A DNA stretch of 64,000 nucleotides, from contig NZ_JAUFQR010000001.1 of assembly GCF_030409875.1 (NCBI RefSeq), positions 4,030,001 through 4,094,000 on the forward strand, written 5' to 3'. The notes beneath the pieces were generated by a model. That model had not been told where the DNA came from and searched no databases. It saw nothing but the letters and a program-made list of their open reading frames with translations. Of the stretch, positions 1 through 64,000 are shown in pieces. A program made the translations under genes and the position numbers. The stretch comes from Chryseobacterium tructae. GTDB lineage: Bacteria; Bacteroidota; Bacteroidia; Flavobacteriales; Weeksellaceae. The stretch's first letter is position 1. Each line of letters starts with the position of its first letter.

Positions 1-1060
1 TCACCGATGTAAGGAAGTCCGTCTTTTGTTTCACCAAAAGTTCCAGCCCATACAAAATCAGGATAGAAATGATAGTCGGGTTTTATCTTTTTTAAATTCT
101 TTAGGATTTCATTTTCTTTTTTATCCAGAATAGCATCCCGTTTTTTAGCGTCATAAAAATCTTCATCACCACCGCCAATCAACATTCTACCATCATCAGT
201 CGTTCGCATATACAGGTAAGGTTCGTCGGTATTCCAGACCAAGGTACTTGCTATATTTTTAAACTTATCCTTATCTACTTCAGAAACAACGGCATAAGTA
301 CTTTTCAAATTCACAAAATTTTCCTTTAGTAAGTTTTTGCTTTCATACCCTATGCAATAGATTATTTTCTTTGTCCGGATCTTAAAACCGCTTTCTAATT
401 GAGCTATATTGAAACCTTTATGATATTCTACTTCAGTCATTTCAGTTTTATCAAATATTTTCAATCCTTTCCTTACGTTATGTTTACATAGTTCATGTGC
501 AAACTGAAAAGCATCAATACTTGCTCCTTGTTTTGAAAGGATACCTCCATATGTATTTTCAAATCCGAATTTCTGCAAGATCTGATCTGCCTTTAACCAT
601 TTAACTTCAAATCCTGCCTTTTTTCTGGCTTCATATTCTTTATTCAGCCAATCTGCATCTTTCTTTTTCGAAGCAAAGTACAATGATTTTTTACGTTTAA
701 ATCCAGCATTAGAATGTATTTTCTTTGTCAGCAATTCAAGCATATCAATAGACTCTGAGCATGCTTTATAGCTTGCAACAGCTCCTTTTTCTCCTATCTT
801 TTCTATTAATTCATAGAGAGGAACATCTATTTCATATTGCAGCATTGAAGTAGTGGCTGAAGTACTCCCATTACAAAGCTCACGCTTATCAATCAAAATT
901 GTATTGTATCCTTCTTTACCATTTGATGAGCAACAAGGCTTCCTGTAATTCCGCCCCCAATAATTAAAACATCACAGGTATCATCTGATTTTAAGGAAGG
1001 ATAAGTAGCAATCAGCCCGTTTTTTAAAAGCCAGAAAGGTTCATTTGATTTAAGATCCAT
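1..1060 (-). CDS. FAD-dependent oxidoreductase (DAO family), partial and frameshifted
   Basis: The gene runs leftward off the window, so its C-terminus is missing. The N-terminus carries a Rossmann FAD-binding motif (VLIIGGGITGS, about residues 31-41), and the last visible residues are a DGLPYIG motif typical of the C-terminal FAD-contacting segment of glycine/D-amino-acid oxidase-like (DAO) enzymes. About 350 codons are visible. The reading frame breaks at a T run at 915-917 on the plus strand: the coding strand has GTAAAGAAGG where VKEGYNT needs one more A. Beyond that point the protein continues openly in the next frame to position 1. Substrate is unknown. The single-base loss in a short homopolymer suggests a sequencing error, as in several other genes here. 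Confidence 0.8.
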
Positions 1061-1175
1061 ATTGATATTTTACATTAAAAATAACAATATTTATACCTAT
1101 TTTAACAATTTATGACAAATTTATGGTGTAGTTATTGTTACTTTACTAAGTTCTAACCACCATAAAATATTCACT

Positions 1176-1556
1176 ATGATAACAATTATTCCAGAAGCTC
1201 CGGAGAATGTTGCGGCATTCAATGCAACGGGGGAAGTGACGAAAGAGGATTTTGAAAAATTGGTAATTCCACGTGTGAAAGAGAAAGTAGACCAATTTGG
1301 TGAGCTGAATTACCTATTATACCTGGATACTGATCTGGATAAGTTTACCATGGGTGCATGGCTTGAAGACCTACTGCTAGGGATCAAAAACCTCGCAAAA
1401 TGGAATCGCGCTGCCATTGTTACAGACAAAGAAGGGGTACAGAACTTTACAGACATTTTCAGCGTTCTGATGCCCGGAGAATTTAAATCCTTCCCAAAGG
1501 AAAATTTATACAATGCCCTTTACTGGTGCAAAAATGGTGATGAGGTTGAGGCCTAA
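1176..1556 (+). CDS. SpoIIAA-like / STAS-fold protein
   Basis: A 126-residue cytoplasmic protein without signal peptide or membrane segment. The layout (a short N-terminal strand with FNATGEVTKEDFE, then LLYLDTD and a central helix region around WLEDLLLGIKN, ending AALYWC-like) matches the SpoIIAA-like family (PF11964 type), small lipid- or anti-sigma-type STAS/SEC14-like domains of unknown cellular role. It is followed directly by a strong terminator, so it is probably transcribed alone. The family call is from recognition; function is not known. Confidence 0.7.
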   Translation: MITIIPEAPENVAAFNATGEVTKEDFEKLVIPRVKEKVDQFGELNYLLYLDTDLDKFTMGAWLEDLLLGIKNLAKWNRAAIVTDKEGVQNFTDIFSVLMPGEFKSFPKENLYNALYWCKNGDEVEA

Positions 1557-1576
1557 TTATCCTTGCAACACATAAG

Positions 1577-1608
1577 AAAAGACTGTCTAAAAAGGCAGTC
1601 TTTTCCAT
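1577..1608 (+). terminator. Rho-independent terminator
   Basis: Nine-base stem AAAAGACTG (1577-1585) pairs with CAGTCTTTT (1596-1604), just after the SpoIIAA-like gene; the T-rich right arm serves as the U tract. Confidence 0.8.
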
Positions 1609-1732
1609 TATACACAAGTCATTATCAATACGATACGTAAAAATACCTAATTGCAAATTTGGTACATTCTACTGTAGTTATCTCCCAAAATGGTGAGTAC
1701 ATTTGTAATACTAATCAACAAAAATTTACACC

Positions 1733-2077
1733 ATGTCAACATTCAAAACAAACATTATTGCAGGACCACTTTGGAGCAACGACGAAGCACAAAAATTAGG
1801 GCCACGTATTGCTGCTGCACACTTAGGAAAATTTACCGGACAATGGACTACCATTGTTGAAGGACAAATGAGCGTTATAGAAGTTGAATTGAATACCGAG
1901 CCTACCGGCAGTACGGAATATACTTTAAACGTTTTGGCTGGTCCAATCTGGAGCGACGAAGATGCTAAAGCAATTTGCCCTTCCATTTGTGCTTCTTACG
2001 GAGGTACATGGAATGGACAATGGACAACAGTTGTAGAAGGCAAAATGAGCGTTTGCAGCTGTGTCTTTAAATTCTAA
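1733..2077 (+). CDS. Mannan-binding lectin, MVL family
   Basis: A 114-residue protein made of two tandem repeats of about 54 residues. Both contain AGP(L/I)WS, then GQWTT(I/V)VEG and MSV. This closely resembles the Microcystis viridis lectin MVL, a 113-residue protein that binds the Man-alpha/GlcNAc core of high-mannose glycans; length, repeat number and motifs agree. Repeat 2 differs in carrying four cysteines (ICPSIC and CSC), absent from repeat 1. No signal peptide is visible. It has its own terminator and a possible -7 element TACATTTG at 1698-1705, so it is probably monocistronic. The target glycan and biological role are unknown. Confidence 0.85.
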   Translation: MSTFKTNIIAGPLWSNDEAQKLGPRIAAAHLGKFTGQWTTIVEGQMSVIEVELNTEPTGSTEYTLNVLAGPIWSDEDAKAICPSICASYGGTWNGQWTTVVEGKMSVCSCVFKF

Positions 2078-2107
2078 TCTAAAAAGATAATGTATTAATT
2101 TTAAAAA

Positions 2108-2150
2108 GCTGTCTTAAAAGTCCATTTTGGACTTTGAGACAGCCTTTTTT
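2108..2150 (+). terminator. Rho-independent terminator of the lectin gene
   Basis: A long stem: GCTGTCTTAAAAGTCCA (from 2108) pairs with TGGACTTTGAGACAGC (to 2143) around a short T loop, followed by six T residues to 2150. Confidence 0.85.
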
Positions 2151-2188
2151 ATGCTTAATTTTTATTTTCTCACGGATCTAAGACTTTT

Positions 2189-3388
2189 CTATTTATCACA
2201 AGAAACACATTCTGTAACCGTTTCCTCTTCATGGGTTGCCCCACCATATAGATACATATATCTTACACTGATCACAAACCCAATAAAGGTCATCCCTACT
2301 CCTACTAATGAAGGATAATTGAATGGCAATCCATATTCTAAAGGAATTCCTCCAAAGAAAGCTCCCATAGCATTGGCAATGTTAAATCCGGCTTGCATAA
2401 AAGCTGCAGCCATCATTTCACTTTTTGGTGCCGCCTTCATCATCATAATATTAATAGGTGCTGCAATAGACATCGACAGGGCACCACACATAAATGTTAA
2501 TATGAAAGCAATATTCTGGTGTTCGGAAAGTAAAAATACTCCTACCAAAGAAATCATCATTAAGAAGATCAGAAGGGCACAAGTCTTTTCCGGCCCTAAT
2601 TTATCTGAAATAATACCTCCCGCAAGGTTCCCGACTACCATTCCTGCTCCGGCAAGAACCATTACATAAGCCATTTGACTGCTTTCAACTCCTGAAATCC
2701 CCGTCATTAAAGGCGTGATATAACTTAACCATGTAAATAATCCACCAAACCCAATGGCTGTAATTCCCAATACCAGCCATGATTGTTTCTTTTTCAAGAA
2801 CTTAAGCTCTTCCAGGAAATGGGTATTTTGATTTGCTTCTGTTGCAGGAAGCCATATTTTTAAAAATAATAAAGCGAAAATACCAATCAAAGCTACAATA
2901 CCAAAATACAGTCTCCAATGGAAAGTATGCCCGATATAAGTTACTAAAGGAACCATCACCAAATTGGCTACAGTAAGCCCTGTAAACATCATCGATATAT
3001 AAAATGCTTCTTTTCCTTTTCCTGCCATTTTAGCGGCGACCACGGTTCCTACTCCAAAGAAAGCCCCGTGAGGAAGTCCGGACAAAAATCTGATGATTAG
3101 CATGGTTCCGTAATTGGGAGCAATAGCAGAAAGACCATTAAATAAAGTAAATAGGATCATAAAGGCAATCAATACTTTTTTAGGAGGATACTTTACCGAA
3201 TATCCAATCAAAATAGGAGCTCCTATTACGACTCCCATTGCATAAGCTGAAATCAAATGCCCAGCTTGCGGAATACTGATCTCCAATGTTTTTGCAATGT
3301 CTGGCAATAGTCCCATTACAGTAAATTCTGTAGTTCCTATTCCCAATCCGCCAATCGCCAGCGGTATTATTCTTTTATCAATCTTCAT
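2189..3388 (-). CDS. MFS transporter, AraJ-like drug/sugar exporter family
   Basis: A 399-residue polytopic membrane protein with about 12 hydrophobic segments. The N-terminal GTTEFTVMGLLPDIA resembles the signature of the AraJ/YdhP branch of DHA1 major facilitator exporters, and the loop after helix 2 (GYSVKYPPKKVL) occupies the position of the MFS motif A. It likely exports small molecules by proton antiport; the substrate cannot be read from sequence. It is divergent from the AraC-type gene at 3565, which is a natural candidate for its regulator. Confidence 0.85.
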   Translation of the reverse strand: MKIDKRIIPLAIGGLGIGTTEFTVMGLLPDIAKTLEISIPQAGHLISAYAMGVVIGAPILIGYSVKYPPKKVLIAFMILFTLFNGLSAIAPNYGTMLIIRFLSGLPHGAFFGVGTVVAAKMAGKGKEAFYISMMFTGLTVANLVMVPLVTYIGHTFHWRLYFGIVALIGIFALLFLKIWLPATEANQNTHFLEELKFLKKKQSWLVLGITAIGFGGLFTWLSYITPLMTGISGVESSQMAYVMVLAGAGMVVGNLAGGIISDKLGPEKTCALLIFLMMISLVGVFLLSEHQNIAFILTFMCGALSMSIAAPINIMMMKAAPKSEMMAAAFMQAGFNIANAMGAFFGGIPLEYGLPFNYPSLVGVGMTFIGFVISVRYMYLYGGATHEEETVTECVSCDK

Positions 3389-3564
3389 TGTATATTCTTT
3401 TCTGAATTAATATGTTGAATCTAAGAATGGTTGCCCATCTTTATTTTGAAAGTGCAAAATTCGAAAGAAAGATTGAATTTCACCCCTCTTTGAATGATAA
3501 AAATTTGCTCCGTATTAACCTTTTTATTTAATTTTAACTTCACAAACAATCAAATTAGAACAAA

Positions 3565-4470
3565 ATGAAGATTCAGAAAGAAACGATAGAGTTCGAAAAG
3601 GGGAAGTCTTTCAAGATATTTGCTCCTAGTCTGAAAAATTGTTTTTTCTGGCATTATCACCCTGAAATAGAATTGGTTTACGTAGAAGCTTCCAATGGAA
3701 TCCGGCATGTTGGGAAAAACATTTCAGGCTTCACAGACAGTGAATTACTACTTATAGGAGCCAATGTACCTCATTTAAATTTTGATTATGGTATACAGAC
3801 AGAATGTAAGCAATTGGTATTACAAATGCAGGAAAATTTTCTACAGGATATCATTCTGCCTGTTCCAGAATTTGAGAATATTAAAAATCTTTTAGAACGT
3901 TCTTACCTCGGATTATCTTTTTCTGGAAAAACCAAAAGTATTGTTGTTGAAAAGCTTCAGGTCCTTAAAAATAAAAATTCTTTTGAATCATTGATGGGAC
4001 TCCTTGAAATCTTACAGATTCTGGCCAATTCTACAGAGGTAAATGAACTGAATAAAGAAGATACAAGGATCAAATGGTTTCTGAATGATAAAATCAGAAT
4101 GGGAACCATCTACGATTACATCCACGAAAATCATGACAAAAAGCCCAATGTAAATGAGATTGCTCAGATTGTCAGCTTAAGTACCCCCGCTTTCTGCCGG
4201 TACTTTAAAAAGCAAACCAATATGACATTCACAGATTTTGTTAATAATTACAGAATTAATCAGGCAAAAATTTATTTATTAAAAGATTCTTCTGTAACAG
4301 AGGTTTGTTTCCAGGTGGGTTTTGAAAGCCTTTCTTATTTTAATAAATTATTTAAGCAGCATACAGGTGAAACTCCTTCAGAATTTAAGAAAAAGCACTT
4401 CAAACCTATTGAAATTAATGGTCGGATTGGGGTAATTAATCGAGAGTCTGCTTGCAATAAATCGTTTTAA
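3565..4470 (+). CDS. AraC family transcriptional regulator
   Basis: A 301-residue protein. Residues about 20-110 look like a cupin-type sensor (FFWHYHPEIELVYVEAS, with the two histidines of a cupin strand). The C-terminal hundred residues form two helix-turn-helix motifs of the AraC/XylS type (VNEIAQIVSLSTPAFCRYFKKQ and VTEVCFQVGFESLSYFNKLFK), ending in the usual TPSEFKK. The gene is divergently placed to an MFS exporter with 176 bases between them, which suggests it controls that exporter. The ligand is unknown. Confidence 0.9.
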   Translation: MKIQKETIEFEKGKSFKIFAPSLKNCFFWHYHPEIELVYVEASNGIRHVGKNISGFTDSELLLIGANVPHLNFDYGIQTECKQLVLQMQENFLQDIILPVPEFENIKNLLERSYLGLSFSGKTKSIVVEKLQVLKNKNSFESLMGLLEILQILANSTEVNELNKEDTRIKWFLNDKIRMGTIYDYIHENHDKKPNVNEIAQIVSLSTPAFCRYFKKQTNMTFTDFVNNYRINQAKIYLLKDSSVTEVCFQVGFESLSYFNKLFKQHTGETPSEFKKKHFKPIEINGRIGVINRESACNKSF

Positions 4471-4528
4471 TTAAAAAGGATATTCATTTTGGTTAAAAGA
4501 GTTTGCTGCTCCTACCCTATTTCCTAAC

Positions 4529-4557
4529 AAAAAAATAACCGCCCATTGCTGAGCGGT
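4529..4557 (-). terminator. Terminator of lipA
   Basis: On the minus strand a hairpin ACCGC...GCGGT (4553-4557 with 4538-4542) is followed by a T-rich run opposite the A tract at 4529-4535. Confidence 0.7.
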
Positions 4558-4564
4558 CTATATT

Positions 4565-5431
4565 TTAGTGAATATGTTTTTCTGCGTGGTAAGAACTTCT
4601 TACAAGAGGTGAACTTTCAACGTGTCTGAAACCTAAACTTCTTGCAAAGTCACCCAACTCATCAAACTCTTCCGGAGTAATAAATCTCTTTACAGGAAGA
4701 TGCTTTTTAGTTGGCTGTAGGTATTGCCCAAGAGTGATTACATCTACATTAGCATTTCTGATGTCTTCAATCGTCTGGAAAACCTCATCTTTAGTTTCAC
4801 CTAAACCAAGCATAACACCGGTTTTGGTTCTTCTCTGTCCTGCCTCTTTTAAATATCTTAATACCTCAAGGCTTCTTTCATATTTTGCCTGAATTCTCAC
4901 TTCTCTGGTCAAACGTTTTACTGTTTCCATATTATGAGAGATCACTTCTGGAGCAACGTCAACCAATCGGTCAATATGTTTGGTGATTCCCTGGAAGTCA
5001 GGAATTAATGTTTCCATTGTAGTTCCCGGAGAGATTCTTCTTACAGCATTAACTGTTTCTGCCCAAAGAATAGATCCCATATCTTTAATATCATCACGAT
5101 CTACAGAAGTAAGAACAGCATGTTTAATCTTCATTAATTTGATTGAACGAGCTACTTTTTCAGGTTCATCCCAGTTTACATCAAGCGGCTTTCCTGTTTT
5201 TACTCCACAGAATCCACAGCTTCTTGTACAGATGTTTCCTAAAATCATAAACGTTGCCGTACCTTCTCCCCAGCACTCACCCATATTCGGGCAGCTTCCG
5301 CTTTGGCAAATTGTATTTAATTTATATTTATCAACCAAAGTCCTCAATTCTCTGTAATTCTTTCCAGTAGGAAGTTTTACACGAATCCATTTTGGTTTTT
5401 GAACGGTAGTATCTTGAACTAAATTTTCCAT
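4565..5431 (-). CDS. lipA: Lipoyl synthase
   Basis: A radical-SAM enzyme of 288 residues that inserts two sulfurs into protein-bound octanoyl groups to make lipoyl cofactors. Both iron-sulfur motifs are intact: C42-x4-C47-x5-C53 for the auxiliary cluster and C68-x3-C72-x2-C75 for the SAM cluster. The C-terminal RSSYHAEKH segment is the family's conserved end that carries the cluster-ligating serine. Length is normal. A promoter lies 20 bases upstream of the start. lipB is not in the window. Confidence 0.97.
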
Positions 5432-5451
5432 TTATTTCTCAAATTGAGGTT

Positions 5452-5480
5452 CAAAGTTAGTGATTTTTTTATCGAAACAA
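5452..5480 (-). promoter_or_regulatory. Bacteroidota-type promoter of lipA
   Basis: On the minus strand ATTG (5478-5481) and TAACTTTG (5452-5459) are separated by 18 bases, matching the TTG / TAnnTTTG consensus, 20 bases before the lipA start codon. Confidence 0.6.
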
Positions 5481-5538
5481 TCAAAGACAGATATTGATGA
5501 AACATATAATTTTGTAATTTCAAAACTCAAAATATTTT

Positions 5539-6165
5539 ATGAAGACCATATTCTGCATCTTATCTCTTATTTCCGGTACATTTTGTTGGGCTCAAAAAGA
5601 ATTCCAGCCCAAGGGTTCTACCATTCTTCAAACGGTGGACGGAGATCTGGATGGAGATAAAATTCCTGAAAAAGTAATAGTCTACAATATAAATGATGGT
5701 GAACTTGGTGAGATTCGTGAAATTCAAATCTTGAAAAAGGTGAATGGCCAATGGACTATCCTTGAAAAGTCAACGAATGCCATTCTCGATAGCGAATCCG
5801 GAGGCATTATGGGAGACCCTTATTCCGGAACCAGCATTGAGAAAGGAATTTTAATCATTAATCATTTTGGCGGGAGCAGCTGGAAGTGGCAGTATACGGA
5901 TAAATACAGATATCAGAATGGTCATTTTGAACTGATAGGACATACTTCAAATTCGGGAAGACCGGGAGATTATATCAAAAATTTGGATTTTAATCTTTCT
6001 ACAGGGCAGATTAATTTTAAAAACGAGGTTGATAATACTAAAGAATATGGCCCTTCCCAAAAAGAAACATTCATTAAAAAAGGAATCAAGATCAATCTTC
6101 AGAATAGAAATGATAAGAGTATAAAAATTATACTTCCTAAAACTAAGGCGGAAATTTTTATATAG
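5539..6165 (+). CDS. Secreted hypothetical protein
   Basis: 208 residues beginning with a cleavable signal peptide (about residues 1-18, ending FCWAQ), so the protein is exported to the periplasm or beyond. The segment VDGDLDGDKIPEKVIVY resembles the Asp-rich metal-binding loop found in FG-GAP-like repeats. The rest is polar and beta-rich. No function is recognised. A TAATTTTG -7 element lies at 5507-5514. Confidence 0.75.
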   Translation: MKTIFCILSLISGTFCWAQKEFQPKGSTILQTVDGDLDGDKIPEKVIVYNINDGELGEIREIQILKKVNGQWTILEKSTNAILDSESGGIMGDPYSGTSIEKGILIINHFGGSSWKWQYTDKYRYQNGHFELIGHTSNSGRPGDYIKNLDFNLSTGQINFKNEVDNTKEYGPSQKETFIKKGIKINLQNRNDKSIKIILPKTKAEIFI

Positions 6166-6282
6166 TTTGTGATGAATGTTGTGAAGCGCAAAGGCGCAAG
6201 TTTTTTTCTTTTGACACTGCTTTAAGGCGCTAGGATTTTATCTGCGATAAAATTGTATACTGCTAAATAATAGCCCCAGATA

Positions 6283-6383
6283 CACGAATAATTATTATTT
6301 ATTCATAAGAGTCATGTCTATGTGGTTTAAAATCTTCCACCACATAGGCACATAGCTGATAAGCATAATTAAATTTATTCGTG
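6283..6383. repeat. Nested palindromic intergenic element
   Basis: Outer arms CACGAATAA (6283-6291) and TTATTCGTG (6375-6383) enclose inner arms CTATGTGG (6318-6325) and CCACATAG (6340-6347). The 264-base spacer 6166-6429 holds no gene, and this element fills much of it. It resembles the short degenerate palindromes seen in other spacers of this window. Confidence 0.6.
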
Positions 6384-6429
6384 CATTCGTGGCAAAAAAA
6401 TGGAGTCTTAGAATTTCTTGACAACGATA

Positions 6430-6990
6430 TTAGTTGTCTTCGAACTCATTATTTTTCAATAATTCAGCAAGAACTTTTTTAGCGCGCATTACACGAACTT
6501 TGGTGTTGGCAACAGAAATTCCTAACTCTTCAGCAATTTCTTTGATGCTTTTTTCTTCAAAAAATCTCAGTTTGATGATGTCCTGATAATTAGCATCCAG
6601 AGATTCAATGGTTTTAATGATTTTCTTTTGTTCTTCTTCAGAAATCAGTAGTTCCTCAGGAGATTTTGCATATTGATTTTTTACCTCATCGAGATTTTCA
6701 ACGGTATCTTCGTTTTCACGATTCTTTTTTCGCCAAAAATCAATGACTGTATTCTGAGCAATGGTTAAAATCCAGGTTTTAAATTGGAAATGGGGATCGA
6801 ACATATCTAATTTCGATAATACTTTGGAAAAGACATTTACGGTAATCTCATCAGCATCATTTTCATCTTTCACTTTCTTCATTATAAAAGAGAAAACATC
6901 TACCCAAAAAACATTGATGAGTTTAGTCTGAGCCTTCTGATCTTTGTCTTTGGCCTTTTGAATGAGCAGAAATAGCTGTTCGTCGTTCAT
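6430..6990 (-). CDS. ECF-type RNA polymerase sigma factor
   Basis: 186 residues from the preferred start at 6990. Sigma region 2 covers roughly residues 10-85 (DADEITVNVFSKVLSKL, then FKTWILTIAQNTVIDFWRK), and region 4 covers about 120-175 with the helix-turn-helix KSIKEIAEELGISVANTKVRVMRAKK. The frame is open for 15 more codons upstream, but a complete promoter (TTTG-N19-TATATTTG) lies inside that extension, so the ATG at 6988-6990 is chosen. The leader would be at most a few bases. No anti-sigma gene is adjacent. Confidence 0.9.
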   Translation of the reverse strand: MNDEQLFLLIQKAKDKDQKAQTKLINVFWVDVFSFIMKKVKDENDADEITVNVFSKVLSKLDMFDPHFQFKTWILTIAQNTVIDFWRKKNRENEDTVENLDEVKNQYAKSPEELLISEEEQKKIIKTIESLDANYQDIIKLRFFEEKSIKEIAEELGISVANTKVRVMRAKKVLAELLKNNEFEDN

Positions 6991-6996
6991 TAATAA

Positions 6997-7027
6997 CAAA
7001 TATAGCGTATTTGGGTTGAAATGCAAA
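6997..7027 (-). promoter_or_regulatory. Promoter of the ECF sigma gene
   Basis: On the minus strand TTTG (7024-7027), exactly 19 bases, TATATTTG (6997-7004): a perfect match to the Bacteroidota consensus. The -7 element ends only six bases before the ATG, implying a leaderless or nearly leaderless transcript. Confidence 0.75.
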
Positions 7028-7137
7028 GCAAACACGGTTGTCTACAGTGAATTTTGATTCATACTTGAATCGTCAATCAGAAAAGGCATTCATTTTATTT
7101 GCTATTTCAGATCTTTTGCCATTTACCTTTCCTGGCT

Positions 7138-7170
7138 TTTGAATTTATACTTTTGAATTTATTATCTTTG
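7138..7170 (+). promoter_or_regulatory. Promoter of tyrS
   Basis: TTTG (7138-7141), 21 bases, TATCTTTG (7163-7170), 28 bases before the tyrS ATG. Confidence 0.65.
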
Positions 7171-7198
7171 CAGCGTAAAATTTTAAAGTAAAAAATCA

Positions 7199-8494
7199 AT
7201 GAATTCCTTTATAGAAGAATTAAAATGGCGTGGTCTGTTTGCTGATATGATGCCTGGAACCGATGAACAACTGAATAAAGAGGTAACAACTGCATATATC
7301 GGTTTTGATCCAACTGCCGATTCTTTACATATCGGAAGTCTTATTCAGATTAAAATTTTAGCTCACTTTCAGCAACATGGTCACAAACCCATTGCATTGG
7401 TAGGAGGAGCTACAGGGATGATCGGAGATCCATCCGGAAAATCAGCGGAGAGAAACCTTTTAGATGAGGAAACTCTTTTACACTATGTAGATTGTTTGAA
7501 AAATCAGCTTTCAAGATTTCTTGATTTTGCAGGGAATGAGCCTAACAAAGCGGAGCTGGTAAACAACTATGACTGGATGAAAAATATTTCTTTCCTTGAT
7601 TTTGCTAAAAATGTCGGTAAGAACATCACAGTTAACTACATGATGGCTAAGGATTCCGTAAAGAAAAGATTCTCTGGTGAATCTGGTGCAGACGGAATGA
7701 GTTTTACTGAATTTACGTATCAGTTGATCCAGGGATATGATTTCCTTCACTTATATCAAAACAACAATGTGAAGCTTCAGATGGGAGGTTCGGATCAATG
7801 GGGAAATATCACTACCGGAACAGAATTGATCCGTAGAAAAGCGCAGGGTGAAGCATTTGCATTAACCGTTCCTTTGATTACAAAAGCTGATGGTTCTAAA
7901 TTCGGAAAATCTGAAAGCGGAGAAAACTATTGGTTGGATAAAAAGAAAACGTCACCATACAAATTCTACCAATTCTGGCTGAATGCTACGGATGAAGACG
8001 CAGAAAGATTCATTAAATTCTATACCTTCCTTGGAAAAGAGGAAATTGAGGCATTAATTGAAGAGCATAAAACAGCTGCTCACGAAAGAAAGCTTCAGAA
8101 AAAATTGGCGGAAGAGGTTACAGTTTGGGTACACGGAAGAGAGGAATATGAAAAAGCGCTTAAAGCATCAGAAATTCTTTTTGGACGTTCTACAGCTGAA
8201 GATTTGGTAAGTCTTGATGAAGAAACTTTCCTTGAAGTTTTTGATGGAGTTCCACAAAAGGAAGTCGCAAAAGCTGATGTATTGGGAGTAAACATTATTG
8301 ATCTTCTTTCTGAAAAATCAGAATTCCTGAAATCTAAGAGTGAGGCACAGAGAGAAATGAAAGGAAATTCAATTTCGGTGAACAAACAAAAAGTAAATGA
8401 TACTTTTACTGCTAATGAAACGGATCTTATTGATGGCAAGTTTTTATTGCTTCAAAAAGGAAAGAAAAGTTATTTCATTGTAAAGGTTATTTAA
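7199..8494 (+). CDS. tyrS: Tyrosine--tRNA ligase
   Basis: A class I aminoacyl-tRNA synthetase of 431 residues that charges tRNA-Tyr. The HIGH-type motif is HIGS at residues 44-47, and the KMSKS-type loop is KFGKS around residues 233-237. The [12 protein letters not shown] segment of the tyrosyl-adenylate site is intact. The C-terminus (about 360-430) is an S4-like RNA-binding domain. Length and motif spacing are normal for the bacterial TyrRS type. It has its own promoter and terminator. Confidence 0.98.
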
Positions 8495-8510
8495 TTTTTA
8501 ATACACTATA

Positions 8511-8541
8511 AAAAAACGGTGTTGGGTAAATTCCAGCACCG
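8511..8541 (+). terminator. Terminator of tyrS
   Basis: ACGGTGTTGG pairs with CCAGCACCGT (one G-T pair) followed by TTTTTCTTTT. It may also serve the convergent desaturase gene, since the left side is A-rich. Confidence 0.8.
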
Positions 8542-8572
8542 TTTTTCTTTTATCATAATTCTTAAGGTCATC

Positions 8573-9618
8573 TTATTTTGAAAATTCCCGGAAACGGTTA
8601 GCTCTTCTGAAAGTTCCCAGATCATTAAAGCGTACACCATATTTCCTTAATACATTCTGTGCCTGTTTTCTTCCTATGTGGCGCACATAAAATGTTTCGT
8701 TGACTACAAAATGATGAATACTGTGTGTCCATCCAAAAAAGAAACAAAATACCTGCATGGGAAAAGTCCACCATACATTCAAAACTTGTGTCTGTTCCAT
8801 TACATTCCCTTCCTCCACATCGCCAAAATAATGCATATTGGAGGTTATAAAATGTAAACAGAATTGACGCAGCAGATTGGGAAGAAGAATCGTATAAATA
8901 ACCACATGTAAGCTACTCAACAGATTTTCAATATAAGAGGAAAAACTGAAATGTGTTTTGAACCCTGTATTGATCAAGCTCAATAGCAAATCTGCAAAAA
9001 AGAGATACAAAACTACATGAGCAAAGATCGTTAAAGGTATTAAACTTAAAAATGTAATCCGTTTCAATGTTGCAGAAGTTTCTTGTTTTAGATTTCCGTT
9101 TTTCACTTCCTTATCCATGTCATTAAACATCTGATGAAGACGGAAAAGACCACCTAGAACAACGTCGGCCAGAGTCAATAACCGTTAACTGACCAGCGTT
9201 CACCATTCGTCACAGCACGCTCTTCCACGTCATGTAATGTTCCTGAAAATTTATGATGATGATAGTGTAATGTTCTTCTGATCCAGGGATTCACCGTTAA
9301 GGGACGTAGAATCCAAACACTTAGAAGCATAAAATGATGTATCGGTTTTTGTCTTTTAAAATAGAGCCAATGAATAAGATCATGTTCAATCTCATGAAGA
9401 ACTCCCATAAAAAAAGCATTAACGATAATCATCAGCCAGGTTGGAATAATTGCCTTATACCAAGCTATAGATACAGCAACAATGACAATGATTGAAATTA
9501 AAAATATTGACAACCCGATGCTATCCTGCCTCTTCAAAAATGGGTAATCTTCTTTAAGCTGTTGATAAGATTGATTAATCTCTTTCCTGATCTGTCTGGA
9601 TGTTTCCTGATGTTTCAT
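8573..9618 (-). CDS. Fatty acid desaturase (one gene, frameshifted)
   Basis: Two consecutive frames together give one membrane desaturase of about 348 residues. The upstream frame has histidine boxes 1 and 2 (HEIEHDLIH and HYHHH); the downstream frame has box 3 (HSIHH). All three are needed to hold the di-iron centre, and neither half alone is a complete enzyme. The break is near 9179: after SVNG the coding strand reads GGTTATTGACT where one more T restores SVNGLLTLADVV. Hydrophobic segments lie on both sides. Substrate is probably an acyl chain or carotenoid-like lipid; this cannot be decided from sequence. Confidence 0.8.
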
Positions 9619-9744
9619 CTTATTGTGATTTTATTATCAAAAATAATAATTTTTATTATTAACACACACATAAGTGAAAAATTTTAAATTAAATTTATCT
9701 AAAAATTAATATAGGTTTACTTTTCATTAATTCTCCCTCATAAC

Positions 9745-9780
9745 AAATCCGGCGCTGAGACAAGTCTCAGCGCCGGATTT
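9745..9780. terminator. Strong hairpin between lipoprotein and desaturase genes
   Basis: A perfect 16-base stem (9745-9760 with 9765-9780) around the loop CAAG, GC-rich at the centre. It lies downstream of the minus-strand lipoprotein gene and probably ends its transcript. Confidence 0.75.
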
Positions 9781-9802
9781 TATTTTGAAAGTATTAGTTT
9801 TT

Positions 9803-10219
9803 TTAAAATATATAACTTGCGGATGCAGATAAATACTGACCACTGGAAGTTCCTTCTTTTTTCAGTTCACCATCTACCCAAATCTGAACTTTTAAAGTAG
9901 AAGAAGCATCTACTCCAATTGCGTTTACCACCACATTAGCATTGTAAGCACCTGCTTCCGATGTTACTTCAGGGCTTGACCATGTTGTTCCGCTAAGACT
10001 TGTAGCAGATGTAGGATTACCATCAATTCCGTATACAGCGCCATCAATATTAGTTCCCGTGGAAGCAATTGCTTTAAAAACTACTTTATGGCTCTTTTTT
10101 GCACCGTTTACATTATCATCATCATCTTTACTACAAGAAGCTACAAACCCCATTAACATTGTTGCTAATACAACCACAAATGTGCCTCTCAAAAGTTGAT
10201 TCATTCTCGTTTTTTTCAT
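9803..10219 (-). CDS. Small lipoprotein, MmpS-like fold suspected
   Basis: 138 residues with a lipoprotein signal ending in FVASC followed by SKDDDD, the usual Bacteroidota surface-lipoprotein start. The mature part is a single small beta-rich domain: KVVFKA, a central W-S-x-E-V segment, then VQIWVDGELKKEGTSSG and a final Y-x-F. The pattern resembles the periplasmic domain of mycobacterial MmpS proteins, but this is inference from pattern alone. A related lipoprotein lies at 13069-13503, on the far side of the two-component genes. A promoter is visible at 10282-10312. Confidence 0.75.
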   Translation of the reverse strand: MKKTRMNQLLRGTFVVVLATMLMGFVASCSKDDDDNVNGAKKSHKVVFKAIASTGTNIDGAVYGIDGNPTSATSLSGTTWSSPEVTSEAGAYNANVVVNAIGVDASSTLKVQIWVDGELKKEGTSSGQYLSASASYIF

Positions 10220-10281
10220 AATCTTTTTGTTTAAAATTTAGTTACTTTATATGATATTCTATGATTAGTGATTTGTATTTG

Positions 10282-10312
10282 CAAAGCTATCAGAGTCTCT
10301 ATACTTTATCAA
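10282..10312 (-). promoter_or_regulatory. Promoter of the small lipoprotein gene
   Basis: On the minus strand TTG (10310-10312), 20 bases, TAGCTTTG (10282-10289). An inverted repeat CCTGAAT (10314-10320) / ATTCAGG (10344-10350) lies next to it in the same divergent spacer and could be an operator. Confidence 0.55.
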
Positions 10313-10421
10313 TCCTGAATATTGTGTAATTTTTTCTACCTAAATTCAGGTATTTTTTATGCTAAAATTTTTAGTTAAATTGACCGTTTATAAAAAATAT
10401 ATCCTATTGAACTGATATCTG

Positions 10422-12395
10422 ATGAAGAGATTATTGATCCTATTAAGCATATTATTGTCCTTTAGTGTACAATCGCAACAAATTATTCCACTTAATGAGA
10501 GGCCTTATTTAGACAGTTTACAAAACATTATAAGAAGTAATGAAACTCAGACGGCAAAAGCTAATGCGACTTTCCTTTTGTCTAATTATTACAGGAATAT
10601 TGATTCTCTTTTAAGTAAAAAATATCTGGAAAACGGGAAGATATTCATCAAAGGAGATGATTTTCTCTCTGCTAAATATGATTTCTACGCGGCACAATAT
10701 AATCTGGATCGTAATAAATCAAAAGCTGCCGCTTCTTATCAAAAAGCAATTAAAGCTTTATCAAAAATAAAAAATGAAGAATCTGATCTTCTTCAGGCAT
10801 CGGCTTGGTACAGTTATGGAGTCACTCAAAAAGATAAAGAAGGGTATCCTTTTTTGGTAAAAATCATTCTTGAAAAGAGTATTCCACTGGCTAAAAAATA
10901 TGAGAGCAGCAGAAATCTAGGTTTTTTATACACTCAGTTTGCCGTTATCCTTACCTACAATGCAGAATTTAAGAAAGCTCAGGAGTACAATACAAAAGCC
11001 CTGAACATTCTTGAAAAGAAATACCCCAATTCTACCGAATTGTTTTTCAATTATTTAAACTTATCCAATAATTTTTGCTATCAGGCTAAAAGTACGGAGG
11101 CTAAAAAGTTTTTAGATAAAGCCGAAGCCCTCATCAGTCCTTATCCTAATTCTTCCGTAAACGCATTTTATTATTACAGTAAAACCCTTTATTATATTAC
11201 CACACAAAGAAACTCAGAAGCAGTATCTGTGATTGATAAAGGAATCTTCTATGCTAAAAGATTTAATCAGAATCTATTGGCACAGATGTTTTACTTCAAC
11301 AAATATGATATTCTGAGAAAACTAAAGAAATACAATGAGGCAAAGGGTACTTTAGAAGATATTCTAACGGAGAAATCTCTCGCTCTTGACCTTAATAACA
11401 GAAAAACCATTTATAAACAACTGTCGTCTTTAACTGAAGAAATGGGAAATCTGAAGGAAGCTTTAATTTGGGAACAGAAATATTCTAAACTTAATGACAG
11501 TCTGAATACTGAAAATGTAAAGCTTGAAATCAATAAAATTGAGACTAAATTTAATACTGCAGAAAAGGAAAGGAAAATAGCCACGTTAAATACGGAAAAG
11601 AAACAAAAAGAACTGGAAGTCAATAAGAAGAACTCTTATTTATGGGGTTTAAGTCTTATTTTACTATTGGTGGTTAGTCTTCTGATATTCTTGTATATCA
11701 TTTTTAGAAAGAATAAGAAAATATCCAAACAAAAGATCAATGAGATAAAGCAAAAGGAAGAACTTTCATTAACGAAAGCTATTCTTGATGGAGAAGAAAG
11801 AGAAAGAGAGCGTATTGCGAGGGATCTTCACGATGGCCTGGGAGGAATGCTCGCTGGAGTAAAGATCAATTTTTCAACATGGTCTGCCAGTCATTTAGAT
11901 CCTGAAAAAGATAAAGGCTTTTATAAAATCCTGGGACAATTAGATAATTCCGTCAGTGAGCTTCGGCATGTCGCAAGAAACCTAATGCCTGAATCCCTGC
12001 TTAATTTCGGTTTAGAGACAGCTCTGAATGACCTTTGTGAATTTTACACCAGAAAGGATCTGGAAATAGATTTTCAAGCCATCAATATTGAAAAAAATCT
12101 TCCCCTTACCATCCAGCTCAATATCTATAGGATTGTACAGGAATTATTAGCCAATGCTATCAAACATGCTGAAGCCAGCAATATTTTACTCCAGTGTTCA
12201 CAATCTGGAAAAGACTTTTTTATCACCATTGAAGATAATGGAAAAGGGTTTGAAAGTAATACACATCGAAAATCCAAAAGCATGGGTCTTAGCAATTTAA
12301 AGAACAGGGTTGATTATCTGAAAGGAAGTATGGAGATTAACTCTGACAATCAAGGAACAACAATTAATATAGAACTGAATATAGATGGAGAATGA
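10422..12395 (+). CDS. TPR-containing sensor histidine kinase (NarL/HisKA_3 type)
   Basis: 657 residues. A signal peptide (about 1-18) is followed by a periplasmic TPR-like helical region (about 30-370), a coiled segment, one membrane helix (about 406-429) and a cytoplasmic kinase core. The phospho-acceptor is H470 in ERERIARDLHDG, a HisKA_3 motif. The HATPase domain has its N box near residue 572 (ELLANAIKHA) and G boxes DNGKGFES and GLSNLKNR. It overlaps the response regulator by 11 bases, so the two are translated together. The TPR sensor suggests a protein or peptide signal. The lipoproteins on both sides are possible partners or targets. Confidence 0.92.
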   Translation: MKRLLILLSILLSFSVQSQQIIPLNERPYLDSLQNIIRSNETQTAKANATFLLSNYYRNIDSLLSKKYLENGKIFIKGDDFLSAKYDFYAAQYNLDRNKSKAAASYQKAIKALSKIKNEESDLLQASAWYSYGVTQKDKEGYPFLVKIILEKSIPLAKKYESSRNLGFLYTQFAVILTYNAEFKKAQEYNTKALNILEKKYPNSTELFFNYLNLSNNFCYQAKSTEAKKFLDKAEALISPYPNSSVNAFYYYSKTLYYITTQRNSEAVSVIDKGIFYAKRFNQNLLAQMFYFNKYDILRKLKKYNEAKGTLEDILTEKSLALDLNNRKTIYKQLSSLTEEMGNLKEALIWEQKYSKLNDSLNTENVKLEINKIETKFNTAEKERKIATLNTEKKQKELEVNKKNSYLWGLSLILLLVVSLLIFLYIIFRKNKKISKQKINEIKQKEELSLTKAILDGEERERERIARDLHDGLGGMLAGVKINFSTWSASHLDPEKDKGFYKILGQLDNSVSELRHVARNLMPESLLNFGLETALNDLCEFYTRKDLEIDFQAINIEKNLPLTIQLNIYRIVQELLANAIKHAEASNILLQCSQSGKDFFITIEDNGKGFESNTHRKSKSMGLSNLKNRVDYLKGSMEINSDNQGTTINIELNIDGE

Positions 12396-13022
12396 AAAAA
12401 TAAATATTGCCATCGTTGATGATCATCCTATCGTTATCGAAGGGCTGAAAATGATGCTGAACAGCCATCCTTCCTTCAATATTCCGGAGACATTTACTTC
12501 CGGCTCAGAAATCATAACTTTTGTGAATTCCAGCAAGGTAGATATCATTTTATTGGATATAACGCTACCCGATACCAATGGTACGGAACTATGCAGGGAA
12601 ATCAAAAAAATATCACCAGATACTTCGGTAATTATGTTCAGTAACCGCTCTGAGAGAAGCATCATCATGCAATCTATCCAAACGGAGCCAGTGGCTATAT
12701 TCTCAAGAACACATCCATTGATGAATTGGTCATTTGTATCAAGGGAGCTCTCTCCGGAGATATTGTTTTTTGCAGTGAAACTAAACAGATCATCCGTAAA
12801 CCTCCTCAAAACGATCTGCCTATTCCCAGGCTGACCAAAAGGGAAAAACAGATTCTTCAGTTGGTAGCCCAAGGTAAAACAAGCAATAAGATTGCAGAAG
12901 AACTCTTTTTAAGCCCGCTTACTGTAGATACCCACCGTAAAAATCTTCTTCAAAAATTTCAAGCTAAAAATTCTACCGAACTCGTGAATCAAGCCATAGA
13001 ATATAACTTGATTGAAAAATAA
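12385..13022 (+). CDS. LuxR-type response regulator (frameshifted)
   Basis: The N-terminal frame encodes a receiver domain (VDDHPIVIEGL, then the phospho-acceptor Asp in IILLDITLPDTNG). The C-terminal frame encodes a LuxR helix-turn-helix (LTKREKQILQLVAQGKTSNKIAEELFLSPLTVDTHRKNL). The break is in the A run at 12680-12682: CAAACGGAGCC where CAAAACGGAGCC would give the normal Q-N-G-A-S-G-Y-I-L-K linker. With one A restored the product is 212 residues, a normal NarL-type length. It is the partner of the overlapping histidine kinase. I treat the break as a likely sequence error. Confidence 0.85.
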
Positions 13023-13047
13023 AAAAACCGCTCTGGGAGCGGTTTTT
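13021..13047. terminator. Bidirectional terminator
   Basis: ACCGCTC pairs with GAGCGGT around a short loop, with A and T runs on both sides. It serves the response regulator (+) and the converging lipoprotein gene (-). Confidence 0.8.
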
Positions 13048-13068
13048 ACTTTATATGGAATATTGTAT

Positions 13069-13503
13069 TTATAGTTCAAGGAAACTGTATGCAACTTTTG
13101 CAACCTTGTTATCTCCTTTTCCTGTAACCTTCATCGTTTTGGCAACTTCTCCATCGATCAGAAGAGTAATGGTAAGATCAGAATTATCTTGTGGCAATAC
13201 TGCATTAGCAGCAAAATTAATCTGTGCCTGGCTAGAATTCACCCACATCTCTCCACTCGTCCAACTTTCCTTCAAAGGAGCGGTAGGTTTATCGTATATA
13301 ATATTCTGAGCAGTTCCTACCTGAGTTACTACAGAGATCAGCTGTCCTCCTGTAGAAGTTTTGGCTATGAATTGAACCACATGATCCTTAAATTCTTCAT
13401 CCTCATCTTTTTTACATGAATTTACAACAGTAATCACTGAAAATAATAAAACGAATAAAGAAGAAAGCCTTAATAGACTTTTTAAATTGTAAAATTGCTT
13501 CAT
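13069..13503 (-). CDS. Small lipoprotein, related to the one at 9803
   Basis: 144 residues with a lipobox ending VVNSC then KKDEDEE. The mature domain shares the plan of the 9803 protein: HVVQFIAKTSTGG, a W-T-S-G-E-x-W segment, LTITLLIDGEVAKTMKVTGKG, and a final Y-S-F. The two are divergent paralogues by pattern. Both may be envelope accessory proteins of MmpS-like fold (inference). A TATATTTG -7 element lies at 13530-13537. The gene converges on the response regulator. Confidence 0.72.
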   Translation of the reverse strand: MKQFYNLKSLLRLSSLFVLLFSVITVVNSCKKDEDEEFKDHVVQFIAKTSTGGQLISVVTQVGTAQNIIYDKPTAPLKESWTSGEMWVNSSQAQINFAANAVLPQDNSDLTITLLIDGEVAKTMKVTGKGDNKVAKVAYSFLEL

Positions 13504-13854
13504 TTCTCCAAATAGATTTTTTAATGTTTCAAATATAAGTTTTTTATTAATATAAAAATATCTTTAATAAAAATTTTACAACATTTTTTTATAAAAAATA
13601 TCAAATTAACAAAAATAGAATCCATATTAAAAAATCCAATAACACAACGTAATCCTCTAATCATTAAACATAAAACACTTTTATATTCAAAATTATTTTA
13701 ATACTCATAAAAGCCTTAGCAAAAAATTCAAAAAAATGCCACTTATTTAAAGATCAGCCCCAAATTACCTCTCTCAAAATAATTTATTCAACTCCCTTAC
13801 ACGAATCATAAAAAGATAAGATTTACAATGTAATTTATTATTTATATTTGCTGT
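13504..13854. other. AT-rich intergenic region with two outward promoters
   Basis: No gene seen in 351 bases. It holds -7 elements TATATTTG on the minus strand (13530-13537) for the lipoprotein gene and TATATTTG on the plus strand (13843-13850) for the esterase gene. The second ends only four bases before the esterase ATG, suggesting a leaderless transcript. The rest is A/T-rich with no clear structure. Confidence 0.5.
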
Positions 13855-14493
13855 ATGAATTTAGATTATTTAGTAAGAGAACCAGAAAATATTACCTCTA
13901 CTACTCCTATACTTTTTATGCTTCATGGCTATGGCAGCAATGAACAAGACCTTTTCAGCTTTAGAGAAACGCTTCCAAAAGACTGGATCATTATCAGTTT
14001 CAGAGCTCCAAGAGCCACTCAATTTGAAGGGTATTCATGGTATGATATTAATTTCAATAATCCGGAAGAGTTCATTGATGTTCCCCAGGCTAAGGAATCT
14101 TTAAATGCTGTACTGGAAAGTATTTTAAAAATCATTAATAATTATGGTCTTACAGAAAGTAAAGTCCATTTATGTGGATTTAGTCAGGGAGGCGTATTAT
14201 GCTATTCGCTGGCTTTAAAATATCCTGAATTGTTTACAAACATTGCTTGCCTAAGTTCATATACAGAAGAAAAAATTCTGGACGGAATTGTAAAGGATAA
14301 AAAGAAACTGGAAAAATTAAGGTTCTTTGTATCTCATGGTACAGATGATGCTGTTATCCCTATTGATTGGGGAAGAAAAGCGGCTGAGTTGCTTTATGAC
14401 CTTAATTGCTATTTTACATTTAGAGAATATATGAGTGGGCATGGGGTCAATCAGAAAAATTATATGGATTTAATGGACTTTTTCTCGAAATAG
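13855..14493 (+). CDS. Phospholipase/carboxylesterase-family alpha/beta hydrolase
   Basis: 212 residues, cytoplasmic. An HGYGSNEQDL oxyanion-hole segment (about residues 24-33), the nucleophile elbow GFSQGG (about residues 104-109), an Asp in SHGTDDAVIP, and a His in YMSGHGV form the alpha/beta-hydrolase triad. The arrangement and length fit the phospholipase/carboxylesterase family (PF02230 type), which hydrolyses short acyl esters. The start is fixed by a promoter that ends four bases upstream. A hairpin terminator follows. Confidence 0.9.
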   Translation: MNLDYLVREPENITSTTPILFMLHGYGSNEQDLFSFRETLPKDWIIISFRAPRATQFEGYSWYDINFNNPEEFIDVPQAKESLNAVLESILKIINNYGLTESKVHLCGFSQGGVLCYSLALKYPELFTNIACLSSYTEEKILDGIVKDKKKLEKLRFFVSHGTDDAVIPIDWGRKAAELLYDLNCYFTFREYMSGHGVNQKNYMDLMDFFSK

Positions 14494-14548
14494 CGCCCAT
14501 TATCAATTAAATTCAACAAAATCCTACATTTCATTGTAGTTTATATAA

Positions 14549-14580
14549 ACATTCCAGCATTTGGGATGTTTTTTTTATTA
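14549..14580 (+). terminator. Terminator of the esterase gene
   Basis: ACATTCC pairs with GGGATGT (one G-T pair) followed by eight T residues. Confidence 0.75.
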
Positions 14581-14610
14581 TCATAAAGATAAATTCAGTA
14601 AATTCAGTAA

Positions 14611-15936
14611 ATGAAACTAAAGCTTCTTTTATTGAGTTTATTATTAGGCATTCTTGTTCATGCCCAGAACTCTTTTCAACTCATAAATACTAAAAAAACA
14701 GTTATTCCTTTTAAGCTTATAAGTAATCTGATCTTTATTCCAGTCAATATTAATGGAGCTGAACTGACTTTTCTGTTGGATACAGGAGTAGCAGAAACTA
14801 TTTTATTCAGCCTTGACAATAAGGAAATTAGATTGGGGAATGTTCAAAAGATAAAATTTTCCGGTCTTGGAGGAAGCTTAAGTATTGATGGTTTAAAGTC
14901 GGATCGTAATATTGGCAAAATTGGAGATAAGTTTATCAATTCAACGATGTCACTTTATGTAATTCTGAATGAAGAATTCAATATATCCTCCCACGTGGGA
15001 ATTCCTGTAAACGGTGTTATTGGTTATCATTTTTTTAAAGATCATCCTATTGCTATTGACTATATTTCTAAAAAAATAACAGTCTACGAAAATATTGATG
15101 TCTTAAAAAATAAGACCAGAAGGTATGAAGAACTCCCAATAAGTATTGAAAAGGATAAACCTTATCTCAATGCTTATGTGGAAATGACCAATGAAAAGAA
15201 AGAATCAAAGCTTTTGATTGATCTTGGAAACAGTGATCCTATCTGGCTCTTCCCTACCCTTATTAAAGACTTTGTCTACAACAGACCCAATATTGATGAT
15301 TTTCTGGGTCGCGGATTCAATGGAGATATTTATGGTAAAAGAAGTAGAATTCATAATTTTTATTTAGGTGATTTTAAGTTTGAAAAACCGCTTACAGCAA
15401 TGCCTGATGAATTCTCTATTCAGCATGTTAATCTTGTAAAAGATCGAAAAGGTTCTATTGGCGGAGAAATCATGAGACGATTTTCCCTCATTTTTGATTA
15501 TGCTAACAATAAGCTATATTTGAAAAAAAACAGAAGCTTTGACGATCCGTTCCATTTTAATATGAGTGGGCTGGATTTTAAACAAGATGGATTAGAATGG
15601 CAGGAAGACAGGGTAAGAATTGAAACCCAGGCTATGATTAATACAGGCAAAGTAAATGAAGTATTTGGAGAGTCATTTCAATATAAATTTAATCTAAAAC
15701 CTATTTTTTCTATTGCAGGAGTAAGAAAAGATTCTCCATCTTATGGAGCAGGTTTAAAAACAGACGATAGAGTAATTAGTATCAACGGAAGTAAAACATC
15801 AGAAATGACACTGGAACGAATTTTAGAAATGATGAGATCATCTGAAGGAAAAACCATTACCATGACTGTTCAACGAAAAGGAGTAAACCTGACTTTCCAG
15901 TTTAATTTAGAAGACCCTATTCCCTATCAAGAATAA
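14611..15936 (+). CDS. Secreted aspartyl-protease-like protein with C-terminal PDZ domain
   Basis: 441 residues with a signal peptide (about 1-18, ending HAQ). The first half holds a retropepsin-like motif FLLDTGV around residue 56. A second, similar half begins with LLIDLGNSDP around residue 206, where the catalytic Thr/Ser of D-(T/S)-G is replaced by Leu. Residues about 355-430 form a PDZ domain (SPSYGAGLKTDDRVISINGS). This architecture is common in Bacteroidota periplasmic proteins annotated as aspartyl protease family; activity is unproven. The next gene begins five bases after this one ends. Confidence 0.82.
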   Translation: MKLKLLLLSLLLGILVHAQNSFQLINTKKTVIPFKLISNLIFIPVNINGAELTFLLDTGVAETILFSLDNKEIRLGNVQKIKFSGLGGSLSIDGLKSDRNIGKIGDKFINSTMSLYVILNEEFNISSHVGIPVNGVIGYHFFKDHPIAIDYISKKITVYENIDVLKNKTRRYEELPISIEKDKPYLNAYVEMTNEKKESKLLIDLGNSDPIWLFPTLIKDFVYNRPNIDDFLGRGFNGDIYGKRSRIHNFYLGDFKFEKPLTAMPDEFSIQHVNLVKDRKGSIGGEIMRRFSLIFDYANNKLYLKKNRSFDDPFHFNMSGLDFKQDGLEWQEDRVRIETQAMINTGKVNEVFGESFQYKFNLKPIFSIAGVRKDSPSYGAGLKTDDRVISINGSKTSEMTLERILEMMRSSEGKTITMTVQRKGVNLTFQFNLEDPIPYQE

Positions 15937-15941
15937 ATATC

Positions 15942-16469
15942 ATGACTACTGAAGAAACCACCTTAGACAGAATAAGAACCCGGCCAAGATTTAAGATGTT
16001 CACTCATCTTACTAAAGAAGAGTACGCCGAAAATCTGAAAAAATATCTCGCTGAGCATCAAAGTGAATTTTCCGGCAACATCAATAAAGAGGTTGCTACA
16101 ATCTGGGTGGAAACAAAAGATAATAATTATTGGAAGCCCCACCTTGCTCTACGTGTTGAAATAGAAGATGATGAAACGGTGATACGCGGAGTTTTTGGTC
16201 CTAGCTCAGCAGTGTGGACATTCTTTATGTTCCTTTATTTTTCCTTCTCTATTTTTTGGATGACTTTCTTCACCATGTATTATGTAGAAAAACAAATAAA
16301 AAGCGCCGAATACCCTTGGGCACTGAGCGCTTCTTTTGTCATGTTATTTTTTATTCTTCTCACTTATATTGCTGCAAGATTTGGCCAGCATAAAGGAAAA
16401 GAAGAAATGCTTAAATTAAGACTATTTGCTGAAGAATCTACTTTACAGTTTGAAAAGAAGATTATTTAG
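15942..16469 (+). CDS. Small integral membrane protein of unknown function
   Basis: 175 residues: a soluble N-terminal part of about 85 residues, two membrane helices (about residues 87-110 and 122-146), and a short basic-acidic tail. No family is recognised. It follows the PDZ protease gene by five bases, so the two are probably cotranscribed. Its stop overlaps the stop of the converging L,D-transpeptidase gene by eight bases. Confidence 0.75.
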   Translation: MTTEETTLDRIRTRPRFKMFTHLTKEEYAENLKKYLAEHQSEFSGNINKEVATIWVETKDNNYWKPHLALRVEIEDDETVIRGVFGPSSAVWTFFMFLYFSFSIFWMTFFTMYYVEKQIKSAEYPWALSASFVMLFFILLTYIAARFGQHKGKEEMLKLRLFAEESTLQFEKKII

Positions 16470-17505
16470 ACAAAGTATCGGTAGGTCTCTCATTCTGAAT
16501 TGGAGGAGCCATTGCTCTTGCTGTTTTGATAGAATCAGCTACTTTTTCTCTGTTGGCTTGTTCCTTCAGCATTTTAGGCACATCCGGTTCTAACAATTTC
16601 GTGAGCTCTTCTACAGAAATATTATTGGCATTCGGATCATTCAGAAGTTTTTTCCATGGTCTTCTCCCGCCCCAGTTATAGTCTCCAAATACCATTACTG
16701 CGGTACCTCTTGCCTTTGTGGTAGCACCACCGGGATTCAAAATCCAGGTATCAGCATAAGAATACAGCCATTGAGCATCTTTTCTCAATAATCTTAAACA
16801 GGAATGTGAAGCCGGATATCCCGGAAGAGTATATTCATGCCAGCCAATCCCTCCTATATTGTGAATATTAAAGTTGTAAGGAAGTTTCCACTCACTGCTC
16901 ACGGTAGAAATAGACAGTTTCTTTTTCCAATTGGCAAATGTAAGCCCTCTTGTAGTCTGCGCTGCTTTTTTACCCATACTCGTTGGTCCCCATTTAACAA
17001 GACCTCCGTTAGAGTATACTGCATAAGCTTGGATTGGATAAGAAAAGATTACGAATTTCTTCACCCCGCTTAATACATCAAGCTGCATAGGAAAAGGTGA
17101 ATATGCCATTAAAGTAGTATCTATTTTAGCAGGAACTACCAATGTATCTGCATTCCATTTGCTTTTAGAATCCAATCGGTTTAAAGCTAAAATAGCAGTA
17201 CGTTCCTTCTCATCATATTTTTTACTGAATTCTGCATATAGAGAATCCCGCATTTTTTTATCTTTTGGAAGGACAAAAGCATTATAAAAACCATTCTCCT
17301 GCATCATAGGCGGAGCTGATTCTTTTTTAACCACAGGCACTGAATCTTTCTTTATAGAATCTGTTTCTGCTTCCGGAGTTTCGGACGCAGAAACAGTATC
17401 TTTAAAAGTATCGCTTATCTTTTCTATTTCTTTCTTACAGGAAACAAGAAGCACTCCGCATAAGCAGGCGTATAGAAATGATTTTTTCACAGATATGTTC
17501 TTCAT
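16462..17505 (-). CDS. L,D-transpeptidase lipoprotein (YkuD family)
   Basis: 347 residues with a lipobox (LLVSC) and a low-complexity acidic linker, then a YkuD catalytic domain. The signature GIGWHEY...ASHSCLRL is present with the nucleophile at C236 and the conserved His, Ser and Arg around it. Such enzymes cross-link peptidoglycan at 3-3 positions or attach proteins to it, on the periplasmic side. The C-terminal extension after residue 280 is charged and of unknown role. Confidence 0.9.
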   Translation of the reverse strand: MKNISVKKSFLYACLCGVLLVSCKKEIEKISDTFKDTVSASETPEAETDSIKKDSVPVVKKESAPPMMQENGFYNAFVLPKDKKMRDSLYAEFSKKYDEKERTAILALNRLDSKSKWNADTLVVPAKIDTTLMAYSPFPMQLDVLSGVKKFVIFSYPIQAYAVYSNGGLVKWGPTSMGKKAAQTTRGLTFANWKKKLSISTVSSEWKLPYNFNIHNIGGIGWHEYTLPGYPASHSCLRLLRKDAQWLYSYADTWILNPGGATTKARGTAVMVFGDYNWGGRRPWKKLLNDPNANNISVEELTKLLEPDVPKMLKEQANREKVADSIKTARAMAPPIQNERPTDTLSK

Positions 17506-17618
17506 AAATAAAACAGGTCATTTAGTTTGGCTACCCAGTACAAATATCAGACCTAAAATTGAATCCTAAAAGACATTATAAAAAATACCGTAAAAAAACG
17601 GAGATTCAGTTTTTTTTT

Positions 17619-18377
17619 CTAAAGCAATTTGTTGCTTTTAGCATAAGATAAAGCCTCTGCAATATTATTGACTCCAATTTTTTCAAACAGCTTCTTACGG
17701 TGAAATTTTACAGTATCTGCCGTAATAAAAAGCTTATCCGCTATTTCACTGATCGTCAACCCACTCGCATACAAGCTTAGGATCTCATATTCTCTTGAAG
17801 ATAATTTTATTTTTTCTCTTTTCTCCCATGTATCTTCTGTGAGATCATATTTCCAGATTTCATTAGACCCTTCTTTACTGAGGACTACATTTCCCGAAGA
17901 AGTGTTATTAGAAAGAGAAACAGCACACAAAGCTTTCCAGACCTGCCCATCTTCAGTAAGAAACATAGGAGCAAGTTTATGATTCACCAAAATCATATTC
18001 TTTTTACTATTGATAAGATAAAAATCATAAGAAATGGAATAGAGCTTTCTATCTTCTATTGGAATTTTATCATAGAATTTAAATCCTGCTTCATTGATCT
18101 TAATCAGCATTTCCACATCTTCTGGTTTCACATTCTGAAAATAGAACGCATAACCAAGGTTCTTTACTTCTTCTGAGGTTTTACCACATAGAAAAAGAGG
18201 ATTTTCTGAAACATATTCAAAACCTTTAGTCTGATAGTTGATCACATAGAGACTCTGGTATGTAGTTCGGGCAAGAGCTTTTACAGCTTCCAAATAATCT
18301 CCGGCCTGGCTGAAATCAATGTCCGCATCTTTACTGACATCATTTTGTTCGTTAAAAAACCTTTTAATCTGTTCCAT
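17619..18377 (-). CDS. PAS-LuxR transcriptional regulator
   Basis: 252 residues. The N-terminal 150 resemble a PAS-like sensor (YQSLYVINYQTKGFEYVSEN, LFLCGKTSEEV), and the C-terminus is a LuxR helix-turn-helix (SSREYEILSLYASGLTISEIADKLFITADTVKFHRKKL). There is no receiver domain, so it is a one-component regulator. The promoter carries two tandem palindromes overlapping -7 elements, which suggests autoregulation or control by another repressor. Confidence 0.88.
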   Translation of the reverse strand: MEQIKRFFNEQNDVSKDADIDFSQAGDYLEAVKALARTTYQSLYVINYQTKGFEYVSENPLFLCGKTSEEVKNLGYAFYFQNVKPEDVEMLIKINEAGFKFYDKIPIEDRKLYSISYDFYLINSKKNMILVNHKLAPMFLTEDGQVWKALCAVSLSNNTSSGNVVLSKEGSNEIWKYDLTEDTWEKREKIKLSSREYEILSLYASGLTISEIADKLFITADTVKFHRKKLFEKIGVNNIAEALSYAKSNKLL

Positions 18378-18396
18378 ATTTTTTTAAAGCTTTCTC

Positions 18397-18467
18397 CAAA
18401 ACTACACTAAAGTATAGTTTTTAGCTTCCATCCCACAAATCTACACAAAAGTGTAGCAATTCTCAAA
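18397..18467 (-). promoter_or_regulatory. Promoter with two tandem palindromic operators
   Basis: On the minus strand TTTG (18464-18467), 20 bases, TAGATTTG (18436-18443) forms a promoter. The palindrome CTACACAAAAGTGTAG (18441-18456) overlaps its -7 element and spacer. A second copy, CTACACTAAAGTATAG (18402-18417), overlaps another -7-like TAGTTTTG (18397-18404) 39 bases away. The two 21-base units match at 18 positions. Confidence 0.65.
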
Positions 18468-18825
18468 ATGCTGTGATATACATTTGCACATGATTTGCAT
18501 GGTTGTACCATTTTTCAGAAAAAGCCATCAATAGGATGAGTCTGAAAAATATTGTACACAGGCTATCACCAAAAGCAAACCAACAATGTCATCAATAACC
18601 ATGATATAGAAGTTGCCAAAAATTCGGTCCAAACAAAGTTGATTCGTCAAGTTTTTATCGTAAATAACTCAGACAATGACACCTAATTCAGACTAAATAT
18701 TAAATAATTGACCGAATTAAAAAGCAACTCCAAAAGATCAGCCTTTTAAACAGCATAAATCTCTGCTTTAAATTACAAACTGATCAATCACCATATCACT
18801 GATTTTTACTATTACTGTCCTACAA

Positions 18826-18944
18826 GGCAGTAATTTTTTTGATCTATATATTTAATTATACAACTTCTGACTAGGCTATTGCTCTATTTTCTGACTAAAG
18901 TAAAGAGTATTGAATTTAGAATAATAAAATATCCAAAGGGCAAA
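18826..18944. repeat. 119-bp direct repeat, left copy
   Basis: Identical to 21838-21956 except C at 18884 against G at 21896. It contains the last 23 codons or so of the membrane-protein gene at 21888 plus 50 bases downstream, i.e. a duplicated gene 3' end. Confidence 0.97.
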
Positions 18945-19530
18945 ATTTTGCGCATTTAATACCCCGATTTTTTTTAATACTCCACCAGTAAAATAAAGTA
19001 AGCCATCTTGTGGTAAATAAACAGATTAGTTATTACAATCTACATCTATTTTAAGATATTTATAAATAGAGAATGCTGTTGCAAAGTCTCCATAAAAAGA
19101 TGATATTTTTATAAGATCTCCTATAATTTTTCTTTTAAATTCTTAATTAGGTTTTTGCCATAAAATCACTCGGAATAAGCTTTAGTAATCAATATTTTTA
19201 TATTATATATTTGTATTGTACACATACAAATTATTATTGAGGAGCAATCCTTATTATTTAAATACTAATACAAAAACATATTAACAAAGCACCAAAACTT
19301 AGCGTATTAAATAAAAATTAAAGAGGCTATGTAAGAATGGTAAATCGGTAAAAATTTTAATAGGATAAATATGGTAAAACGAATGGAATTCTATGAGAAT
19401 ATTTTTGTTTTTACATGTAATTTTACTAAAATAAAAAACCTCAAAAAAATGATAAAAAAACAATTATAAATAAGAAAAATAATACATATGATGTATTAAA
19501 TGAATTTTTCATCTACATAACAAATTTTAA

Positions 19531-19556
19531 GCCTCTCGCCCCTGAGAGACTTTTTT
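19531..19556 (+). terminator. Plus-strand terminator without an obvious gene
   Basis: CTCTC (19533-19537) pairs with GAGAG (19544-19548), then AC and six T residues. No protein gene precedes it on the plus strand. Confidence 0.6.
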
Positions 19557-19646
19557 ATATTAATATTTGTTATAGTTCTATAGAAAAATTTTTATATTTA
19601 AATTAATAAATCTCAAAAAACGATTTAAAAGCTAAATATTTAGAAT

Positions 19647-19677
19647 ATAAAAGAGACTGTCATTTAAGACAGTCTCT
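19647..19677 (-). terminator. Terminator of the beta-helix gene
   Basis: AGAGACTGT (19652-19660) pairs with ACAGTCTCT (19669-19677). On the minus strand it is followed by TTTTATATT. Confidence 0.75.
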
Positions 19678-19698
19678 GGAATTTTAAATTAAAATATT

Positions 19699-21390
19699 TT
19701 ACGCAGGACTACCATCCGCATATACCCAGTCTGCCAAGTTGTTTTTCTTAAAAATTGGTTTATTTAACTGTGTATCAAAATATACCAGACCAGTTATTGA
19801 TTGATTAGGATCTTTTTCGGCAGTGCTTCCAAATCTTTTTACGCCGAATGCAGATCCGTCTCCATCTCTCCAAAAACTCCCATTCCATATGCCAACTTTA
19901 CCATTTTTTACTAAAATATCATTTAGAAAAGGCTCAGATGGTTCATCTTGAATATATGGCCTTATCTGAGTGCGTCTATTTCTTTCAAATTTTTGATTAC
20001 TAGAATCAGATAATGCAATTGGCATATGACTTATAAGATTATTAGCAATATAAATATTTTCAAAGTCATCCATATTGTCCTCAATAAATCTTTCCAGATA
20101 TTCCTTAAGTAAAAACTTAAAAACATTATTTTTCGCCTGAGGATAAAATTTAAATCTAATAGGAGGTACTAAATTATTTGCTGTTAAATAAGTATTGGAT
20201 TCAAATAAATTTTCTGAAGCAAAATCTTTAAATACTGCTATTCTGAATAATGGAAAATCAGGAGTAGTCTGATAAGAGCTTGCCCCTATAAAAAAACATC
20301 CTCGAACAATGTTTCCTGATACAAAATCATCAAAGACAATATTTTGTAAATCTCCTTCAAAATAACATTCGCTTATAGTAATATTTTTACAACCGGCACC
20401 TTCCAAAATTATACTGGAGGAAGATGTATTAAGGTAATTTAGAGGATTATTTATTGAAGGTTCATTTAAATATTTTGCTATGTTTTCTTCGAAAATACAG
20501 TTCTTCATCCAAATACTAAAGCTGTCTTTACAATGAATTCCTCGGGAATTCTTTCTAAACTCACAATTTTCAAACAAAACAGTAGTACACAATTCACGAG
20601 TTTCTACCCCAACAGCATTGCATGTAAAATAACAACTTCTCAGCGTTTGATAATATGTACTTTCATACAGTATACCATATCCTTCGAAACCCTTAATGAA
20701 TAAATTATTTAATTCTACCCTCAACATTTTCGAAACTAATATTCCTATTTTATTAGGTTTAAAACCATTTGGTTTGTCAGGGAAGGCATCTGGTTCATCA
20801 TCAAAATATTTTCCTCCAAAAGATAAATTAGTGATTACGGTTTTTCCTGCCTGCTCATAAATATCATTTGGATTTGTATTAGACTGTAAAATTTTTAACA
20901 GAGGCCCATCTATATCACCTATAATAACAGAGTTCAGTGAACTCTCGCCATATAAATGTCCACGTAAAGGAATATAGAAAGTATCGGTAATTTTATATCT
21001 TCCATTTGGAATATAAATTGATGAAATAGAAATCCCCTTTTCCCTTTGTTTAAAAACAAAATCTGATATTTTATTAAATGCTTGAGTATCATCTGAAATT
21101 CCATCTCCTTTTGCACCAAACCATTTTATATTAAGAGATGTTTTATTAAAAATTTCTTCTCGAGCATAATAAACGTTTGCAGCTTTTTTCCTGTAAATAG
21201 TACCGTCAAGATATGCAGATTCGTTGGATGAAATAGCCATATTATCAAGCCAGTTAGTTACTTTAACATAATTAACAATCTCATATGTAAAACTGTCTGT
21301 TAAAGTAACAACATCTGGATAAGTAGTTGAATTTGGACAACCAGATAAAAAAAATTCATCTGTTGTAAATAAATTTAAATTATAAACCAT
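19699..21390 (-). CDS. Pectate-lyase-like beta-helix protein with phage tail-fibre-type C-terminus
   Basis: 563 residues with no signal peptide. A Pectate_lyase_3/GH28-related entry motif, IKWFGAKGDGISDDTQAFNK, begins near residue 89 and leads into a long right-handed beta-helix with many short N-x-x-F/I repeats to about residue 400. The last 60 residues (RFGSTAEKDP, LVYFDTQLNKPIFKK, WVYADGSPA) match the C-terminal tag common in Bacteroidota and phage tail-fibre or tailspike proteins. It may bind or cut a surface glycan. It stands alone, without phage structural genes, inside the repeat-bounded segment. Confidence 0.8.
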   Translation of the reverse strand: MVYNLNLFTTDEFFLSGCPNSTTYPDVVTLTDSFTYEIVNYVKVTNWLDNMAISSNESAYLDGTIYRKKAANVYYAREEIFNKTSLNIKWFGAKGDGISDDTQAFNKISDFVFKQREKGISISSIYIPNGRYKITDTFYIPLRGHLYGESSLNSVIIGDIDGPLLKILQSNTNPNDIYEQAGKTVITNLSFGGKYFDDEPDAFPDKPNGFKPNKIGILVSKMLRVELNNLFIKGFEGYGILYESTYYQTLRSCYFTCNAVGVETRELCTTVLFENCEFRKNSRGIHCKDSFSIWMKNCIFEENIAKYLNEPSINNPLNYLNTSSSSIILEGAGCKNITISECYFEGDLQNIVFDDFVSGNIVRGCFFIGASSYQTTPDFPLFRIAVFKDFASENLFESNTYLTANNLVPPIRFKFYPQAKNNVFKFLLKEYLERFIEDNMDDFENIYIANNLISHMPIALSDSSNQKFERNRRTQIRPYIQDEPSEPFLNDILVKNGKVGIWNGSFWRDGDGSAFGVKRFGSTAEKDPNQSITGLVYFDTQLNKPIFKKNNLADWVYADGSPA

Positions 21391-21467
21391 TTTTTTAATT
21401 TTAAATAATTAATGTTTTCTTTTAAAAATCTTGCAAGAAATTTATAGAGCAAATGTAAATGGCGATA

Positions 21468-21484
21468 ACGACAAAATATGTCGT
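21468..21484. promoter_or_regulatory. Inverted repeat upstream of the beta-helix gene
   Basis: ACGACA (21468-21473) and TGTCGT (21479-21484) are perfect arms separated by five bases, just upstream of a minus-strand -7-like TACATTTG (21450-21457). A possible operator. Confidence 0.4.
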
Positions 21485-21593
21485 TTAATAATTATATTTA
21501 TAATATATGTTTATTGAAATGAAAATGTTTTCTAATTATTAATATTTTATTATTTATCTTAGTAAGAATAAGAAAAGTCTTAAAAATGATAAT

Positions 21594-21797
21594 ATGAATC
21601 CATTTACTTTTAGAAAGCTTGAATTAAAATACGGAGATTTTATATTCTTAATAGATGAAAAGGGAGAAGGTTTTTCTGGTATGTATGAAGGAGAATATGA
21701 TAATTCCACCGAAACTTTTAAATTTAATAATAGTTCAAAAGGAATTACAGAAACTATTTACATTGAAACCATTCAACATTTAGAACTAATTAAGTAG
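21594..21797 (+). CDS. Small hypothetical protein in the cassette
   Basis: 67 codons, opposite in direction to the beta-helix gene. The product is acidic with two short beta-like segments (YGDFIFLIDEKGEGFSGMY and KGITETIYIETIQHLELIK). It has no signal or membrane segment and matches no family I recognise. Coding status is uncertain, but the composition is protein-like and there is no overlapping better frame. Confidence 0.5.
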   Translation: MNPFTFRKLELKYGDFIFLIDEKGEGFSGMYEGEYDNSTETFKFNNSSKGITETIYIETIQHLELIK

Positions 21798-21837
21798 GAA
21801 AAATATAGATTTGATCTACAAAAAATAATAAAATTAT

Positions 21838-21956
21838 GGCAGTAATTTTTTTGATCTATATATTTAATTATACAACTTCTGACTAGGCTATTGCTGTATT
21901 TTCTGACTAAAGTAAAGAGTATTGAATTTAGAATAATAAAATATCCAAAGGGCAAA
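21838..21956. repeat. 119-bp direct repeat, right copy
   Basis: Copy of 18826-18944 with one mismatch. It overlaps the 3' end of the membrane-protein gene (stop at 21888-21890). Confidence 0.97.
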
Positions 21957-22322
21957 CCATGGCAGATTCGAAATAAAAAAAAGCAAAATCATTTCACCAG
22001 TGATTGTCAATTCTGCTATCAAAAAGAAAAAATATCCCAGAGAAAGTATCGGAAGAAGTAACCAACATAGACCAGACTTCATTTTAGTCTGAAATGGTTT
22101 TAAAAGCGACAGCAAACTACTGAATGACACCAGACTCATCAATACTATCCAAAATAAGGTAAGTCCATACACAATACCACTCATATCACAGTTTCTCGGA
22201 TGCTCTCTCATCGGCTCTTTAGTCCAGATCATAAATAGAATAAGAAGAATCATAGAAACGACTGTTGAAATCAACCAGGTCTTCAATATGGATAATAAAA
22301 TGTACTTCTTTTTCGACATCAA
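21888..22322 (-). CDS. Small polytopic membrane protein
   Basis: 144 residues with four hydrophobic segments (about 12-32, 50-68, 86-106 and 114-133), and polar loops including KEPMREHPRNCDMSG. No family is recognised. Its last 23 codons are duplicated about 3 kb to the left, marking it as the target gene of the putative insertion. The gene itself is intact. Confidence 0.7.
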   Translation of the reverse strand: MMSKKKYILLSILKTWLISTVVSMILLILFMIWTKEPMREHPRNCDMSGIVYGLTLFWIVLMSLVSFSSLLSLLKPFQTKMKSGLCWLLLPILSLGYFFFLIAELTITGEMILLFFISNLPWFALWIFYYSKFNTLYFSQKIQQ

Positions 22323-22463
22323 ATTCAGCTTTAATTGCTAAAATAGTAATTACCATTCAATTTCACAAAAAGGTGACTCCGTTTATTTTCTGACTGATAT
22401 TTAATAATTTGTTAAAGATACCATGCTCATATTATCGATAATTTTGACAAAATATCAGTTATC

Positions 22464-23513
22464 ATGTTATACATCATTATGGTAGTTGTACTACAGGCAC
22501 TTATCACTCTCACTTTATTACTTTATCTTATCAAAAACAGAGAATCTGTTCTGAATATGTTGTTATTGTATATTGGAGTGGTTGCATTGGACATGGGATA
22601 TGAATATTTCATTATTCAACGATTTGGTTATGAGTCTGTACTCTATGAAATCCCGGGAAGTCTCAGGGTTTTCAAGGGACTCATTTTCTTATATATTGCT
22701 ACTTACCTCATTCAAGCAAAATGGAGAGACAAGCTTAAGTATCTGATTGTTCCACTCGCATTAGTGGTTATTCATCATGTCATGGCTCTCACAGCAAAAA
22801 TATTGGGCTTATCATGGGCAGATATGGCCATAAGATCTTATCAGTTCTATTTTAAATACTATAGCTATTATTGGATAATATGTCTTGTGACCTGTATTTA
22901 CCTTCTGGCAAAATACCGTAAAAATATTACTCATCCGGTAGCTGATAACTTCCGTCATTTGGTTTGTTATGTATTAATAGGTGTATTGACTTTTTGGGCT
23001 GTTTATCAATTGGGTTGGAATACTCTTATCTATCAGAAGATTTATAGTCTTCTGTTCCTGTTCCAGTTTGGTTGGATTTTGTATGTTTATATTTTAACGT
23101 ACCAGCACAGACTTCAGGAACAACAAAACGCCATTCATTTTTCAGCTCCTAAAGAAACCTATCAATACAAAGATCTTTCAAAAATAGATTTTAACGCCGT
23201 ACAAAATGCTATTGTGTCTTTTTACAAGGAAAGCCATGTTTATCTGGATGAAGAGTTTACCTTGGATCAGCTTTCCAGCCATTTAAAAATAACTAAAGCC
23301 GATTTAAGTATTACCTTTAATAAGCACCTCAATACCAATTTTCATGAATACACCAACAGGAATCGTATTCAGCATTTTAAACAAATATTATCAGAAGATC
23401 CGTCTGTTAGTGTCATTGACCTTGCTTTTCAATGTGGTTTTAAATCTAAATCTACTTTTTATAAATATTTCAAGAAGGAATTTGATTGTCTGCCATCTCA
23501 GCTTGTTCACTAA
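22464..23513 (+). CDS. Membrane-anchored AraC family regulator
   Basis: 349 residues: seven hydrophobic segments across about residues 1-215, then a cytoplasmic AraC helix-turn-helix (about 255-345), with FTLDQLSSHLKITKADLS and VIDLAFQCGFKSKSTFYKYFKKEF. The membrane part probably senses an envelope or extracellular signal. It lies 136 bases upstream of a TonB-dependent receptor and PI-PLC, in the same direction, and is their likely activator. Confidence 0.88.
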   Translation: MLYIIMVVVLQALITLTLLLYLIKNRESVLNMLLLYIGVVALDMGYEYFIIQRFGYESVLYEIPGSLRVFKGLIFLYIATYLIQAKWRDKLKYLIVPLALVVIHHVMALTAKILGLSWADMAIRSYQFYFKYYSYYWIICLVTCIYLLAKYRKNITHPVADNFRHLVCYVLIGVLTFWAVYQLGWNTLIYQKIYSLLFLFQFGWILYVYILTYQHRLQEQQNAIHFSAPKETYQYKDLSKIDFNAVQNAIVSFYKESHVYLDEEFTLDQLSSHLKITKADLSITFNKHLNTNFHEYTNRNRIQHFKQILSEDPSVSVIDLAFQCGFKSKSTFYKYFKKEFDCLPSQLVH

Positions 23514-23554
23514 GTTACAATTATTTAACATTAGTAATCAATTGATTTACAATA

Positions 23555-23571
23555 GAGTTCACTTCGAACTC
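23555..23571. promoter_or_regulatory. Inverted repeat before the TonB receptor gene
   Basis: GAGTTC (23555-23560) and GAACTC (23566-23571) are perfect arms with a five-base centre. No T run follows, so it is more likely a protein-binding site than a terminator. A CATCTTTG -7-like element follows before the receptor start. Confidence 0.4.
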
Positions 23572-23649
23572 AACAGAAGTGGTAGTCTGAAATTTAAATG
23601 AACTCATTCTTTTTTATGAGCTGACATCTTTGCATAAAATTTCACTAAG

Positions 23650-26495
23650 ATGTCACGAGAAAGTCTTTTTCTAACAAAAGCCGCATTTTTTCTTTTGGGC
23701 CCATTGGCCTTTGCACAAACCTCAGTTCATGGAACCGTAGTAGACAACCAAGGAAACCTTCCTAATGCACTGGTATATATTGAAAACAGTGGACAAAAGG
23801 TTACTTCCAATACAGATGGATCCTTTGTTCTGAATACTGTTTATGATGGCAATTATAAACTTGTCGTAGAATACAAAGGGTATGATACCATCTACATTCC
23901 TTTCAACGTAATAGACAAAAAGGAAGTTGACTTTGGGTTGGTTAAATTTGGAACTAAACTTAAAGAAAACAGTATTCAGGAAGTGGTTGTTACCAGTGTA
24001 TACAAAGCTTCACAAGCAAGAGCCATCACCATGAAAAAGAATTCCAATACCATCACAGAGGTACTTTCTGCTGATGCCATTGGAAAACTTCCGGATCGTA
24101 ATGCAGCCGATGCGGTACAGCGTATGCAAGGAGTATCCATTGAGCGTGATATGGGAGAAGGACGCTTTGTTGCAGTAAGAGGAACACCTATACAATGGAC
24201 AGCTTCTACTTTAAATGGCAACAGAATGCCCAGCGCGAGCGGTGACAATGCGAATCGTGGTGTGCAAATGGATATCTTTCCTTCGGAACTTATTCAGAAC
24301 GTCCGCTTATCCAAAGCATTGACTCCGGATTTGGATGGAGATGCTATTGGCGGGAATGTAGATTTTATTACCAAAACATCTCCCAATAAAGAAACCTTAG
24401 CCATAAGCATGTCTTCCGGATACGTCAATATGTCTAAATCACCAACCTACAATTCTTCTATTGTTTACGGAAACAAGATTACCAATAAACTAAAATTCAT
24501 CTCTTCTGCGGTAATATGGGAACGTTCTACGGCTATTGATCAGATGAGAAATATTTTCAATTATGGATTGAAAGACAAAACAGCCTCCTACTCTATCAAT
24601 CAACTGCAGCTTCGCGATTATCTGGCTAACCGAAGAACACTTGGATTCAATTTAGGGCTGGATTATGAGATAAACAGCAGGAATAAACTATACTTTAAAG
24701 GCTTATACAGCCAATATAAGGACGGACAATCTGTAAGGGAAACCTATTTTAATTTTGATAATAAAAATGTAACCCTTCAGGCTCGTCATGCAGATTATCT
24801 TACAGATCTTTATTCTATGCAACTGGGTGGAAATCATCAGGTAGGACAGCGTTTGGAGGTGAATTGGTCATTATCTAAAGCCCGTTCAGAGTTTAGATTC
24901 AATTCTCCGGAAAACCTTGACAAAAATGAAAGAGGATATCCAATGGTTAATTTTGTACAGCCTATGACCTATGGCAATCTTTCTGCTGATGGAAGAAAAT
25001 ACATGGCTATGGATGCTCCTGATGGCATTGGAGATACCGGACGTTATACTCTGCCTTCTCATCAACAGGCAATAGCAGCCGATCAATTAAAATTAAATCA
25101 AATTATTCTCAGCCAAAATCACAATAGCGAAACAGACTTAAGAGGACAGGTAGATTTAAAATATAAAGTATCTGATACCTTTGAGCTTAAATTTGGGACA
25201 AAATATAACAATAAAAACAAAAACGTAGACAGTTCTTTACTGGTATGGATGCCTAAATCTTCTCTTGGAATTCCCGGAAATCCAGTCACCTATCTGAATC
25301 AGCTTAATCGTGAAGCATTTCCATACAGAGGAGGTTTTATGAATCCTCTTGGGAATCCTTACAATTCGGCGATCATTGATCAGATTACCAACGGACAGAT
25401 TGATCAGATGTACAACCCAGCTACACAGAATCGGCTAGGTCTCATGCAGGTAAGCAGCAAAGACAGCAGTTCTAATATCACCAGTTCTTATCGTGGAACG
25501 GAAAATGTATGGGCAGCTTACGTGATGGGAACCTGGAAAGTGACTGATCAGCTTCAGGTATTGGGAGGTTTCAGAAATGAATATAATGATATTACATTTT
25601 GGGGCAAGAAAGTGGTTTCGGACAAGGATAATAAAACAGAAGATATTAAAGATACCAAAACCTACAACATTCTGCTTCCTATGGTGAACTTGAAATGGAA
25701 TATCAGCAATGACCGCATTCTAAGGCTTGCCTACACCCGCTCTTTTGCAAGGCCAGACTTCAATGATCTGAACCCGGGAACCATTGTAAATGATATCACC
25801 AATACCATCACTCAGGGGAATACGAAACTGGATCCTACATTTCCAACAACTTTGATCTTATGTTTGAAAATTACTTTGGAAAACTGGATCTGATTACAGC
25901 GGGAGTATTTTACAAAGACATTACCAACCTCATTTATAAAGATCAGTCAGTAGCAGATATCGGCGGCAGAACTTATACCTTCACTGCTCCTAAAAATCTG
26001 GAAGGAGCAAAATTATTCGGTTTTGAATTGGGGGTCTCCAAACGTTTTGAAAATCTCCCTGGATTTTTGAAGAATTTAGGGTTTGAAGGAAATTACACTT
26101 ACATCTCCTCTAAAATGAATATGCCCATCTATGAAAATGGCCAGCAGACAGGAACGATGTCCACTACTATTCCTAATCAGGCCAAACATATTTTCAATAC
26201 CATCCTGTTTTATGAAACCAATAAACTGATGCTTCGGGTAGCCGGGAACTATAAAGGAAATTATGTAAGCGAGATCAGAGCTGCTGCAGGCGCAGATCAC
26301 TATCAATATTTCGATAAAAACTTCACTGTGGATCTTTCTACCTCTTACAGCATTTCAAAGAAGGTTCGAGTGTTTTTAGAACTTAATAATATTTTCAATG
26401 AACCTAACCGCTATTATATGGGAACAAAAGACCGTGTAGAGAATATTTCCTACTCAGGAATGCGCGGGCAGCTAGGATTCACTTATAACTTCTAA
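23650..26495 (+). CDS. TonB-dependent receptor (frameshifted)
   Basis: After a signal peptide (ending LAFAQ) come a carboxypeptidase-regulatory-like domain (about 25-100), a plug domain (IGKLPDRNAADAVQRMQGV, then RGTPIQWTASTLNG) and a long beta-barrel ending in LGFTYNF. The plug resembles the TonB-Xanth-Caul receptor subfamily. The break is in the T run at 25840-25842: CCTACATTTCCAAC where one more T gives P-T-F-S-N-N-F-D. Restored length is 948 residues. It imports a ligand across the outer membrane with TonB energy. Its operon partner is a secreted PI-PLC, suggesting uptake of a lipid headgroup or phosphate compound (inference). Confidence 0.88.
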
Positions 26496-26513
26496 TTAAA
26501 AATTTATTTATCT

Positions 26514-27695
26514 ATGAAAAAGTATATATACGGGGCTGCGTTTTGTATGACAGCATTATTACAGGCACAAAATCAATGTCAGAATCCCGCAATCAATCAA
26601 CTGCAGATTGTAGGAACACATAATTCATATGCTCAACCGGCAGATCGCAAAGTGTTGGATATGGTAAGTCCTATCATTAACAAAATGATGCAAAAATATG
26701 ACAGCATGATGTCTGAAGAACAGAAAGCTAAGTTTAAAGAATATCATCCATACGGAATGGAGATCAAAGAAGGACTAAACTACAACCATCCAGATTTTAC
26801 AGAGCAGCTTAATGCTAATCTTCGTGGTCTCGAAATAGATGTTTATTATGATCCGGAAGGCAACAGATTCAGTCATCCTGCTACTTATGAAATTTTAAAA
26901 GCAAAAGGAGTAACAGATTTAGCACCCTTCAACACCAAAAGATTGGATCAGCCTGGATTTAAAGTATTACATATGGCGGATATTGATTTCAGAACCCATT
27001 ATCCTACGTTAAAAGACGCCTTAGCAGCTCTTAAAACATGGTCGGACCAACACCCTGGGCACACTCCAGTCTTTATGATGATTGAAGCTAAAGATTCCGG
27101 ATTCCCTATTCTTGAAAACAGTACAAAGGTTTTACCATTCGATAAAAAGGCTTATGATGATCTGGACGCTGAAATCATAAAATATTTAGGAAAAGATAAG
27201 ATCATTACTCCCAAAGAGGTTCAAGGGAAATACAATACCTTAAAAGAAGCGGTAACCCATAATAACTGGCCTAAATTGAATGAGAGTAAAGGAAAGTTCA
27301 TCTTCATGTTATTACCCGGAAGTGCAGGTACCTTATCTTCTAAAAACAATCCCTATCTTATTGATGGTTCATTAAAAGAACGAGTCATGTTTTTGAACAG
27401 TGAACCTGAGGATTCTTTCGCAGGTTTCATATTGCGGGATAACGCTATTGTAAGACAAAAAGAGATCCAGGATCTGGTAAAACAGGGGTATATCGTAAGA
27501 ACAAGATCAGACATTGAAACTTATGAAGCCAAAGCCAATGATTTCAGCCGTTCTAAAGCAGCTTTTAGTAGTGGTGCTCAAGTAATCTCCACCGATTTTT
27601 TCCGTCCCGGAAATACCTATGGCACCCCTTACTTTGTACAACCTCCACAAGGGAAAGACTATCTTAATAATCCAATCAATACATCATGTAAGTAA
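26514..27695 (+). CDS. Secreted Ca2+-dependent phosphoinositide phospholipase C-like protein
   Basis: 393 residues with a signal peptide (ending ALLQAQ). The X-domain of PI-PLC is recognisable: IVGTHNSY with a catalytic His (about residue 35), GLEIDVYYDP (metal ligands), and a second catalytic His in VLHMADID; FMMIEAKDS continues the barrel. It fits the bacterial Ca2+-dependent PI-PLC family (PF16670 type). It starts 18 bases after the TonB receptor gene, so both are cotranscribed. A terminator follows at once. Confidence 0.88.
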   Translation: MKKYIYGAAFCMTALLQAQNQCQNPAINQLQIVGTHNSYAQPADRKVLDMVSPIINKMMQKYDSMMSEEQKAKFKEYHPYGMEIKEGLNYNHPDFTEQLNANLRGLEIDVYYDPEGNRFSHPATYEILKAKGVTDLAPFNTKRLDQPGFKVLHMADIDFRTHYPTLKDALAALKTWSDQHPGHTPVFMMIEAKDSGFPILENSTKVLPFDKKAYDDLDAEIIKYLGKDKIITPKEVQGKYNTLKEAVTHNNWPKLNESKGKFIFMLLPGSAGTLSSKNNPYLIDGSLKERVMFLNSEPEDSFAGFILRDNAIVRQKEIQDLVKQGYIVRTRSDIETYEAKANDFSRSKAAFSSGAQVISTDFFRPGNTYGTPYFVQPPQGKDYLNNPINTSCK

Positions 27696-27698
27696 AAT

Positions 27699-27732
27699 AA
27701 AAACCCGGTTCTGAAAACAGAACCGGGTTTTT
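27699..27732. terminator. Strong terminator after the PI-PLC gene
   Basis: AAACCCGGTTCTG (27701-27713) pairs perfectly with CAGAACCGGGTTT (27718-27730), with flanking A and T runs. It is suitable for both directions. Confidence 0.9.
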
Positions 27733-27743
27733 ACATAATACTA

Positions 27744-27824
27744 TTATGACTTGTTACACTCTTTACAGTAAATCACTTTTCCTTCTTTAATTGTTTGAAG
27801 TATTTTGATGTTTTTAATTTTCAT
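27744..27824 (-). CDS. Possible 26-residue peptide with CxxC
   Basis: A short minus-strand frame encoding a lysine-rich N-terminus (MKIKNIKILQTIKEGK) and an end VIYCKECNKS. The two cysteines could bind metal. A bidirectional terminator lies directly downstream. No clear promoter is seen and the rest of the spacer to 28018 holds nothing else. It is too short to be sure it is translated. Confidence 0.35.
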   Translation of the reverse strand: MKIKNIKILQTIKEGKVIYCKECNKS

Positions 27825-28020
27825 CTTATCTTCTTTTAATAGATTTTCATCTATTTATAGAATTTTATTTATATGAATAAATTATCCATCATAAAAAATC
27901 ACACTTATATAAAGCTAAAGAGAATAGAATATTGTTTGTAGTAATGGTTTTAAAGCAAACTCCGGAAACCAATCCTTATTCATTTTATACACGAGCAACT
28001 CCTGAGTTTGTATAAACAAA

Positions 28021-28050
28021 AAAAAGTCTTCTATTTCTAGAAGACTTTTT
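28021..28050 (-). terminator. Terminator of the tRNA-Asp array
   Basis: A perfect 13-base stem (28021-28033 with 28038-28050) with loop TTTC. On the minus strand it is followed by a run of T residues. Confidence 0.9.
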
Positions 28051-28051
28051 G

Positions 28052-28125
28052 CGATCCGGACGGGACTCGAACCCGCGACCTCCGCCGTGACAGGGCGGCA
28101 TTCTAACCAGCTGAACTACCGGATC
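28052..28125 (-). tRNA. tRNA-Asp (GTC), copy 6 in transcription order
   Basis: 74 bases with a 7-base acceptor stem GATCCGG/CCGGATC, discriminator G, D arm TTCAGCTGGTTAGAA, anticodon stem CCGCC/GGCGG with loop CTGTCAC (anticodon GTC), and T arm with GGTTCGAGTCC. CCA is not encoded. One of six identical copies. Confidence 0.97.
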
Positions 28126-28158
28126 AATTTTTTTAAAAAGAAATTGAGAAAACTTCTG

Positions 28159-28232
28159 CGATCCGGACGGGACTCGAACCCGCGACCTCCGCCGTGACAG
28201 GGCGGCATTCTAACCAGCTGAACTACCGGATC
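28159..28232 (-). tRNA. tRNA-Asp (GTC), copy 5
   Basis: Identical to the copy at 28052, 107 bases further on, with an A/T-rich 33-base spacer. Confidence 0.97.
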
Positions 28233-28265
28233 AATTTTTTTAAAAAGAAATTGAGAAAACTTCTG

Positions 28266-28339
28266 CGATCCGGACGGGACTCGAACCCGCGACCTCCGCC
28301 GTGACAGGGCGGCATTCTAACCAGCTGAACTACCGGATC
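28266..28339 (-). tRNA. tRNA-Asp (GTC), copy 4
   Basis: Identical sequence; repeat period 107 bases. Confidence 0.97.
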
Positions 28340-28375
28340 AATTTTTTTAAAAAAAGAAATTGAGAAAAACTTCTG

Positions 28376-28449
28376 CGATCCGGACGGGACTCGAACCCGC
28401 GACCTCCGCCGTGACAGGGCGGCATTCTAACCAGCTGAACTACCGGATC
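28376..28449 (-). tRNA. tRNA-Asp (GTC), copy 3
   Basis: Identical sequence; the spacer before it is three bases longer (period 110). Confidence 0.97.
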
Positions 28450-28485
28450 AATTTTTTTAAAAAAAGAAATTGAGAAAAACTTCTG

Positions 28486-28559
28486 CGATCCGGACGGGAC
28501 TCGAACCCGCGACCTCCGCCGTGACAGGGCGGCATTCTAACCAGCTGAACTACCGGATC
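28486..28559 (-). tRNA. tRNA-Asp (GTC), copy 2
   Basis: Identical sequence; period 110 bases. Confidence 0.97.
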
Positions 28560-28592
28560 AATTTTTTTTAAAAGCAATTGAAAAACTTTTTG

Positions 28593-28666
28593 CGATCCGG
28601 ACGGGACTCGAACCCGCGACCTCCGCCGTGACAGGGCGGCATTCTAACCAGCTGAACTACCGGATC
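28593..28666 (-). tRNA. tRNA-Asp (GTC), copy 1 (promoter-proximal)
   Basis: Identical sequence; the spacer to copy 2 differs slightly from the others. It is preceded by the only promoter of the array. Confidence 0.97.
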
Positions 28667-28707
28667 ATTGTTTTTTGTTAAAGAACTTCGTTTCTTTTTC
28701 GTGGTTG

Positions 28708-28738
28708 CAAAATTACACCTTTTTTTATTACCTGCAAA
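28708..28738 (-). promoter_or_regulatory. Promoter of the tRNA-Asp array
   Basis: On the minus strand TTTG (28735-28738), 19 bases, TAATTTTG (28708-28715), about 41 bases before the first tRNA. Confidence 0.75.
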
Positions 28739-28749
28739 TTATTTTTAAA

Positions 28750-28778
28750 AAAATGCCTCCCAATCGTGGAAGGCATTC
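28750..28778 (-). terminator. Terminator of trxA
   Basis: ATGCCTTCCA pairs with the complementary arm across 28753-28778 with one or two mismatches. On the minus strand it is followed by a T run. Confidence 0.65.
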
Positions 28779-28796
28779 ATTATCAAACTTATTTTT

Positions 28797-29114
28797 TTAT
28801 AAGTGAGCGCTTAATTTTTCAGCGATTACCTCTTTTGGAGCTACACCTACTAATTTATCTACTACTTCTCCGTTCTTAAAAATAAGAACTGTAGGGATAT
28901 TTCTAATACCATACTGCATTGAAATCTCTTGGTTGTTGTCTACATCCACTTTCCCTACTACCGCTTTTCCTTCAAAATCTGATGCTACTTCTTCGATGAT
29001 TGGTCCTAAAGTTCTGCAAGGTCCACACCATACTGCCCAAAAGTCTACTAAAACGGGTTTATCTGATTTTAAAACCGTATCCTGGAATGAGCTGTCCGTA
29101 ATTTCTAAAGCCAT
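28797..29114 (-). CDS. trxA: Thioredoxin
   Basis: 105 residues, a complete thioredoxin fold with the redox motif W-C30-G-P-C33 and the cis-proline segment IRNIPTVLIFKNGE. It reduces protein disulfides in the cytoplasm. Length and motif positions are typical. It lies just downstream of the cysteine desulfurase gene but has its own -7-like element CAAAATTA (29176-29183, minus strand TAATTTTG). Confidence 0.96.
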   Translation of the reverse strand: MALEITDSSFQDTVLKSDKPVLVDFWAVWCGPCRTLGPIIEEVASDFEGKAVVGKVDVDNNQEISMQYGIRNIPTVLIFKNGEVVDKLVGVAPKEVIAEKLSAHL

Positions 29115-29202
29115 TTTTTGTTTCTTTTATTTTAATTAATATTATTTTCTTGTTTTCAATTCTTTATTGAATGTTCAAAATTACGATTTTTACATCATAA
29201 GA

Positions 29203-30377
29203 CTATCTATGCTCAACATTAGTTTTTTCTATAGCATAGTCTTTTGAAATCTCTTTTAAAGCATTCACCAATGCGTCTATATCCGCTTTTGTCGTTAAGT
29301 GACTGAAAGAGATACGCAATGGTGTACAATGATCCATTTCATCTTCAGAAAGAACCATCATCATCACCATAGAAGGTTTAGATGCACCAGAAGAGCATGC
29401 ACTTCCCTGAGAAATTGCAATTCCTTTCATATCCAACTGAAGACCAATTAATGGGTTTTTATAAGGCAATAAAGCACTTAATACCGTATAAAGACTATTT
29501 TCCTTTTCAGCACTTCTTCCATTGAATTTTATCCCCTCAATTTCAGCAGATAGCCTTTCGATAGCATAGTCTTTAATATCTTGCATATAGTTGGTATATT
29601 CCTCTATATTATTCAAAGCAAGCTCCAATGCTTTTCCTAGTCCTACAATACCACAAACATTCTCAGTTCCTGCTCTAAGGCTTCTTTCCTGAGGTCCTCC
29701 TGTAATGATTCCTTTCAATCCTGTTGCCTTTCTGATGAAAGCAAAGCCGGAGCCTTTAGGTCCATGAAATTTATGGGCACTGCAAGAAGCAAAATCTACC
29801 GGGATATCAGATAAATCAAGCTGCATATGAGCCATCGTTTGCACCGTATCTGAATGGAAAGAGCATTATGCTCTTTACAAAGCACAGCTACCTTTTTAAG
29901 ACCAATAAGATTTCCTATTTCGTTGTTGGCATGCATTAAGCTTACCAATGTTTTTTTATCTGAAGATTTTAATAACTCCTCTAATTTATTAAGATCAATA
30001 TCTCCTTTTTCATTAGGGCGGATATAATTTACTTCTACTCCTTTTCTCGCTTTCATATCCAGAATACTTTCAGAAACACATTTATGTTCCAAAGGTGAAC
30101 TGATGATTCTTTCTACTCCAAGATGCTCTACCGAGGATTTGATAATCATATTATTGGATTCTGTTCCACAAGAAGTGAAAATGATTTCAGCAGGAGTTAC
30201 ATGAAGATAGTCTGCAACCTGTCTTCTTACATTTTCAATAAGGATTTTGGCTTCCTGCCCAAAGCTATGAGTTGAAGACGGGTTTCCGAAGTTCATCTTC
30301 ATCGTACCAACCATTGCATCTATAACTTCTTCTGCAAGCGGAGTGGTTGCGGCATTATCTAAATATATTTTATCCAT
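29203..30377 (-). CDS. Cysteine desulfurase, IscS/NifS type (frameshifted)
   Basis: A PLP enzyme that takes sulfur from cysteine for iron-sulfur clusters and tRNA thiolation. The first frame has LDNAATTPL and LMHANNEIGN; the second has CSAHKFHGPKGSGF (PLP lysine) and GSACSSG (active cysteine). The break is in the A run at 29858-29860: one more T on the coding strand gives N-A-L-F-H-S-D-T-V-Q. Restored length is 391 residues. The start at 30377 (MDKIYLDNAATTP) is preferred over an upstream ATG that lies inside the preceding gene. It begins two bases after the PrcB-like gene ends. Confidence 0.9.
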
Positions 30378-30379
30378 TG

Positions 30380-30856
30380 TTATTTTGAATATTTTAATTC
30401 TACGGAGGTAAACTGGTAATCTGTGGGAACAGTAAAAATAAACCAAGGGTTGGAAAGAACCTGAATTTCCATGCCTCCAGGAGTAGACTCTCTACCCGGC
30501 ACTTCTACATATAAAATATTGTTCTTTACAGACACCCCTTTAATTTCATTAATAGTGTGGCTGCCTGATCTGAAGCTTCCCAGATTGTATAAAACAACCT
30601 TTTTATCTTTTGGAAACTTTGGATAGTTAGTTGCAGGAGCTTTCCCTTCTTCTACAAGTTCAAAATCACTTTTTCCCAGAGCAACATATTCTTTTTCATC
30701 TTTTATGATCCTAAAGCCAGGCTGCTCAGTTCCTCCCTGAGAATTAGACACCAGAAGTTCTGCTTTTTGCTGCATCTCAGACGTTTTTTGTGAGGATGAT
30801 GTTGTACTTGCGCAGCTCATCAGGATAGCTGTACATGCAATTAACAAACTTTTCAT
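30380..30856 (-). CDS. PrcB-like C-terminal domain lipoprotein
   Basis: 158 residues with a lipobox (LMSCAST). Residues about 90-155 contain VVLYNLGSFRSGSHTINEI and VEVPGRESTPGGMEIQVLSNPWFIFTVP, the pattern of the PrcB_C domain first seen in a spirochaete protease complex. A role in the envelope is likely; a protease partner is not evident nearby. It sits between the HAD phosphatase and cysteine desulfurase genes in one direction with short gaps. Confidence 0.78.
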   Translation of the reverse strand: MKSLLIACTAILMSCASTTSSSQKTSEMQQKAELLVSNSQGGTEQPGFRIIKDEKEYVALGKSDFELVEEGKAPATNYPKFPKDKKVVLYNLGSFRSGSHTINEIKGVSVKNNILYVEVPGRESTPGGMEIQVLSNPWFIFTVPTDYQFTSVELKYSK

Positions 30857-30880
30857 TTTTTACACTTTTATCACCCAAAA

Positions 30881-31468
30881 TTAGTGAAAAAATTGGTAAT
30901 GTCCCTCATTTGCCCATTTCAACATTGGCTTATCTCCGGATGTATCACCAAATGCAATAATTTTATCATACCTAGAATCGTGGATTTCTTCCTTTATTCT
31001 CACCAGTTTTTCTTTCCCGTTGCAATTTTTTCCGATGAAGTTTCCTGTGAAAATACCGTTCTTGAACTCGGCTTTGGTAGAAACGAGTTGCATTTTCAAT
31101 ACCTCGGCAAAAGGTTTTACCCAGATATCTAAAGAGGCTGTTACTAATAAACTTTGTGTATTATTCCTATCGATATTTTGAATAAAATCCAGGGCATTTT
31201 CCCTTACAATTTTAGGATAATGCAATTCAAAAAACTGTTTGGATTTCAATTCTATTTTTTCCTGAGTCTGTCCTTTTAAAATGGATCCGATAAAACTTTT
31301 CTTTACTTTTTCCGTTTCTGCCAGCTTCAGCTTCAGCAAAATAAAAAGCGGTACATGTCTTAAAAATTGTATTCTATATTTTGTAGAGTCGTAGAATTTA
31401 AGATACATAAACATAGTATCTTTATACGTTAGGGTTCCGTCAAAATCAAAACAATACAATTTTTTCAT
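30881..31468 (-). CDS. HAD-IB family phosphatase in a DprE1/DprE2 operon
   Basis: 195 residues with the haloacid dehalogenase motifs: nucleophile DFDGTLT (residues 8-14), VTAS motif II, GKEK with the motif III lysine, and FGDTSGDKPML motif IV. The helical cap is of the SerB-like (IB) type. It follows the DprE2 gene by three bases and is the last gene of the operon. In the mycobacterial pathway a phosphatase must remove the 5'-phosphate from polyprenyl-phosphoryl-phosphoribose; this enzyme is a good candidate for that step (inference). Confidence 0.85.
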   Translation of the reverse strand: MKKLYCFDFDGTLTYKDTMFMYLKFYDSTKYRIQFLRHVPLFILLKLKLAETEKVKKSFIGSILKGQTQEKIELKSKQFFELHYPKIVRENALDFIQNIDRNNTQSLLVTASLDIWVKPFAEVLKMQLVSTKAEFKNGIFTGNFIGKNCNGKEKLVRIKEEIHDSRYDKIIAFGDTSGDKPMLKWANEGHYQFFH

Positions 31469-31471
31469 TTT

Positions 31472-32196
31472 TTAAAGCTTTAACTTTTTAAATATAAACT
31501 CAGGGATATTCCTGATAATCATCATAATAATATTCCAAATCGGCAAAACATATGCCACGTTCTTTTGTTTTTTGAACGCTTTATAAATACAAGCTGCTGC
31601 CTGTTTAGGAGTAGCCGTTAATTTTGGATTTAAAGGCAGACCTTCTGTCATTTTAGTTGCCATAAATCCAGGTTTTACCGTCAATACATGTACTTTTTTA
31701 CTGAAAAGGTAATTTCTAAGTCCACTCAGGTAAGCTGTAAAAGCAGCTTTTGCACTTCCATAAATAAAATTACTCTGTCTTCCACGATCTCCTGCTACTG
31801 ATGAAAGTCCGATGATCGTTCCAGACCTTCTGTTTTCAAATTTATGAGCAAAATAGTTCATTACCGGAATCAGTTTAGAATAATTGATATTAATAATACG
31901 TTCTGTATTCTTGTTATCATACAATCCTTCCTCCGTCCCTTCACCCAAATATCCTACGGCACAAATAATACATTTGAATTGATATAATCAAATCTGTTGT
32001 AATCTATTTCTTTCATCAGATCTAATTCTATTACTTCAGACTGTTGTAGAAATTTCACATCAATATGTTTTGCAAATCTTTCTGTCGTTTCTTTATTTGA
32101 GGTAAAAAGATAGATTTTTTCAAACTTTTCTCCTTCCTGAAGTGCTTTTTCCACAAAAGCCTGTGCTACTTCAGATGTACTTCCCAGGACTATCAT
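31472..32196 (-). CDS. DprE2-like short-chain dehydrogenase (frameshifted)
   Basis: A short-chain dehydrogenase of 241 residues once repaired. The N-terminal frame has the Rossmann motif VLGSTSEVAQAF; the second has SSVAGDRGRQSNFIYGSAK with the catalytic Tyr-x3-Lys and ends with MMIIRNIPEFIFKKLKL. These segments match mycobacterial DprE2, which reduces the 2'-keto intermediate made by DprE1 to give polyprenyl-phosphoryl-arabinose. The break is near 31980: one more base gives D-Y-I-Q-F-K-C-I-I-C-A-V-G-Y-L-G. The start overlaps the DprE1 stop by one base. Confidence 0.85.
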
Positions 32197-33515
32197 TATG
32201 AATTGTTGTTTAAGATTCTTTTGTGCTGTAAAGACACAAATTTAGGACTTCGAATGTTTTTCAGGTAATTGGTTAATGAAGATCTGCTCATACTATCTTT
32301 AGTCAAATAAATCCTTCCTCCAAACTCCTGAACAATACTATCAAGCTGATCCACCAGCTTTTTCAGTTTTGAATTTACTTTAAAATCCAATGCCAATGTA
32401 TACCCTTCCACAGGGAAAGAATTGTAAGCTTCCGGATTGTTTTTTCCAAAAAGTTTTAAAACTGCCAAGAACGAACCATTACCACTTTTGGCAATCGTTT
32501 CAAGAATTCTTTTCATTCCTTCTTTTCCTGCTTCTTTTGGAATCACCATTTGGTATTGTATAAAACCAGATTTTCCATAGATTTTATTCCACTCATTTAT
32601 GGCATCTAAAGGATAGAAAAACGTTTCGTAATCGATAAAGCTTTTTACTTCTTTCTTAGATTGTTTTTTATAATAGAGCCAGTTGAAAATCTTTACTGTC
32701 AAAGCATTTAATACGAATCCCGGAAAGTAGAACGGAATAGTAGGCTGTAATTTACCCTTTAATCGTAAAGGTGATTTGGCCATATTCTGAGGCAATTCGT
32801 GCTGGAAAGCATGCTCTCCTCTCATCAGAATACTCCTTCCTATATTATTTCCTTTCTGAAGACAATCGATCCAGGCTACGGTATACGTCCAGCTTTCACT
32901 TTCGTCAAACAGTTTAAAGATTTCATCAAGATTCTCTGCTTTGATACTTTCCTGACGGATATAAGCAGATTCTATATTTTTAAGTTTAAATTTTGCAGTC
33001 AGAATGATTCCTGTAAGTCCCATACCACCAATAGTAGCCCAGAACTTTTCTGCATTTTCTTCTCTTGAACAGGTAATGATCTCTCCGTTTTCCACCATCA
33101 GCTTGAATTCCAATACATATTCTGAAAAACAGCCTTCTGCATGGTGGTTCTTCCCGTGTACATCTGAAGCAATAGCTCCACCTATGGAAACAAACTTTGT
33201 TCCCGGAGTTACGTACAGGAAATATCCTTGCGGAACTGATATTTCAAGCACATCCGAAAGCAATACTCCGGATTCGCATTCTATAATCCCGTTCAAACGG
33301 TCGAAACTGATGAATTTATTTAATTTCTTGGTGGAAAATATGGATTCCCCCAATGAAGCATCTCCATAACATCTTCCGTTTCCTCTTGCAATAACTTCAT
33401 TGTGATTGAGTACGAATTCTTTTATGTTTTTGAAGCTGTCTTCAGATCTCATTTCTTTTTCTACAACCGGGTAGTTACCCCAGTTTGTAACTTTCTGTGT
33501 GAAATTTGGCTTCAT
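32196..33515 (-). CDS. DprE1-like decaprenylphosphoryl-ribose oxidase
   Basis: 439 residues. An FAD-binding (PCMH/VAO-type) domain contains RGNGRCYGDAS and TPGTKFVSIGGAIASDVHGKNHH, both close to DprE1 of Mycobacterium tuberculosis. The C-terminal part has GRIYLTKDS with the catalytic lysine conserved. DprE1 oxidises the 2'-hydroxyl of polyprenyl-phosphoryl-ribose. The position of mycobacterial Cys387 (GWNICVDF) reads GYTLALDF, so the cysteine that benzothiazinones modify is an alanine. The gene overlaps UbiA by four bases and DprE2 by one. Confidence 0.9.
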   Translation of the reverse strand: MKPNFTQKVTNWGNYPVVEKEMRSEDSFKNIKEFVLNHNEVIARGNGRCYGDASLGESIFSTKKLNKFISFDRLNGIIECESGVLLSDVLEISVPQGYFLYVTPGTKFVSIGGAIASDVHGKNHHAEGCFSEYVLEFKLMVENGEIITCSREENAEKFWATIGGMGLTGIILTAKFKLKNIESAYIRQESIKAENLDEIFKLFDESESWTYTVAWIDCLQKGNNIGRSILMRGEHAFQHELPQNMAKSPLRLKGKLQPTIPFYFPGFVLNALTVKIFNWLYYKKQSKKEVKSFIDYETFFYPLDAINEWNKIYGKSGFIQYQMVIPKEAGKEGMKRILETIAKSGNGSFLAVLKLFGKNNPEAYNSFPVEGYTLALDFKVNSKLKKLVDQLDSIVQEFGGRIYLTKDSMSRSSLTNYLKNIRSPKFVSLQHKRILNNNS

Positions 33516-34399
33516 TTCTTAAAGTAAATTTGAATTAAAAATGTGGCCACCCAAAGTAATAAAGTAACCTGTATATAACGGTCTCTGTACACAATTTTTG
33601 TGGGAGATTCTGTTCTATTGTACACTAATGTCTGCTGAAGATATCTTAAAAGAGCAAATACAACGAAAACTACTGTATAAAATACTCTTTCATGGAATCT
33701 TGCCTGAACTTCCGGTGAAAGGGTAAACATCAGATAACAAACAATAGCCAGTGTAATAGAAATAGATAAAGCAATATCTGCAAATTGTACATTATACCCA
33801 TCCAAAGCTTTTCTTGTTTTTCCAGAAACCTGAGCATTGATAAGCTCTCCTCTCCTTTTTCCGATAGCGAGTACCAGTGCCAGTACAAAAGTCAGTAAGA
33901 TCGCCCATTGTGAGATACTAATTCCTGTAATGTAACCGCCTGCCAGAACACGAAGTACAAATCCTATAGCAATAATAAAAATGTCAATAATTGGGACATG
34001 TTTGAGTCTGAATGTGTATGCAAGGTTCATCACCACATAAAAAGCAATAATGGTAGCAAATTTCCATAGTGGCTGATGAAAATACATTTGAGCAAAGCCT
34101 ACAAAAGCAATATCTGCAATTACAAGCCCAATCAGAATTCCTATTGCTGTAGATTTTGAAATGGCACCACTTGCCAAAGGACGTTTTCTTTTTTCAGGAT
34201 GTTGCCTATCTGCGTCAATATCATTATAATCATTAAGAATATAAACAACACTTGCAGCAAAAGAGAAAATGATAAAAGCAAAGATACTTTTGGTAAGTAA
34301 ATCCAAATTGGTAATATTACCAGAGAAAAATAGGGGCACAAATACAAAAAGGTTTTTTACCCATTGCTCTACTCGAAGTAGTTTTAAATATTTCTTCAT
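33512..34399 (-). CDS. UbiA-family decaprenyl-phosphate phosphoribosyltransferase (DPPR synthase)
   Basis: 295 residues with about nine membrane helices. The first aspartate motif NDYNDIDADRQHPEKRKRP and the second, YTFRLKHVPIIDIF, match mycobacterial UbiA (Rv3806c), which moves phosphoribose from PRPP to a polyprenyl phosphate, rather than quinone-type UbiA enzymes. The N-terminal VEQWVKNLFVFVPL is also shared. It is the first gene of a four-gene operon with DprE1, DprE2 and HAD phosphatase homologues. Confidence 0.9.
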   Translation of the reverse strand: MKKYLKLLRVEQWVKNLFVFVPLFFSGNITNLDLLTKSIFAFIIFSFAASVVYILNDYNDIDADRQHPEKRKRPLASGAISKSTAIGILIGLVIADIAFVGFAQMYFHQPLWKFATIIAFYVVMNLAYTFRLKHVPIIDIFIIAIGFVLRVLAGGYITGISISQWAILLTFVLALVLAIGKRRGELINAQVSGKTRKALDGYNVQFADIALSISITLAIVCYLMFTLSPEVQARFHERVFYTVVFVVFALLRYLQQTLVYNRTESPTKIVYRDRYIQVTLLLWVATFLIQIYFKK

Positions 34400-34458
34400 T
34401 TACGTTATTTCGATTACAAAAATAATAAATTAAAAATTGACAGGTATAAAAATACAAA

Positions 34459-34478
34459 AAAAACCGCCGGGGCGGTCT
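34459..34478 (-). terminator. Terminator of the OmpA-type gene
   Basis: ACCGC pairs with GCGGT (34464-34476 region). On the minus strand a run of about eight T residues follows. Confidence 0.7.
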
Positions 34479-34507
34479 TTTACGAAAATATTTATATATT
34501 AAATTAA

Positions 34508-35197
34508 TTACTGCCCTTGCTTGGCATCATTAATCATTTTTTCATTTGCAGTAATAGCGAATTCAACTCTTCTGTTTTTAGCTCTTCCTTCGTCTGTATC
34601 GTTGCTAGCAACCGGCATATTTTTACCTTCACCTTTAGTGAACATTCTGCTTCCTGCCAATCCTTTTCCTACTAAATAAGCCTTTACAGCATCTGCTCTT
34701 CTTTGAGAAAGCGCCACGTTATAAGCATCTTTACCTACGCTGTCTGTGTGACCATAGATATTGATATTGGTATCTGGATTATCAACCAATACTTTAGCTA
34801 ATTTATCTAAATTATTTTGAGCAACAGAAGTAAGGTTTGAAGAGTCGAAAGCAAAGTTTACGATACTTTCATTCATCGTCACTTTAATACCGTCTCCTAC
34901 TCTTTCAACCTGAGCACCTGGTAAAGTTTCTTTAATATCTTTTGCCTGCTTATCCATTTTGTTACCGATAACGTTACCTGCAACACCTCCGATAATACCA
35001 CCTAATACAGCACCAATAGCACCGTTACCACCTCTTCCTACATTATTTCCAAGGATACCACCTAGTACAGCACCTGAAGCAACTCCTACAGCAGTACCTC
35101 TTTGTTGGTGATTTGAATTTTGAACTGCTTCACAACTTGTCAATAATAATGCTGATGACAAGAAAAGAGCTCCTACGTATGTTTTAGTAAATTTCAT
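34508..35197 (-). CDS. OmpA-family lipoprotein with glycine-zipper region
   Basis: 229 residues. A lipobox (LLTSC) is followed by a glycine-rich segment (about 35-85, GAVLGGILGNNVGRGG, AVLGGIIGGVAGNVIG) that can insert as a glycine zipper. Residues about 110-220 form an OmpA-like peptidoglycan-binding domain (NINIYGHTDSVG, LSQRRADAVKAYLVGKG, NRRVEF). It is likely an envelope anchor linking outer membrane and peptidoglycan. It is 25 bases downstream of the lipocalin-like gene and probably shares its transcript. Confidence 0.92.
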   Translation of the reverse strand: MKFTKTYVGALFLSSALLLTSCEAVQNSNHQQRGTAVGVASGAVLGGILGNNVGRGGNGAIGAVLGGIIGGVAGNVIGNKMDKQAKDIKETLPGAQVERVGDGIKVTMNESIVNFAFDSSNLTSVAQNNLDKLAKVLVDNPDTNINIYGHTDSVGKDAYNVALSQRRADAVKAYLVGKGLAGSRMFTKGEGKNMPVASNDTDEGRAKNRRVEFAITANEKMINDAKQGQ

Positions 35198-35222
35198 TTT
35201 TTTTATCTTTTATGTTATTTAA

Positions 35223-35714
35223 TTATTTCATTCCAGTTCTTTCGAAATTGTAAACAACTTTTACATTTCCGCCTTCAAATGGAACGTCTTGCTGAAGTGA
35301 AAACTGATCTGTGTTTTGGTTGATTACCGATAAAGTATACCCCGCAGTATTCTGTTTTGCTTTTGTACCTGCAAGAACTTTCTTAAACATAAATGTATCA
35401 CCGTTTTTTATTTCAAACTTGATAGGCTGTGTAATTGCCGGGCAGCTTCCGCCTCCGTTCAGAGTATAAGCCCCTGTCCAGTTGTTAGGAATTAATCTCC
35501 AATGACTTCCTACGAAGCACTGTGCATCTGCACCTTCGTCAAAAGGCTTAATTTTATACCCTTTATCGTAGTCTATGCTCACAATCTGCCAATCTCCTTT
35601 TAATTTAAGAAAATCAGCTCTTTGATTTTGAGATGTAGCTGCTTTATTCACAGAGGAACAAGACACTGCAAAAAGTGATGTTCCTAACATCCCTGCAAGT
35701 AGTAACTTTTTCAT
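35223..35714 (-). CDS. Lipocalin-like lipoprotein
   Basis: 163 residues with a lipobox (FAVSCSS). The mature part has the lipocalin-type opening LKGDWQIVSIDYDKGYKIKPF and a series of short strands ending VKVVYNFERTG. Two cysteines (AQCFVGSHW and GGSCPAITQP) may form a disulfide. The family binds small hydrophobic ligands in some members; the ligand is unknown. It precedes the OmpA-family gene. Confidence 0.8.
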   Translation of the reverse strand: MKKLLLAGMLGTSLFAVSCSSVNKAATSQNQRADFLKLKGDWQIVSIDYDKGYKIKPFDEGADAQCFVGSHWRLIPNNWTGAYTLNGGGSCPAITQPIKFEIKNGDTFMFKKVLAGTKAKQNTAGYTLSVINQNTDQFSLQQDVPFEGGNVKVVYNFERTGMK

Positions 35715-35780
35715 TTTGTTGTTTATTATTTTGTTACAATAAAGTTACAAAAAACCGTGCCAAAATTGTATTTAAAAAAT

Positions 35781-35810
35781 AAAAAAGTCCGAAAAATTTC
35801 GGACTTTTTT
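35781..35810. terminator. Terminator of the S8 protease gene
   Basis: A perfect 14-base stem AAAAAAGTCCGAAA / TTTCGGACTTTTTT with a two- to four-base loop. It can act in both directions and lies downstream of the protease gene. Confidence 0.85.
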
Positions 35811-35940
35811 ATTAGCTATTTAAAAATGAATATTTTAACTATTTTTTTGAAAATAACAAAACAGTATGCAATCACGCTCTAACCGCTAGAGCACTGTACT
35901 CCATATTGATAAAACGGATATCATAATCATTTATGAATAA

Positions 35941-37614
35941 TTATTTTTTAACTGCTTTTGTTGCTTTTTTTACAACAGGCGTTTTACTTCCTTTATAAAA
36001 GTTATTATAAGCATATTCTGCTGCTTTTTTCACATCAATCACTCCTCCTGCTGCAGAATAGTCTGTAAAACCGTTGGCTGTACTCAAATTACTTGATTTC
36101 TTCAACGATTCAATGATCTGGTCTGGCTTTAGCTCGGGCATATAAGCCAACAGAACTGCTGCTGCTCCTGATACTACCGGAGAAGCCATAGATGTTCCAT
36201 CTAAATACTCATACTTACTTCCTTTAACTGTTGAATAGATTCTTTCTCCCGGAGCAAAAACATCTACCATTTTCTTATTGAAGTTGGAGAAGCTTGCTCT
36301 AAGCGCATTGTTGTCATTTGTACTTGCCCCTACTACTACTACGTTATTGACAAATGGTTTTTCATCATTCACATTTTTATAATTGGTAGGATATGCCAGG
36401 TGTTCTGCTACATCTTCATTTTCATTACCGGCTGCTTTCACTAAAAGTACTCCTTTGTCTTCAGCATATTTGAAGGCATCCCAAACCACATTCTTACCTG
36501 GAGAAACAGGTTTACCAAAACTCATATTCAGAATTTTAGCTCCATTATCTACGGCATATTTTATTGCATTAGCCACATCTTTATCTCTTTCATCACCATT
36601 AGGAACAGCTCTTACCGTCATAATTTTAGCTACTCTTGAGGCAATACCATGCTGTATTTCTTTTCCTTGTGGGAGTCCTGCAATGATTCCGGCAACGTGA
36701 GTTCCGTGTTCTGCATCAGGCCCTTCGTAGTGATTGTTTCCGTAATTCTTTTCAGAATAGTCGTCATAGTTATCTCCTACAATTTCTTTTCTTGGATCAT
36801 ATGAAAGATCATATTGTTTTGCTGCCGGTGCATAATGATCGATAGCTTCTTTCATATCCTTTTTCATTTTATTTTCGAAATCTGTTGCAGAAACTCCTTT
36901 AAAATCCGGACTTTGAGAAACCTGTCCTAAGATTTCCAAAGCAATTGCTTCCTTTTGATCCGCAGGTTTCTTAATCGCTGCAAGATTTTCTGCAGTCACT
37001 GATTTCCCACCCAATAGTTTAACCATAGTTGGAACCAGCTCATTAATCATAGAATAGGTTCTGAAGTTTTGCTGAGCCTCAACACTCTTCTTTGTGAAAA
37101 GATCCTTCGCTTTCATATACATCGCAAACTCCTCAGGCATTTTAGCTTGATTAGCTTTGTTCTTTGCAGAATCATCCCCTTCAAAGAGAGGCTTGTATTT
37201 GGCAACAACTCTTGTCACTTCCATATTATCGATGTCTATATCACCGTTTTTCCCTCCTATAAAGTTCCATCCGTGAATATCATCGATATATCCGTTTCCA
37301 TCATCATCCTTTCCATTTCCAGGTATTTCATTGGGGTTAGTCCACATATTTTTCACCAATCCCGGATGATCTACCTGTACACCACTATCTAAAACTCCAA
37401 CGATTACTGTTTTAGGTTTTAATCCTTTTGACTCTAAATATTTATATGCATTTTCAGTATTAACTCCATATATTTTTGAAGTTGCAAAATCTTTATGATA
37501 CCACATCATCAGATTTTTATCTTCATTCGGGTCAATACTTTTAGCTTTTGATTCCTGTGCAAAAGAGAATCCAAAACCGGTCAAAAAAACTGCAGCTAAT
37601 AATACCTTTTTCAT
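35941..37614 (-). CDS. Secreted subtilisin-like (S8) serine protease
   Basis: 557 residues with a signal peptide (ending SFAQ). The catalytic triad is D76 (VGVLDSG), H303 (HGTHVAG) and S475 (GTSMASP). An insertion of about 190 residues separates Asp from His, longer than in simple subtilisins and typical of Bacteroidota S8 enzymes. The C-terminus ends in a lysine-rich tail rather than a type IX sorting domain, so it may stay periplasmic or cell-bound. Confidence 0.92.
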   Translation of the reverse strand: MKKVLLAAVFLTGFGFSFAQESKAKSIDPNEDKNLMMWYHKDFATSKIYGVNTENAYKYLESKGLKPKTVIVGVLDSGVQVDHPGLVKNMWTNPNEIPGNGKDDDGNGYIDDIHGWNFIGGKNGDIDIDNMEVTRVVAKYKPLFEGDDSAKNKANQAKMPEEFAMYMKAKDLFTKKSVEAQQNFRTYSMINELVPTMVKLLGGKSVTAENLAAIKKPADQKEAIALEILGQVSQSPDFKGVSATDFENKMKKDMKEAIDHYAPAAKQYDLSYDPRKEIVGDNYDDYSEKNYGNNHYEGPDAEHGTHVAGIIAGLPQGKEIQHGIASRVAKIMTVRAVPNGDERDKDVANAIKYAVDNGAKILNMSFGKPVSPGKNVVWDAFKYAEDKGVLLVKAAGNENEDVAEHLAYPTNYKNVNDEKPFVNNVVVVGASTNDNNALRASFSNFNKKMVDVFAPGERIYSTVKGSKYEYLDGTSMASPVVSGAAAVLLAYMPELKPDQIIESLKKSSNLSTANGFTDYSAAGGVIDVKKAAEYAYNNFYKGSKTPVVKKATKAVKK

Positions 37615-37695
37615 ATACTGATATTTGTTTTAAAGTCATATGCAATCGTCATCTGTTTTTATTTGCAATGAAATTCTGATCGTGACGATTTTATA

Positions 37696-38313
37696 TTAAT
37701 GTTTTATATTTTTTATGTAAACAAGTGATTCTGGGCCTTTGTTACAAATAAGATCCACAACCGATAAATCTTCCAAAAATCCTAATTTGTCTGAGAAAGT
37801 TTGGTAATAGCTTTCCATTTCAAACTCTGAAGGAAGTTTTGCAGAAAATTTCTCTCTGAAATTGATTCCTTCTGGATTTTTGATATATTCTTCATTCAAA
37901 GAGTGTGCCTTTTCTGTTTTTAATATCTGTTGGATGATTTCTAACCCTTTAAGGTTAAAATCCAAAAGAAACTTTTCTTTCAAATCAAAGATCTTTCTGA
38001 ATTTATCTTCATAGTACTCGAAATAAGGTGAACTCTGATATGCTGTTTGAATAGATTTCCAGTGAAGTGTTCTCCAGTCTTCTCTGTAAGAAATCTCAAT
38101 ATCTTTAAATTCTCTTTTCCCATTATGATTAATAGGGATAATCAAAGATAATTTTCCGTTGGCTCCATAGATATTCGCTCTGTTTCTATAGGTTTGCTTT
38201 GGAAAGTTTTCAAACTGTTCAAATACAACTTCGCTTTCAGCATTTAAAAACACTGAAAACCATGAAACCGGTGGCATATAAAATACCGGCAATAAAACAT
38301 TCTTCATATTCAT
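37696..38313 (-). CDS. WbqC-family protein
   Basis: 205 residues. FYMPPVSWFSVFLNAE near the start, then NRANIYGANGKLSLIIPI and WRTLHWKSIQTAYQSSPYFEYYED, are the conserved elements of the WbqC-like family (PF08889 type). Members often lie in O-antigen or surface-glycan loci, but the reaction is not established. It is just downstream of lepB in the same direction. Confidence 0.85.
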   Translation of the reverse strand: MNMKNVLLPVFYMPPVSWFSVFLNAESEVVFEQFENFPKQTYRNRANIYGANGKLSLIIPINHNGKREFKDIEISYREDWRTLHWKSIQTAYQSSPYFEYYEDKFRKIFDLKEKFLLDFNLKGLEIIQQILKTEKAHSLNEEYIKNPEGINFREKFSAKLPSEFEMESYYQTFSDKLGFLEDLSVVDLICNKGPESLVYIKNIKH

Positions 38314-38370
38314 AATACAAAAATGAAGTATTTTTTCAAATACTTCATTCTATTTTAAGTTTAATTTTAT

Positions 38371-40020
38371 TTATAACTCGTCTTCTGTTTTTTTCTTTTT
38401 GAATAATTTCACAAAATACTCCCAACCGAAGAATAATATTAAAATCATTGCGGCAATCCACCAGTATGAAGTTTTATTAGCTTCTCCTGTATTGGTTGCC
38501 TTAAACATTCTGTCCCAACGGATCTTGAATGGTGCCTGATATGTAGAACTGCTGTCTGCAAAAGCTCCTTGAAGACTCATCCATGTAAACATTGGTTTTC
38601 CAACGATATTTTCTTCCGGAACGAAACCAAAAAATCTTGCATCTAATGAAGCATCTCTGTTATCCCCAACCATCATATAATAATCTTGCTGGATTGTATA
38701 TTGATTGGCTTCTTTTCCGTTGATAAAGATCTTTCCGTTCTTTTTCTCTAAGCTGTTATGCTCATATTCGGAAATAATCCACTGGAACATTGGAAGCGTT
38801 TCATTGTTGATGGCTACCACATCACCCTTCTTAGGAATTCTTACAGGGCCATACCAGTCCTGATTCCATGGCTTATTTACTGGAAATATAGACTGTGTTG
38901 TATCAATTTTTGTTCTGGCATCATCTCTATAAGCGATTGCAGCTTCTCCTTTCACAGAAACATCTTCTTTCATGTCAACCACGTGAGGAAGTTCTTTGAT
39001 ATCTTTAGCAATTTTATCCGTTAGACCTTGGAAGCCATAAATAAATCCGCCGTTGTTCTGCTGTATTTCCTGTACCGGTAAAAATCCGTAAGCTTTATAT
39101 AATGTAGGAATGTCTAACTGGCTGTCAGTGGTTACAATATATCTGTGTTGTACTTCCTGATCTCCTAAAACAACTTCCGGCTTTCCATTCACGAAAAGTC
39201 TTCCGGCTCTCATTTCAAAAGTATCTCCGGCAGTCGCTACGCATCTTTTTACATAAGGATCTTTTCTATCGATAGCAGCATGCACTGAATCCTGAGGATA
39301 GTTGAAAACAACTACATCATTTTTCTGTGGTTTATTGAATTGCAGGATTCTTGTATATGGTAATTTTACTCCGTCTACATAAGATTTAGGATCATCTTTT
39401 GGATTTCCTTTCTGTCCTGTATCCATAATCGTTCCCTGAAGGAAAGGTATTGCCAAAGGACGCATTGGAAGTCTATATCCATAGCTCCATTTATTTACGA
39501 AAAGGAAATCTCCTACCAATAATGTTCTTTCCATGGAACCTGTAGGAATTCCGAACGGCTGTGTTACAAAAACGTGGATAATGGTTGCAAATACTACGGC
39601 GAAAGTAATAGATCCCAAAAATGTATCTTTCTTTTTAGCCTCTTTTTCTTCATCTGTAAGATACAGATCATTAGCATTTTCATCTTCCAGTTCTACCTCT
39701 TTAGAATAGTTGATAGTTGCCATATAGATGAACGGAAGAATCACAGTAAGAATCTGATCCTTGAAAAGGGTTTTTCCGAACTTCTTCACTAAATAAAGAT
39801 GGAAAACAGACATCATGATGGGGCCTACAATCGGAAGATAGGAAAGGATTGCCCACCATTTCGGATGTTTCGTTTCTTTCAGGATAATGAAATAGTTATA
39901 GAAAGGTATAAATGCAAATAAAGGGCTATACCCCATTTTTTTAAACAACTTCCATGTTGAAATCCCCATTAATACGGATAAAATGAGGACATACACTGTA
40001 TACGTTAAAAAATAATTCAT
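38371..40020 (-). CDS. lepB: Signal peptidase I
   Basis: 549 residues, longer than the usual 250-350. An N-terminal region with several membrane helices (about 1-115, including FAFIPFYNYFIILKETKHPKWWA) precedes the catalytic domain. The nucleophile is S162 in IPTGSMERTLL and the general base K258 in YVKRCVATAGD. The MMVGDNRDASLDARFFGFVP box E is intact. A large insertion lies between boxes D and E, as is common in Bacteroidota. It cleaves signal peptides of exported proteins. dapB lies upstream. Confidence 0.95.
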   Translation of the reverse strand: MNYFLTYTVYVLILSVLMGISTWKLFKKMGYSPLFAFIPFYNYFIILKETKHPKWWAILSYLPIVGPIMMSVFHLYLVKKFGKTLFKDQILTVILPFIYMATINYSKEVELEDENANDLYLTDEEKEAKKKDTFLGSITFAVVFATIIHVFVTQPFGIPTGSMERTLLVGDFLFVNKWSYGYRLPMRPLAIPFLQGTIMDTGQKGNPKDDPKSYVDGVKLPYTRILQFNKPQKNDVVVFNYPQDSVHAAIDRKDPYVKRCVATAGDTFEMRAGRLFVNGKPEVVLGDQEVQHRYIVTTDSQLDIPTLYKAYGFLPVQEIQQNNGGFIYGFQGLTDKIAKDIKELPHVVDMKEDVSVKGEAAIAYRDDARTKIDTTQSIFPVNKPWNQDWYGPVRIPKKGDVVAINNETLPMFQWIISEYEHNSLEKKNGKIFINGKEANQYTIQQDYYMMVGDNRDASLDARFFGFVPEENIVGKPMFTWMSLQGAFADSSSTYQAPFKIRWDRMFKATNTGEANKTSYWWIAAMILILFFGWEYFVKLFKKKKTEDEL

Positions 40021-40151
40021 AATTTTTTTGTGCCTATTCTTATGATATAAACGATAAATGATGAGTAATAAACGAGAATAGCTGTTCTGCTATTAACAAT
40101 TCACTATTCATCATTTTCATATTGGTCTGCAATTTACAGAATTTGTTACAA

Positions 40152-40853
40152 TTAAAGTCCTAAAACATCCTTCATTCCGAAGTTTCCTTTTTTGTCTTTG
40201 ATCCACTCAGCTGCAACTACCGCTCCTAATGCAAAGCCATTTCTGTTGAATGCAGTATGTTTGATCTCAATTTCATCCACTTCACTTCTATAGAAGACAC
40301 TATGAGTTCCAGGTACTTCATCTTCGCGAATTGCGAAAATTCCAAGCTGAGTTCCTTCTGTTTCTTCCAGTTTCCACGCGTCAAATTTCGAATTGTTATT
40401 GATAATTCCTTCTGCGATAGAGATGGCAGTTCCGCTTGGGGCATCTTTTTTATGGATATGGTGAATTTCTTCCAGCTGACAAGAGTATTCATCTACATTC
40501 TTCATCAGACCAGCCAGTTTTTCGTTTAAAGCAAAAAATAAGTTAACGCCTAAACTAAAATTCGAACCATATAAAAATGCGGTATCATTATCTACCGCTA
40601 ATTTTTCTATTTCAGCTTTTTTCTCCAGCCATCCTGTGGTTCCGCAAATTACCGGAGTTTTATTTTCAAGGCAAGCTTTGATATTGTCGTATGCAACTTC
40701 CGGTAAGGAAAATTCGATCACAACATCTGGATTGTTAAGATTTTCAGCAGTTGGGGTTTCCTTCAGGCGGGCAACAACTTCGTGACCTCTTTTCTGTGCG
40801 ATCTCATCAATGATCTTACCCATTTTACCGTAACCAACTAATGCTATTTTCAT
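40152..40853 (-). CDS. dapB: 4-hydroxy-tetrahydrodipicolinate reductase
   Basis: 233 residues from the start at 40853, chosen because the NAD(P)-binding motif GYGKMG then sits at the family's usual position; an in-frame ATG ten codons upstream is possible. The catalytic segment EIHHIHKKDAPSGTA with His and Lys is complete. It reduces the dihydrodipicolinate precursor in lysine and diaminopimelate synthesis. It is followed by lepB and preceded by a DUF5683 gene and parB/parA in the same direction. Confidence 0.95.
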   Translation of the reverse strand: MKIALVGYGKMGKIIDEIAQKRGHEVVARLKETPTAENLNNPDVVIEFSLPEVAYDNIKACLENKTPVICGTTGWLEKKAEIEKLAVDNDTAFLYGSNFSLGVNLFFALNEKLAGLMKNVDEYSCQLEEIHHIHKKDAPSGTAISIAEGIINNNSKFDAWKLEETEGTQLGIFAIREDEVPGTHSVFYRSEVDEIEIKHTAFNRNGFALGAVVAAEWIKDKKGNFGMKDVLGL

Positions 40854-40911
40854 GTAATCTTTTTTATTTATTGTTACATTCAACCTTTCGGTTCTCTGTA
40901 TGTATTATATA

Positions 40912-41549
40912 TTAAAATCTATAACTTAAAGCGAATCCTGTTTTTGGAGAATCAAAACCATATTGGTCCTGAATCACAGATGGCTTAAAAGTCAGATCAG
41001 GGTCATGGCGGCTTTCATAAAGATGAGCGTCCACTACTGCATCTACAATATTTAAAATATAGATCAGTCCTGTAATGGCAATAGCATAATCTCTTTGTCT
41101 TTTTGCCCTATCCTGCGCATTTCCTAACGCTTTCTTATCTAGCCAAGGGCGAGCATCCACGAATTCATTAGGTGTGCCATTTAATTTGGCCACATAATAT
41201 TCGCGGTATTTCCTGTATTGATTATCATTCCATACAGCAATACCTACTCCAGCTCCTACTGCTCCCCAAACAATTGGGATCTTCCAGTATTTCTTGTTGT
41301 AGAACTGCCCTAATCCCGGCAATACTGCAGAATACAATCCTGCTCTGGTAGGATTAAGTTTATCGTTTTTTTGGTAGGCCCATTGGCTTTTTCCAGATCT
41401 TCGATAATCTTTGCTTCTGTTTTGGTTGGTTTTACCAAACGAAGTTCCTCTTTCGGAGGTGTCTGTACCCGAACAGTATCAATAGGCGCAACTTGTGAGT
41501 AAGCCAATACAGCAATACACAAGAAAAATGTGAAAAATATTTTCTTCAT
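40912..41549 (-). CDS. DUF5683 family membrane protein (frameshifted)
   Basis: A signal peptide and a proline/lysine-rich N-terminal part lie in one frame; the second frame has the conserved LYSAVLPGLGQFYNKKYWKIPIVWGAVGAG and a second hydrophobic segment. The break is in the seven-T run at 41366-41372; an eighth base restores P-T-K-K-N-D-K-L-N-P-T-R-A-G-L. Repaired length is 212 residues. Function is unknown. It starts exactly where parB ends, so it belongs to the parAB transcript. Confidence 0.8.
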
Positions 41550-42439
41550 TTATTTAATATGGGATAAAATATATTCCAGTTCTTCTTCATTTTTGAAGTC
41601 CAGGACAATTTTACCTTTTTTACCATTTCCAGAAGCTTTGATCTCCACTTTTACATCCAGGATGTCAGCAATGGTCTTCTGAGCTCTTTTATAGTTATTG
41701 GATAACTCGGCACTTACTTTTTTAGCAGCCGGAGATTTTGGATTTTTAAATGCAGCCGCAGCTTGTTCAGCCTGACGTACATTCAGCTTTTCTTTAATGA
41801 TCAGATCGAATAAAATCTGTTGGTTTTCTTCACTTTCAAGACTGATGATTGCTCTCCCATGTCCAGCAGAAATTTCACCGCTTCTGATAGCATTCTGAAT
41901 ATCCGGATTCAATCTTAACAATCTGATTGAATTGGTAATTGTACTTCTATCTTTCCCTATTCTCTGGCTAAGATTTCCTGAGTAAGACCTATTTCTTCTA
42001 AAAGCCTGTGATAAGTAAGAGCAATTTCAATAGCATCAAGATCTTCTCTCTGAATGTTTTCAACAAGAGCCATTTCAAGAAGCTCCTGATCATTTACTAA
42101 ACGGATGTACGCAGGAACTGTCGTTAAACCAGCAATTTTACTTGCTCTGTAACGTCTTTCCCCGGATATGATCTCAAATTTCTCACCGTCTTTTCTTAAG
42201 GTAATTGGTTGGATGATCCCTAAGTTTTTAATAGACTGTGCTAATTCCTCTAATGCTTTTTCATCAAAATAAGTTCTCGGCTGCGTCGGGTTCGGATATA
42301 TATCTTCAAGCGCAACTTCTACAATATTTCCCACGAACTTGTCTGCTCCCTCATCTGTAGCGGAGTTGACAGTTGCTTTGGATTCTGCACTTAAAATGGC
42401 GCCCAAGCCGCGTCCCATAGCTCTTTTTTTGTCCTTCAT
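41550..42439 (-). CDS. parB: Chromosome partitioning protein ParB (frameshifted)
   Basis: The N-terminal frame has RGLGAIL, the IYPNPTQPRTYFD and SGERRYRASKIAGL boxes of the CTPase domain, and ENIQREDLDAIE. The second frame has the end of the helix-turn-helix and IRSGEISAGHGRAIIS, plus the C-terminal dimerisation part. The break is near 41968-41973: one more base gives Q-E-I-L-S-Q-R-I-G-K-D-R-S-T-I-T. Repaired length is 296 residues, normal for ParB. With ParA it segregates replication origins. Confidence 0.93.
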
Positions 42440-42507
42440 AGATATAATTGATAAATGATGTTTGTTAAGTGATGGCTACCATTCACCTATTGGCCATTAT
42501 TATTAAT

Positions 42508-43280
42508 TTAATTCTTTATTAAGTTTTCGTTCTTTAAAAGAACTTCTTCAGCTAACTGAATATACTGAACAGCCCCTTTACTTTCGGCATCATAGTTCAG
42601 GATACTTTCTCCGAAGCTCGGAGCTTCACTCAATCTTACATTTCTGCTGATGATGGTTTCAAAAACCATTTCCGGGAAGTGAAGATTTACTTCTTCTACT
42701 ACCTGATTAGATAGTCTTAATCTGCTATCATACATGGTAAGAAGAAGACCTTCTATTCCAAGATCTTTGTTATGGATCTTCTGAACGTTTTTAACGGTGT
42801 TCAAAAGCTTCCCAAGCCCTTCTAATGCAAAGTACTCACACTGAATCGGAATAATTACCGAGTCTGCTGCTGTAAGGGCATTTACTGTAATCAAACCTAA
42901 ACTCGGTGCACAGTCTATGATAATATAGTCATAATCATCCCTTACACTCGCTAATGCTTTTTTCAGCATATATTCACGATCTTCTTTGTCTACCAATTCG
43001 ATTTCCGCTGCTACCAAGTCAATATGTGATGGAATAATATCCAGATTCGGCGTTGCCGTTCTTTGATACAAACCCTTGTATCCGCACTATGCTCCAGTAG
43101 ATTATATGTGGAATACTGAACATCTTCTACTCCCAAACCAGATGTAGCATTGGCCTGAGGGTCAGCGTCAATGATCAATATTTTTTTTTCCAATACTCCT
43201 AATGCTGCTGCCAAGTTTACAGCGGTAGTAGTTTTTCCTACCCCACCTTTTTGATTAGCAATACCTATGATTTTTGCCAT
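42508..43280 (-). CDS. parA: Chromosome partitioning ATPase ParA (frameshifted)
   Basis: A deviant Walker A motif KGGVGKTTT and [15 protein letters not shown] lie in the first frame; [17 protein letters not shown] and the C-terminal half lie in the second. The break is in the three-A run at 43070-43072 (coding GGGTTTGTATC): one more T gives [12 protein letters not shown]. Repaired length is 257 residues, the standard size. The start at 43280 ([10 protein letters not shown]) is preferred over one seven codons upstream. parB follows. Confidence 0.95.
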
Positions 43281-43390
43281 TATTAGAACTTTAAGTTTCA
43301 AAAATACACTTTTTTCTTTGCTCCCGATAGATGGAGAAAATCAAAATTGAGTTAAAATATTGTTAATAAGCAATTTAACGATAAAAAAAA

Positions 43391-43420
43391 TTATCCACAA
43401 AAAAAATTCTTTGTGGATAA
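43391..43420. other. Inverted pair of DnaA-box sequences forming a hairpin
   Basis: TTATCCACAAA (43391-43401) and TTTGTGGATAA (43410-43420) are perfect arms. Each contains the exact DnaA-box consensus TTATCCACA. The stretch lies between tonB and parA in AT-rich DNA. On the minus strand the hairpin is followed by a T run, so it could simply be the tonB terminator. Confidence 0.5.
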
Positions 43421-43443
43421 CTATTAAAAATTGATTTTTGATA

Positions 43444-44290
43444 TTAATTATCAAACTTCATGGAGATTGGAAACTTGAAGTAACTTCTTACAAATTCACC
43501 TTTTTTATTTTTGGCAGGAATCCAGATTCCTTTGTTTGAAATTGCCTTCACTGTTCTGATTGCCTCATTGTTAAAATCGGCATTGGTTCCGTTAGCTTTT
43601 ACCCCTGAGATTGTTCCGTCCATTTCTACAATGAACGTAACCGTAGTTTTTATTAGTTCTTCTGATTCAATACTTGATCCATCGAAGTTGTTCATCACTT
43701 TGTTCTGAAAGAGTCTATACCGCCTTTAAAGCTGGCTTCTACCCCAAGATCGCCTGCGTCTACAATCTTAGTCTTATCTACAGGATCCTGAATGGCTGGC
43801 GGCGGAGTATTGATTACCGACCCAGTAGGTACAGTTGTCGTTACATGGGTATTCGGAGTCACCACCTCGCCTTTAAAATGATCTGTAAAGCCTGCTACAG
43901 CATCATCCGGAACAGGATCTTTTTCACATTGTCCTGAGCTGTACTTGATGGTGTTGGAACTGTGCTGTCAAATGTTTTTTTATCAGGCGCAGATGCTGGT
44001 TTTACAGGTGTAATGGTCACAGGTGGATCTTTCTCCGGTACATCAACCACATGAAAGATTCTCTTTCCGTCATCTCCGGTTCTCTGGACAGGTGCGTCTG
44101 TTTTAAAGGCAGAAATTACCGCTGGTGTTAGAGAGACTGCCGCCATTAGGCTTACTCCTATAAAAAGTGCTTTGGTTAATATTCTATCTGATTCGTTTCT
44201 TAATACATAGGCACCGTATTCTTTGTTTCGGTGCTCAAAAAGAACTTCGTTGAAGCGAAATTCCTGGTTTTGATTCTGGTGTTTCATCAC
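43444..44290 (-). CDS. Energy transducer TonB (two frameshifts)
   Basis: A short cytoplasmic N-terminus (NKEYGAYVLR, typical of Bacteroidota TonB), a membrane helix (about 39-61), a proline-rich periplasmic spacer, and a C-terminal TonB domain (TVTFIVEMDGTISGVKA, then GIWIPAKNKKGEFVRSYFKFPI). Frames change at 43920-43924 and at 43699-43701, both in T runs. One more base at each point gives a continuous protein of 282 residues. TonB passes energy to outer-membrane receptors such as the one at 23650. Confidence 0.9.
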
Positions 44291-44483
44291 TATTACTATT
44301 TAAACTGTTAAAAAATGTGATTATTAGTTTGATTAGTTCTTATCGATAAGCAATGTTTCAATATCAAAAGATCTGCCAGAATTTTATCAAAACAACATAA
44401 TATTATAAAATTTTATGAAAATGTTTAAAATTTAACATTTTAAACATTGAAAATACACACCTAAAATCCATCAAAATATTGAG

Positions 44484-44783
44484 TTACGTAAAAATCATCA
44501 GTACCATTATCAATGGTATTAATAATCCCACCGCATTGATAATAATGAGAATTACTGAACTGATCTTTGTTTTTTTATAGCTTTTAGCGGCAAAATATAT
44601 AGCAGCAACACTAAACAGCAAACTACAAACAACAAATAACATCAGCAGAAAATTACTGCGGATATTTATTGGGAATCCTAAATAAACACTTAGTAAAACA
44701 GCATATGCAATCGTAAAGTATAAGCTAATTACAATATTGTCCAGAAAACGCTGGGGTATTTTATTTTCTTCCATATATTTCAT
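44484..44783 (-). CDS. Small membrane protein of unknown function
   Basis: 99 residues with three hydrophobic segments (about 15-35, 42-64 and 74-98) and short charged loops. A second in-frame start lies three codons downstream. No family recognised. The spacer to tonB (44291-44483) holds only AT-rich sequence. Confidence 0.65.
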   Translation of the reverse strand: MKYMEENKIPQRFLDNIVISLYFTIAYAVLLSVYLGFPINIRSNFLLMLFVVCSLLFSVAAIYFAAKSYKKTKISSVILIIINAVGLLIPLIMVLMIFT

Positions 44784-44927
44784 TTACGCTTTTTCTTAAA
44801 ACAAAAGTATACAAAAATTCAAAACTGAAATTATTCCCTTACAGTTTAAATGTACTCTTAATAAATTGTAAATATTTAAAATAAAAGAGGATTATAAAAT
44901 GAGTATTGCCAAGTAAAATCTCAGTAC

Positions 44928-44960
44928 AACCATGTCAAGGTTTAAAACCTTGACATGGTT
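44928..44960. repeat. Perfect 16-base inverted repeat
   Basis: AACCATGTCAAGGTTT and its exact complement, separated by one base. There is no T run, so it is not a typical terminator. It stands between the small membrane protein gene and purA and looks like a dispersed palindromic repeat. Confidence 0.8.
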
Positions 44961-45004
44961 GGATAAGCAAAATAAAACGAAAGCTCATTCATTTTTAGAC
45001 AAAA

Positions 45005-45034
45005 AAAGAGACCATCAAATCGGACAGTCTCTTT
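45005..45034 (-). terminator. Terminator of purA
   Basis: AAAGAGAC (45005-45012) pairs with GTCTCTTT (45027-45034). On the minus strand seven T residues follow. Confidence 0.8.
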
Positions 45035-45058
45035 ATACTTTATTATGTTCTAAGAATA

Positions 45059-46345
45059 TTAGAATAATTCTTTTCTGATAATGTTCTGACTTCTTTCAGG
45101 ACCTACAGAAACTAAATATACATTAATTCCTAAGTATTTTTCAATAAACTCGATGTACTTCTGAGCATTGTCTGGAAGTTCATCATAGCTTCTCGCTTTT
45201 GTGATATCTTCCGCCCAACCTGGTAAATCCTGATAGATTGGCTCATAGTTATACAACTTCTCTGTTGACGAAGTAAAGTAATCAATAATTTTTCCGTCTT
45301 CAGTTTTGTAGTGCGTAACGATTTTAAGGTTTTCAATTCCTGTAAGAACATCAAGCTTGGTAATAACAAGGTTATTGATTCCGTTGATCATACAAGCATG
45401 CTTCAAAGATACAAGGTCTAACCAACCTGTTCTTCTTGGTCTCCCTGTAGTAGCACCGAATTCACCTCCAATTTGTCTGATTTTCTCACCTAATTCATTA
45501 TCTAATTCAGATGGGAAAGGCCCGTTTCCTACTCTTGTACAGTATGCTTTTGCCACACCGATCAGGTTTTGAAGTGACGTTGGTGGAACTCCTGCTCCTG
45601 AACAAACTCCTCCTGTAGATGGAGAAGATGAAGTTACGTATGGATAAGTACCGAAGTCAATATCAAGCATTAATGCTTGAGCTCCTTCAAATAAAACATT
45701 TTTACCGTCTCTGATCGCTTCGTTTAATTCTAATTCAGTATCAACGATTCTATCCTGAAGCTGTTTTCCGATTTCTAAATATTCATTATAGATCTCTTCA
45801 ACATCTAAAGCTGGTTTTCCGTAATATTTTTCAAAAAGAGAGTTCTTAACTTTTAGGTTTTTCTCAATTTTATCTCTTAAAATCTCAGGGTTTAATAGGT
45901 CAACCATTCTGATTCCGACTCTTGCGATTTTATCTTCATAGCAAGGTCCGATTCCTTTTTTGGTTGTTCCGATCTGAGTTCCGCCGTGTTCCTCTTCACG
46001 GTAAGTATCCAAAAGGATGTGGTAAGGCATGATAACATGCGCTCTTCTGCTGATAAAAATGTGATCTGTTCTCAAGTTTTTGCTCTCGATCTGACCAACT
46101 TCTCTAATAAAAGACTTAGGGTTTACCACTACTCCGTTCGCAATGATACATTTCCCTTTGCATTGAAGAACTCCTGAAGGAAGAAGGTGTAGAACGAATT
46201 TTTCCTCACCAACATAAACCGTGTGACCTGCGTTGTCTCCCCCTTGGAAACGCACTACATAGTCTGATTTTGCAGATAAAACATCCGTGATTTTACCTTT
46301 ACCTTCATCTCCATACTGAAGACCTACAACTACATAAGTTGACAT
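45059..46345 (-). CDS. purA: Adenylosuccinate synthetase
   Basis: 428 residues of normal length. The GTP-binding loop GDEGKGK is near residue 12, with GGDNAGHTV, QIGTTKKGIGPCYEDK and the GRPRRTGWLD segment all intact. It joins IMP and aspartate using GTP, the first committed step to AMP. It has its own promoter and terminator. Confidence 0.98.
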   Translation of the reverse strand: MSTYVVVGLQYGDEGKGKITDVLSAKSDYVVRFQGGDNAGHTVYVGEEKFVLHLLPSGVLQCKGKCIIANGVVVNPKSFIREVGQIESKNLRTDHIFISRRAHVIMPYHILLDTYREEEHGGTQIGTTKKGIGPCYEDKIARVGIRMVDLLNPEILRDKIEKNLKVKNSLFEKYYGKPALDVEEIYNEYLEIGKQLQDRIVDTELELNEAIRDGKNVLFEGAQALMLDIDFGTYPYVTSSSPSTGGVCSGAGVPPTSLQNLIGVAKAYCTRVGNGPFPSELDNELGEKIRQIGGEFGATTGRPRRTGWLDLVSLKHACMINGINNLVITKLDVLTGIENLKIVTHYKTEDGKIIDYFTSSTEKLYNYEPIYQDLPGWAEDITKARSYDELPDNAQKYIEFIEKYLGINVYLVSVGPERSQNIIRKELF

Positions 46346-46371
46346 ATTTTACTTTTGTTTTAAGATTCGTG

Positions 46372-46403
46372 CAAAATTACTTTTAAAAAAAATGACAGCC
46401 AAA
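46372..46403 (-). promoter_or_regulatory. Promoter of purA
   Basis: On the minus strand TTTG (46400-46403), 20 bases, TAATTTTG (46372-46379), 26 bases before the start codon. Confidence 0.7.
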
Positions 46404-46591
46404 TTATAGGGGATATTTATTTTGAGCCAGGGTGAAAATCATAGAATTGGAAGCCTAAGACACCTATACAAATTCATTGATTAACAATATTTTATAAATA
46501 AAAACCCATAAAACCATCACTCCTGAAGATCAATTCTGCTTTTATGTTTATTCCAAATGGTCTATATTTACTATACAATAAATTTACCTAT

Positions 46592-47182
46592 ATGAAATTT
46601 AAAATTCTGTTCCTATTTCTGATCATTCCTATATTTTGTTTAAAAGCACAAAATAAAAATAAGGTGGATGAATATTTAGGAATACCTAACCCTATCAATA
46701 TAGGACAAAAGGTTTATAACCTGGTTTGGAGTTCACATCCTAATGAGGTCTACTTCAAACAGGAATATATAGAATCTAAGGACAATCTTAAAAAGTACAA
46801 CAGCATGGTCTTGATTGACTTTATAAAAGGGGATTTTAACCTTAAAGAAGTTATTGACCACAAAATAACTGAACTTGACGAAATGAAAAAAATCAATCCG
46901 ATTGTTAATTACCAAGTTCTTGAAAAGAATGGAGAATATATTTTAGATTTTCTGATCAGTGAAAATTCAAAAGATGGAAAGGAAATTCTAATTGCGGAAA
47001 GAAACGTCTACCGCTACAAACTTATCAGCAATAGTACCAACAATGGGCTTTTGCTTTTTGCAATAAGCCAGAGAGGATATAAAGAGAATATGGATCAGTT
47101 TTTTAAAAATCTGAAAGCGAATCCTAATCAATTGATTGAAGCTGTAGGAAGCTATAAACTTCCTGACATCAAGATAAAATAG
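46592..47182 (+). CDS. Secreted hypothetical protein
   Basis: 196 residues from the ATG at 46592, which places a clear signal peptide (MKFKILFLFLIIPIFCLKAQ) at the N-terminus; the frame is open 16 codons further but that start would bury the signal. The mature protein is mixed alpha/beta (LVWSSHPNEVYFKQEY, DHKITELDEMKKIN). No family recognised. The lipase gene follows 21 bases later. Confidence 0.75.
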   Translation: MKFKILFLFLIIPIFCLKAQNKNKVDEYLGIPNPINIGQKVYNLVWSSHPNEVYFKQEYIESKDNLKKYNSMVLIDFIKGDFNLKEVIDHKITELDEMKKINPIVNYQVLEKNGEYILDFLISENSKDGKEILIAERNVYRYKLISNSTNNGLLLFAISQRGYKENMDQFFKNLKANPNQLIEAVGSYKLPDIKIK

Positions 47183-47203
47183 TATAATATTTAAACACTT
47201 CTA

Positions 47204-48136
47204 ATGACTACATCTCAAAAATCAGCATACCTGCCATCAAATATAAACAGTAAATCCCAGCTTTTCCATACTCTATTTTCTCCGGAAAACACAAAAGCCA
47301 CCCTTCTCATCGTTCACGGCATGCAGGAACACAGTGGAAGATATACAGAAATAGCAGAGTATTTTGCAAACCATGGCATTGCAGTACTGACGTATGATCA
47401 TCTGGGTCATGGAAAGTCTGTAAAAGATAAAAGCGAGATTGGTTTTTTTCAACTTGAAAAACCGGATGAAAGATTGATTGCTGATGTGGAAATGATGGCC
47501 GATCATCTTGCTGGGCAATATCCGAATGTTCCTCATTTTATTCTGGGACATTCTATGGGATCTTTTATTACTCGTTGTCTTCTTCAGAAAGCTAGTAATA
47601 AGTTTACAGGAGCCATTATTACCGGAACTGGTGGCCCTTTGCCTGGTATTGATCTATTAAGAAGTTATTTATCATTAGCCAATATGATCGCTCCAAAGCA
47701 TCGTACTTTTTTAAATTCTATTTTTACAAAAGTAAATAATAAACAGTTTAAGAAAGATAAAGATTTTGGTGATACAAGCTGGCTCAGCATTAATCCTAAA
47801 AACAGAAAAGCTTTTGAACAGGATAAATTGTGTGGAATTCCTTTTACTCACAATGCTTTTTATACTTTATTTACAGTCTATAAAAGAGCTACATCTAAGA
47901 ATTGGGCTGCTTCTATTTCGCCGTCATTTCCTTTTCTATTTGTAAGCGGGCAGAATGATCCTATTGGTGATTTCAGTAAGGGAGTTATGCTTACTGTTCA
48001 CAATCTAAAATCTGATGGATTTCAGGATGTGGATGCAAATATTTATCCGGAAATGCGTCATGAGATTCTCAATGAGGAAATACGGGAACAGGTTCTGAAT
48101 GAGATTTATGATTGGATATTGAAGCATTGTAAATAG
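47204..48136 (+). CDS. Alpha/beta hydrolase, monoacylglycerol-lipase-like
   Basis: 310 residues. HGMQEHSGRY (oxyanion region), YDHLGHGKS, the nucleophile elbow GHSMGS around residue 118, an Asp in SGQNDPIGD and a His in EMRHEILNE give the full triad in the order and spacing of the Hydrolase_4 / lysophospholipase family. There is no signal peptide, so it acts in the cytoplasm or at the membrane. Substrate uncertain. Confidence 0.9.
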   Translation: MTTSQKSAYLPSNINSKSQLFHTLFSPENTKATLLIVHGMQEHSGRYTEIAEYFANHGIAVLTYDHLGHGKSVKDKSEIGFFQLEKPDERLIADVEMMADHLAGQYPNVPHFILGHSMGSFITRCLLQKASNKFTGAIITGTGGPLPGIDLLRSYLSLANMIAPKHRTFLNSIFTKVNNKQFKKDKDFGDTSWLSINPKNRKAFEQDKLCGIPFTHNAFYTLFTVYKRATSKNWAASISPSFPFLFVSGQNDPIGDFSKGVMLTVHNLKSDGFQDVDANIYPEMRHEILNEEIREQVLNEIYDWILKHCK

Positions 48137-48403
48137 ACTCTCGCTGGTTTTGCTAATTATGCAGATTAAAATTATATGAAAAACATCTGCGAAATCTATG
48201 AGACTCTTTCTATATTGAGATTCTTCATTCCGTGCGCTCCATCTAAAATGACGGATATTGAGTTTACAAATTGAGCGGATTAGTATTTATACAAGTCTGT
48301 GAGAGATAAAAAATATTGCAACTGAATTTCTAAAGATTGCTTCGTAAGCAATGGCTGTCATATTCCTAATAATTTATATTTTTGAAACTCATGTTTTAAA
48401 ATA

Positions 48404-49084
48404 ATGAACAGAATTGACCGTCTGATTTCCATACTTACCACTTTACAATCTAAAAAGTTTGTAACTGCTGATTATATTGCTGATAAATATGAGATCAGTA
48501 TCAGAACAGTTTACAGGGACATTAAAGCGCTAGGTGAAATTGGAGTTCCTATTGATTATGAGCCACAGAAAGGCTATACCGTCTTACAGGGTTTCTTTCT
48601 TCCTCCAGTTCTTCTGACCAGTGATGAAGCCAATGCTTTGATCATGATTTCCAAATTGGCTGAACGTTATACAGATAAAACAATACAGAAAAACGTCTTC
48701 AATGCAATAGACAAGATAAAATCTGTTTTACGATATTCTGAAAAGGAAAAAGCAGATCAACTACAGAAAAAGATTGGCATCTATGTTTCCCCTGAGACTG
48801 ATCGCAGTAAAGATCATCTTACCATTATCCAGAATGCTATTGTTGATAAGCAGATTTTAAAAATAAGTTATCTCAATAACTCAAATGAAGCCAGTGAAAG
48901 GGAAATTGAACCCATCGGAATGAGCTTTTACACCAATCAATGGCATCTGATCGCATGGTGCTGGAAAAGAAATGAATACCGGGATTTTAAAGTTTTACAG
49001 ATTCAGGATTTGAAGAATACAGAACAGTCATTTAAAAAAGAGGTGCATTTTACTCTTGAGGAGTATATTAGTTCTTTGACGTAG
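48404..49084 (+). CDS. HTH and WYL domain transcriptional regulator (YafY family)
   Basis: 226 residues. A DeoR-like helix-turn-helix (FVTADYIADKYEISIRTVYRDIKAL) occupies residues about 18-45. A WYL domain follows (KISYLNNSNEASEREIEPIG, WHLIAWCWKRNEYRDFKV), thought to bind nucleic acid or small ligands. A -7 element TATTTTTG lies at 48377-48384. The spacer before it (48137-48403) has only degenerate intergenic repeats. Confidence 0.9.
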   Translation: MNRIDRLISILTTLQSKKFVTADYIADKYEISIRTVYRDIKALGEIGVPIDYEPQKGYTVLQGFFLPPVLLTSDEANALIMISKLAERYTDKTIQKNVFNAIDKIKSVLRYSEKEKADQLQKKIGIYVSPETDRSKDHLTIIQNAIVDKQILKISYLNNSNEASEREIEPIGMSFYTNQWHLIAWCWKRNEYRDFKVLQIQDLKNTEQSFKKEVHFTLEEYISSLT

Positions 49085-49091
49085 TTAGGAT

Positions 49092-49242
49092 GGAAGCAGG
49101 AAGAGGGAGGCTGGAAGTTTCTGCTAGATAAATGTCTTCTGAAAATCTTTGTAATAACTATTTTTTAAAATTAAATGAATAAATAGACTATACACTCCTA
49201 CTTCCAATATCCATAACTTCCCTCTTCCAGCCTCTAGCTTCC
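49092..49242. repeat. Imperfect long inverted repeat
   Basis: A GGAAGCAGGAAGAGGG-type arm (49092-49120) faces AACTTCCCTCTTCC-type sequence (49215-49242), related but not identical. It resembles the GGAAGCAGG palindrome at 60758. Confidence 0.55.
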
Positions 49243-49320
49243 AAACTTTCGTATAAAAAAATCAGACTGACATAGGGTTGACAGTCGCCCTATTTACTTT
49301 TGTCCAAAATATCATACAAT

Positions 49321-49584
49321 ATGGATAAAGTATACAAAAATTGTCAGAGCTGCGGAATACCTCTGAAAAAATCACCTAATGGAGGCGGAACTAATACAGA
49401 CGATTCTATAAGCACAATCTATTGCGATTATTGCTATGAAAAAGGACAGTTTAAACAGCCAGAGATCACAGCAATAGAGATGCAGGAATTTGTAAAAAAT
49501 AAAATGAAAGATATGGGCTTTCCAGGTTTTCTGGCCGGTTTATTTTCAAAAGGAATTCCTAAATTAGAACGCTGGAAAAATTAA
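49321..49584 (+). CDS. Putative zinc-ribbon protein
   Basis: 87 residues from the ATG at 49321, chosen so that the first zinc pair NCQSCGIPL begins near residue 8; an ATG seven codons upstream would overlap the promoter (TACTTTTG near 49297). The second pair is YCDYCYEKG. This is the two-CxxC pattern of the small Zn_ribbon_2 family seen in Bacteroidota. Role unknown. The HEAT-repeat gene follows 10 bases later, so they form an operon. Confidence 0.8.
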   Translation: MDKVYKNCQSCGIPLKKSPNGGGTNTDDSISTIYCDYCYEKGQFKQPEITAIEMQEFVKNKMKDMGFPGFLAGLFSKGIPKLERWKN

Positions 49585-49594
49585 AATCAATACC

Positions 49595-50113
49595 ATGACT
49601 ATAGAAGACCTTTTTAAAGACAAAACCACCAAAGCCAAGGAAAAGACAGATATCATCAGTAAATGGATTATCGACAATTCACTTCCTACAGACGAATTAA
49701 TAGCCTTTGCTGAAAAAGCAAAAGATCCAGTAAAAGGAAGCTGTATAGAAGCTATGGAATATGCTACCAAACAGAATCCTAACCTAGCCGATGAAACCGT
49801 ATTCACATTTGTTACCCAAACTCTTACTGAAAAAGCACCCAGAATAAAATGGGAAAGTGCTAAAGTAATTGGCAATACCGCTCAATTGTTTCCCCAGAGC
49901 CTGAATCTGGCCATTACCAATTTGATTACAAATACTGAACATGAAGGAACGGTTGTCCGCTGGAGTGCCGCTTTTGCATTGGGAGAAATTTTGAAACTGA
50001 AAACACCACATAATACAACGCTTCTTCCGGCACTTGAGAATATCAGTGAAAAAGAGGAAAAGAACAGCATCAAGAAAATTTATCTGGATGCGATTAAGAA
50101 AACAAAAAAGTAA
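49595..50113 (+). CDS. HEAT-repeat protein
   Basis: 172 residues, entirely helical, with repeated units such as PRIKWESAKVIGNTAQLFPQ and GTVVRWSAAFALGEILKLKT that fit HEAT repeats. Such proteins act as protein-binding scaffolds. It is paired with the zinc-ribbon gene and ended by a strong terminator. Confidence 0.8.
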   Translation: MTIEDLFKDKTTKAKEKTDIISKWIIDNSLPTDELIAFAEKAKDPVKGSCIEAMEYATKQNPNLADETVFTFVTQTLTEKAPRIKWESAKVIGNTAQLFPQSLNLAITNLITNTEHEGTVVRWSAAFALGEILKLKTPHNTTLLPALENISEKEEKNSIKKIYLDAIKKTKK

Positions 50114-50134
50114 TTTTTGAATCGACAGATATAA

Positions 50135-50170
50135 AATATCCTGGAAGCTATTTCCAGGATATTGTTTTTT
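50135..50170 (+). terminator. Terminator of the zinc-ribbon/HEAT operon
   Basis: AATATCCTGGAA pairs perfectly with TTCCAGGATATT, then G and six T residues. Confidence 0.9.
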
Positions 50171-50176
50171 ATGTTT

Positions 50177-50230
50177 GGGCTAAAGCCCATTGAATTTGAT
50201 CATTTATTTTATAGCGGGCTAAAGCCCGCT
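50177..50230. repeat. Two tandem REP-like palindromes
   Basis: GGGCTAAAGCCC (50177-50188) and AGCGGGCTAAAGCCCGCT (50213-50230) share the same core, and each is followed within a few bases by ATTGAATTT. The 200-base spacer between the HEAT and ABC-F genes contains nothing else but a short AATCTGCGAGAAA phrase also seen in other spacers. Confidence 0.75.
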
Positions 50231-50311
50231 CCTATTGAATTTTCTTACAGCTTTTACAGATAAAAACACTCATAAAGTTCTGCCAGATCCATCAAATCTG
50301 CGAGAAATAAA

Positions 50312-51901
50312 CTATTCCAGCACAACTTCCCAGCCAATTCCAATCTCTTCCAGAAAAACTTCATCATGTGAGATCACCAGCAATGTTCCAAGATAATCCT
50401 TAATAGAATTGGTCAGAATTTCAACATTTTGCAAGTCCAGATTATTCGTAGGTTCATCAAGAATAATCATATCAGGAGTTTTATTACTGATGGAAAGCCC
50501 GCACAAAAGTAACCTCAGACGTTCTCCTCCACTTAAAACCCCACATTTTTTATCCCATGTATCCTTATAGAACAGAAACCTGGACAACAAAGTCTTCACT
50601 TCTGATTCCGGTAATGCACTATCATTAAAGGTTTGTACAAAATCATCAACTGTCAGATTATTATTAATCAGGGAATATTCCTGATCAATATAAATACTAT
50701 TGAATTCTGCTCTGTTAATATTTCCAATGGTAGGTTTAATATTCCCCAGTAACATTTTTATCAAGGTTGTTTTTCCTGAACCATTGGAGCCCTTAATGGA
50801 AATTCGGTCACCACTTCGCACTTCAAAATCAAGGTTTTCTTTCCATAATTTTTCATTTCCATAACTAAAATTAATACCTTCAGCTGTAATTAAGATTTTC
50901 CCGGAATGCAACCCGGAATCATTAAAATTGACCTTCATCTGATCAGAATTCTTTACAGAAGAACGCAAATCTCTCAATTCTCCTGAAATTCCACTGATCT
51001 TTTCTGTATGGACACTTTTCAGCTTTGAGGTATTTTTCTCTGCATTATTCCTAAGGGTATTCATCATAATTCTGGCAACACCTGATTTTTCCTGTTTTTG
51101 TTTGCCTCTGGCATCAAGCTTTTGCTTACGTTCTAGGGTTTCGCGTTCTTTTTCTTTTGCCTTTTTCAATGCCCGTTCCTTGGCATGAATGTCGTTTTGT
51201 AAAGCTTCATCTTCCACTTCTTTCTGTTCTGCATAGAAATCAAAGTTTCCTCCATATGTAGCAATTCCCTGATTACTTAGTTCAAAAATTGCATCTACCA
51301 GATTGAGCAATGTTTTGTCGTGACTCACCATTAAAACAGTAGCATTTACCTTTTCAATAAGGTCATACAATAGTTTTCTTCCTTCTAAATCCAGATGATT
51401 GGTCGGCTCATCCAAAATAATGACATCAGGTTGATTGATCTGGATTCCGGCAAGAAAGACTTTGGTCTTCTGGCCACCACTTAGCCCTTCTAGCTTTTGG
51501 TTTAAATCAAAATCCTGAAGATTCCAGTATTGTAATACGTTCTGGCAACGTTCTTCAATATCCCAATCGTCATTGAGGACTTCAAAATATTGCTCATGTA
51601 CTTCCCCACTCGTAATTTTTTCAAGAGCAGCAAGCTTTTGATCTATATTCAGACACTCTGCGATGCTTAAATGATTAAAATTCCCAAACATTTGGGGAAT
51701 ATAAAAAATATCGCCCTGAATGTTTATCGTACCATTCAATGGCTGTATTTCGTTCGCTATGATCTTCAGCAAGGTAGATTTTCCCGTGCCGTTACTCCCT
51801 ACCAAAGCTGATTTGGTATTAGATTGTATTGTTAAATTGATATGATTAAAAAGGAGATTTCCTCCCGGAAACCCAAAGGATATATTTTGCAGTAAAATCA
51901 T
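50312..51901 (-). CDS. ABC-F family ATPase
   Basis: 529 residues from the start at 51901. Two ABC domains lie in tandem with no membrane part: Walker A GSNGTGKST and GSNGSGKTT, signatures LSGGQ and LSGGERLRLLL, Walker B VIILDEPTNHLD and MIILDEPTNNLD. A charged linker separates them (about 240-310). The ABC-F class acts on ribosomes; some members protect against antibiotics that target the peptidyl-transferase centre. Whether this one does is not clear. An upstream ATG at 51940 would extend it by 13 residues, but it lies in a leader hairpin. Confidence 0.9.
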   Translation of the reverse strand: MILLQNISFGFPGGNLLFNHINLTIQSNTKSALVGSNGTGKSTLLKIIANEIQPLNGTINIQGDIFYIPQMFGNFNHLSIAECLNIDQKLAALEKITSGEVHEQYFEVLNDDWDIEERCQNVLQYWNLQDFDLNQKLEGLSGGQKTKVFLAGIQINQPDVIILDEPTNHLDLEGRKLLYDLIEKVNATVLMVSHDKTLLNLVDAIFELSNQGIATYGGNFDFYAEQKEVEDEALQNDIHAKERALKKAKEKERETLERKQKLDARGKQKQEKSGVARIMMNTLRNNAEKNTSKLKSVHTEKISGISGELRDLRSSVKNSDQMKVNFNDSGLHSGKILITAEGINFSYGNEKLWKENLDFEVRSGDRISIKGSNGSGKTTLIKMLLGNIKPTIGNINRAEFNSIYIDQEYSLINNNLTVDDFVQTFNDSALPESEVKTLLSRFLFYKDTWDKKCGVLSGGERLRLLLCGLSISNKTPDMIILDEPTNNLDLQNVEILTNSIKDYLGTLLVISHDEVFLEEIGIGWEVVLE

Positions 51902-51929
51902 GATTTCTTTCTTAATAAAGGTTAAACAC

Positions 51930-51949
51930 CGGTAACTCATGGGTTACCG
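51930..51949 (-). promoter_or_regulatory. Leader hairpin upstream of the ABC-F gene
   Basis: CGGTAAC (51930-51936) pairs with GTTACCG (51943-51949) with a six-base loop that contains an ATG. It sits within the roughly 100-base leader between promoter and start codon. Confidence 0.5.
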
Positions 51950-52009
51950 CTTCATTGAATCTGAAAGAAATTATATCCTACATGTCTGTATTTATGGGTT
52001 TTGAAAGAA

Positions 52010-52042
52010 CAAATATAGTATAAATCTGTGATTAAACACAAA
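52010..52042 (-). promoter_or_regulatory. Promoter of the ABC-F gene
   Basis: On the minus strand TTTG (52039-52042), 21 bases, TATATTTG (52010-52017). Confidence 0.6.
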
Positions 52043-52097
52043 AAGATTTTAATGAAAAATCAAAAATCCGTAACTTTGCCGCCTACTAAAAATTTTT

Positions 52098-52652
52098 ATG
52101 GAAAGTATTAAAGTTCACGACAAAACTTTCGTTCCTTATTTAAAGGATGCCGAAATTCAGGAAATTGTAAAAGAGACCGCATTAAGAATTTATGAAGATT
52201 ACAAAGACGAAGTTCCTGTTTTCATTGGTGTTTTGAATGGAGTTATCATGTTCTTCTCAGATCTTTTAAAATATTATCCTGGGGAATGCGAAATCGCTTT
52301 CCTACAAATGAGTTCTTATGTAGGAACTGAATCTACAGGAATTGTTTACCAAAAAATGGAGCTTACAAAAGATGTAAAAGATCGTCACATCATCCTTGTA
52401 GAAGATATCGTTGATACAGGAAATACGGTTGAAAGTCTTTTCAAATATTTCCAGGAAACACAACGTCCTAAGTCTGTAAAACTAGCAAGTTTCTTATTGA
52501 AACCTGAAATTTACAAGAAGGATTTCAAACTGGACTATATTGGAAAAGAAATTCCAAATAAATTTGTTCTTGGTTATGGATTGGATTATGATGAATTAGG
52601 AAGAAACCTACCTAATTTGTATCAATTAGAAGACGGACAAATCAATCATTAA
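52098..52652 (+). CDS. hpt: Hypoxanthine phosphoribosyltransferase
   Basis: 184 residues. The PRPP loop VEDIVDTGNTV (about residues 101-111), the flexible-loop LQMSSYVG segment and the C-terminal FVLGYGLDYDE purine-binding segment identify it. It salvages hypoxanthine and guanine to nucleotides. The -7 element TAACTTTG lies at 52071-52078, 20 bases before the start. adk follows downstream after a palindromic spacer. Confidence 0.95.
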   Translation: MESIKVHDKTFVPYLKDAEIQEIVKETALRIYEDYKDEVPVFIGVLNGVIMFFSDLLKYYPGECEIAFLQMSSYVGTESTGIVYQKMELTKDVKDRHIILVEDIVDTGNTVESLFKYFQETQRPKSVKLASFLLKPEIYKKDFKLDYIGKEIPNKFVLGYGLDYDELGRNLPNLYQLEDGQINH

Positions 52653-52676
52653 ATGCCTATAGCTATTAGCTACTTG

Positions 52677-52732
52677 GCTTTTAGCTTTAAATATTAAATA
52701 AAGTAAAATATTAACTAAATAAAGCTAAAAGC
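52677..52732. repeat. Inverted repeat in the hpt-adk spacer
   Basis: GCTTTTAGCTTTA (52677-52689) and TAAAGCTAAAAGC (52720-52732) are perfect 13-base arms. No T run follows the right arm, so this is a structural repeat rather than a plain terminator. Confidence 0.7.
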
Positions 52733-52770
52733 AAGAAGCAGCCGCTCATTGCCGGAAGCGAAACAACATT

Positions 52771-53349
52771 ATGATAAACATAGTTCTGTTCGGCCCTCCA
52801 GGAAGTGGAAAAGGAACACAAGCTCAGAATCTAATCGAGAAATTTAATCTAAAGCAGGTTTCAACAGGTGATCTTTTCAGATACAATATGAAAAATGACA
52901 CTGAACTAGGAAAACTGGCTAAGTCATACATCGATAAGGGAGAATTGGTTCCGGATCAGGTAACAACAGATATGCTGATTGACGAGATCAGAAAACCTAC
53001 CGACACTAATGGTTTTATCTTTGATGGTTATCCAAGAACGACTGCGCAAACAGAAGCACTGGAAAAAATCGTTAAAGAAGAACTTAACGACGAGATCGAC
53101 ATCTGTCTTTCATTGATCGTAGAGGATAAAATTTTGGTGGAAAGACTTCTGAAAAGAGGAGAAACCAGCGGTAGATCGGATGACAGCAATGTAGAGATCA
53201 TTGAAAACAGAATTAAAGAATATTATACTAAAACAGCAGAAGTAGCCGAACTTTACAAACAACAAGGTAAATATGTTGAAGTAAACGGCGTAGGGGAAAT
53301 TAACGAAATTTCCCAGAAACTTTTCGCTGAAGTAGAGAAAATTAAATAA
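52771..53349 (+). CDS. adk: Adenylate kinase
   Basis: 192 residues, the short-lid type. The P-loop GPPGSGKGT is at residues 8-16, STGDLFRYNM and the GYPRTTAQTEAL segments are intact, and the lid is GRSDDSNVEIIENR without zinc cysteines. It balances AMP, ADP and ATP. obgE follows, separated by a hairpin spacer. Confidence 0.97.
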   Translation: MINIVLFGPPGSGKGTQAQNLIEKFNLKQVSTGDLFRYNMKNDTELGKLAKSYIDKGELVPDQVTTDMLIDEIRKPTDTNGFIFDGYPRTTAQTEALEKIVKEELNDEIDICLSLIVEDKILVERLLKRGETSGRSDDSNVEIIENRIKEYYTKTAEVAELYKQQGKYVEVNGVGEINEISQKLFAEVEKIK

Positions 53350-53362
53350 TCGAGGTTCGGGA

Positions 53363-53388
53363 TACGGGATTCGTATTTTTATCCCGTA
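53363..53388. repeat. Inverted repeat in the adk-obgE spacer
   Basis: TACGGGAT (53363-53370) and ATCCCGTA (53381-53388) are perfect arms. The T run is inside the loop, so it is not a canonical terminator. Confidence 0.6.
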
Positions 53389-53413
53389 GCTCGCAACTCG
53401 TAACAAATACTAT

Positions 53414-54397
53414 ATGTCTAACTTTGTAGATTACGTAAAGATCCATTGTAAAAGCGGACACGGAGGTGCTGGTTCTGCCCACCTTCGCCGTGAAAAGTAT
53501 ATTCCTAAAGGTGGTCCCGATGGAGGCGACGGAGGTCGTGGAGGACACGTTATAATGAGAGGAAATGCTCAGGAATGGACTTTACTTCCGCTTCGATACA
53601 CCCGTCACATAAAAGCAGAACGTGGTGAAAACGGAGCAAAAAACCAGCTTACCGGTGCTGACGGTTCTGATATTTATATTGATGTTCCTATCGGAACGAT
53701 CGCTAAAAATGAAGAAGGAGAAATTATCGGCGAGATCCTTGAAGACAAACAGGAAATCATTTTGATGGAAGGTGGAAAAGGAGGACGAGGAAATGAATTC
53801 TTCAAATCTTCTACCAATCAAACCCCAAGATATGCTCAGCCTGGAATGGACGGACAGGAAGGCTATATAGTCTTCGAACTTAAAATTTTAGCCGACGTAG
53901 GACTGGTTGGATTTCCTAATGCTGGAAAATCTACACTTCTAGCTTCTGTTTCTGCAGCAAAACCTAAGATTGCCAACTACGCCTTTACAACCCTTACTCC
54001 TAACCTTGGGATCGTGGATTACAGAAATTACAAATCATTTGTAATGGCTGATATTCCAGGAATCATTGAAGGAGCAGCAGAAGGAAAAGGTTTAGGACAC
54101 AGATTCCTTAGACATATCGAAAGAAACTCAATCCTGTTATTTTTAATTCCTGCAGATTCTGAAGATCACTTCCAGGAATTCAAGATTCTTGAAAATGAAT
54201 TGAAGGAATATAACCCTGAGCTTTTAGATAAAGATTTCATTGTTTCTGTTTCAAAATCCGATCTTTTGGATGATGAGCTGAAAAAAGAGATCGCTGCTGA
54301 ATTCCCAGAAAATAAACAGCCTTTATTCTTTTCTGGAGTTACCGGAGAAGGCCTTGTAGAACTGAAAGATGCTATCTGGAAACAACTGCATGGATAA
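53414..54397 (+). CDS. obgE: GTPase ObgE/CgtA
   Basis: 327 residues. A glycine-rich Obg fold (residues 1-158, with [12 protein letters not shown]) is followed by a G domain: G1 GFPNAGKST (about 167), G3 [22 protein letters not shown], and G4 SKSD. There is no C-terminal OCT domain, as usual in Bacteroidota. It has a role in large ribosomal subunit assembly and stress signalling. Confidence 0.97.
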
Positions 54398-54431
54398 TAT
54401 CAGATTTGAAATTTGATTTAACAATATAAAT

Positions 54432-54468
54432 AAAGAGAAGTAAAATTACTTCTCTTTATTTTTTTATT
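54432..54468 (+). terminator. Terminator of the hpt-adk-obgE region
   Basis: AAAGAGAAGTA pairs with TACTTCTCTTT, followed by ATTTTTTTA. Confidence 0.85.
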
Positions 54469-54570
54469 CCAAGGGTTGAATTTTTATATTTCCAGTTGAC
54501 AATTAATTTTCTTTTCAGCTTATTTTAAATTGGAACAATTATTGAAAGAGTGTCTATAAAATTGTAAGCT

Positions 54571-55059
54571 ATGAAATATGTCCTAGGCCTTTGTGCTTTT
54601 ATATTTATATTTTCCTGTACTTCTCAGAAAGTCAATTCAAAATATTCTAAAATTGAATACCAGGCAACTCCATGTTTCGGATTCTGTCCTGTATTTACAA
54701 TGACGATCAATCCGGACAGAACAGCAGTCTTTGAAGCAGAACATTTTAATTTTAATGATAAGCCTTCAAAAGATGAATTTTCAAAACCTCGTGAGGGAAC
54801 TTTTAAAGGAACCATTAAAGAGTCTGATTACAATAAACTCATCAGTTTACTGGATGGTTTAGAGGTAAAAAATCTAAATGACAAATACGGTAAAAAAAAC
54901 ATTACAGATCTACCTACCTCTTATTTACGAATCAACTTTACTGATGGTACTTCAAAAAATGTAGAAGATTATGGCAAACGTGGAAGCCAAAAGCTTTCTG
55001 AAGTCTATCAATTTTTTGAAAACTTAAGAAAGAATCAGAACTGGACTAAGGTACAATAG
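54571..55059 (+). CDS. DUF6438 lipoprotein
   Basis: 162 residues with a lipobox (IFSCTS). The motif TPCFGFCPVFTMTINPD, with paired cysteines, and a central LPTSYLRINFTDGTSK identify the DUF6438 family of Bacteroidota lipoproteins. Function unknown. It is followed by a promoter-hairpin region. Confidence 0.8.
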   Translation: MKYVLGLCAFIFIFSCTSQKVNSKYSKIEYQATPCFGFCPVFTMTINPDRTAVFEAEHFNFNDKPSKDEFSKPREGTFKGTIKESDYNKLISLLDGLEVKNLNDKYGKKNITDLPTSYLRINFTDGTSKNVEDYGKRGSQKLSEVYQFFENLRKNQNWTKVQ

Positions 55060-55080
55060 TACTTTTTAAAATATTTAATT

Positions 55081-55125
55081 TACTTTTGCATAATAATTCC
55101 TTTCTACAAGGAATTATTTTTTTAT
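55081..55125 (+). promoter_or_regulatory. Promoter with leader hairpin before the OMP gene
   Basis: A -7 element TACTTTTG (55081-55088) is followed four bases later by a perfect hairpin AATAATTCC (55092-55100) / GGAATTATT (55110-55118) and seven or eight T residues. It could be a terminator of the upstream gene or an attenuator in the leader of the next one. Confidence 0.5.
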
Positions 55126-55145
55126 AAAACTATTAATCAAGAAAC

Positions 55146-55772
55146 ATGAAGAAAAACTTTTTTTTCATTTTATTATTGGCTGCTTCGGCCTTTAGTAATG
55201 CACAGAACTCTTCAAAATCCATAAGCTTTGGAGTAAAAGGAGGCTATTCGTTATCCAGTATGAAATTTTACGGAGAAAAACTGGATTCAAAATCTTATTT
55301 CTATGCTGGTATAGTTGCTGAAAAACCGATCTCATCTCAATTTAGTGTACAGGCAGAAGTATTATATACTCAATTAGGGGGCAGTATTTCATACCCATGG
55401 ACCCAACTGGTAGGTAATGAAATTGTAGATGTAGGGGATATGAAATTTGATTATAAAATTAATCAGGTACAGGTTCCTATTTCAGCAAAATATTATTTTA
55501 TTCCAAAATTTTCTGCTTCCGTGGGAATGAATATCGGATTTAATATTTCATCAAAAACAAAAATCAGCACTATGTTTGGTGAAGATACCGGAGAATCTGA
55601 AGGCTTAAAAACAGTAAATCTTTTCCCTTTCCTTGGTGCAGAGTATAAAATTACTGAAAAGTTCTTTGTGGATGCCCGATACAATTTCAATTTCTTTGAA
55701 ATGAATAAAAGTAATACCGTGCCTACAAAAGTTGGTTTTCTACAAGCTGGTGTAGGATATCGATTTAAATAA
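55146..55772 (+). CDS. Outer-membrane beta-barrel protein (PorT-like)
   Basis: 208 residues with a signal peptide (ending FSNAQ). The rest alternates as in an eight-stranded barrel (ISFGVKGGYSLSSMKFYG, FSVQAEVLYTQLGG, QVPISAKYYFIPK, FFVDARYNFNFFEMN) and ends in GVGYRFK, a C-terminal pattern that inserts into the outer membrane. It fits the outer membrane beta-barrel family 2. Role unknown. Confidence 0.88.
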   Translation: MKKNFFFILLLAASAFSNAQNSSKSISFGVKGGYSLSSMKFYGEKLDSKSYFYAGIVAEKPISSQFSVQAEVLYTQLGGSISYPWTQLVGNEIVDVGDMKFDYKINQVQVPISAKYYFIPKFSASVGMNIGFNISSKTKISTMFGEDTGESEGLKTVNLFPFLGAEYKITEKFFVDARYNFNFFEMNKSNTVPTKVGFLQAGVGYRFK

Positions 55773-55795
55773 AACATACATTTTCAATAATATAC

Positions 55796-55826
55796 GACTG
55801 TTCCTGCCTGGAGCAGTCTTTTTTTG
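55796..55826 (+). terminator. Terminator of the OMP gene
   Basis: GACTGTTCC pairs with GGAGCAGTC (one G-T pair), followed by seven T residues. Confidence 0.85.
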
Positions 55827-55900
55827 ATAGATAAATGAGCTGAACTCTTTCCAAAAAACAGGTTATTGAAGCTTAAAATCAAATTCTTAAAATTTTAAAC

Positions 55901-55945
55901 TACCTTTGCAGGATGTAATTCTTTCAAACCGAAGGAATTTTTATT
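55901..55945 (+). promoter_or_regulatory. Promoter and leader hairpin of the DEAD-box gene
   Basis: A -7 element TACCTTTG (55901-55908) followed by a nine-base stem AATTCTTTC / GAAGGAATT with loop AAACC and then TTTTA. The layout copies that of the OMP gene 800 bases upstream. Confidence 0.5.
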
Positions 55946-55965
55946 TAAATTTTAAAATAATTCAT

Positions 55966-57279
55966 TTGAATTTTACAGACTTAAACTTAATAGAACCTAT
56001 TGCTAAGGCAATCCAGGAACAGGGATATACGACTCCAACACCCATTCAGGAAAGATCTATTCCTGAAATATTACAAGGCAGAGACTTTTTAGGCTGTGCA
56101 CAAACCGGAACAGGAAAAACAGCAGCATTTGCTATTCCTATTTTGCAGAATCTATCTAAAAATAAAATACCGAACAAAAATATTAAAGCTTTAATCCTTA
56201 CGCCTACCAGAGAGTTGGCAATCCAGATTGAAGAGAACATTAATGCTTACGGTAAATATCTTCCGTTAAAGGAACTTGTTATTTTCGGAGGAGTAAAACA
56301 AGGAAACCAGGAAGCTGCTCTAAAAAGAGGGGTTGATATTTTGGTGGCTACACCAGGAAGACTTCTTGACTTTATTGCTCAAGGAATTATCAGCTTAAGA
56401 AATCTTGAAATATTCGTTCTTGATGAAGCAGACAGAATGCTTGACATGGGATTTGTACATGATGTAAAAAGAATCATCAAGCTATTGCCACAGAAAAGGC
56501 AGACTTTATTCTTCTCTGCAACAATGCCGGGAGAAATTCAGAAACTGGCTAATTCTATCCTGAACAATCCTGTAAAGGTAGAAGTAACCCCTGTTTCTTC
56601 TACTGCAGATACTATTCAGCAATCTGTTTACTTTGTAGAAAAGGAAAACAAACTGAATCTTTTATCTCATATTCTTCAAAATGACATTGCAGATTCTGTA
56701 TTGGTATTTTCGAGAACAAAACATGGTGCTGATAAAATTGCCAGAAAGCTTCAAAAAGATAATATCTCTGCAGAAGCGATCCATGGGAACAAATCTCAAA
56801 ATGCGAGACAGAATGCCCTTAATAACTTCAAATCAGGGAAAACCAGAGTTCTTGTTGCTACCGATATTGCTGCAAGAGGAATTGATATTGATGAATTAAA
56901 ATTCGTTATCAATTTTGAGCTCTCTGACGTTTCTGAAACTTATGTACACAGAATCGGAAGAACAGGAAGAGCCGGAGCTGAAGGATCTTCTATTTCTTTT
57001 GTAGATGGACTGGATCTTCTTAATCTGAAAAATACGGAGAAACTGATCGGAAAGAAGATTCCTGTTATCAAGAACCACCCATTCCATACGGATGATCTGG
57101 TAGCACAGAAAAGAGATTCTAATAACAAACCAGCTTCTGCAGGTTCTGAGAGACCACAAAGGCCTAGCAACAACTCAAGACCTAACAATAATAGAAATAA
57201 AAAGAAGCCAACATCTTCTGAAACTCCTTCTACCGGATTTAAAAAGCCTAAGAACAAAAATTTCACCAGAAAAAAATAA
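55966..57279 (+). CDS. DEAD-box RNA helicase
   Basis: 437 residues from a TTG start at 55966 ([12 protein letters not shown] once formylated). An earlier TTG at 55906 lies inside the promoter's -7 element and is rejected. Helicase motifs: Q motif [10 protein letters not shown], motif I AQTGTGKT, Ia PTRELA, Ib [26 protein letters not shown] and [13 protein letters not shown] basic low-complexity tail ([16 protein letters not shown]) probably binds RNA. It likely unwinds rRNA or mRNA structures; a cold-shock or ribosome-assembly role is plausible. Confidence 0.93.
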
Positions 57280-57284
57280 AAAGC

Positions 57285-57313
57285 AAACCCCTCTCATTTT
57301 GAAAGGGGTTTAT
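57285..57313. terminator. Bidirectional terminator
   Basis: AAACCCCT pairs with AGGGGTTT between two converging genes, with A and T runs on both sides. Confidence 0.85.
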
Positions 57314-57329
57314 TTTTTATTATAACTTA

Positions 57330-58484
57330 TTAATTTCTATCCAATTCTTTTCGTTTGGTATAACAATATCCTATAATACAAAAAGGTAAACAGGCTGCCA
57401 GATAGGTAGTAGAAAAGAAATTACTCTGAAAATCAAAACCCAAGATCAAATATTTCTCGGTAACAAAACTTACCATGACTAAAAATGTAATATAAGCTGA
57501 AAAAGAAAATACAGTTTCTATTCTTTTAGCATAAAATGATGCCAGAATAGCCAACACAATAAAGAATAACATCACATATTTATTGCTTTGTCCCTGAAGA
57601 GTTAAAGGGTTATACTGTAACAAATGATCCATATTTTTGGCTGGTAGAAAAACAGTGGCTAATAATATGGCTACAGTGAGCAGATAACTTATTCCAAATT
57701 TAATTTTCTTTTCCCAACCAGTGTTCATAAAAGGTCTTAACAGGAAAATAATCAACGGAATAATGGCTACACTTCTGGTAAGACACAGAATACCGATGCC
57801 TATTCCAAGCAAAATCGGCTTTTGAAAATAATTATGTTTAAATTGACTATGCCAAAAGAGCATAAAGGCTGCTACGGCAATAAAAGAAGCAATAAAATCA
57901 CTTTTACAGACTACATCGTAAATGTACGCTAAAGATACGCCTAGCATCAATATGCCAATAAACCTGATAAAATTATTTTTAAATTCAAGACAGATCGTGT
58001 ATGAAAACAATAAAAATGCGGCTACCTGAAGGTATCCTACATTTCCTATAAAATAGAATATACTGGCCAGAAGCAACTGCCCCGGAAGATAGGAAGACAG
58101 ATTCCCCATAAAATTCGGGGTATCATAAATATATTTTCCTTTGGTCCAATATTCTAAAGAAAACTCTAAAGTCTGCCATCGGTCTATATTCATTTTGTAA
58201 GGATCTTTCATCACATGACATAATGCAATATAAGCCACAGCTATTCCTCCAATCAGGATATATACCAACTTTCCCGATATTATTTTCTTAAGCCTTTCCC
58301 ATTTTCCCGCTAAAAACAAAAATAAATTAGCTACAGAAAAAACAACAACTAAGATGCTGAGAGGAACAAAAGATTGCCTAATGCCATATTTTGTCAGGAA
58401 TAAAAGATTAACAACAAAATAAACAGCAAACAGAAGAATACTGTTAAGCTGGTTACCTTTTACAAACTTTTGAATTCCGTTCAT
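57330..58484 (-). CDS. Polytopic membrane protein, possible GT-C glycosyltransferase
   Basis: 384 residues with about ten to twelve hydrophobic helices across the whole length and an extracytoplasmic-type loop after the third (KDPYKMNIDRWQTLEFSLEY, LEYWTKGKYIYDTPN). That layout, with acidic and Tyr/Trp residues in the first large loop, is like polyprenyl-dependent GT-C glycosyltransferases, but no family motif is certain. It shares its first bases with the TatD gene's end. Confidence 0.6.
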   Translation of the reverse strand: MNGIQKFVKGNQLNSILLFAVYFVVNLLFLTKYGIRQSFVPLSILVVVFSVANLFLFLAGKWERLKKIISGKLVYILIGGIAVAYIALCHVMKDPYKMNIDRWQTLEFSLEYWTKGKYIYDTPNFMGNLSSYLPGQLLLASIFYFIGNVGYLQVAAFLLFSYTICLEFKNNFIRFIGILMLGVSLAYIYDVVCKSDFIASFIAVAAFMLFWHSQFKHNYFQKPILLGIGIGILCLTRSVAIIPLIIFLLRPFMNTGWEKKIKFGISYLLTVAILLATVFLPAKNMDHLLQYNPLTLQGQSNKYVMLFFIVLAILASFYAKRIETVFSFSAYITFLVMVSFVTEKYLILGFDFQSNFFSTTYLAACLPFCIIGYCYTKRKELDRN

Positions 58485-59254
58485 TATGAGTCGGCTTTAA
58501 AAAGATTTCGCGCATTTTCTGTAGTGATCCTATCTATTTCGGAGAAGTCCTTCCCGTAAATATTCACTAATTTTCCGGCAACAAGATCAAGATAAGAACT
58601 TTCATTTCTTTTTCCTCTGTGCGGCACCGGTGCTAAATAAGGTGAATCTGTTTCCAAGACAATTTTATCTAAAGAAATTTCGCTCAAGAACTGATCTATT
58701 TTTCCATTTTTAAAAGTCACTACTCCACCAATTCCTAAAATAAAGTTCAGGTCAATTGCATGCTGAGCCTGTTCCAGATTTCCGGAAAAGCAATGGAAAA
58801 TTCCTCTTAACTTTGGATGTTTTTTTCTTTCCAGTACTTCGAACGTTTCATCAAAGCTTTCTCTGGTATGAATCACAATCGGCAGGTCTTTTTCTATTGC
58901 CCAGTCGATTTGCTGTTCAAAAGCTTTTACCTGAATGTCTAAAGTGGTCTTATCCCAATACAAATCAATTCCTATCTCTCCAATGGCTGGAAAATGTCTC
59001 TGGTCAAGATAATTTTTAACGATTTCTAATTCTTTTTCCCAAGACTCTGGCTTTACATAACAAGGGTGAAGTCCCATCATTGAAAGAATCTGTCCTGGAT
59101 ATTCAGTTTCCAGCTGCAGCATTTTCTCATGAGATTCGGAATCAATAGCAGGAAGGTAGAATTCTGTAATTCCTTTATGTAAAGCTCTTTGAATAGCTTC
59201 TTTTCTATCTTCATCAAATTCTTCCGCGTATAAATGGGTATGTGTATCAATCAT
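58484..59254 (-). CDS. TatD family hydrolase (metal-dependent DNase type)
   Basis: 256 residues. The metal ligands H5 and H7 (DTHTHLY), a Glu in GEIGID, His in VIHTRES and HCFSG, and Asp in ETDSPYLAP are all present. TatD proteins are metal-dependent 3'-5' exonucleases or amidohydrolase-fold enzymes. The membrane protein gene starts at the last base, so they are translated as a unit. Confidence 0.95.
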   Translation of the reverse strand: MIDTHTHLYAEEFDEDRKEAIQRALHKGITEFYLPAIDSESHEKMLQLETEYPGQILSMMGLHPCYVKPESWEKELEIVKNYLDQRHFPAIGEIGIDLYWDKTTLDIQVKAFEQQIDWAIEKDLPIVIHTRESFDETFEVLERKKHPKLRGIFHCFSGNLEQAQHAIDLNFILGIGGVVTFKNGKIDQFLSEISLDKIVLETDSPYLAPVPHRGKRNESSYLDLVAGKLVNIYGKDFSEIDRITTENARNLFKADS

Positions 59255-59259
59255 TATAT

Positions 59260-59781
59260 TTAAAATTTCAATAGATCTTCATAAGGATTTTCAAGTCCAA
59301 GCAGTATTCCAAATGCCGGTTCTGTTTTGATTCCCTGTTTTTTAAGCTCTATTATTTTTTGTTTAAACTCTTCTCCTTTTTCCTGTAATATTTTGTGTTC
59401 AGCAATCATATGAAGATAGGCGTTTTGCTGAGTGGTAGGTTTATTCTGTCCGAAAATTTCAATAGGAAATCCTTCTAACATAAAATTTAATGTAATACAT
59501 TTTTCACCATTTACGATAGGATATTCCACTTCTACATCATGAGGAATAAACCGACTAAACATTAAATCATCTAGAAAATCTTCTTCAAATGCTAGATCCA
59601 CCTCAAAAATAAGATCCAGATCACTTCCTTCTATATCAATTTCAATAGGAATAGTTCCTGCTAAAATGGGTGAATAATCTTTTAATTTTCCAAGAATACG
59701 ATGCTTTGTAAGAACTTCATAAGCTCTTCTCTGCCTTTCGTTTCCATTTTTCAGATAATCAATTCTGGTAAAATCAGGCAT
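59260..59781 (-). CDS. DUF4269 domain protein, nucleotidyltransferase-like
   Basis: 173 residues matching the DUF4269 family: LAGTIPIEIDIEGSDLDLIFE, with Asp-x-Asp as in nucleotidyltransferase-fold proteins, then CITLNFMLEGFPIEIFGQ and an all-helical end. Function unknown. It starts exactly where the GSCFA gene ends and is followed five bases later by tatD, forming one transcript. Confidence 0.85.
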   Translation of the reverse strand: MPDFTRIDYLKNGNERQRRAYEVLTKHRILGKLKDYSPILAGTIPIEIDIEGSDLDLIFEVDLAFEEDFLDDLMFSRFIPHDVEVEYPIVNGEKCITLNFMLEGFPIEIFGQNKPTTQQNAYLHMIAEHKILQEKGEEFKQKIIELKKQGIKTEPAFGILLGLENPYEDLLKF

Positions 59782-60732
59782 TTAAAATATTTTATGTTTT
59801 ACCTTTTTGCGTTGAATATCGATTCTCTGATCTAATTTTTCTCTGAATTCGATAAATTTCGGATCTTTTGTATCGTTCGTCCTATGCTCCAGTGCTCTCA
59901 TGATCTTAAAATTTTCTTTAATGAATTCTTTAGTCTCTTCTGAAAAATAAGAGTCTCCAAACTTATCAAAAATATAATTAACAGCTTGAGTACTTGGATG
60001 GATCATATCTTCTTTATAAAAACGATAATCCCTAAGGTCGTCCATCAAAATCTCATAGACAGGCAAATAATGACAGTCTTCAAACAGTGATATGGACTCA
60101 TGAATTGCGGTAATCAATTTGGATTTACTCAGCTGATTCTCCACCATTCCGTCTTTAGTATGTCTTACCGGAGAAACGGAAAACAAAATCTGAACGCCTT
60201 CTTTACATATATCCTTAAGTTCCAAAATAGTATTATAAATGGAGCCTGTAAGTTCCTGATGTGACAATAATCTCTTCTCAAAAAACTTCTGTGGAATTTT
60301 ATGACAATTGGCGACTAGCTTGTTCTTGGGAACAAATTCATAGATGAAAGAAGATCCGTAAGTAATAATAATCCAGTCTGCTTCCTGGAGAAAGGCATTT
60401 CCCTCTTCAATTTCCTCATTGATCCTATCCAGTGTTTGATGAATATACCTTGTATCAAAACTGGTATGATGATCCAGAGAGATGTATTCTTCATTATAGG
60501 TAATCAGTTCTTCTTCCACATAAAAAGCAGAATCATGAAGTCTTTTTACTGCATTATTAATAGAAAAAGGATTAAAAATTGTTCCAAAAGGATTATTAAA
60601 GGTCTGAAGCTGTCCATTTTTAAGCAATTCTGTCATTTCAGAGGCAAAACAGGAACCGATTGAAAATATTCTATCTTCAATTTCTATCTTTTTCTCTGAT
60701 TTTGGAATATCAACTTCTGTTCTGAATTTCAT
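59782..60732 (-). CDS. GSCFA domain protein
   Basis: 316 residues from the ATG at 60732 (MKFRTEVDIPKSEKKI), chosen because it gives the family's usual N-terminus; an ATG nine codons upstream is possible. The name-giving motif SIGSCFASEM is near residue 28, with IITYGSSF and FSVSPVRHTKDG further on and HPSTQAVNYIF at the end, as in SGNH-type esterases. It may act on acylated glycans. First gene of the GSCFA-DUF4269-TatD group. Confidence 0.9.
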   Translation of the reverse strand: MKFRTEVDIPKSEKKIEIEDRIFSIGSCFASEMTELLKNGQLQTFNNPFGTIFNPFSINNAVKRLHDSAFYVEEELITYNEEYISLDHHTSFDTRYIHQTLDRINEEIEEGNAFLQEADWIIITYGSSFIYEFVPKNKLVANCHKIPQKFFEKRLLSHQELTGSIYNTILELKDICKEGVQILFSVSPVRHTKDGMVENQLSKSKLITAIHESISLFEDCHYLPVYEILMDDLRDYRFYKEDMIHPSTQAVNYIFDKFGDSYFSEETKEFIKENFKIMRALEHRTNDTKDPKFIEFREKLDQRIDIQRKKVKHKIF

Positions 60733-60757
60733 AATAACAGATATAGGATGGCAAATC

Positions 60758-60792
60758 ATAGGAAGCAGGCAATTCTACTACCTGCTTCCTAT
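60758..60792. repeat. Perfect 12-base inverted repeat
   Basis: ATAGGAAGCAGG (60758-60769) and CCTGCTTCCTAT (60781-60792) flank an 11-base loop between two genes. There is no T run. The GGAAGCAGG arm also occurs at 49092. Confidence 0.75.
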
Positions 60793-60807
60793 CATCTGCA
60801 ACCTCAT

Positions 60808-61779
60808 TTAGCTTTCTCTTCTTAAAAGGTAATTTGCAAGCTCAATAAACGGCTTTTTCTTTTCTTCCGGAATATCAATTTTCTGAAGGTAGCTTTGACC
60901 AATCTCATTATGCTTTTCGATCAGACGAAGGGCTTTTTCATCTACTTTTGTTCTTCGGAAGATCTTTTCAACACCGTAGATCTTATCAACGTTGTCTGTC
61001 TTTTTTGAATACCAGTAATCAAGCTCTTTTCTTTCTTCTTCCGTAGCATGTTCTCTTGCTAATAGGTAAAGAACCGTTTTTTTGTTCTCATAGATATCTC
61101 CGGCGTGTTTTTTACCGAACTGAGCCTGATCTCCGAATACATCAAGATAATCATCCATAATCTGGAATGCAATTCCAATATGTTTTCCGAAATTGAAGAT
61201 CGCTTTTGCATCTTTAAAATCAGCTTTAGCGATTAAAGCTCCGATCTCAAAGGAAGAAGCACTCAATACTCCTGTTTTATAGGTAATCATTCTGATATAA
61301 TCATCAAAAGTTACATTTTCCTGAGTTTCGAAATTGATATCATACTGCTGGCCTTCACATAAAAGAAGTCCTGTATGCGTAAAGATTCTGATACAAGCCT
61401 TGAAAATTTCAGGTTCAAGGTCTTCAAAGAATTTATACGCCTTAAGCATTAATCCGTCTCCTGAAAGAATTCCAACATTGATCCCATGTAATGTATGAAT
61501 TGTAGGTTTATTTCTTCTTAATGGAGCCTCATCCATAATATCATCATGAATCAGGGTGAAGTTATGGAAAAACTCGATAGCCAAAGCAGGTTTTATAGCC
61601 TGTTTAAGGTCACCCCCAAACAGATCACAAGCCATCAGCACCATAATGGGACGAAGACGTTTTCCACCGTGGGAAATAATATAATTCATCGGCTCATATA
61701 ACTCCGTAGGTTTATCTTTAAAAGTGTACTTATTGATGGCTTCCCCAACAATCTGCTGGTATCTGTCTAAAAATTCCAT
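60808..61779 (-). CDS. Polyprenyl synthetase (short-chain trans-prenyl diphosphate synthase)
   Basis: 323 residues. GGKRLRP is at residues 38-44, the first aspartate motif is D79-D-I-M-D83 with RR shortly after, and the second is DDYLD. Phe at the fifth position before the first aspartate motif suggests a product of about C15-C20 rather than a long chain (inference). It makes allylic diphosphates for quinones, carotenoids or carrier lipids. Confidence 0.92.
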   Translation of the reverse strand: MEFLDRYQQIVGEAINKYTFKDKPTELYEPMNYIISHGGKRLRPIMVLMACDLFGGDLKQAIKPALAIEFFHNFTLIHDDIMDEAPLRRNKPTIHTLHGINVGILSGDGLMLKAYKFFEDLEPEIFKACIRIFTHTGLLLCEGQQYDINFETQENVTFDDYIRMITYKTGVLSASSFEIGALIAKADFKDAKAIFNFGKHIGIAFQIMDDYLDVFGDQAQFGKKHAGDIYENKKTVLYLLAREHATEEERKELDYWYSKKTDNVDKIYGVEKIFRRTKVDEKALRLIEKHNEIGQSYLQKIDIPEEKKKPFIELANYLLRRES

Positions 61780-61832
61780 AAAATCTTATAATTTGAACAA
61801 AAATACAATTTTTCAAGGCTTTATAAAACAAA

Positions 61833-61858
61833 AAACTTTGCCCAAATGGACAAAGTTT
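61833..61858 (-). terminator. Terminator of the phosphate transporter gene
   Basis: AAACTTTG (61833-61840) pairs with CAAAGTTT (61851-61858); T-rich on the minus strand. Confidence 0.75.
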
Positions 61859-61881
61859 ATATGATAATTGTGATTTTTAAC

Positions 61882-63024
61882 TTATGAAAGGAAAGTTACA
61901 ATCAGATAAGTGATACCTGCTACTATTGCTGAAATCGGAATGGTTAATACCCAAGCCCAAAGTAAGCTTACAGTAATTCCCCATCTTACTGCTGAAATTC
62001 TTTTCGTTAATCCTACCCCAATGATAGAACCTGTAATCGTATGTGTTGTAGATACAGGAATACCGAAGTGGTCTGTGATGAATAAAGTAATCGCTCCTGC
62101 AGTTTCTGCACTTACTCCTTCTAATGAAGTTACTTTAGTAATCTTTGTTCCCATTGTTTTGATGATCTTCCAACCCCCACTCATAGTACCTAGAGCAATG
62201 GCAATAAATGAAACTAAAGGAACCCAAATATAATGTTGTGCAAAGTAATCAAAACGTCCCGCAGAAGGAATATCCAAATACTGTGTATCCTGAAGCATAT
62301 TAACGTGATAGTAAATTACCGCCGCTCCAATGATTCCCATTACTTTCTGAGCATCATTCAGACCATGTCCTAAACTAAACAGGGCTGAAGAAACCAGCTG
62401 CAATCTTTTGAAAGATTTGTCTGCTTTGTGTGGGTTTGATCTTTTATAAAGGTGAACAATAATTAATGTAATAATGATTGAAATAATCATCCCTATGATA
62501 GGTGCCATGAAAATGAACAAGAAGATAGGAATAACTTTATCAAACTTCACCACACCCTGGTGAGTTACCTGAATGAAAGCTTCTTTAATGGTCTCCCACA
62601 TCCCAAGTCCTGGCTGTGCTGCCGCTACATCATGGTAGTCCATCATAAAAGCATGCGTTAAAGCGGCTCCCAGGAATCCTCCGATCAATGTATGCGATGA
62701 TGAGGAAGGAATTCCAAACCACCATGTTAAAAGGTTCCAGGCAATAGCTGCCATCAGACCGGAAAATATTACTTCAAGCGTGATAAAATTCTCGTTAACT
62801 GTTTTGGCAATTGTATTACCAATTTTGAATTCTCCAATAATGTAAGCAGCAATAAAGAAAGCTGCAAAGTTCCAAAGTGCCGCCCAAAGTACAGCCTGGA
62901 ATGGAGTTAAAACTTTTGTAGAAACTATAGTTGCAATTGAATTGGCAGCATCATGAAAACCATTGATATAATCAAAGATCAGCGCCAACGCAATAATAAC
63001 TACAAGTAAAATCGGAAATTCCAT
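61882..63024 (-). CDS. Low-affinity inorganic phosphate transporter, PiT family
   Basis: 380 residues with about ten membrane helices. The two PiT signatures are visible: GFHDAANSIATIVSTK near residue 22 and the GHGLNDAQKVMG repeat near residue 219. PVSTTHTITGSIIGVG follows. It takes up phosphate with cations. The gene follows a DUF47 protein by 23 bases, a pairing seen in many bacteria. Confidence 0.93.
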   Translation of the reverse strand: MEFPILLVVIIALALIFDYINGFHDAANSIATIVSTKVLTPFQAVLWAALWNFAAFFIAAYIIGEFKIGNTIAKTVNENFITLEVIFSGLMAAIAWNLLTWWFGIPSSSSHTLIGGFLGAALTHAFMMDYHDVAAAQPGLGMWETIKEAFIQVTHQGVVKFDKVIPIFLFIFMAPIIGMIISIIITLIIVHLYKRSNPHKADKSFKRLQLVSSALFSLGHGLNDAQKVMGIIGAAVIYYHVNMLQDTQYLDIPSAGRFDYFAQHYIWVPLVSFIAIALGTMSGGWKIIKTMGTKITKVTSLEGVSAETAGAITLFITDHFGIPVSTTHTITGSIIGVGLTKRISAVRWGITVSLLWAWVLTIPISAIVAGITYLIVTFLS

Positions 63025-63047
63025 TTTTTGCTATGTATTATTATCTT

Positions 63048-63686
63048 TTAGGCGTATTTAATCATGATGTTCTCAATTGTATTGGCAACATCTTCTGCTT
63101 TATCCGTTACGATTTCAAGATAGTTCAATACAGAAGAAACCTTAATGATGTTGATAGCATCGTTGGTTTCAAATAATTCTACCATTGAGTTAGAAAGCAG
63201 GTCATCTGCAATGTTCTCAATAGAGTTTACTTTAATACAAGCTTCTTTCACCTGCTCCATATTCTTAAACCCTTTAAGGTTTTTCATTGCATTCTGGATT
63301 TCAAGACATGCTTTGTGAATCAATAGAGAGAAATCTGAATACGCTTTCATCTCAGGAGATTTGTATAAGAAGATATATTTTGTAGAAGCATAGATATAGT
63401 CAGCGATATCATCTAGTCCTGTTGCCAATGTGTGAATATCCTCACGATCAAAAGGAGTAATGAAGTTTTTTCCTAGTTCTACGAAGATTTCGTGAGTAAG
63501 CTCATCATTTTTATGTTCGAAATCACTCATTTTTTTCAACATTGAATCGTCATTAAGATCGAAATCCTTGATCCCGGTGTTGAAATCTTCAGACATTGCA
63601 ACTAGGTTTTCAGTTACCTTTTCAAAAAGTACAAAGAAGATTTTATCTTTTGGTTGAAAAGCGTGGAAAATATTACCAATTCCCAT
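63048..63686 (-). CDS. DUF47 family PhoU-like protein
   Basis: 212 residues, all-helical, with the PhoU/DUF47 pattern: FEHKNDELTHEIFVELGKNFITPFDREDIHTLATGLDDIADYI. The acidic residues bind metal clusters in known relatives. It probably regulates the phosphate transporter encoded just downstream in the same operon. Confidence 0.9.
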   Translation of the reverse strand: MGIGNIFHAFQPKDKIFFVLFEKVTENLVAMSEDFNTGIKDFDLNDDSMLKKMSDFEHKNDELTHEIFVELGKNFITPFDREDIHTLATGLDDIADYIYASTKYIFLYKSPEMKAYSDFSLLIHKACLEIQNAMKNLKGFKNMEQVKEACIKVNSIENIADDLLSNSMVELFETNDAINIIKVSSVLNYLEIVTDKAEDVANTIENIMIKYA

Positions 63687-63795
63687 TTTTTAGTATTTAT
63701 AATTCGAGTGCAAATTTCCTAAAAAAGGATTGCCCATGAAACTATATAACATTAAGTTTTGTTAACATTCGCTTACCTGCTGATTATCAAATAAA

Positions 63796-63819
63796 AAAAC
63801 CGGCATTACTGCCGGTTTT
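63796..63819 (-). terminator. Terminator of the edge helicase gene
   Basis: AAAACCGGC pairs perfectly with GCCGGTTTT around ATTACT. On the minus strand it is followed by T residues. Confidence 0.85.
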
Positions 63820-63837
63820 GTATAGTATAAAAAGGGA

Positions 63838-64000
63838 TTAGTTAGCTACTTCAGCTCTCATATCTTTTCCTTTAAATTTCATTGACTGAATGTTACTTAA
63901 AACATTGTCTTTGAATGATTTTTCAACTTCAAAGAAAGAGAATTTCTCTAAAATCTCAATATCACCGATTTCAGCTCTTTTCTTACTCTTTCCGTCAGCA
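63838..64000 (-). CDS. C-terminal end of a DEAD-box helicase with DbpA-type RNA-binding domain (partial)
   Basis: Only the last 53 residues lie in the window. The segment AEIGDIEILEKFSFFEVEKS, followed by a basic end, matches the DbpA-type RNA-binding domain at the end of DeaD/CsdA helicases. The gene runs leftward from beyond the window edge and stops at 63838. Identity of the missing part is inferred. Confidence 0.75.
   Translation of the reverse strand, partial: ADGKSKKRAEIGDIEILEKFSFFEVEKSFKDNVLSNIQSMKFKGKDMRAEVAN

What the first reader, a model, noticed from the sequence alone, without database searches (positions are those of the whole stretch)
30881..34399. A mycobacterial-style polyprenyl-phosphoryl-arabinose operon in a Bacteroidota genome
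Four overlapping or nearly touching genes (UbiA-type DPPR synthase, DprE1, DprE2, HAD phosphatase) encode every expected step from PRPP and polyprenyl phosphate to polyprenyl-phosphoryl-arabinose. The overlaps are 4 and 1 bases and the last gap 3 bases. In actinobacteria this donor feeds arabinan in the wall. Bacteroidota are not known for such arabinan, so the end use (a D-arabinofuranose on a glycan, glycolipid or glycoprotein) would be new.
Basis: partly seen in the sequence, partly recalled or inferred. Interest (0 to 1): 0.82.

Follow-up and report, generated by a model that had tools for sequence, protein, structure and literature searches.

The report
Arabinose-donor operon in Chryseobacterium relatives
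A four-gene operon in a Chryseobacterium-like bacterium very probably makes the same lipid-linked arabinose that tuberculosis bacteria use for their wall, and in its family it keeps company with one of two membrane sugar-transferases, so which surface molecule receives this sugar can now be tested.

Summary
The operon is real and its reading as a polyprenyl-phosphoryl-D-arabinofuranose pathway holds by homology: UbiA passes two of three NCBIfam phosphoribosyltransferase cut-offs and keeps the catalytic motif; oxidase and reductase have DprE1 and DprE2 as best solved relatives, though below NCBIfam's cut-offs. Correction: DprE2 is split by a frameshift here; 23 of 23 same-genus relatives have it intact and 4 of 27 comparable window genes are split, so an assembly error is likely. 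The HAD protein is the probable 5-phosphatase. DprE1 is common here: 93 of 120 family and 82 of 395 phylum genomes. New: the likely consumer. Two unrelated GT-C families (A, about 495 aa; B, about 450 aa) occur almost only with DprE1 (80 of 93 DprE1+ against 2 of 27 DprE1- genomes, both incomplete), stand in for each other, and can lie directly beside this operon (A: Empedobacter, Vaginella and others). In Chryseobacterium A lies behind a TMEM260-like gene; in Empedobacter inside a Wzy-type polysaccharide cluster. 13 DprE1+ genomes have neither. The acceptor is open. Chemistry known, users new; nothing was measured.

The parts
33512..34399 (-). UbiA-family polyprenyl-phosphate 5-phosphoribosyltransferase (DPPR synthase type), 295 aa; NDxxDxxxD at residue 56, GKRxxEL at residue 180
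   Evidence: (NF008977 235.3 bits against cut-off 234; NF008978 219 against 207; NF008976 172.3 against 474)
32196..33515 (-). DprE1-like FAD oxidase (polyprenyl-phosphoryl-ribose 2-oxidase), 439 aa; HGKNHH at residue 120, YLTKDS at 403; Ala where the solved DprE1 has the Cys that covalent inhibitors bind (that role recalled)
   Evidence: (NF053785 403.5 bits, below the 500 cut-off)
31472..32196 (-). DprE2-like SDR reductase, split by a frameshift into 31954-32196 and 31472-31948
   Evidence: intact relative:
30881..31468 (-). HAD-IB phosphatase, 195 aa, DxDGT at residue 8; probable 5-phosphatase of polyprenyl-phosphoryl-ribose-5-phosphate
   Evidence: (TIGR01490 111.1 bits against 98.3); HAD-UbiA fusions beside DprE1 in 5 of 5 long UbiA proteins tested

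Best explanation
The operon makes polyprenyl-phosphoryl-beta-D-arabinofuranose. [quoted passage not shown] The lipid sugar is then turned to the periplasmic side by an unidentified flippase and used by a GT-C transferase (type A in this strain, at G000:C1:2523017-2524504; type B in others) that adds D-Araf, singly or in short chains, to a surface glycan. The acceptor is most likely an exported polysaccharide in Empedobacter and Epilithonimonas (inferred from the gene clusters); in Chryseobacterium it may be that or a protein O-glycan.
For: Enzyme identities. Gene order kept. Module logic: G059 (g37) and G060 (g38) keep UbiA and HAD side by side between the usual neighbours with DprE1 and DprE2 missing, and UbiA is fused to a HAD domain in 5 of 5 long forms tested. 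Consumer: GT-C A directly follows HAD in 7 of the 80 kept loci (4 Empedobacter, Faecalibacter, Vaginella, Chishuiella). A or B occurs in 80 of 93 DprE1+ and 2 of 27 DprE1- family genomes (Fisher 3.4e-14, relatedness not corrected); A and B almost exclude each other among DprE1+ genomes (59 A only, 20 B only, 1 both, 13 neither). By genus: 23 of 24 DprE1+ and 2 of 9 DprE1- genera (p 6e-5, counts read off). In genus g36 the 9 listed DprE1+ genomes have A or B and the 2 listed DprE1- have neither. B stands where genus-mates have A, beside the operon on the other strand (G086, G145) and behind TMEM260 (G118). In the phylum sample 8 of 395 genomes have A and 3 of 395 have B; all 11 are DprE1+ (9 of them are of the family). 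Models of A and B have a GT-C fold.
Against: No product was measured. DprE1 and the intact relative's DprE2 score below NCBIfam's curated cut-offs. DprE2 is broken in this window. 13 of 93 DprE1+ family genomes have neither GT-C, so a third consumer must exist or the link is looser. Two DprE1- genomes, incomplete ones, have A (one also B), and UbiA was not found in them. The sequence link of GT-C A to AftB is weak (E 0.18 and 0.33; none with the own protein) and by fold AftB is not the best match; B has no Foldseek hit at 0.001. No flippase is linked: the one GtrA protein in the genome is on another contig. In this genome operon and GT-C are unlinked.
Confidence: 0.75

Rival explanations
1. 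The D-Araf goes onto a protein O-glycan: GT-C A acts together with the TMEM260-like protein, which would start the O-glycan (mannose on Ser/Thr), as a second periplasmic step.
For: In G118 the unrelated GT-C B takes the same slot.
Against: TMEM260 is in 25 of 25 family genomes tested, DprE1-negative ones included, and the slot is empty in several DprE1+ genera, so no dependence is shown. In Empedobacter (A) and Epilithonimonas (B) the GT-C lies in polysaccharide clusters. I read of no TMEM260-like protein shown to glycosylate proteins in Bacteroidota; PMC12871550 (section 8 and passages) calls the OTase undiscovered.
Confidence: 0.3
2. The D-Araf is a side chain or residue of a Wzy-type capsule, exopolysaccharide or O antigen in all these bacteria, added in the periplasm as in the three-component pentofuranose systems.
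For: The published model matches (PMC11127046, Discussion part 1 read).
Against: In Chryseobacterium the GT-C is mostly beside TMEM260, not in such a cluster, and the operon is among unrelated genes. No MATE-like gene was noticed beside it (judged by size and membrane spans; not searched by family).
Confidence: 0.45
3. The lipid-linked arabinose is an end product itself or decorates a glycolipid, and the GT-Cs found here are bystanders.
For: 13 of 93 DprE1+ genomes lack both GT-Cs; operon and GT-C are unlinked in most loci read (12 of 20 lie by TMEM260, 1 of 20 directly by the operon, 1 of 20 with UbiA and the start of DprE1 in the stretch).
Against: The two-family replacement at two different places and the near absence of both GT-Cs without DprE1 are hard to explain by chance.
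Confidence: 0.12
4. The frameshift in DprE2 is real, and this strain makes only the ribose form or nothing.
For: The split is in the sequence; two genomes of other genera lack DprE1 and DprE2 while keeping UbiA and HAD.
Against: 4 of 27 comparable window genes are split, two of them read as ParA and ParB; 23 of 23 relatives are intact.
Confidence: 0.1

Closest known systems
Mycobacterial DPA pathway (Rv3806c, DprE1, DprE2; donor for arabinogalactan and lipoarabinomannan)
   Same: Phosphoribosyltransferase with the NDxxDxxxD motif and the oxidase/reductase pair; solved members are the best PDB relatives in all three cases
   Different: HAD phosphatase instead of Rv3807c (said to be unrelated to HAD in PMC11127046); one tight operon; one copy of GT-C A or B per carrying genome as a rule, only weakly AftB-like; inhibitor-site Cys is Ala in 20 of 20 family loci; no arabinan known
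Three-component pentofuranose systems of Gram-negative bacteria (Citrobacter youngae ORF12/14/15, GT136; PMC11127046)
   Same: PPPRS with HAD phosphatase making a lipid-linked pentofuranose for a periplasmic GT-C; the paper reports DprE1/E2 homologues where the glycan has Araf
   Different: Separate UbiA and HAD genes, no linked MATE flippase noticed, GT-C away from the operon in most loci read; GT136 membership not tested
Pseudomonas paraeruginosa D-Araf type IV pilin glycosylation (TfpW; PMC12369383 passages; the original paper asked for is not held)
   Same: Gram-negative, donor genes with a ubiA, GT-C transferase encoded away from the donor genes
   Different: Acceptor there is a pilin; the GT-Cs here are beside TMEM260, the operon or polysaccharide genes; relation to TfpW not tested
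AftB arabinosyltransferase (PDB 9dlf, 9dlh)
   Same: Only PDB sequence hit at E 1 or better for G119's GT-C A (0.18) and for the alignment (0.33); second and third Foldseek match, 16-17% identity
   Different: Those E-values are not significant, and the own protein gives no such hit; OST, PMT, ALG12 and ArnT score higher in VIA-align

Membership tests
Polyprenyl-phosphate phosphoribosyltransferase (DPPRS/PPPRS) | Score over NCBIfam equivalog cut-off | tested here: met
   NF008977 235.3 against 234, NF008978 219 against 207; a third model, NF008976, is not met (172.3 against 474)
Polyprenyl-phosphate phosphoribosyltransferase (DPPRS/PPPRS) | NDxxDxxxD in loop II and R/E of loop IV, conserved between ORF15, Rv3806c and the Pseudomonas enzyme (PMC11127046 section 7) | tested here: met
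   Residues 56-64 and GKRxxEL at 180 in the window protein, aligned with 8j8j
[quoted passage not shown]
   Needs an enzyme assay
DprE1 (NCBIfam NF053785) | Score over the curated cut-off of 500 | tested here: not met
   403.5 bits; 0 of 395 genomes of the phylum pass, 1 of 14 controls does. I therefore call it DprE1-like
DprE1 | Best solved relative is DprE1 rather than alditol, lactone or cytokinin oxidases; HGKNHH and C-terminal Lys kept | tested here: met
   3.9e-81 against 1e-9 for the best other chain; motifs by alignment. That these residues are catalytic is recalled
DprE2 (NCBIfam NF053786) | Score over the curated cut-off of 250 | tested here: not met
   Intact relative L007 142.7 bits; PRK07102 245.3 against 267; window's second piece 125.9. 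Hence DprE2-like
DprE2 | Closest solved SDR is DprE2 | tested here: met
   Intact relative L007: only PDB chain at 1e-12 or better, 21gq_C, 3.1e-23
HAD phosphoribose phosphatase (PRP) | HAD-IB family with the loop I aspartates | tested here: met
   TIGR01490 111.1 against 98.3, DxDGT
HAD phosphoribose phosphatase (PRP) | Removes the 5-phosphate of lipid-linked ribose-5-phosphate | not testable with these tools
   Inferred from operon, UbiA-HAD pairs in G059/G060 and fusions
Three-component pentofuranose system | PPPRS, flippase and GT-C encoded together | tested here: not met
   In this genome the GT-C is at C1:2523017 and the operon at C1:4060881-4064399, no flippase noticed beside it. In Empedobacter PPPRS and GT-C are together, flippase not identified
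GT136 | Sequence relation to Citrobacter ORF12 | not tested
   ORF12 sequence was not at hand
GT-C glycosyltransferases, type A | GT-C fold | tested here: met
GT-C glycosyltransferases, type B | GT-C fold | tested here: met
AftB (arabinosyltransferase) | Type A clearly closer to AftB than to other GT-C enzymes | tested here: inconclusive
Mycobacterial arabinan assembly | Emb and several Aft transferases in the genome | not tested
   No search with Emb families was made; the twelve genome searches went elsewhere

The most novel reading that the evidence does not exclude
Chryseobacterium and its kin put D-arabinofuranose on their protein O-glycans: a TMEM260-like enzyme starts the glycan on secreted proteins and the neighbouring GT-C (A, or the unrelated B in its place) caps it from lipid-linked D-Araf. 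DprE1-less relatives with UbiA and HAD only would make a ribofuranose version.
Probability: 0.25. Interest if true: 0.75.

Novelty: new variant of a known kind. Interest (0 to 1): 0.55.

Why it matters
D-arabinofuranose is best known from mycobacterial walls, and its donor pathway is a drug target (recalled). Here it is a widely kept trait of one Bacteroidota family, with two candidate transferases that seem to stand in for each other. That turns 'what is it for' into a few gene deletions and one sugar analysis. It also bears on how selective DprE1 inhibitors are, since this DprE1 has Ala at the site of the reactive Cys (role recalled), and, in the bolder reading, on the missing enzymes of Bacteroidota protein O-glycosylation.

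Tried and rejected
Rejected: quinone-type UbiA, alditol oxidase and generic SDR readings. Rejected as the general consumer: other membrane proteins near the operon in single genomes (EptA/sulfatase-family protein L079, Na/Ala symporter L069, weakly YfhO-like protein L075). Three homologous membrane proteins near the operon in other families (L087, L092, L094) had no Pfam hit, and L092 no PDB hit; not followed. The only GtrA-family protein of the genome was found, but nothing links it. Literature gave nothing for this family: DprE1 with arabinofuranose and Bacteroidetes 1 unrelated listing, DprE1 with Chryseobacterium 0, decaprenylphosphoryl with Flavobacteri 1 unrelated, Riemerella with UbiA and lipopolysaccharide 0; the broad searches gave the papers cited and otherwise nothing used. 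PMC10787497 (R. anatipestifer serovar GWAS) has none of my six terms in its main text. The library holds open-licence papers only.

Limits of the counts: the family sample is 120 genomes drawn evenly from a larger group, and I take to be the same sample because size, handles and genera agree; part of the non-matching genomes is not listed in each. Fisher values treat genomes as independent. In the phylum searches only a few first-look candidates per genome were scored, so weak relatives can be missed. examines 80 of 163 relatives. Gene calls in my scripts take the longest frame and can miss genes broken or cut at contig ends. Genus names for handles rest on equal contig lengths (G065 = Vaginella massiliensis; G046 = Epilithonimonas zeae and G044 = Halpernia frigidisoli) and are inferred. 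Names such as ParA, ParB, KdsA, CysK, thioredoxin and cysteine desulfurase are by eye, from no call.
Full report
OBSERVATION. On the minus strand the window holds UbiA 33512-34399, a DprE1-like oxidase 32196-33515, a DprE2-like reductase 31472-32196 and a HAD phosphatase 30881-31468, junctions -4, -1 and +3 bases. The reductase is not intact: two frames, 80 and 158 codons. In 23 of 23 same-genus relatives it is one gene of 241 codons; HAD was found inside the fetched 4.3 kb in 22 of the 24 loci, own included. Against relative G007, 4 of 27 well-covered genes are split in the window (60 frames of the relative were given, 27 were covered to 85% or more). I read this as an indel-prone assembly.

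IDENTITIES. UbiA: two NCBIfam decaprenyl-phosphate phosphoribosyltransferase models passed, one failed; PDB gives at 0.001 only 8j8j and 8j8k, both of that name; the motifs NDxxDxxxD and GKRxxEL align with 8j8j. Two other UbiA proteins are in the genome and were not typed. DprE1: 403.5 bits for NF053785 where the cut-off is 500, yet all nine sequences at 1e-70 or better are DprE1 and the next kind is at 1e-9. No genome of 395 in the phylum passes that cut-off, and of 14 control genomes only Corynebacterium glutamicum does. The Cys that covalent inhibitors bind (recalled) is Ala in the window and in 20 of 20 family loci; HGKNHH is in 19 of these 20. DprE2: an intact relative scores 142.7 of 250 for NF053786, but its only PDB chain at 1e-12 or better is a solved DprE2. 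HAD: TIGR01490 over cut-off. UbiA proteins of 475-492 aa beside DprE1 in five other loci of the phylum all carry a HAD domain before UbiA (5 of 5), as the Citrobacter ORF15 does (PMC11127046 section 7), which supports the HAD as the 5-phosphatase.

DISTRIBUTION. DprE1 protein: 31 of 39 genomes had any hit at 0.001, but only the 24 of the own genus (own included) were full-length; the seven others were weak partial hits in other families of the order. In the family 93 of 120 genomes and 24 of 33 genera at 1e-40. In the phylum 82 of 395 genomes, 40 of 170 genera at 1e-40 to the family model; no f3 genome is among the 82. The window's genus is Chryseobacterium by the nearest named relatives of its GT-C, an inference.

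THE MODULES. Of 11 DprE1-negative family genomes tested, two, G059 (g37) and G060 (g38), have UbiA at 1e-15; in both UbiA is followed directly by HAD between the same neighbours (OmpA-like lipoprotein before, cysteine desulfurase-like and thioredoxin-like genes after), with DprE1 and DprE2 missing. Neither is among the carriers of GT-C A or B. This fits a ribose module (UbiA+HAD) and an epimerase module (DprE1+DprE2), with the GT-Cs following the latter. It is two genomes.

THE CONSUMER. Reading 20 family and 20 other loci, I found a 502-aa GT-C-like protein directly after HAD in G119 and a broken relative of it before UbiA in G045. It has one relative in the window's genome, 50% identical, at L105:9018-10505, directly behind a gene that is split into three frames and whose first part is TMEM260-like (PF11028, E 6e-67). 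The own protein has no Pfam or NCBIfam family at 0.01; G119's has a sub-threshold DUF6044 hit (0.0019). Databases call relatives of both types 'hypothetical protein' or 'Glycosyltransferase RgtA/B/C/D-like', and a few of type A 'LTA synthase family protein'. PDB sequence search gives AftB at E 0.18 for G119's protein, nothing relevant for the own one, and 0.33 for the alignment: a hint, not a result. The model (of P0003, 95% identical; pLDDT 80, pTM 0.83) has the GT-C fold, with ALG12, AftB and PglB in front by Foldseek and OST, PMT, ALG12 and ArnT before AftB by VIA-align.

WHERE THE CONSUMER SITS. Of 80 named loci kept from 163 relatives, 64 have TMEM260 immediately upstream on the same strand, 7 have HAD immediately upstream (five-gene operon), 1 has the operon within 10 kb, 2 are at a contig edge, and 6 have something else immediately upstream; in one of these six, L139, TMEM260 is one gene further away. 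In Empedobacter stercoris L127 the five genes are followed by glycosyltransferases, an EpsG-type polymerase, a PF00953 initiating transferase, a Poly_export protein and a large AAA_31/GNVR protein. In G046 (Epilithonimonas) GT-C B lies beside an acyltransferase, EpsG, GT2 and PF00953 proteins; by sizes and membrane spans only, clusters of similar layout hold B in G114, G091, G131, G155, G103 and G062. In G044 (Halpernia) B is followed by DUF1697- and KdsA-like genes, the usual followers of the TMEM260 slot, with TMEM260 itself elsewhere. TMEM260 is in 25 of 25 tested genomes, so its neighbourhood is a hint only.

WHAT IS SHOWN AND WHAT IS INFERRED. Shown by sequence: the genes, their order, their nearest relatives, the co-occurrence and the replacements. 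Inferred: every catalytic step, the flipping, the role of A and B, the acceptor. As a rule one copy of A or B per carrying genome suggests single residues or short chains rather than a large arabinan, but other GT-Cs exist and a genome-wide Emb/Aft search was not made.

NOVELTY. The chemistry is known, also outside actinobacteria (PMC11127046; PMC12369383, passages). What I did not find described, in the searches named under Tried and rejected, is this pathway in this family and its two GT-C partners. D-arabinan degraders in Bacteroidetes are described (PMC10115798, passages), makers not in what I read.

Noticed in passing
window 57330-58484, minus strand: A 384-aa multi-spanning protein that by eye looks like another GT-C-type transferase; no Pfam hit at 0.01. 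It could be a further consumer.
   Followed up: partly
L252:6883-8399 and L253:7678-9168: UbiA-HAD pairs without DprE1/DprE2 between the same neighbours in genera g38 and g37: possible ribofuranose version of the pathway.
   Followed up: partly
L134:18619-20010, and a shorter relative by eye at L075:10161-10556: A membrane protein of 464 aa between DprE1 and DprE2 in a Flavobacteriaceae MAG, with a 132-aa fragment-like counterpart in G107; possibly another GT-C.
   Followed up: no
L087:11251-12906, L092:10166-11839, L094:13528-15159: A set of homologous 543-557-aa membrane proteins near the operon in other families of the phylum, without Pfam hit.
   Followed up: partly
window 28051-28666, minus strand: Six tRNA-Asp genes (GTC anticodon) in a tandem row, 107-110 bases apart.
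   Followed up: no
window 29203-30446, 41550-42439, 42508-43301; also 23650-26495: Other genes split by frameshifts (by eye cysteine desulfurase, ParB, ParA) and a TonB-receptor-like gene in two overlapping frames (by eye).
   Followed up: partly
P0236, P0230 (type B relatives): GT-C B has a relative in Riemerella anatipestifer, and one relative has a precomputed PF09913 domain.
   Followed up: no
L126:1492-1950, minus strand (own genome, contig C2): The only GtrA-family protein of the genome at 0.01, next to a gene that by eye is an acyltransferase; a possible flippase.
   Followed up: partly
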